Virus record (IMG/VR): IMGVR_UViG_3300020233_000063
Location: 1-20,593 of that record
Reading direction: 5' to 3' (one strand)
Source of the DNA: a virus
DNA: 20,593 nt
In this document: positions 1 through 20,593 of the stretch, in pieces
Layout: each line of letters opens with the position of its first letter
How positions within the stretch are numbered: position 1 is the first letter of the stretch
The notes under the pieces: generated by a model
What the model was told of the DNA's origin: nothing
The model's database searches: none
The model's input: only the letters and a program-made list of their open reading frames with translations
Translations under genes and position numbers: made by a program

Positions 1-2
1 AT

Positions 3-506
3 TCTAATTGTCCTGTTGTTTTGTACAGCGATCAAGGAATAATCAAAGAGGTACGTACAAAATTAGTTATTGTTGCAGCGGGGGTATGGAGTCCAAGTAT
101 TCTTGATTTACCTGTAATCATTAAACAAAAAAAGGGAGTAAGTTTTCGTTTTCGGGGAAAAATAAAATCAGCATTCATTAAACATTGGGCACCTTACAAA
201 CAGATTGTAGCTCACCAACAAGGTAGAGATATTTGGATCGGAGACGGTACAGCTATCTTAGAGGCAAATTGGACGAGAGCAAAAACCAGAGAATGTGAAG
301 ACAGATGTAAAACAGCTTTAGGATTCAAAAATCCACCAAAGAAAACTAAGGTCGGCTTACGCCCATATTGTCCAACTGGTGACGATCCTTGTTTGTGTGT
401 TGAACTGCATAAGAATATCTGGGTAGCTACCGGTTCTGGAAAACTTGGAACGATTGCTGCCGGATGGTCAGCAAATAAAATAAGGATCGAAACAGAACAT
501 GTCTAG
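3..506 (+). CDS. FAD-dependent oxidoreductase/lyase, 3' part only (thymidine hypermodification type)
   Basis: The reading frame is already open at the first bases of the window, so this is the C-terminal part (about 167 residues) of a longer gene whose start lies to the left. The TTG at 21 is therefore not the start. The fragment has the look of a DAO-type flavoprotein C-terminus: VIVAAGVWS is the strand and turn that contacts FAD, followed by a KGVSFRF strand, APYKQIV, a GDGTA loop, VGLRPY, and a terminal WVATGSGKLGTIAAGW segment, which in this fold closes over the flavin. I associate this phage subtype, placed directly before a clade 3 thymine pyrophosphorylase, with the flavin-dependent lyases that trim an amino acid attached to 5-hydroxymethyl-dU in phage DNA. 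The family call is firm; the substrate is inferred from the neighbour. The stop overlaps the next gene by 8 bases, so the two are probably cotranslated. The nucleotide-binding N-terminus cannot be seen. Confidence 0.8.
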   Translation, partial: SNCPVVLYSDQGIIKEVRTKLVIVAAGVWSPSILDLPVIIKQKKGVSFRFRGKIKSAFIKHWAPYKQIVAHQQGRDIWIGDGTAILEANWTRAKTRECEDRCKTALGFKNPPKKTKVGLRPYCPTGDDPCLCVELHKNIWVATGSGKLGTIAAGWSANKIRIETEHV

Positions 507-1296
507 TTGTGGTGAATTTGGAAAAGATTTATTAGATTCAAACGATTTAGATCCAATCTATGTAATGCTGTTTGAATCAAATTTGAAAGGGTTCAAGTTG
601 TACCGTTGGTTGCTTGCTTATTGGTGTTTCTACGACTCTGGTACGGCTTGTTGGATAGTAGACTCTCCAAAGTATTGGGAGACCATGAAAAGGGCTGCAC
701 AAACAACGTGGGTGCCCCGTGGGGTCGAACGTAGACACTTTCGGGGTGACCTAGCTACTAACTCAATCGACTACTTGACCTCGGTAGGACTAGATAGATT
801 GGTTTCTCCTTTCATTGAAAATGATAGGTTAACTTATCAACAGGTTATGAATACTGTAGTAGGTTGGGTTGGGTTTGGACCTTGGATCGGATTCAAGATC
901 GCAGATATGCTAGAGTGTTTACAAATAGTCAATATCGAATTTTCAGTTGAGAACGTATTCTTATTTAGTTCACCTTTAGAAGGGGCTAGACGACTAGCTG
1001 AAGAATTAGACGTTCCTGTGTATAACAATGTAGAGTTGAGTGAGTGGGCAGTTGAAACAATCTCAGAAGAATTGAATCGTTACTATGCTCCCCCTGGATA
1101 CAAAAGAATGGTGGGGGTCCAAGAAGTGGAAACAGTTTTATGTAAATGGAAATCACATTTGAACGAGAGATATCAAATTGGTGATGACACAAACAAACTG
1201 TACAAAAGTCTCAAAAGATTCAAAACGTCTAAGACTGCTCAACATTTGTTGTCTGCTTGTCGAAAAGGGAAGTTGCTAGATCTTTCCCAGACTTAG
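499..1296 (+). CDS. Alpha-glutamyl/putrescinyl thymine pyrophosphorylase clade 3 (amino acid:DNA transferase)
   Basis: This 265-residue protein belongs to the family of phage enzymes related to helix-hairpin-helix DNA glycosylases that act on phosphorylated 5-hydroxymethyl-dU in DNA and replace the (pyro)phosphate with an amino acid or polyamine. Visible signatures are PRGVERRHFRG (residues 73-83), FGPWIGFKIADMLE (126-139, the glycosylase-like hairpin region) and VQEVETVLCKWKSH (207-220), which I recognise from phage members of clade 3. The length fits a complete enzyme. The ATG start overlaps the flavoprotein stop, with an AAGGA about 12 bases upstream. Biochemistry on Pseudomonas phage M6 and Salmonella phage ViI relatives assigns such proteins as amino acid:DNA transferases; that this one uses glycine is a guess from the flavin lyase next door. 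Its 3' end overlaps the convergent gene on the other strand by 68 bases. The 5-hmdU DNA kinase that would make its substrate is not in the window. Confidence 0.85.
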   Translation: MSSCGEFGKDLLDSNDLDPIYVMLFESNLKGFKLYRWLLAYWCFYDSGTACWIVDSPKYWETMKRAAQTTWVPRGVERRHFRGDLATNSIDYLTSVGLDRLVSPFIENDRLTYQQVMNTVVGWVGFGPWIGFKIADMLECLQIVNIEFSVENVFLFSSPLEGARRLAEELDVPVYNNVELSEWAVETISEELNRYYAPPGYKRMVGVQEVETVLCKWKSHLNERYQIGDDTNKLYKSLKRFKTSKTAQHLLSACRKGKLLDLSQT

Positions 1297-1546
1297 ACAA
1301 ACTGTAATGGACAACATAACGATTTTTAATTTCTAATCTTTCAGCAACTATTAGATCAAGATCAATCAATGATTCAAATCCAATCTTTTTGGCAACCGAC
1401 AATCTTTTCTCTTTATCCTGACCCCCAAGATATTCTGTCAACATTGCATAATCAACTTTTGCGTTGGTCGATATCTGTTTTCTTGTTACCTGATAATGGC
1501 GAACCATAAACTGTAGGATTCGATGTTGCGGTTTTCTCAATTTCAT
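1229..1546 (-). CDS. Small winged-helix DNA-binding protein, antisense and convergent
   Basis: This is the only convincing minus-strand gene here, at 105 residues. The sequence looks like a real winged-helix protein rather than a shadow. Helix 1 is around HRILQFMVRH (8-17), the helix-turn-helix is TRKQISTNAKVDYAMLTEYL (21-40), a second segment SLIDLDLIVAERLEI (59-73) leads into the wing, and YSLSKSGKDLA (81-91) is the familiar wing plus last helix of MarR/ArsR-like small regulators. A GGA-rich stretch precedes the ATG on the minus strand. Its end runs 68 bases into the end of the transferase gene, so the two transcripts converge and could interfere with each other. It is divergent from the nucleotidase gene, with a 97-base shared upstream region that could hold the operator. 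The target is unknown; control of the modification genes is a plausible inference only. Confidence 0.6.
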   Translation of the reverse strand: MKLRKPQHRILQFMVRHYQVTRKQISTNAKVDYAMLTEYLGGQDKEKRLSVAKKIGFESLIDLDLIVAERLEIKNRYVVHYSLSKSGKDLATSLFDKQTTNVEQS

Positions 1547-1562
1547 TTGTTTTTCCAGTGGG

Positions 1563-1568
1563 TATAAT
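1563..1568 (+). promoter_or_regulatory. Possible -10 box upstream of the nucleotidase/thymidylate-synthase operon
   Basis: A perfect TATAAT lies in the divergent intergenic region between the minus-strand winged-helix gene and the nucleotidase gene. I see no good -35 hexamer at 16-18 bases, so this may be an activator-dependent or phage-specific promoter, or chance in AT-rich DNA. If used, it would leave a leader of roughly 70 bases before the ATG at 1644. Confidence 0.25.
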
Positions 1569-1643
1569 TTGAGAGGTGAGGTATTCTAACAAATACAACT
1601 TCCAACCGATACCCTAAAATTGTTCGTAAAAGGAGAGAGTGTA

Positions 1644-2231
1644 ATGATTATCTATGTGGATATGGACGAGGTGATTTGTGATTTTACCGGGGGGGTTTGT
1701 GATCTTTATGGTATCAACCGAAAAACTTTGGAAACATTTAGATCCCTAGGAACCTGGAGTATTGTTGAGGCTTTAGATAGTTTGTTTGGGAGAACAGATG
1801 ATAGATATACGAGAGAAGAAATGATATCTGTTATCAATGATCTAGGAAATGGATTTTGGCGTAATCTGAATCCTCTTCCTGATTGTGATAAGATCCTTTC
1901 TTTAATAACTGAGTTAGGGCATGACTGGTTTATTCTGACTAAACCTTTTCCTACTGTTGATTGTTTCCAAGGAAAAATAGAGTGGTACAAAAGAAACATT
2001 GATTCAGACTTTACTAGACGATTGATAATCACGGAACATAAATACTTGTTTTCAAAGCCAGGTACGGTGTTGATCGATGATTCAATCTCTAACACTTCTG
2101 CGTTTTTAGGAACCCAATCACCAGGTAAAAGTATTTTACTCCCTCACCAAGGAAATCACAGATATGAATTAGCATCAAAATCTTTTGAAATACTGAAACA
2201 AGAATTAACTGAAATCGTCAAGGAAAATTAA
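1644..2231 (+). CDS. HAD-superfamily 5'(3')-deoxyribonucleotidase
   Basis: This 195-residue enzyme probably removes phosphate from a deoxynucleoside monophosphate. The four HAD motifs are present: DMDEV at 6-10 (Asp nucleophile and acid/base Asp), the Thr of ILTKP near residue 99, a Lys in the HKYLFSK segment (132-138), and LIDDS (143-147, metal-binding acids). The pattern and length match the 5'-nucleotidase, deoxy (pyrimidine), cytosolic type C family. I chose the ATG at 1644 because AAGGAGAG stands just upstream; an in-frame TTG at 1620 precedes that ribosome site. It is followed after one base by the thymidylate-synthase-like gene. In phages that replace thymine, a dTMP-directed nucleotidase lowers the host pool, and that is the role I infer here; the substrate cannot be read from the sequence. 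Confidence 0.8.
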   Translation: MIIYVDMDEVICDFTGGVCDLYGINRKTLETFRSLGTWSIVEALDSLFGRTDDRYTREEMISVINDLGNGFWRNLNPLPDCDKILSLITELGHDWFILTKPFPTVDCFQGKIEWYKRNIDSDFTRRLIITEHKYLFSKPGTVLIDDSISNTSAFLGTQSPGKSILLPHQGNHRYELASKSFEILKQELTEIVKEN

Positions 2232-2232
2232 G

Positions 2233-3357
2233 ATGCACTTAACCTACAGAAATGTCAATCAAGCTTTCAACGGTCTAATCCAAAGGATTGCTGACGGGGA
2301 TATTCCAACAACAAAAAGTGATTCTAGGAATGGTTCTGTTATACGTGTTAATGGTCCAGTGATCGTTACGTTTGAAAAACCTAGAGAGAGAGTACTGTTT
2401 AATCCTATTCGAGACTGTAATCCTTTCTTTCACCTCTTTGAGTCTCTTTGGATGTTGGCAGGTAGTAACGATGTAAGAGCATTAAGCTACTACAATAGTA
2501 ATATCCAGAATTACAGTGACGATGGAAAAACTTTTCACGGGGCTTATGGCCATCGTTGGAGGACTGGTTTAGGGTTTGACCAGATCTCAGGAATTGTAGA
2601 TGTTTTACGTGAAAATAAAAATGATCGAAGAGCAGTATTACAAATGTGGGATAGTTCAAACCGTCATTCGATTGAAGAATTTGGTAAGTTAACAGATGAA
2701 CAACAAGAAGAAAGAAACGAATACGGGTTTAATGATCTGGAAACCGGATACCGAGGAGGAAAAGACATACCTTGTAACCTAAGTGCAGTGTTTGAAATCC
2801 TAGACAACAAATTGAACATGACTGTATTCAATAGGAGCAATGACCTAATCTGGGGGATGCTGGGAGCCAATGTATTCCATTTTTCTTTTCTCCAGGAATT
2901 TATAGCTGATATGTTGAAAGTTGATTTAGGTGTTTATCACCAGATAACTAACAATCTACATATCTACACAGAAAAAGATAAAGGGTTAGAATACTTAACA
3001 CCGACTAAAATATATTCAGATCCAAGTAGAGATCTTTATATTTCTGATAAAACAGGAATTTATTTACGCCCAATCTGTGTAAATTCAAGCTATCTAAGTT
3101 TTCTTGATGAATGTACAAGGTTTGTAAATACAGATCATTGGAGAATGCACCAAAATTGGGATTCAAAATTTTTACGTGAGGTAGCTGCTCCAATGTGTTT
3201 AGCTTATCTCGCTTACAAAAGAAAAGTATTCCCAACAGCTTTTGAGCACTTGTATAAATTACCTGATTGGTGTGATCTGAAATATGTAGGGGTAACCTGG
3301 ATGGAAAAAAGAAGATTATCCCACGAACGTAAACAAACAGGATATACTGATGAATGA
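2233..3357 (+). CDS. Thymidylate-synthase-fold enzyme, probably dUMP hydroxymethylase
   Basis: This 374-residue protein has the thymidylate synthase layout. FHGAYGHRWR (101-110) forms the folate/dUMP pocket, NDRRAVLQMWD (130-140) supplies the paired phosphate-binding arginines, DIPCN (178-182) holds the catalytic Cys181, RSNDLIWGMLGAN (201-213) supplies the phosphate Arg and, at its end, the pyrimidine-reading Asn213, and NNLHIY (240-245) holds the sugar-binding His and Tyr. The residue after the nucleophile is Asn, where classical thymidylate synthases have His. RSND-x-x-WG with one extra residue before the Asn is the phage form I associate with hydroxymethylating relatives. Retained Asn213 argues for a uracil rather than a cytosine substrate. 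It is longer than the roughly 264 residues of E. coli ThyA because of an insert (about 150-175) and a C-terminal extension. It sits in the same run as the thymine-modifying transferase, which supports dUMP hydroxymethylation. Plain thymidylate synthase remains possible. Confidence 0.85.
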   Translation: MHLTYRNVNQAFNGLIQRIADGDIPTTKSDSRNGSVIRVNGPVIVTFEKPRERVLFNPIRDCNPFFHLFESLWMLAGSNDVRALSYYNSNIQNYSDDGKTFHGAYGHRWRTGLGFDQISGIVDVLRENKNDRRAVLQMWDSSNRHSIEEFGKLTDEQQEERNEYGFNDLETGYRGGKDIPCNLSAVFEILDNKLNMTVFNRSNDLIWGMLGANVFHFSFLQEFIADMLKVDLGVYHQITNNLHIYTEKDKGLEYLTPTKIYSDPSRDLYISDKTGIYLRPICVNSSYLSFLDECTRFVNTDHWRMHQNWDSKFLREVAAPMCLAYLAYKRKVFPTAFEHLYKLPDWCDLKYVGVTWMEKRRLSHERKQTGYTDE

Positions 3358-3913
3358 ATCTTTTCCGCCAGTAACCACTAAATTGGATTTTGTTCGTAGG
3401 TACAATCTAGGTGAATTTGGGAATGCTGGACCTACTTGGGAATCTGTTTCTGTATTTTTAGATGATTTCAAATTTGAATTCCCACCTTCAAAATCTTTAT
3501 TTCATCTGAGAAACAAAATAATTGGTGGGGATACTCATTACAATCAAACATTTGAATCGATCAGGCTTAGATATTCAGAAGAATCACTAGAGACTTTTTA
3601 TGTTTCAGAAATGGCTCCGACAAAAGATACACTCATTCAAGGTGAGGTTGCTTTGTCTTCTAAAGGATTGTTGGTTACGTATAGTTCGATTGCTCTACCT
3701 ATGCGGGATGCTTTAGCAAAACAGTCTAACTATGTTCATGGTATCTTTGCAAGGTGTTTGTTAGATACCTACCTGTGTCCGAATTCACAAGATTGGTTAC
3801 GTGAATTGTTAGATCGTTATCCAGATCATGTAATTGAATTTTCAACCTATTCGAGTTACTGGGGAACTTTACCAAATTTCAATACAGTATTCTGGGAGGT
3901 TAGAATGTACTAG
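3350..3913 (+). CDS. Conserved phage protein of unknown function linked to the thymidylate-synthase-like gene
   Basis: This protein has 187 residues and overlaps the preceding stop by 8 bases, so it is translationally coupled to the thymidylate-synthase-fold enzyme. It has no signal peptide or membrane segment. The sequence looks ordered and conserved rather than random: FVRRYNLGEFGNAGPTW (14-30), LFHLRNKIIGGDTHYN (51-66), PMRDALAK (117-124), LLDRYPDHVIEF (152-163) and a C-terminal FNTVFWEVR. The aromatic-rich C-terminus and the scattered Arg, His and Asp residues would suit an enzyme, but I recognise no catalytic motif. Because it sits inside the nucleotide-modification run, a role in making or handling the modified nucleotide is possible. 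The missing hydroxymethyl-nucleotide kinase is not recognisable in it, since there is no P-loop. Confidence 0.65.
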   Translation: MNESFPPVTTKLDFVRRYNLGEFGNAGPTWESVSVFLDDFKFEFPPSKSLFHLRNKIIGGDTHYNQTFESIRLRYSEESLETFYVSEMAPTKDTLIQGEVALSSKGLLVTYSSIALPMRDALAKQSNYVHGIFARCLLDTYLCPNSQDWLRELLDRYPDHVIEFSTYSSYWGTLPNFNTVFWEVRMY

Positions 3914-3920
3914 ATACAGA

Positions 3921-3956
3921 TACCATTTTTACACGTTACCATTTTCAATGTTACCA
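3921..3956 (+). repeat. Three phased TACCA boxes ahead of the small gene at 3968
   Basis: TACCATTTT occurs at 3921-3929 and 3937-3945, and a third TACCA starts at 3952. The spacings are 16 and 15 bases, so the boxes fall on one face of about one and a half helix turns. A GATACCATTT also occurs in the short gap at 6953-6962. This is a candidate operator or activator array; no protein is assigned. Confidence 0.35.
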
Positions 3957-3967
3957 AAGAGGTAGTT

Positions 3968-4156
3968 ATGATTTATGAATTAGTTGAAGCTGATACACCA
4001 GAAGAAGCAATAGAAAATAGTTCGTATTCAATCGGACAAAATGTAGTGATTTCCAGAATCATGGTTAGTAGTGCAGGACCAAAATTGTACTCGATCATTC
4101 CAGTTATCGCTTTACTACCTAACCCTGATCTATGTCCTGTACAAAGAAAGAATTAA
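3968..4156 (+). CDS. Small hypothetical protein (62 aa)
   Basis: The gene has a good ribosome site (AAAGAGGT) before its ATG and is followed after one base by the MazG-like gene, so it reads as a member of the same operon. The N-terminus, YELVEADTPEEAIENSSYSIGQNVVISRIM, has the strand-helix-strand rhythm of small phage proteins in which an amphipathic AxxxAI helix follows a short strand. The C-terminus is hydrophobic with a proline turn and a basic end. I do not recognise a family and see no metal or catalytic motif. The three phased boxes just upstream are the only hint of regulation. Confidence 0.5.
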   Translation: MIYELVEADTPEEAIENSSYSIGQNVVISRIMVSSAGPKLYSIIPVIALLPNPDLCPVQRKN

Positions 4157-4157
4157 G

Positions 4158-4715
4158 ATGAATCATTTAGAATACCAATTTTTGGTTCAACGTACTGAAT
4201 GTAACCAAGTAGATTCATTATCGAGAATAACAGATGTTGATTTTCCATTCAGAGGGGTAAGGTTGTTACATGCTTGTATTGGGATGCAGGGTGATTTATT
4301 TGAATTACAAAGTGCTACTTCTGTTACAAATAAAAAAGAGGAATTAGGTGATATGTTTTGGTATGTTGCTGAAGCAATGAATGCAATGAATTTTCGAGGG
4401 TCGATACTTAGGACGTATCAACCAGGAGACCCGAGCTTTAGATTGATTAAAGAGATTTCTTTATTCTCTTCTCTCATTGAAAAAAGATATTATTATGGGC
4501 ACGATAAAGAATTTACTGATAAGGAAATTGTAGGTTCTTTAATCAGAATCTACCATAGTCTCGGTGATCTTTGTAATCTAAATGGTTTTTCTGTCAGTGA
4601 TGTATTAACGTGCAACATTGATAAGTTGAAAATTAGATACCCTCACAAATTCACACAAGAAGACGAATCAAATAGAGATCGACAATCTGAAGCTGATGCA
4701 ATGAATGAAGATTGA
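4158..4715 (+). CDS. MazG-like nucleotide pyrophosphohydrolase
   Basis: This 185-residue protein has the all-alpha NTP pyrophosphohydrolase signature. GDLFEL (45-50) and KKEELGDMFWYVAEAM (59-74) give the E...EExxD metal cluster. Much further on, CNIDKLKIRYPHKF followed by an ESNRDRQ tail is the N-xx-KL-xx-RYP end typical of phage MazG-family members. A roughly 70-residue segment between these parts (about 77-150) is longer than in minimal MazG proteins. Known members hydrolyse (d)NTPs to monophosphates and pyrophosphate. In this setting the likely role is to remove dTTP or dUTP so that the modified base is incorporated; that is inference. I chose the ATG at 4158, one base after the previous stop. 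A longer in-frame start at 4071 lies inside the preceding gene and is less likely. Confidence 0.75.
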   Translation: MNHLEYQFLVQRTECNQVDSLSRITDVDFPFRGVRLLHACIGMQGDLFELQSATSVTNKKEELGDMFWYVAEAMNAMNFRGSILRTYQPGDPSFRLIKEISLFSSLIEKRYYYGHDKEFTDKEIVGSLIRIYHSLGDLCNLNGFSVSDVLTCNIDKLKIRYPHKFTQEDESNRDRQSEADAMNED

Positions 4716-4779
4716 TATTACCAACGTTGAAGTGTGTAACCTTACAAAGCAACATTCTTGAAAGACTGTTAGATTATTG

Positions 4780-6954
4780 ATGAGAGTTAAGACAACTGTA
4801 AACGAGCCTGAATTTTTAAGGCCTTACTTGATTCACGGTATAGATTTAACCTACAGTGAAAGATCAAAAGATGCAACAGGAGAATGTCCATTTTGTAATC
4901 GAGAAAGAAAATTCTCTATTCAAATATCAACTGGAAAGTACCGTTGTTTTGTTTGTACCGAAACAGGAAATGCTTCTCAATTTGTAAAACTCCTTTACAG
5001 TGAGAGTTTACAAGAAACAACTGATCGTGATTATAAATCTCTTGCACGTCAAAGAGGTTACAGATCTCATTTGACGTTAAAAAAATGGGCACCTGCTAAA
5101 TCAATGATCACTGGAAATTGGTTAATCCCTGGATACAATGTTCAAGGTGAATTGAAAACTCTATATTTGTGGGGGGATAAATTATTCCCTACTCCAGGGA
5201 TCGGACATTATTTGCAAGGTTTGCAAATGATTAACGAAAATGATACCATTTTTATCACTGAAGGATTTTGGGACGGTGTAGCTTTAGATGAAGTAGTTGA
5301 AGGTTCCATAATCTCTCTTCCTGGGTGTAGTGTATTTTTTGACGATTGGTTGACCTTGTTTGCTAATCGTGATATTGCCATCTTGTTCGACAATGATCAT
5401 CCGAAAAGAGTAAAAGGGACTAAGAAAACAAAACCTTCAGCCGGATATGAAAACACAAAAACAATTTCAGCTACTCTCGGTGATTCTCCTAAATCTATCA
5501 GCTATTTGATGTGGGGTCCAGAAGGTTATGACAAGACTCTTCCACACAAGATGGATTTGCGGGATTATTTAGGGGGACTACACTTACCTAGCGGTTCTTC
5601 TCTAAGGACGTCTCACAATCGATCTAAGGCGATTTCACGTATTCTAGGACGGATTACGCCCGTACCCCAAGAATGGACGTTAGACCGGGTTAGGGGGCTT
5701 CGTAGCAATGGTACGGATATCCCAATCGTTCATTGCGATAATTGGAAAGATCTGATAGAAGTTTGGGGGTTTGCTTTAGAATGGACTGACGGACTTGAAC
5801 AAGCGTTGTGTGTTATGCTTGCCTGTTGTGTTAGCACACAAACAGTAGATGATCAATTGTGGATAAAAATCATATCCCCTCCTTCATCAGGAAAGAGTAC
5901 ATTATGTGAAGCTCTGTCTGTCTCTTCAAAATACGTTTTAGCTAGATCAGTGATTACTGGATTCCATAGTGGTTCGGGTAGTAACGATGAAGATAGATCA
6001 TTGATAGCACAAGCTGGTGGTAAAACGTTAATCACTAAAGACGCTGACACACTAATGAAATCCCCTCACTGTTCTCAGATATTTTCTGAAGCAAGAGATA
6101 TTTACGATACGGTATCACGTACTCAATATAGAACAGGCAAAGCCCACAACTATACTGGGAAACGTATGACTTGGATAATTGCAGGAACTAAAACAATTAG
6201 GGAAATTGATAGTTCAGAACTAGGTGAGAGATTTTTAGATTGTGTGATCATGGAAGATATCGACGATACTATTGAACGTAAAATAGGAAAAACAAAAGCA
6301 TCAGGAGTGATTGGAAACATACACAGAAAACCTAAAGACGGGGACATGAATTCAAATTACAGTCCTGAAATGGTCTTAGCTATGGGGACTACTGCTGGGT
6401 ATTTAGAATACTTACGTGATAACTCAGATCAACTATATACAACCTTACAAAAAAACTTACAACGTCGTCCAAGAGAAACAAAAAGACTAGAATCTAAACT
6501 GATTGATTTTGCTACGTTTGTTTCATACCTTAGAGCTAGACCTAGTATGGGACCAAAGGATAAGGGTGGGGGTGATCGAGAGATGAATCCAAGACTAACT
6601 GGGCAAATAACAAAACTGGCTCTGTCTGTTGCTCTTGTATTGAATCAATCAAAATTAACCCAAGAGGTGATGCAACGTACAAGTAAAGTAGCTTCAGATA
6701 CGGCCAAAGGGATTACGTTGGATCTAGTGAGAACTCTGTACCGATCTGATGTTGAGGTGGGATTGTCTGAAAAAGAATTAGCCAAACGATCTAACCATTC
6801 AATAAATGAGGTTGAAATGTTGATATCTTTCTTGGTTGGAATGAAAGCAGTTCAATCAAAAACTATACTACGTGGGAGGATTCAGGTTAAATACTACACT
6901 CTTTCAGATTCTCTACACAACCTCTATCAATCCGTGGAAGAATACGAAACCTGA
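4780..6954 (+). CDS. Replicative primase-helicase (zinc finger, TOPRIM, SF3/RecA-like ATPase)
   Basis: This 724-residue fused replication protein would prime and unwind at the phage fork. The N-terminal zinc finger uses C36-x2-C39 and C56-x2-C59, as in CHC2-type primases. A TOPRIM domain follows, with the catalytic Glu in ITEGFWDG (E161) and the acidic pair in ILFDND (D204, D206). From about residue 300 there is an ATPase: Walker A SPPSSGKST (366-374), a Walker B-like LITKDAD (417-423), and a later arginine-bearing SSELGERF (478-485). That order, with the ERF segment after the sensor, recalls DUF927/D5-like helicases more than the DnaB-type gp4 of T7. A C-terminal winged-helix-like stretch (about 655-700) may bind DNA. 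The ribosome site is weak (AAAGAC about 16 bases upstream). An adjoining TTG at 4777 gives one extra residue; I prefer the ATG. Confidence 0.85.
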   Translation: MRVKTTVNEPEFLRPYLIHGIDLTYSERSKDATGECPFCNRERKFSIQISTGKYRCFVCTETGNASQFVKLLYSESLQETTDRDYKSLARQRGYRSHLTLKKWAPAKSMITGNWLIPGYNVQGELKTLYLWGDKLFPTPGIGHYLQGLQMINENDTIFITEGFWDGVALDEVVEGSIISLPGCSVFFDDWLTLFANRDIAILFDNDHPKRVKGTKKTKPSAGYENTKTISATLGDSPKSISYLMWGPEGYDKTLPHKMDLRDYLGGLHLPSGSSLRTSHNRSKAISRILGRITPVPQEWTLDRVRGLRSNGTDIPIVHCDNWKDLIEVWGFALEWTDGLEQALCVMLACCVSTQTVDDQLWIKIISPPSSGKSTLCEALSVSSKYVLARSVITGFHSGSGSNDEDRSLIAQAGGKTLITKDADTLMKSPHCSQIFSEARDIYDTVSRTQYRTGKAHNYTGKRMTWIIAGTKTIREIDSSELGERFLDCVIMEDIDDTIERKIGKTKASGVIGNIHRKPKDGDMNSNYSPEMVLAMGTTAGYLEYLRDNSDQLYTTLQKNLQRRPRETKRLESKLIDFATFVSYLRARPSMGPKDKGGGDREMNPRLTGQITKLALSVALVLNQSKLTQEVMQRTSKVASDTAKGITLDLVRTLYRSDVEVGLSEKELAKRSNHSINEVEMLISFLVGMKAVQSKTILRGRIQVKYYTLSDSLHNLYQSVEEYET

Positions 6955-6990
6955 TACCATTTAGTTAACTTACAGAAAGGAACGATTACT

Positions 6991-7437
6991 GTGACAAATA
7001 AGAAAAGTACAACTTCTAGCCCTAAGTCAAAAACACGTAAAACACATACGGGGGCAAGTATTCCCAAGATCCCTGAAGCAAGTGAGATAACCTTGTCTGA
7101 TGTTGCTTTAGCCGAGAATCTACGTATGGTAGAATTAGAAAAGGAAAGACTTCGAGCCAAGAGGAAAGTAGATGCTGACAGGCAAAACGATAAAATTGAA
7201 GTAGATCACTATGTGGTGGTTGTATTTCAAACCTATTCTCAGAAGCTAGAATTCACTGAACAACTCGAAGGTATTGCAAATGCTTACGGTGACTATTACG
7301 ATGGAGAAGGATTTGCGGAAAAGGTTGGATTGTCTGTTACCCCTTGTGAGTTACCATCTCACAAACTAGGATTTAGTCAGAAGTTGGCTGATATGGTTGA
7401 TAGGGAGGTGATTAACGATGTAGATGTTCAACTTTAA
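6991..7437 (+). CDS. Hypothetical protein with basic disordered N-terminus (148 aa)
   Basis: The start is a GTG with AAAGGAA upstream and the spacer ATTACT, the same spacer used by two other GTG-started genes here. Residues 1-30 are rich in Ser, Thr and Lys and look disordered. Residues 35-65 (LAENLRMVELEKERLRAKRK) form a charged helix that could be a coiled coil. A compact domain follows, with VDHYVVVVFQTYSQKLEF (71-88), YGDYYDGEGFAEKVG (99-113) and a C-terminal helix. The strand, then helix, then DG-x-x-FA pattern resembles small phage proteins encoded near replication genes, but I cannot name the family. Its place just after the primase-helicase suggests a replication or recombination accessory role; that is inference. 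Confidence 0.6.
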   Translation: MTNKKSTTSSPKSKTRKTHTGASIPKIPEASEITLSDVALAENLRMVELEKERLRAKRKVDADRQNDKIEVDHYVVVVFQTYSQKLEFTEQLEGIANAYGDYYDGEGFAEKVGLSVTPCELPSHKLGFSQKLADMVDREVINDVDVQL

Positions 7438-7486
7438 CTGAAATCAATTTACTGTGTTTGTTTCTCGATTAACATGAGGTGTTATT

Positions 7487-7606
7487 GTGGCAAAGAAGAA
7501 AGCTGCTAAGAAAGCAAAGAAGAAAACAAGAAAGAAAGCTGCTAAGAAAGCAAAAAGAAAAGCAAAGAAGAAAGGCGGTAAATCTTCTGGAAAAGGTTCT
7601 GGTTGA
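7487..7606 (+). CDS. 39-aa Lys/Ala-rich histone-H1-like basic peptide
   Basis: A GTG start with AGGT upstream opens a 39-residue frame made almost only of Lys, Ala, Arg, Gly and Ser. It contains the heptad-like unit KKAAKKAK twice (residues 4-11 and 17-24), followed by a Gly/Ser/Lys tail. It ends 17 bases before a strong intrinsic terminator, which supports a real transcription unit end. Such KA-rich tails resemble the C-terminal domain of histone H1 and bacterial Hc1/AlgP-like DNA-compacting proteins, so a role in binding phage DNA (or neutralising charge during packaging) is plausible. Other frames through the same bases give longer but implausible Arg/Lys strings that read past the terminator. 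The purine-rich DNA could mimic coding, so moderate caution is right. Confidence 0.6.
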   Translation: MAKKKAAKKAKKKTRKKAAKKAKRKAKKKGGKSSGKGSG

Positions 7607-7623
7607 TCTAACTCTTTTACACG

Positions 7624-7660
7624 GGGTATACAGTTTAACCGCTGTATACCCTTTTATTTT
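7624..7660 (+). terminator. Intrinsic (rho-independent) terminator
   Basis: GGGTATACAG (7624-7633) and CTGTATACCC (7642-7651) form a perfect 10-base-pair stem with an 8-base loop, followed at once by TTTTATTTT. It sits between the basic-peptide gene and the PP-loop gene, so it probably closes the replication operon. Confidence 0.9.
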
Positions 7661-7680
7661 CCACTACCAGGAATTGATGA

Positions 7681-8496
7681 ATGAAACACGTTCCAAAACC
7701 TCTAACTGATGAGAATGGATTATTCTCTGGTACTGTTGCGTCTAAGAAAACTTGCGAGTCTCTCTGTGAGTATTTAGGTGGCGTAACTCTTCTAGCCTTT
7801 TCTGGAGGTAAAGATTCTTTAGCCTGTTGGCTATATCTTCTTGATTGTGGGTTTGACACAATAAGACCTTTTCATTGTTCTGCAATCCCAGGTATTCAAT
7901 ATGTTGATAAAGGGTTGACGTATTATGAACAATGGTTTGAAACCTCAATACACAGATATCTGCAAGGGGAAAATCAATACAATCTTGCTAATCGAATCTA
8001 TCAACCCTTTCAAGATCTTGAATTACTGGACGCTCTTGATTTTTGGGACTACACGATTGACAATGTTGCTGACCTACATGGTGAAGCATTGGGGATGGCT
8101 GAGGATACTGTGTGGTTGGCTAAGGGAATTTGTATGTTTGACAATGTCAATCGTATTACTCAAATGAATCGCTGTCTCGGTCAAGAAGACGACAAACAAA
8201 TCTTTTACCCAATCTGGGACTGGAAACCCACACAAGTAACTGAATACATATCTAGGTTTGATATCTCATTGAGTTTGGATTACCTGTTGGACAAGACAAG
8301 TTTAGAAGGGTTGCCTCTGGTAGGCACACTCTTGAAAATGAAAGAACTTTTCCCCCAGGATTATGAACGGGTAAAATTATTCTTTCCTCTGATTGAAGCT
8401 AAGTTAGCTCGTCATCAATTTAGACTCCTTCATGCTGCTAAAAGATCTGGGGATCCTATGTTGAACAAAAAGAAATTAGGGAGACCTGGAGGATGA
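7681..8496 (+). CDS. PAPS-reductase-like PP-loop (adenine nucleotide alpha hydrolase) protein
   Basis: This 271-residue protein has the PP-loop SGGKDS at 41-46 inside a strand-loop-helix, as in PAPS reductase, ATP sulfurylase and thiouridine synthases. The LYLLDCGFDTIRPFHC segment that follows is the usual second strand, and TYYEQWFETSIHRYL a following helix. Further on, YPIWDWKPTQVTEYISRFDIS is the conserved acid and aromatic region that closes the active site in phage PAPS-reductase-family proteins. The enzyme would bind a nucleotide and cleave its alpha-beta phosphate bond; whether it reduces PAPS, loads sulfur on a tRNA or DNA base, or adenylates something else is unknown. The paired cysteines of thioredoxin-dependent APS reductases are not evident. 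It is the first gene after the terminator, has AGGA before the ATG, and overlaps the next start by 4 bases. Confidence 0.8.
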   Translation: MKHVPKPLTDENGLFSGTVASKKTCESLCEYLGGVTLLAFSGGKDSLACWLYLLDCGFDTIRPFHCSAIPGIQYVDKGLTYYEQWFETSIHRYLQGENQYNLANRIYQPFQDLELLDALDFWDYTIDNVADLHGEALGMAEDTVWLAKGICMFDNVNRITQMNRCLGQEDDKQIFYPIWDWKPTQVTEYISRFDISLSLDYLLDKTSLEGLPLVGTLLKMKELFPQDYERVKLFFPLIEAKLARHQFRLLHAAKRSGDPMLNKKKLGRPGG

Positions 8497-8741
8497 ACAA
8501 AGTTAGGTTACAGATTCAATTAGTTACTCCTGATACTAATCTGAAAATAGTGTTGGCTGAACGAGAGTTTTTAGATTCCCTGAAAAGTTTGAAAATTATC
8601 TCTACATGGATAACTGAGGTGACAAGTGATACACTTAGAACAACTGGGGATTACTTTACTGTGGTACAAGATTATGAATCCGATTTTGTAGATAATTTTG
8701 ATCCTCTGGGTACCGTGTATAATGAACGTTGCGGGTATTAG
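8493..8741 (+). CDS. Small hypothetical protein (82 aa)
   Basis: The ATG overlaps the TGA of the PP-loop gene and has a perfect GGAGG just upstream, so it is clearly translated with that gene. The sequence alternates strands and one amphipathic helix: VRLQIQLVT, then LAEREFLDSLKSLKII, then TDYF-like strands and an acidic C-terminus (YESDFVDNFD). It has no signal peptide, membrane helix or cysteine cluster. It may be a small ferredoxin-like fold partner of the PP-loop enzyme, but no family is recognised. Confidence 0.55.
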   Translation: MNKVRLQIQLVTPDTNLKIVLAEREFLDSLKSLKIISTWITEVTSDTLRTTGDYFTVVQDYESDFVDNFDPLGTVYNERCGY

Positions 8742-8797
8742 TGTTTATCTTGAATTGTCTTTGAGATAGATATTGAATGTTTTGGTTAGTTTTTACT

Positions 8798-8812
8798 GAG
8801 GAAATTACTGTG
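8798..8812 (+). promoter_or_regulatory. Ribosome site that fixes a GTG start (GAGGAAATTACTGTG)
   Basis: The sequence differs at one base from the site at 19889-19903 (GAGGAGATTACTGTG), and both follow a TTTTTACT stretch. It argues for starting the downstream gene at the GTG rather than at the ATG 33 bases upstream. Confidence 0.6.
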
Positions 8813-9268
8813 TTATACAGAATCATTAGAAAACACAACGAATTGTACTTTGAATGCAGGGATAAAACCCTGGGTTCTCAGAAGCCTAGACACGTGAAAG
8901 GAAGCAACAAAGTAGCCCCTCTGTTTCTCCTAGAAATGCTGGTTGGACGTGGTCACCTAGTATACAAAATATTCTATGAAGGGGTAGCTCTGACCCAACG
9001 TGATTGGGAGAAAACTTTGGAAGAGGAAGATTTCTCTGAAGATCTGTTAGATATTCAAATCACAAGTCATTTGAACGTGATCACTCTTTGCGGGTTTGCA
9101 ACCAACGTACTGCTGTACCCTAGAAGTACAAAACCTGCACACACAAAGAAGTCTCAATACAGTAAACCTACATCAAAGAAAAAGGTTCAGTCTAGTTGGT
9201 TATACCAGAACGGTGAAGAATCAGTAGAAGGTAAGGTAGTGGGTGCTTTACAAACTGCTGATTGTTGA
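8810..9268 (+). CDS. Hypothetical protein with basic C-terminal tail (152 aa)
   Basis: I place the start at the GTG at 8810 because a strong GAGGAAATTACT leader directly precedes it. An in-frame ATG at 8777 would add 11 residues but has no ribosome site. The body (1-105) alternates strands and helices, with VAPLFLLEMLVGRGHLVYKIFYEGVALT followed by an acidic helix EKTLEEEDFSEDLLD and a last hydrophobic segment VITLCGFATNVLLYP. The C-terminus turns into a Lys/Ser/Thr-rich tail. No family is recognised. It is the last protein gene before the tRNA-like region and ends 18 bases before the first tRNA-like structure. Confidence 0.5.
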   Translation: MLYRIIRKHNELYFECRDKTLGSQKPRHVKGSNKVAPLFLLEMLVGRGHLVYKIFYEGVALTQRDWEKTLEEEDFSEDLLDIQITSHLNVITLCGFATNVLLYPRSTKPAHTKKSQYSKPTSKKKVQSSWLYQNGEESVEGKVVGALQTADC

Positions 9269-9286
9269 TTCGTTTCTTGGTGTTGT

Positions 9287-9336
9287 AGACCAGTCCTGGT
9301 GGCTGAGAGTAAAGGTTCAATTCCTTTCCTGGTCTT
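9287..9336 (+). tRNA. tRNA-like 3' fragment: acceptor and T arm, no D arm
   Basis: A textbook T arm (AAAGG, loop TTCAATT, CCTTT; 9311-9327) is followed by CTGGTCT, which pairs perfectly with AGACCAG at 9287-9293. Only 17 bases separate the 5' acceptor strand from the T stem, too few for D and anticodon arms. Read another way, TTGGT/ACCAG (9277-9293) could be an anticodon stem, making this the 3' half of a tRNA whose 5' half has been lost into the preceding gene. It is a relic or an armless tRNA-like element, not a normal tRNA. No CCA is encoded. Confidence 0.4.
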
Positions 9337-9374
9337 TACATAAAGTAAGCATACCCTTCGGCTATACAAGGGCA

Positions 9375-9449
9375 CTAACGTAGACGGAAGATAAAAAATG
9401 GTATCTCTGGTATATCAGTGCTAGTTCCATCATTTCAGAAGACGTTAGA
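9375..9449 (+). other. Inverted repeat of tRNA length with an anticodon-arm-like hairpin
   Basis: CTAACGT (9375-9381) pairs perfectly with ACGTTAG (9442-9448), spanning 74 bases and followed by A. Inside, GGTAT/ATATC (9400-9404 with 9412-9416) closes a 7-base loop CTCTGGT that looks like an anticodon loop with CTG (Gln). I find no convincing D arm or T arm, so I do not call it a tRNA. It may be a decayed tRNA gene or chance pairing. Confidence 0.25.
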
Positions 9450-9460
9450 TGACTGATAGT

Positions 9461-9596
9461 AAGCAAGTGGCGGAATAGGTAAACGCAAAGTTCTCCGGGT
9501 TAACTACACGATTATCTTGGCAACAAGATTGTGAAGTGTAGGGGATTCTTTCCTTCGGGGCTTAAAGCTGTAGAGTGCAAATCTCTACCTTGCTTA
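9461..9596 (+). tRNA. Leu-type tRNA-like gene with an oversized middle (136 bases)
   Basis: AAGCAAG (9461-9467) pairs perfectly with CTTGCTT (9589-9595), followed by discriminator A. TGGCGGAATAGGTAAACGCA is the leucine-type D arm. The T arm is TAGAG, loop TGCAAAT, CTCTA, where the usual TTC is TGC; a sixth pair extends the stem. The middle is about 50 bases too long for a class II tRNA. It includes a separate hairpin, CTACAC...GTGTAG (9504-9541), with an inner ATCTTG-GCAA-CAAGAT stem. One anticodon reading is stem AGTT/AACT with a 9-base loop CTCCGGGTT; I do not trust it enough to name the anticodon. No group I intron core is visible. Confidence 0.5.
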
Positions 9597-9598
9597 AT

Positions 9599-9705
9599 GA
9601 ACAGGTGAAGAGGCTGGCAATTGGCATTAGACGCTTAAGCGGTGTGTCGTCACCTCTTCTGGCATGTGCTCAAAGGTACTGTAGGTTCGAGTCCTGCCCT
9701 GTTCA
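9599..9705 (+). tRNA. tRNA-like gene with long internal insert (107 bases), anticodon not assignable
   Basis: GAACAGG (9599-9605) pairs with CCTGTTC (9698-9704), followed by discriminator A. The T arm GTAGG, loop TTCGAGT, CCTGC (9681-9697) is standard. GTGCTCAAAGGTAC (9667-9680) resembles a serine/leucine variable arm. Between the 5' acceptor and that arm lies a long stem, GAAGAGG/CCTCTTC (9607-9613 with 9653-9659), enclosing a leucine-like D-arm string and a GGTG-TGTCGT-CACC hairpin. The expected D and anticodon arms cannot be laid out normally. No CCA is encoded. Confidence 0.5.
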
Positions 9706-9710
9706 TGTTA

Positions 9711-9729
9711 TCTCAGGAAGTACCTGAGA
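9711..9729. repeat. Short perfect hairpin after the tRNA-like region
   Basis: TCTCAGG (9711-9717), loop AAGTA, CCTGAGA (9723-9729) is a perfect 7-base-pair stem. It lies 6 bases after the last tRNA-like element and upstream of the next gene. There is no U tract, so it is more likely a processing or stability hairpin than a terminator. Confidence 0.5.
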
Positions 9730-9756
9730 AACTTACTTGTAACTGAGGAAAAGAAA

Positions 9757-10113
9757 ATGTCTAAACGTTTCAATTGGCTCTGTTTTGGTATTGCTGCACT
9801 GTTTGTAGTTGTGATGACTACAGGGTATGTTCAAGCAGAGTGTACAAATTGTACGAAGGTTCAATCCGTGATCACTGAGACAACTGTTCAAGTTGACCCT
9901 ACTCTCTCGGTAGTGTCTTACGGTAGCCAAGGTGGTTACGTGGCCCCTAGCAACGGTTCTAGTGGGGGTTCCTATACTTCGGGGGTAATTTACTCGACTC
10001 CTCGAAACGCTCGTTACGATCGACGTAGGGACCGCATTGAACGACGTCGTGATCGTTGGAATACCAGACGTAGCACTCGTTGGGGTCTTATTGGTGGTGG
10101 CTGTCGAGGTTAA
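9757..10113 (+). CDS. Secreted small protein with Arg-rich C-terminus (host-like)
   Basis: This 118-residue protein has a clear Sec signal peptide: basic MSKR, a hydrophobic core at about 7-21, and a probable cut after YVQA at residue 27. The mature part begins with ECTNC (a CxxC pair at 29 and 32), continues with a Gly/Ser/Tyr-rich low-complexity segment (about 53-77), and ends with an Arg/Asp-rich stretch (YDRRRDRIERRRDRWNTRR) and a GGGC motif. I associate this architecture with short exported proteins of Planctomycetes rather than with phage structural proteins; that is recollection of style, not a match. AGGAAAAG precedes the ATG. It is followed by its own terminator and so may be expressed alone, perhaps during infection to alter the envelope. 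Function unknown. Confidence 0.7.
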   Translation: MSKRFNWLCFGIAALFVVVMTTGYVQAECTNCTKVQSVITETTVQVDPTLSVVSYGSQGGYVAPSNGSSGGSYTSGVIYSTPRNARYDRRRDRIERRRDRWNTRRSTRWGLIGGGCRG

Positions 10114-10156
10114 CACAAACCACACAAGTAACCCGTACTACTGCGGATAACAGCAT

Positions 10157-10179
10157 AAGGGTGAAATGCCCTTTCTTTT
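10157..10179 (+). terminator. Probable intrinsic terminator
   Basis: AAGGG (10157-10161) pairs with CCCTT (10169-10173) around a 7-base loop, followed by TCTTTT. The stem is short but the position, 44 bases after the secreted-protein gene, is right. Confidence 0.6.
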
Positions 10180-10320
10180 AGTCAAGGAGTGTATCTCAGA
10201 GAAACTAGAATGTTCACAATTATTTTTTGTTTGATACTTTCTGTTTTTGTTTTGGAATATCTAACAAATGACTGACCCACACTAACCCAACCTGAACCCC
10301 CTTTACCAAACAAAACAATT

Positions 10321-10968
10321 ATGAGCGATTGGATAACAGATAGAAAAGCGACAAAGGATGATGGCGATTACAACAATCAAGTCTGGGTTACCCGAAGCAA
10401 GGAAATCTTTTCTGTTCATTGGACTCAAACTCGATCTGATCCTTGGATGCCAAAAGAAGAAAAACCAACAATCTACGTTCCACCAGAACTACGAAGACTG
10501 TGGGTAAAGTTTTTAGGTGATACAAATAAAGTGTCTGAGGTTCTCCATGAAAACCCAAACAATCCTGAATACTGTGAGATGCAGGAAATACCTAACATAG
10601 AAATTGATCCAACACTACAGAGAGAACATCCACATTTACAATCAGTACAAGGTACAGAATACCACATTCTCCCCCAACCCTCTCAAACTCTAACTGTCAT
10701 TGTAGGTAAGGGGACTGACACCTATCAACATGCTTTACGTGAAGCAACAATCATTGCTGAAAGAGGTGCTGATTATCACCTTCATCGAGACGGTGGTCAT
10801 CCTCTAGGTAATGCACCTGGAACAACATACTCAGGGACAGGATATTCTTGGGATTTCAATCGTCCCAATCACTGTTGGTATGGTGAACTTCCTGAATCAC
10901 AACTTGTGGCTAGAGCTAGAGTACGTGGTGTCAATGATGCCTGGTTTTGGTCAGCCCATTACAAATAG
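10321..10968 (+). CDS. Hypothetical protein with a host-like C-terminal domain (215 aa)
   Basis: The ATG lacks a visible Shine-Dalgarno; the upstream stretch is A- and C-rich (CAAACAAAACAATT), so it may be translated from a near-leaderless or S1-dependent site. Residues 1-115 are polar, rich in Pro and Glu, with no signal peptide. Residues 120-215 look like a folded domain: an ALREATIIAERG helix, a His-rich HLHRDGGHP stretch, YSGTGYSW, an NHCW turn and a last strand ARARVRGVNDAWFWSAHY. An Ala-rich helix leading to a His segment, then a Y-S-G-x-G-x-S motif and a final RGxxGWY-like strand, is a pattern I associate with short planctomycete proteins of unknown role. The methyltransferase gene starts 9 bases after its stop. 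Confidence 0.55.
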   Translation: MSDWITDRKATKDDGDYNNQVWVTRSKEIFSVHWTQTRSDPWMPKEEKPTIYVPPELRRLWVKFLGDTNKVSEVLHENPNNPEYCEMQEIPNIEIDPTLQREHPHLQSVQGTEYHILPQPSQTLTVIVGKGTDTYQHALREATIIAERGADYHLHRDGGHPLGNAPGTTYSGTGYSWDFNRPNHCWYGELPESQLVARARVRGVNDAWFWSAHYK

Positions 10969-10976
10969 GAAAAACG

Positions 10977-11843
10977 ATGAGATACTTACTACTAGCCTTC
11001 TGGTTACTTTTAACTCCTTCTGTAGTAGACGCTCAATGGCTTCGACGTAACGGAAGAGGGTACACCAAAAACAGTAACGGTCGATATTGCAACAACCTTA
11101 ACTGTGCAATGTGTAACCGTTTATTTGGTTCAATGTATTCACAGCCTCCACAAAGGAGAATACCTAATGTACGATTTCCTCAGTCAAATCCTAACAGATC
11201 TTTTCATGTTGTCCCTAATATGTCTAGTCCTGTACTTAATCATCGAGTTCCCTTACCACAACTAGCCCAACCTCAAAAGGTTTACTCAAATGACATCACT
11301 AATCCTGAAGATCGTACTAGACGCTCTGTCATGGGCAACCATATTCGGTCTAATTTGGTGGTTGATAATTCAGTACCCGTACAACAAATAATCCCAGACA
11401 ACGTTTTGAATCAATTAGATCCTTCCCCTCAGAAGGCTGTTGATACGATGTTAAGAATACTGAATCCTACTTCTAAGGATTATCTGTATGATCTAGGATG
11501 TGGTGACGGTAGGATACTAATCACTGCTGCATCTAAGTACGGCTGTCGTGGAATAGGAATTGAGATTAACCCAATCACTGCTGATAAAGCTAGAGCAAGA
11601 GTTAAAGCTGAAAGCCCTAAGAAGGTATTTGTGATTACTGGGGACATTAAGTATCAGGATCTTTCAAGAGCTACAATGGTAACAATGTTCCTGTACCCAC
11701 AAGTGATGGCTGAGGTGATACCTAAACTGAAAAAGTTGAAAGTAGGTACAAAGATTCTGTCTTACAACCATAGGATTCCTGAGGTTGATCAAACCAAGTA
11801 TAATGAAGATGGAAACACTTACTACCTGTGGGAAATCAAATGA
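10977..11843 (+). CDS. Exported protein with Cys motif and C-terminal SAM-dependent methyltransferase domain
   Basis: I chose the ATG at 10977, which has AGGA 6 bases upstream and gives a proper signal peptide (MRYLLLAFWLLLTPSVVDA, cut near residue 19). A longer in-frame start at 10947 would bury the signal and lies inside the previous gene. Residues 20-60 hold RYCNNLNCAMCNRLFG (C38, C43, C46), a possible metal or cross-link site. A long Pro/Asn linker follows. From about 150 there is a Rossmann-type methyltransferase: DLGCGDGRI (172-180, SAM-binding motif I), an acidic end in GIGIEINP (E196), a TGD loop (221-223), and a C-terminal YNHRIPEV and TYYLWEIK. The methylated substrate is unknown. 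An enzyme that needs SAM yet carries an export signal is odd. I recall similar two-part proteins in Planctomycetes, so capture from a host is likely. Confidence 0.7.
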   Translation: MRYLLLAFWLLLTPSVVDAQWLRRNGRGYTKNSNGRYCNNLNCAMCNRLFGSMYSQPPQRRIPNVRFPQSNPNRSFHVVPNMSSPVLNHRVPLPQLAQPQKVYSNDITNPEDRTRRSVMGNHIRSNLVVDNSVPVQQIIPDNVLNQLDPSPQKAVDTMLRILNPTSKDYLYDLGCGDGRILITAASKYGCRGIGIEINPITADKARARVKAESPKKVFVITGDIKYQDLSRATMVTMFLYPQVMAEVIPKLKKLKVGTKILSYNHRIPEVDQTKYNEDGNTYYLWEIK

Positions 11844-12082
11844 ATCATCAAGTTCTGCAACATTCTATCTCGTCTGGGAAGACAATTGTAATTGATCAAA
11901 GAAAATTCGATTCAACCTCAGAAGGTTACTTAGATGAAATAGACCTCTGGTTTTGTCAATTGAAAATAGGGTACAGAAAATTATTAGGTTATCAATGGGA
12001 ACTGGTAACTGAGGATTCACGTTTGTTTGTTACTGAGTTACACGGAAGGAATAGAAAATGGAAGAGGAACAACAAGAGTTAG
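11840..12082 (+). CDS. Small hypothetical protein (80 aa)
   Basis: The ATG shares bases with the TGA of the methyltransferase gene (ATGA), the usual sign of translational coupling, although the ribosome site is weak. The protein has strands TIVIDQRKF and LVTEDSRLFVTEL and a middle helix EGYLDEIDLWFCQLKIGYRKLLG, and ends in a very basic KWKRNNKS. I see no known motif. Its last 25 bases overlap the next gene in another frame. Confidence 0.5.
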   Translation: MNHQVLQHSISSGKTIVIDQRKFDSTSEGYLDEIDLWFCQLKIGYRKLLGYQWELVTEDSRLFVTELHGRNRKWKRNNKS

Positions 12083-12261
12083 TATGTACTGAGTGTTTTT
12101 GTACTACTGATAAAGGGTACCACTACCCTCTGGCATTTCACAACTTACGTAGACCTGTTAACCTTTGGTTTTGTGATCAATGCTACGAAAATACAATTAG
12201 AAAAGAAACCAGAATGATTGGAGTAAGTCAACCCATCAATATGTTGACTGCCTCTAAATGA
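12058..12261 (+). CDS. Small zinc-ribbon-like protein (67 aa)
   Basis: AAGGAA precedes the ATG, which lies 25 bases inside the previous gene. Two knuckles are visible: C10-x2-C13 (with C15) and C39-x2-C42, about 24 residues apart, which is the spacing of a treble-clef or zinc-ribbon protein. WFCDQC is a common form of the second knuckle. Such tiny proteins in phages often bind nucleic acid or protein partners; nothing here says which. The region after its stop is the structured leader of the HNH gene. Confidence 0.6.
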   Translation: MEEEQQELVCTECFCTTDKGYHYPLAFHNLRRPVNLWFCDQCYENTIRKETRMIGVSQPINMLTASK

Positions 12262-12280
12262 TTCACAACCTTATCCTATT

Positions 12281-12366
12281 GGTAGTGGGATCTGGGGTAA
12301 GCTTGAGATTGCTGCAAGCTGTAGATAAACGTTGAGATCATCACAACTACCCCTGTTTTATATTTT
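12281..12366 (+). promoter_or_regulatory. Structured RNA leader with twin look-alike hairpins, before the HNH gene
   Basis: An outer stem GGGGTA/TACCCC (12294-12299 with 12348-12353) encloses two hairpins. The first is AGCTTG-AGATTGCTG-CAAGCT (12300-12320). The second is GTTG-AGATCATCA-CAAC (12331-12347). Both have 9-base loops beginning AGAT and share TTGAGAT-N5-CAA. GGTAGT at 12281-12286 can instead pair with ACTACC at 12346-12351, excluding the outer stem. TGTTTTATATTTT follows, then the ribosome site. This could be a cis-regulatory switch, a small RNA or a processed leader; the base pairing is seen, the function is inferred. Confidence 0.45.
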
Positions 12367-12375
12367 GGAGAAACG

Positions 12376-12750
12376 ATGAAACTAAACAGATACAAGTTAA
12401 CTAAATGGAGAAGACTTCTGTTAGTCAGAGATTCAATTCTCATTGTTAGAGGGGATAAATCAATCAGATCCCCTTACTGTCCTATGTGTAGTATTCCTCA
12501 CCCTTCTTGGCGAATACAGGCACACCACATATTTCCCAAGAGTAAGTTTCCTGAACTTGCTTATGACTTAAAAAATGGAATCTGTTTATGTATGAACTGT
12601 CACATGCACATCGTACACAGTGGTAACTCTTTTCGAGACATACAACAGTTAGAGCATTGGAGGTTCTTTATTCCCACATTTACTGACTACAATGCTGAAT
12701 GTAAAAACAAAACCTTCAATCAAGATAATCAGGATAGGATAACAGGATGA
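12376..12750 (+). CDS. HNH endonuclease beside the terminase genes
   Basis: This 124-residue protein has the HNH/zinc layout: CPMC (35-38), the catalytic QAHHIFPKSKFPEL (H50, H51), an LKNGI asparagine (N67), and CLCMNCHMHIVH (70-81) with the second zinc pair (C72, C75) and closing His. In many tailed phages an HNH enzyme encoded next to terminase helps cut concatemers during packaging; free-standing homing endonucleases share the same fold. Its position directly before TerS, with a 4-base overlap, favours the packaging role. GGAG precedes the ATG. The structured leader upstream suggests that this gene, and perhaps the whole packaging operon, has post-transcriptional control. Confidence 0.85.
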   Translation: MKLNRYKLTKWRRLLLVRDSILIVRGDKSIRSPYCPMCSIPHPSWRIQAHHIFPKSKFPELAYDLKNGICLCMNCHMHIVHSGNSFRDIQQLEHWRFFIPTFTDYNAECKNKTFNQDNQDRITG

Positions 12751-13346
12751 GTAGTTCCCTAATCAAACCAAAGAAAAGAGGTATCACCAAAAATAAGCTG
12801 AATGACAAACAGTGGTTGTTCGTTCATGCTTACCTAGCCCAAAATGAAATGAACGCCTCTAAGGCCGCTGAGTGTGCTGGTTACGCTAAGAACATGGGAC
12901 CAAAGCTATTAGCTCACCCAAACATAAGTAAGGCCATAGGACACGCTCTATACAAGAGGGCACAAAAGTTTGAACTAACTGCTGAAAGAGTCTTAGAAGA
13001 GATAACAGCCCTCGCTCTTCAAAATCCAAAAAACCTTCTCGATCCCGAAACAGGAATGATGCTAGATATTGTTGATCTTCCTGATAACGTAGCAGCATCA
13101 ATTAGAAACATTTCAGTAACTACTGATACACACGGAAACACAACAACACACATAGATTTTTGGGATAAGTTTTCAGCACTACAACTTTTGTATCGTCATG
13201 TTGGATTAGACGTAGACGCAAATCCTGAAAGTAAAGAAGAGGAAGCTAGATTAGCTGCAAGTAAGTTGTTGCAGGTTTTAATGGAAAAAGCACAGGATGT
13301 ACAAGCAAAAATTCTCGACACAAAAACAATCGAATCCCTAGCCTAG
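12747..13346 (+). CDS. terS: Terminase small subunit
   Basis: This 199-residue protein recognises phage DNA and delivers it to the large subunit. The N-terminal helix-turn-helix reads LNDKQWLFVHAYLAQNEMNASKAAECAGYAK (18-48), followed by GPKLLAHPNISKAI (51-64), which is the Terminase_2 pattern (L-x-x-K-Q-x-x-F-V...N-x-x-x-A-A-x-x-A-G-Y). A central region carries two short strands, and DFWDKFSALQLLYRHVGL (138-155) is the usual C-terminal oligomerisation helix. It overlaps the HNH gene by 4 bases. Two small genes separate it from the large subunit, which is not unusual in this phage's compact layout. Confidence 0.85.
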   Translation: MSSSLIKPKKRGITKNKLNDKQWLFVHAYLAQNEMNASKAAECAGYAKNMGPKLLAHPNISKAIGHALYKRAQKFELTAERVLEEITALALQNPKNLLDPETGMMLDIVDLPDNVAASIRNISVTTDTHGNTTTHIDFWDKFSALQLLYRHVGLDVDANPESKEEEARLAASKLLQVLMEKAQDVQAKILDTKTIESLA

Positions 13347-13356
13347 AGAACTGAAT

Positions 13357-13644
13357 ATGATTCCTTTGATTAAAAAATCTTCACACAGGTCAACATATAA
13401 CTTAGAGGATGGAGAATCAGTCTATTATAGATTGAATCAAGAAACCAGTAAAGTGGAAGTGTTTATCTCCATCTCTGATGGATCAATTACTGAGGGGTAT
13501 ATTTGGTCAGTAGTTAGAGTCTCAAAATACAACTTTATAAAATTACTGTTACTCCAATTAACAGTTAAAAAAGAGTTACGTGTTTTGAGAAAGATGAAAC
13601 AAGATATTTTAGATCTTACTGAATTAGAGGATAAAGAAATTTAA
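13357..13644 (+). CDS. Small hypothetical protein between terminase genes (95 aa)
   Basis: The gene starts 10 bases after TerS and ends one base into the next gene (TAATG), so it belongs to the packaging operon. The N-terminal half forms strands (YYRLNQETSKVEVFISISDGSITEG) and the C-terminal half is one long basic then acidic helix (FIKLLLLQLTVKKELRVLRKMKQDILDLTELEDKE). The next gene has the same strand-then-helix plan, so the two may be distant copies. No family is recognised. Confidence 0.55.
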   Translation: MIPLIKKSSHRSTYNLEDGESVYYRLNQETSKVEVFISISDGSITEGYIWSVVRVSKYNFIKLLLLQLTVKKELRVLRKMKQDILDLTELEDKEI

Positions 13645-13964
13645 TGAGTGATCTGGATAAACTACGACAAAACATGTATTCAATCCAAGCAACCCTGAAC
13701 AAGTGTATCTCAAATCTTCTCATTTATCCAGATGAATCAAGTACAGTTTACGTTGATTTAGAGACTAAAACTTTTCTGATTCATCTGAAAAAAGAAATAT
13801 CAAAGTTAGTAGTTTTTCATCTCAGAGTTAGATGTTCTTTGGTTCAATTAACTGAAGGATCAGATCAAGACTACCATATTAACTTAACTGGTATGCTGGA
13901 TGAATTAAGAGCGTGTAAAAAACCTGCAAAGATTATAAAACTAAAAGTGAAAAATTATGGATGA
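13644..13964 (+). CDS. Small hypothetical protein between terminase genes (106 aa)
   Basis: The ATG overlaps the previous stop and its own stop lies 8 bases inside the terminase large-subunit gene. It has an N-terminal helix (LDKLRQNMYSIQATLNKCISNLL), a strand pair (STVYVDLETKTFLIHLKKEISKLVVFHLRVRC) and a basic C-terminus (KKPAKIIKLKVKNYG). The strand region echoes SKVEVFISI in the gene just before. Translation of TerL probably depends on ribosomes finishing this frame, since TerL has only a weak ribosome site. No known function. Confidence 0.55.
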   Translation: MSDLDKLRQNMYSIQATLNKCISNLLIYPDESSTVYVDLETKTFLIHLKKEISKLVVFHLRVRCSLVQLTEGSDQDYHINLTGMLDELRACKKPAKIIKLKVKNYG

Positions 13965-15495
13965 GTTATCACTGTTGAAAGATCCGATGAAATTTGTATC
14001 CTTTTGTTGGCCTCAAATACTTCTGTATGATAAACAAGTTGATATTCTGTACTCACTTAGAGACAATGATGAGACAGTAGTGTATGCTGGAAACAAATTA
14101 GGTAAGGACTTTATTGCCGCTCTTGCAGTTATATGGTTCTTTGCTAGTCGAACTCCGTGTAGGATTATCACTTCAAGTGCAGGTCAATCACAATTGAGAT
14201 CAGTTCTTTGGGGAGAAATGTCTAACTTTTTAATGACTTCACTGTACCCTTTTCCATTCACTGTTAATGACTTACTGTTAAGAAAAGAAACCTCTCCAGG
14301 TATCCTTGATCCTAAATCCTACGTAAGGGGAATAGTTACAAACGCTCCTGAGAACTTGCAAGGTCATCACTTAGCTGAAGGACCAAACGAAGAACCTAGA
14401 ACTTTAGCCCTGTTTGATGAAGCGAGTGGGATCAATGATGAATTCAACGATGCAGTAGAAACTTGGGCACATAGAAAACTAATCATTGGAAACCCTCTGC
14501 CTTGTAGTAACTTCTTTTTTCGATCTTCAAAAGACGGGGACATAAAAAAGGAAATAGGTAACGGGTTACATACTAAAGTGATCCAGATAAAAGGTTCTGA
14601 TTCCCCTAACGTTAGATTCGCTGAATCACAAATAGGTAAAGGGAAGAAACCTACAGGGAAAAATATAATTGATGGAGTGCTGACTTACAACGAGTATATG
14701 AAACGTAGAAAGTTGTGGGATCCTGTAAGGCAATGTATTGGGTTAGACGCAGAGTTCTATACTGGAGTCGAGGTCTTATTGTTTCCTCCAGACTGGTTAA
14801 ACAAAGGGGAGGAAGCACATAGAGAGATAATCAGAGCTTTACTGAAAATCAAAAGAAAGAATAAAAAGTTTGTTAGGAAAGGAAAAGCTTTAGGTATCGA
14901 TACCGCTGAAGGAGGGGACAATACTGTTTGGACTGTAGTAGATACAAAAGGGATCATTGCTCAATACACCGAATCAACAACAGACACTTCAGTGATTCCC
15001 AATAAGACTATTGCACTTATGAATCAACACGGTATCTCACATTTGAATACTGTATTTGATAGTGGGGGAGGAGGTAAGCAACATGCAGACATTCTTAGAC
15101 GACAAGGGTATGAAGTAAGAAACGTATCCTTTGCATCGTCTCCGACCCCTCCTGAGGATGAAGGTGACTTTTCTAGTGCCTATGTGAACCTACGTGCTGA
15201 AATGTACCACAAAGCCTCTTTGTTATTCAACCCTTCAAGAGAGGAACAAGGGGATACTGTATTCGGAATATCCCCCAATCTTAGAGAGTTAAGAAGGCAA
15301 TTAGCTGTTATGCCTTTGTTATACGATCAAGAAGGTAGAATATACTTACCGCCTAAGTCAAAGCCCTCAGACAATTACAAAGGTGAAACAATCCAAGGAA
15401 TGATTGGTTGTTCTCCTGATGAAGCTGATAGTTTTGTATTAGGTGTTTACGGATTACAACATCCAATCACTGAATTCATTGCAACAGCGAGTTAA
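13957..15495 (+). CDS. terL: Terminase large subunit (ATPase-nuclease)
   Basis: This 512-residue packaging motor has an N-terminal ATPase with a variant Walker A, AGNKLGKD (44-51), and a Walker B strand plus catalytic Glu, LALFDEAS (150-157). The LIIGNP strand (175-180) is the usual coupling motif after Walker B. The C-terminal RNase H-like nuclease starts at ALGIDTAEGGDNTVWTVVD (311-329) with metal-binding D315, and continues with TVFDSGGGG, where D368 is the second acid. The linker between domains is rich in Lys. Walker A lacks the second canonical Gly-Lys-Ser/Thr spacing (it ends GKD), as in several phage terminases. It overlaps the gene before it by 8 bases and is followed after two bases by a small gene. 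Confidence 0.9.
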   Translation: MDELSLLKDPMKFVSFCWPQILLYDKQVDILYSLRDNDETVVYAGNKLGKDFIAALAVIWFFASRTPCRIITSSAGQSQLRSVLWGEMSNFLMTSLYPFPFTVNDLLLRKETSPGILDPKSYVRGIVTNAPENLQGHHLAEGPNEEPRTLALFDEASGINDEFNDAVETWAHRKLIIGNPLPCSNFFFRSSKDGDIKKEIGNGLHTKVIQIKGSDSPNVRFAESQIGKGKKPTGKNIIDGVLTYNEYMKRRKLWDPVRQCIGLDAEFYTGVEVLLFPPDWLNKGEEAHREIIRALLKIKRKNKKFVRKGKALGIDTAEGGDNTVWTVVDTKGIIAQYTESTTDTSVIPNKTIALMNQHGISHLNTVFDSGGGGKQHADILRRQGYEVRNVSFASSPTPPEDEGDFSSAYVNLRAEMYHKASLLFNPSREEQGDTVFGISPNLRELRRQLAVMPLLYDQEGRIYLPPKSKPSDNYKGETIQGMIGCSPDEADSFVLGVYGLQHPITEFIATAS

Positions 15496-15497
15496 AA

Positions 15498-15737
15498 ATG
15501 CCACTACCAAAAAAGATCGAATCACTTGACCTGTATCGAATTAAAACCACGTTAACACTTAAACCTGGTGATAAGGTAATCACTGTAACCAAAATAGGGG
15601 GATGTAGGTTAAAGACCAGAGTAGAATTTGTTTGCATCTTACCTGATCAAATTCTATACAAGACAACATGCGGATCGTTTTTCAAACCTAGTGAACTAAG
15701 AAAACTAATCAAAAGGACTACAACAGATGACAAATAA
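15498..15737 (+). CDS. Small basic hypothetical protein between terminase and portal (79 aa)
   Basis: The gene lies two bases after TerL and overlaps the portal start by 11 bases. It is a compact, mostly beta protein (IKTTLTLKPGDKVITVTKIGG, RVEFVCILPDQILYKTT) with a basic helical end (SELRKLIKRTT). The KPGDKV turn resembles the SH3-like barrels of small nucleic-acid-binding or capsid-associated proteins. The resemblance is only structural intuition; no family is assigned. Confidence 0.55.
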   Translation: MPLPKKIESLDLYRIKTTLTLKPGDKVITVTKIGGCRLKTRVEFVCILPDQILYKTTCGSFFKPSELRKLIKRTTTDDK

Positions 15738-17349
15738 ACCTACCATGCGTGATACACCTCCAGTATCCGATCCTGTAGAAGCTTCACAATCTCAAGACAA
15801 CGTAACTGCAAATCAACAAATAGAATTACTTGAATCGATGACAGCTAATATGCTGTTTCGTAATTCAATGTTTGAAAAACTCCTTGATCCTCGAAGGGAT
15901 ATTGCAGGAGAATGTGGTTACATACATACAGATCAATTGACTGCGGAAAAATACCGTGACTATTATGATCGAGATCCTATAGCAGCTAGAGTAGTTGAGA
16001 TATTCCCAGAAGAATGTTGGGGGTTAGTCCCAACAATTGAAGAGACTCCAGAAGAGAGTAAATCGGAATTTGAAAAAGCTTGGGAAACTTTATCTACTAA
16101 CCTGAGAGGTAAATCCTGGTTCAAAGGTAACGAAGGTAACCCTATTTGGGAACATCTACAGTTAGCTGACAAGTTATCAGGAGTAGGTCATTTTGGGGTT
16201 CTTCTGTTAGGTGTTGATGACGGTAAACCTCTGAATGAACCTATAGACGGATTTGAAAACGTTGACCCAGAACAAGAATACTTGAACTCAGGACAGTCAA
16301 GAGTAACCGATATTGTATCCTCACCTGGACCAACACAAGAAGTACCTAAACAGACCAGGACACTTATCTACCTACGTGCATTCGATGAATCATCAATTGA
16401 AATCGAAAGATTCGATACAGATATGAATTCACCTAGGTATGGGGCACCTCTGTCTTACTCGATCACTATGAATGACATTCAAACGAGTAGTGCAGTAGGT
16501 ACAGGAGCCGACGTAACAACCTCTACTGTTCATTGGTCACGTATTATACATATTGCTGATAACATTCGATCCTCTGAGATATTTGGTACGCCTAGAATGC
16601 AAGTTGTAGTCAATCGGTTGATGGATCTTTACAAAGCTTACGGGGGAGGTGCTGAGGGGTTGTGGCAAGCCGCCTCACCAATTCTAACGTTCTCTACCGA
16701 GAAAGGGGTCAAGATAGACCAAGACTCGGTACGTAACGCTGTAGGTAATTTACACAACTCTCTACAAAAGTATCTATCATTATCTGGAATGAACATAGAT
16801 ACCTTGGCCCCAAATGTAAGTGATCCTACATCGCTGGTTAATACTCTGATCGAAGCTATCTGTATATTCTTAGGTTGCCCTAAACGAATCTTCATGGGAA
16901 CCGAAAGAGGTGAACTTTCTTCAGCACAAGATAAGTCAGCTTGGGATGAACGGTTAATAGCTAGAAGAAACAAACAGATAACCCCAAAAATAATTATCCC
17001 GTTTATCGACAGATTGATTCAAATAGGTGTACTCCCAGAACCAGGTGATAAAGGGTACCAAGTAACCTGGCCTGACTTAGATGATCGATCTAAACAAGAA
17101 AAGGTCAATTATGCTAATTCAATTACTGATGCTATGGTCAAGTACATATCAGGAGGGTTACAAGACTTCATCAATCCTTTAGATTGGCTTACTAAAATTC
17201 TAGGTATGGATTTAGATACAGCAAAAGATATTTTAGCCTCAGTATCTTTAGATTTTGAGAAAGAAGACGGAACAGCTAAACCAACAAACAAGATTCCTGA
17301 CAACTCAGAAAAGAAGTCAACAAAGTCAAAAGGAAAATCTAATGTATGA
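15727..17349 (+). CDS. Portal protein (DUF1073 / anti-CBASS Acb1-like N-terminal domain family)
   Basis: This 540-residue protein forms the dodecameric ring through which DNA enters the head. After a polar N-terminus come YRDYYDRDPIAARVVEIFPEECW, the entry helix of DUF1073-type portals, and then LADKLSGVGHFGVLLLG. Further on are WSRIIHIADNI, EIFGTPRMQVVVNRL, LCPKRIFMGTERG-like (here FLGCPKRIFMGTERGEL) and WDERLIARRNKQI, all hallmarks of that portal family. The C-terminus turns Lys/Ser-rich. The family label Acb1-like refers only to fold naming; I see no evidence of an anti-CBASS role. It overlaps the next gene by 8 bases, so the portal and minor head proteins are probably made together. Confidence 0.88.
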   Translation: MTNKPTMRDTPPVSDPVEASQSQDNVTANQQIELLESMTANMLFRNSMFEKLLDPRRDIAGECGYIHTDQLTAEKYRDYYDRDPIAARVVEIFPEECWGLVPTIEETPEESKSEFEKAWETLSTNLRGKSWFKGNEGNPIWEHLQLADKLSGVGHFGVLLLGVDDGKPLNEPIDGFENVDPEQEYLNSGQSRVTDIVSSPGPTQEVPKQTRTLIYLRAFDESSIEIERFDTDMNSPRYGAPLSYSITMNDIQTSSAVGTGADVTTSTVHWSRIIHIADNIRSSEIFGTPRMQVVVNRLMDLYKAYGGGAEGLWQAASPILTFSTEKGVKIDQDSVRNAVGNLHNSLQKYLSLSGMNIDTLAPNVSDPTSLVNTLIEAICIFLGCPKRIFMGTERGELSSAQDKSAWDERLIARRNKQITPKIIIPFIDRLIQIGVLPEPGDKGYQVTWPDLDDRSKQEKVNYANSITDAMVKYISGGLQDFINPLDWLTKILGMDLDTAKDILASVSLDFEKEDGTAKPTNKIPDNSEKKSTKSKGKSNV

Positions 17350-18190
17350 TCCGACCAGGACAACCACACTCAGAAGAGCTTTTGTAAGGGACTTGACTAA
17401 ACCCTTCAAAATTTTAGAAAAAGAGTTAATTGAAATACTGACTGAAAAAGAAGTTGATTATTATTCAGACCATGAAGTCCAGGTAAATGTAGTATTCTCA
17501 GATAAAGTACGTCGAGTTCAATCTTGGTTAAAGAAACAGTTAACCCAAGGTAAGCTTGATATCCCTAAGTCAGTAGAGAAAGCATACCTGAGCGGGGTTT
17601 CAAAAGCTTACGATCAGACAAAGAGAAAAGGGATTAAGAAACAGAAAGATTTTGTCATCAGTAAGAAAGAATTTATCCAATCTCAATTTGGAAATACTGA
17701 CTTAAACACTTTAGCGATCTTACAAGAACAAGTATTCTCAGACCTAGAGGGAATCACTAAAGCAACTGAAACTCAAATACTTAGGGTAATGACTGAGGGA
17801 CTGATAAAAGGTCAATCACCAAACAAGATAGGAAAAAACATATCAGACAGAGTCAAAAAGATCGGAATTACAAGAGCAAAGACTTTAGCCAGAACTTCAA
17901 TTATAACAGCACATGCTGAAGGTGCATTAGATGCAATGGAGAACCTGGGAGTAGAATTCATCGGGGTAGAGGTTGAATGGTCTACTGCTAATGACTCACA
18001 TGTTTGCCCTCTCTGTAAACCCTTAGAAGGATTAGTATTTCCACTCCAGGAAGCTAGGGGTAAATTTCCTAGACATCCTAACTGTAGGTGTAGCCCTATT
18101 CCTGCATTTACTGCGGTCAATAGAAAGAAGCTGAAAGCATCAATCAAACGATCAATCTCTAAATCCTCTAAATCAGACACTTGGAACTAG
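17342..18190 (+). CDS. Mu-F-like minor head morphogenesis protein (SPP1 gp7 type)
   Basis: I start this at the ATG at 17342, which has AAAAGGAAAA just upstream. A longer frame from 17255 lies entirely in portal coding sequence. The protein has 282 residues. A helical, Lys-rich N-terminal part (1-140) is followed by the phage Mu F domain: ARTSIITAHAEGALDAMENLG (183-203), VEWSTANDSHVCPLCKPLEG (211-230) and RHPNCRCSPIPA (244-255). C222, C225, H245, C248 and C250 are the typical conserved residues. Such proteins sit inside the procapsid next to the portal. The C-terminal tail is basic and Ser-rich and may contact DNA. Confidence 0.88.
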   Translation: MYDPTRTTTLRRAFVRDLTKPFKILEKELIEILTEKEVDYYSDHEVQVNVVFSDKVRRVQSWLKKQLTQGKLDIPKSVEKAYLSGVSKAYDQTKRKGIKKQKDFVISKKEFIQSQFGNTDLNTLAILQEQVFSDLEGITKATETQILRVMTEGLIKGQSPNKIGKNISDRVKKIGITRAKTLARTSIITAHAEGALDAMENLGVEFIGVEVEWSTANDSHVCPLCKPLEGLVFPLQEARGKFPRHPNCRCSPIPAFTAVNRKKLKASIKRSISKSSKSDTWN

Positions 18191-18191
18191 A

Positions 18192-18437
18192 ATGACTAAA
18201 GTAGAATTGACAGCAACAGAAAAAGATGTGTACGCTATTTTAGAAGATGGTAAGTGGCATTTTAGAACAGAGATTCAAGCTTCTCAACCTTTTAACAGTT
18301 GGCATACCGTTCTGTGCCACATAAAGAATATCCGAAAGAAGATCGCCCCTTCTGGATACTCAATAGATGCTGAAAGGTTGGGGGTGTACAAGTCACGCTA
18401 CCGGGTAACCCGTAATATCGGGAATCCTTTGGAATAG
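18192..18437 (+). CDS. Winged-helix DNA-binding protein (OmpR/PhoB effector-like, stand-alone)
   Basis: This protein has 81 residues and starts one base after the Mu-F gene stop. The order is LTATEKDVYAILEDG (6-20), WHFRTEIQ (22-29), a recognition helix VLCHIKNIRKKIAPSGYSI (40-58) and a wing RLGVYKSRYRVTR (62-74). HI-x-x-IRKK followed by a Gly turn and a Y-x-V strand closely follows the LRxKL...G-x-G-Y pattern of the OmpR/PhoB effector domain, without any receiver domain. A DNA-binding regulator inside a head-gene operon is unusual. Directly after its stop stands a complex inverted repeat that would make a natural operator, so self-regulation or control of the downstream head genes is a testable idea. 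Confidence 0.65.
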   Translation: MTKVELTATEKDVYAILEDGKWHFRTEIQASQPFNSWHTVLCHIKNIRKKIAPSGYSIDAERLGVYKSRYRVTRNIGNPLE

Positions 18438-18441
18438 CGTT

Positions 18442-18540
18442 AGAACGGCCTAGAACGACTTGTAACGGACGTTTCTAGGTGGTTAGGCTTCATTTACCCG
18501 TGAACCCCAAATACTCCTTAGAAACGATCCTAGGCCGTCT
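18442..18540. repeat. Nested inverted repeat with phased 10-base units before the DUF2213 gene
   Basis: The outer arms ACGGCCTAG (18445-18453) and CTAGGCCGT (18530-18538) are perfect complements, with AG/CT extending them past one bulge. The inner arms CGTTTCTA (18470-18477) and TAGAAACG (18519-18526) are also perfect, and can be extended by a wobble and one more pair. In addition, the left side is a 10-base tandem: ttAGAACGGc, ctAGAACGAc, ttGTAACGGa starting at 18441. The right outer arm ends directly at the ATG at 18541, so as RNA it would occlude that start. It could be an operator, a packaging site or a translational control hairpin. Confidence 0.65.
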
Positions 18541-19476
18541 ATGTCTAAACTACAACTTTTGATCGCCAACTCCCAAGGTAAGGTGAAAACCGAAACCTTG
18601 AATGGTAAGGAGTATCTGGTTGCTCCTGTCTCTATGATTGTGCCTGGTGTGTTACCTGGAAGTGAAGGTAACGCTCTGTACACAAAAAGTAGAATCAACG
18701 AACGAGTCAATCGTTGGAATCAAATGCCTCTGGTAGTTAATCACCCTAAAAATTCTTCTGGTGAGTATATCTCTGCCCGTGACCCTAAGATTTTGAACAA
18801 TCAAGGAATTGGGTTTGTATTCAATGTTAAAGGTGGAAAGACCCTCAGTGGTGAAGCCTGGTTTGATGTTGAAAAATCTAATGAGGTTGACCCTAGAATC
18901 ATTGAAAAACTTGAAGCCAATGAAAACATAGAACTGTCTACTGGAAGTTTTGTAAAAGCTTCTAAAAGATCTGGAAAATACAAAGGTAAAAAATACACTC
19001 ACGTAGTCAATAGTTTTGATCCAGATCATTTGGCTATTCTATTAGACGATGAGGGAGCTTGTAGTCTTGAAGATGGCTGTGGTGTTCTGGTCAATGAAAA
19101 TGGCGAAACCAAAGAACTCACTGTTAACAAGATTTCTCATAACGATATCAGAGTTCGATTAGCTGATGCAATCAAAAAATTCCTTACCAAAGGTCAACCT
19201 GATACATATCCAAATATAGATCTTTGGGTACGTGAGGTGTTTGACAAATCTGTCGTGTATGAAAAAAACGGAGTAGCTTACGAACTGAGTTACACTAAGA
19301 AAGGCGACAAGGTTAAAGTCTCTGGTGAACCTGTTGAGGTTGTATCAAAGATATCTTACGAACCTGTAGTGAATACAAACAATTCTACTTGTGTTGGATC
19401 CAGACTAAACATAAACTCTATTCTCCATTCATCTAATCACAGAGGTATTTGTCCATGTCGTTCACGCACACAGTAA
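18541..19476 (+). CDS. DUF2213 head-assembly protein, N-terminal part (probably split)
   Basis: This 311-residue protein matches the N-terminal two thirds of the phage DUF2213 family, found next to portal and Mu-F genes and thought to act in head maturation or scaffolding. Signatures are KEYLVAPVSMIVPGVLPGS (23-41), PLVVNHPK (63-70), IELSTGSF (130-137) and HLAILLDDEGACSLEDGCGV (163-182). In the family as I know it, the chain continues from an ISYEPV segment into a Cys-containing C-terminal half. Here KISYEPVVNTNNSTC is followed by about 25 residues (SILHSSNHRGICPCRSRTQ at the end) that look unlike protein, overlap the next gene and end at a stop. The missing half appears at 19901. No Shine-Dalgarno is visible: the ATG directly follows the inverted repeat arm. 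Confidence 0.75.
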   Translation: MSKLQLLIANSQGKVKTETLNGKEYLVAPVSMIVPGVLPGSEGNALYTKSRINERVNRWNQMPLVVNHPKNSSGEYISARDPKILNNQGIGFVFNVKGGKTLSGEAWFDVEKSNEVDPRIIEKLEANENIELSTGSFVKASKRSGKYKGKKYTHVVNSFDPDHLAILLDDEGACSLEDGCGVLVNENGETKELTVNKISHNDIRVRLADAIKKFLTKGQPDTYPNIDLWVREVFDKSVVYEKNGVAYELSYTKKGDKVKVSGEPVEVVSKISYEPVVNTNNSTCVGSRLNINSILHSSNHRGICPCRSRTQ

Positions 19477-19853
19477 GACAGAACACAAGCTACACAGATA
19501 GCAATGGAAATGTTTCTCGTGCTTCCACGAATACCCAAGTTGCAGGAAGCGAGTTATCAATCAGTGAATCAATTACTGACAGCCTTAGTCAACTTGTTGC
19601 GTTTACTCTGGATGTAAGTCAATGCAAATCATTTGCTATCTGGAGTGTTGGAGGGAACATGACTGTAGGTACTAATGATACAATCACTCCAGATAATGTG
19701 TTTGATTTGGTTGATGGGAAACCAATTATTTGGAGTGCTGGAATGGTAGATAGCCCTACAAATCCCGTAACTACAGATATTATAGCTTTGTACGTTACGA
19801 ATACTGGAGAAGCTCGATTAGAAATTAGAGCACTCTTTGACCCGACTGCGTGA
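19455..19853 (+). CDS. Small beta-rich structural-type protein lying inside the split DUF2213 locus
   Basis: I chose the ATG at 19455, with AGAGG 9 bases upstream; the protein has 132 residues. The sequence alternates Ser/Thr-rich turns with hydrophobic strands (SFTHTVRQNTSYT, QLVAFTLDVSQCKSFAIWSV, IIALYVTNTGEARLEIRALFDP). This looks like an all-beta capsid decoration, tail or ring protein. No enzyme motif is visible and it is clearly not a homing endonuclease. It overlaps the previous frame by 22 bases and is separated from the second DUF2213 part by 47 bases. The family is not recognised. Confidence 0.6.
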   Translation: MSFTHTVRQNTSYTDSNGNVSRASTNTQVAGSELSISESITDSLSQLVAFTLDVSQCKSFAIWSVGGNMTVGTNDTITPDNVFDLVDGKPIIWSAGMVDSPTNPVTTDIIALYVTNTGEARLEIRALFDPTA

Positions 19854-19888
19854 ATTGTTTGTGTTGAACAATTTCTATTTTTACTTGT

Positions 19889-19903
19889 GAGGAGATTACT
19901 GTG
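19889..19903 (+). promoter_or_regulatory. Strong ribosome site with GTG start (GAGGAGATTACTGTG)
   Basis: GAGGAG stands at ideal distance from the GTG. The 15 bases differ at one position from those at 8798-8812, and ATTACT-GTG also occurs at 6985-6993. It shows that the second DUF2213 part is translated on its own. Confidence 0.65.
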
Positions 19904-20593
19904 GAAGAACTAACTGAAGACCAACGAGAGACCCTTGTGGATCATCTTGTGGGTAACTGCGATTGTGAGACTGAACCAATGTTTGGTGAAAATGATTTCG
20001 ATACTCTGGAAAAGATGGATGACGTAATGTTGGTCAATCTAGCAGGAGAAGAGTTTTCAGAAACCCTCGGAGTCAATATGGAATACAAAGACAAAAAAGG
20101 AATGAAGGGTAAAAAGAAACTGAAAGGGATGAAGAGTAAAAAGAAAGAAACAGAAAAAGACGAAGAAGGTGATCTGAAAGAATACTCTACCAGTCACTTA
20201 AAGAAAGAATTGGACAAACGGACAAAGAAAGTTACAGCTAATCAAGAAACAGAACTTGATAATGAAGAATGGCTAGCTTCTGCACCGGAAGAGATTCGAT
20301 CGGTAGTTGTAAATGCAATTCAAAGGGAAAATGCACAACGTGATCAAATGGTTGCAAAGATCACTGACAACGACAAAAACATCTTTACTGAAGATCAACT
20401 TCAAAAAATGACAATCAATCAATTGACTGGCATTACCTCTCTTTGTGAAGAGTCTGAAAAAGTTCAAGAATCACAAGACTTGTCAAGAACCTTCCCGAAC
20501 TACCAAGGTCGATCAGGGGTTCGTGTGACAGGAAACAAGAAAGAGACTGCTTTGGTTAGTGAAGATTTGGATTATTCCACGATTAACACTAAC
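19901..20593 (+). CDS. DUF2213 head-assembly protein, C-terminal part (open at window end)
   Basis: The frame starts with GTG at 19901 and is open for 231 codons to the end of the window. The first residues, ELTEDQRETLVDHLVGNCDCETEP, match the region I know to follow the N-terminal domain in full-length DUF2213 proteins (a helix and then NCDC). Further on, EWLASAPEEIRSVVVNAIQRE matches the later conserved helix of the same family (W-x-x-x-A-P-x-E-I-x-x-V-V-x-N-A). Between them is a very Lys/Glu-rich segment (about residues 62-110), as in scaffold-like proteins. So this is the missing C-terminal half of the protein encoded at 18541, made as a separate chain. The family memory is mine and should be checked by search. 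The end of the gene lies beyond the window. Confidence 0.65.
   Translation, partial: MEELTEDQRETLVDHLVGNCDCETEPMFGENDFDTLEKMDDVMLVNLAGEEFSETLGVNMEYKDKKGMKGKKKLKGMKSKKKETEKDEEGDLKEYSTSHLKKELDKRTKKVTANQETELDNEEWLASAPEEIRSVVVNAIQRENAQRDQMVAKITDNDKNIFTEDQLQKMTINQLTGITSLCEESEKVQESQDLSRTFPNYQGRSGVRVTGNKKETALVSEDLDYSTINTN

Follow-up and report, generated by a model that had tools for sequence, protein, structure and literature searches.

Which base, if any, do the genes at the left end of this viral DNA make from thymine, and is the pathway for it complete? The window, the whole 20,593-nucleotide stretch analysed (IMG/VR record IMGVR_UViG_3300020233_000063), begins within one gene of a compact cluster. 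The features that bear on the question are the following.

1..506, plus strand: putative FAD-dependent lyase of the DAO fold, C-terminal 167 aa (Pfam DAO, PDB match, motifs)
499..1296, plus strand: probable 5-PmdU glycinyltransferase, an amino acid:DNA transferase (ADDT) like those of aGPT-Pplase clade 2 (PF18724, PDB, alignment)
1229..1546, minus strand: winged-helix-like small protein, convergent (position conserved in the lineage)
1644..2231, plus strand: 5'-deoxyribonucleotidase of NT5C type, probable dTMP-clearing enzyme (PF06941 at 1644-2228, 1.8e-12; PHROG 5'-3' deoxyribonucleotidase, 2.3e-11)
2233..3357, plus strand: thymidylate synthase (TS) family protein, probable dUMP 5-hydroxymethylase (PF00303, Thymidylat_synt, at 2233-3354, 4.5e-19)
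3350..3913, plus strand: conserved 187-aa protein with a weak ATP-grasp-like fold (overlaps the TS gene by 8 bases)
4158..4715, plus strand: MazG-like nucleotide pyrophosphohydrolase that may clear dUTP/dTTP (Pfam MazG at 6e-4, slightly short of the Pfam cut-off; PHROG MazG-like family, 1.6e-15)
4777..6954, plus strand: primase-helicase-like replication protein (Zn_ribbon_DnaG, 5.6e-6; equivalent position in related contigs), which closes the syntenic block

A preliminary description of the locus had named the C-terminal part of the FAD protein, the ADDT, NT5C, the TS relative and a weak MazG-like protein. Pfam and PHROG profiles placed each family where it had been assigned, and the Pfam matches of the cluster, except that of MazG, are far beyond chance. 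Two starts were moved, to ATG 1644 for NT5C and ATG 4158 for the MazG-like gene, and the minus-strand ORF at 1229-1546 and the 187-aa protein gene at 3350-3913 are new to the list. All reading frames of the cluster are intact and tightly packed. The FAD and ADDT frames overlap by 8 bases, and the NT5C and TS frames lie 1 base apart.

The description also made the risky prediction that a 5-hmdU DNA kinase lies to the left, and this held. Part of a 58,324-bp IMG/VR contig (L002) matches the window and is identical over all stretches compared. In this contig, an HMUDK_hel gene (PF18723, 1.3e-45), a P-loop kinase gene and the remainder of the FAD gene continue directly upstream of the left edge. 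The kinase has the Walker motif GTSGAGKST and a weak match to PF18748 (4.2e-5). The HMUDK_hel, kinase, FAD and ADDT genes are contiguous, with junctions of 0 to 8 bases. A split kinase is no oddity of this phage, since most loci encode the P-loop and helical parts in two ORFs. HMUDK_hel, kinase and TS genes accompany the transferase in almost all of 80 related loci. With its immediate left-hand neighbors included, the cluster appears to hold nearly every gene needed to exchange part of the thymine for an amine-bearing base, which is most likely 5-aminomethyluracil.

The transferase is central to this prediction. It matches PF18724 at 499-1293 (3.9e-18; 66.5 bits, where the cut-off is 26.2), and the PDB entries 25qc (1.9e-39) and 8z2m (4.8e-39) are homologous over the full length. 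The title of 8z2m is the 5-PmdU glycinyltransferase gp46/PUGT of PaMx11. An alignment with M6 gp51 and PaMx11 gp46 has 49 invariant columns. Profile and PDB searches keep the protein in the ADDT family, adjoining PUGT, and its nearest annotated relatives belong to aGPT-Pplase clade 2 and not, as had been proposed, to clade 3. The complete FAD gene (L002:9157-10008, 283 aa) begins 345 bases left of the first base of the window. The Pfam DAO match is 1.2e-8 for the C-terminal part in the window (3-503) and 2.2e-18 for the full protein. Residues 3-276 of 283 align with the "Flavin-dependent lyase" entries 8z2o and 8z79 at 2e-38 (8z2o, 2.2e-38), and GxGxxG, WAPY, GDG, GxRP and GxxKxGT motifs are common to 20 phage homologues. 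These two neighbors, a glycinyltransferase and a flavin-dependent lyase, support the aminomethyl-type base that had been suggested from the window, with the product still a prediction from homology.

We consider it likely that the cluster encodes the flavin-lyase branch of phage thymidine hypermodification, with 5-aminomethyl-dU as the end product. From the homologies we infer the activities, donor, final base and purpose of the pathway as follows. The dUMP hydroxymethylase (2233-3357) would convert dUMP to 5-hmdUMP. NT5C and the MazG-like enzyme would probably lower dTMP and dTTP or dUTP, so that the phage polymerase incorporates 5-hmdU. After replication, the P-loop kinase, perhaps aided by HMUDK_hel, would phosphorylate 5-hmdU in the DNA to 5-phosphomethyl-dU. 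The ADDT (499-1296) would then let the amino group of glycine displace the phosphate, giving N-alpha-glycyl-thymidine. Removal of the carboxymethyl part by the FAD enzyme would leave 5-aminomethyl-dU, the same bond change as that of MnmC on cmnm5U in tRNA. MnmC cleaves the carboxymethyl moiety of cmnm, leaving the aminomethyl group (PMC9626948). The modification would presumably serve escape from host nucleases. Hypermodified thymines protect phage DNA from such nucleases. No 5-hmdUMP kinase was identified, which counts against this pathway.

The first step rests on the TS relative. At its catalytic cysteine, Cys-Asn replaces Cys-His; the uracil-reading Asn is retained and the Trp80-type residue is lost. 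This residue pattern is common to the SPO1-like, ViI-like, phiW-14, M6 and PaMx11 homologues, and full-length matches occur only in M6/PaMx11-type and related phages. By residue pattern and nearest relatives, the protein is probably a dUMP hydroxymethylase and not a thymidylate synthase. (Among viral contigs, the TS query hit none but the contig of the window itself.) It is highly unlikely that the tailoring genes are decayed or idle and that the cluster yields just 5-hmdU or serves ordinary thymidylate metabolism. The weak MazG-like gene and the name of the TS family would fit such a reading, but the TS-type His after the Cys and the Trp80-type residue are missing, and the intact, tightly packed frames are conserved against relatives at 31-51% identity.

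The later steps leave more room for variation. Any radical SAM or PLP enzymes had also been placed on the left, and none were found in the 58-kb contig. Pfam, our own HMM and a protein query detected no radical SAM protein there, no PALP-type homologue or other PLP enzyme of the system was found, and no acetyltransferase (GNAT, PF00583) matched. The flavin step is therefore the sole tailoring step found in the contig. The contig lacks terminal repeats and is possibly not the whole genome, in which case it could be missing one more tailoring gene. The final base of the same pathway could be another one: glycyl-thymidine, if it is kept, or an acylated or alkylated 5-aminomethyl-dU, made by an enzyme that escaped recognition or is encoded beyond the 58 kb. 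An acetyltransferase adjoins the lyase in PaMx11 and several flavin loci, and L191, the nearest flavin relative, encodes a GNAT as well as a relative of the amidoligase-like L005 protein. We nevertheless judge this ending improbable, since the contig lacks a GNAT and the phage has no unexplained gene from kinase to transferase.

Use of a donor other than glycine, with the FAD enzyme making a different change such as oxidative deamination, seems quite improbable. The FAD protein shares only about 33% identity with PaMx11 gp47 and could therefore differ in specificity; identities to the PaMx11 enzymes are only 33-36% in all, and the transferase sits in a clade with exchanged tailoring enzymes, whose other members mostly pair with radical SAM and PALP. 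However, the nearest solved relatives are a glycinyltransferase and a flavin lyase, and on the tree the transferases of flavin loci are interspersed with those of radical SAM loci, a pattern consistent with the same first amino acid in both.

Two small genes in the cluster are less easily assigned. The winged-helix-like ORF gave no Pfam match; its homologues lie on the minus strand between the transferase and the nucleotidase/TS genes in L003-L006, L008 and L016, and it is probably a regulator or DNA-binding protein. The 187-aa protein has no match in Pfam or phage records. Its AF2 model (pLDDT 94) weakly resembles ATP-grasp chains by Foldseek (E 2e-4, TM about 0.4-0.5). Of its 80 viral-contig relatives, the closest (about 32) invariably adjoin TS, whereas contigs of the distant ones have no TS nearby, which weakens the idea of a role in the hmdU pathway. 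As for the host, an exported methyltransferase gene (10947-11843) matches Planctomycetota best (8e-25), followed by Pseudomonadota (5e-19) and Chloroflexota (2e-13), so we lean toward a planctomycete without treating it as a result. The same protein found nothing as a query in the whole-collection scan.

The closest lineage (L003-L009, L016 and 20-odd further contigs) shares the frame of the window: PolA, HMUDK_hel, a cassette, winged-helix, NT5C, TS, 187-aa, MazG-like and primase genes. Its transferases are 42-50% identical to that of the window, but its cassettes are mostly radical SAM plus PALP or non-amino-acid ones. L191 alone has the flavin branch there, with a FAD protein 47-49% identical to that of the window. 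The two branches almost never co-occur and were exchanged repeatedly. L003, a close relative, carries both a radical SAM and a FAD protein; the latter is only 22% identical, falls elsewhere and is not the source of the FAD gene here. In other relatives the slot holds glycosyltransferase plus SPASM, Mom or carbamoyltransferase genes. In L016, the radical SAM gene has a stop where a Trp is conserved. We rejected a reading of TGA as Trp there, because genes of this locus also terminate in TGA.

HMUDK_hel, which takes its name from the kinase, has a DNA-glycosylase-like fold, is a relative of ADDT, and is retained in relatives even where the kinase is absent. Tentatively, the group may keep one 5-hmdU frame (TS, HMUDK_hel and the replication block) constant while swapping the tailoring cassette, HMUDK_hel being a general module for reading 5-hmU-DNA or base flipping and not a kinase part. 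The cassette types might be amino acid plus flavin, amino acid plus radical SAM/PALP, amino acid plus carbamoyltransferase/Asn synthetase, TET-associated-type glycosyltransferase plus radical SAM/SPASM, and Mom. L195 and L200 are kinase-less relatives with the glycosyltransferase and radical SAM/SPASM type. If this reading is true, several cassettes would make thymine-derived bases not yet described. The locus comparison offers a direct test of the HMUDK_hel role. It also points to two alternative chemistries that replaced each other many times on seemingly one intermediate. The slot also takes enzymes of the sugar, carbamoyl and Mom types, and the comparison yields a small set of loci in which to search for new DNA bases. 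This phage group, for which we found no cultured members, gains a divergent flavin-branch system with the window.

Among known systems, that of Pseudomonas phage PaMx11 is the nearest in content. PaMx11 gp46 (5-PmdU glycinyltransferase, 8z2m) and gp47 (flavin-dependent lyase, 8z2o/8z79) are adjacent as in the window and homologous over their full length to its two proteins, and a TS homologue lies a few genes off. The identities are about 33-36% and the gene order is reversed, the window having FAD before ADDT. In the window's phage the kinase and HMUDK_hel genes precede this pair, and NT5C, MazG-like and winged-helix genes lie between or after. PaMx11 has an acetyltransferase after the lyase, whereas none was found in the 58-kb contig. 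Rhizobium phage RHph_TM26 also has no annotated acetyltransferase, so we do not take this gene as defining. Like the window, RHph_TM26 has the FAD lyase before the transferase, in one operon with the kinase and TS genes; its FAD protein is 31% identical and the flanking genes differ. Pseudomonas phage M6, which makes 5-(2-aminoethyl)-dU (5-NedU), shares the front half: TS homologue, HMUDK_hel, kinase and ADDT. It had been cited as a flavin-lyase phage, but its locus encodes radical SAM and PALP enzymes and lacks the FAD lyase, the reverse of the window's phage, and the flavin branch belongs to PaMx11-type phages. The tailoring enzymes of an M6-type pathway are absent from the 58-kb contig. The anti-restriction system itself is known, and the window supplies a new, divergent member of it.

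Within the 20,593 bases of the virus record, genes of modification type occupy the leftmost 4.7 kb of the window and follow one another in this order:

FAD-dependent protein (DAO fold), represented by its last 167 codons
amino acid:DNA transferase (ADDT, PF18724)
1229-1546, minus strand, convergent: winged-helix-like ORF
NT5C nucleotidase
thymidylate-synthase (TS)-family protein
187-aa protein, assigned to no family
MazG-like protein, followed by the primase-helicase

All the named enzymes of this segment except MazG have profile scores far beyond chance; the MazG-like protein is slightly below the Pfam cut-off and clear in PHROGs. The thymine-hypermodification cluster proposed in the preliminary description is real and well-founded, and the main line of that reading is correct. 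The right part of the window carries terminase small subunit, portal and Mu F-like genes, as in an ordinary tailed phage. The relatives of the winged-helix-like gene (1229-1546, minus strand) at this position carry an N-terminal tail rich in Lys and Ala. Elsewhere in the window, 7681-8496 encodes a PAPS-reductase-like PP-loop protein (PHROG 9.8e-11) with an FSGGKDS motif, and 10947-11843 encodes an exported SAM-dependent methyltransferase-like protein; Planctomycetota have similar exported proteins.

Over the 13.4 kb compared, the window and an IMG/VR contig of 58,324 bp are identical, and the genes truncated at the window edge were therefore read in that contig. The FAD gene is complete in this contig (283 aa), and directly upstream are

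HMUDK_hel, 296 aa (PF18723, 1.3e-45)
P-loop kinase, 188 aa, Walker motif GTSGAGKST

The junctions between HMUDK_hel, the kinase and the FAD gene are 0 to 8 bases, and a family A DNA polymerase lies upstream of the block. The risky part of the earlier reading, a 5-hmdU kinase to the left of the window, was thus borne out by the P-loop kinase and HMUDK_hel. The radical SAM or PLP enzymes also suspected there did not appear: the 58-kb contig yielded no radical SAM protein by Pfam, our own profile or a protein query; our profile for PALP found no homologue, and no acetyltransferase turned up. Since the contig has no terminal repeats, these absences apply to the 58-kb contig itself. At 116-667 of the contig (L002), some 9.4 kb to the left of the window, lies a gene for a uracil-DNA-glycosylase superfamily protein (1.2e-24), which is notable beside a 5-hmdU pathway.

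We aligned the TS-family protein with those of PaMx11, M6, SPO1-like Goe19, ViI-like SH19, phiW-14, T4-type td and a protein annotated as dCMP hydroxymethylase. The catalytic Cys is kept, as is Asn at the uracil-reading position, which we take to be Asn177 of E. coli TS. Cys-Asn stands where true TS has Cys-His, and the Trp80-type residue is lost. This pattern is shared by all 5-hmdU-phage proteins of the alignment and by no true TS, and full-length matches in phage records are confined to M6/PaMx11-type and related phages. Together, the residue pattern and the limited matches support a predicted dUMP hydroxymethylase.

A search with the 187-aa protein found about 33 contigs with the same gene frame, and we read the region from HMUDK_hel to TS in 15 of them. 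The slot between these genes is variable and, beyond the flavin and radical SAM/PALP branches, takes several other gene sets. In contig L187 it holds a kinase, a divergent ADDT (2.2e-7), a carbamoyltransferase and an asparagine-synthetase-like gene. Kinase-free slots contain a TET-associated-type glycosyltransferase (PF20691) with radical SAM/SPASM (for example L186, L192, L195 and L200), Mom (PF25680; L196 and L198, 4e-20 and 1e-17) or an FkbM methyltransferase (L188). L005 combines the radical SAM branch with amidoligase-, glutathione-synthetase- (ATP-grasp-) and JmjC-like genes. None of these variants lacks HMUDK_hel or the TS homologue. In L016, the radical SAM gene (7378-9231) carries an intein of ~315 aa between Cys 2 and Cys 3 of CxxxCxxC, and an in-frame TGA where a conserved Trp stands. 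The window opens the way to a phage group whose predicted DNA modifications are unusually numerous.

HMUDK_hel is present, and a P-loop kinase was not found, in the cassettes of L186, L188, L192, L194-L198 and L200. A one-query search also found no kinase homologue in several HMUDK_hel-bearing contigs of 65-80 kb (G161, G175, G181, G183), which are possibly incomplete. In a Foldseek search, the predicted structure of HMUDK_hel (pLDDT 94) comes closest to an 8-oxoguanine DNA glycosylase (E 0.02, probability 1.00, target TM about 0.5); 8z2m, the glycinyltransferase, ranks lower (E 1.9). Profile comparison with ADDT gave a weak likeness, in which the motifs G-x-G and E-x-x-x-L-C-x-(W/F) line up in matching order. 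The glycosylase-like model, the ADDT motifs and the retention in kinase-less cassettes suggest that HMUDK_hel may be a module reading or flipping 5-hmU in DNA.

All related loci were gathered with patterns derived from one of two window proteins, the transferase or the 187-aa protein, and many have short flanks. Among 80 transferase loci from viral contigs, branches were counted only where each side was flanked by 4 kb or more. The FAD protein occurs without radical SAM in 13 and radical SAM without FAD in 17 (16 with PALP), while one has both and four have neither. This avoidance gives a Fisher p of 2e-5 among loci related to one another, so a tree-based test is fairer. In phylogenetically independent pairs, FAD and radical SAM changed oppositely in about 7 and never in the same direction (median p about 0.016). 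For the FAD label, the transferase tree requires 16 changes; supported branches force no fewer than 11 of these. The window transferase belongs to a supported clade (98/97) of 10, in which seven have radical SAM, one has both and one neither. The FAD protein of the window clusters with its counterpart in L191 (98), a further phage of the window's lineage, and differs from the one in L003 (22%). On a plain reading, the radical SAM/PALP pair gave way to a newly acquired flavin lyase, on a shared amino-acid-DNA intermediate. The flavin step had been attributed to M6, wrongly, because M6 (L044, identical to DQ163916) is of radical SAM type. L003:8602-12545, the sole locus with radical SAM and an FAD protein, also has an aldo/keto reductase and no PALP, and possibly makes a further base.

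Solved relatives place both tailoring proteins. The transferase matches PDB 25qc (1.9e-39) and 8z2m 'Glycinyltransferase' (4.8e-39); by its PDB title, 8z2m is gp46/PUGT of phage PaMx11, a 5-phosphomethyl-2'-deoxyuridine glycinyltransferase. For the FAD protein the PDB hits are 8z2o and 8z79, 'Flavin-dependent lyase', over its whole length (2e-38); it also has NCBIfam hits to ThiO and to the FAD domain of MnmC, weak and far under cut-off, that are compatible with the fold. From homologues at 33-36% identity we infer the probable product and amino-acid donor. In PaMx11, gp46 adjoins gp47 (annotated FAD dependent oxidoreductase), an acetyltransferase is next and a TS homologue lies nearby. Judged by its genes, the window system adds a new and divergent representative to the known flavin branch of thymidine hypermodification.
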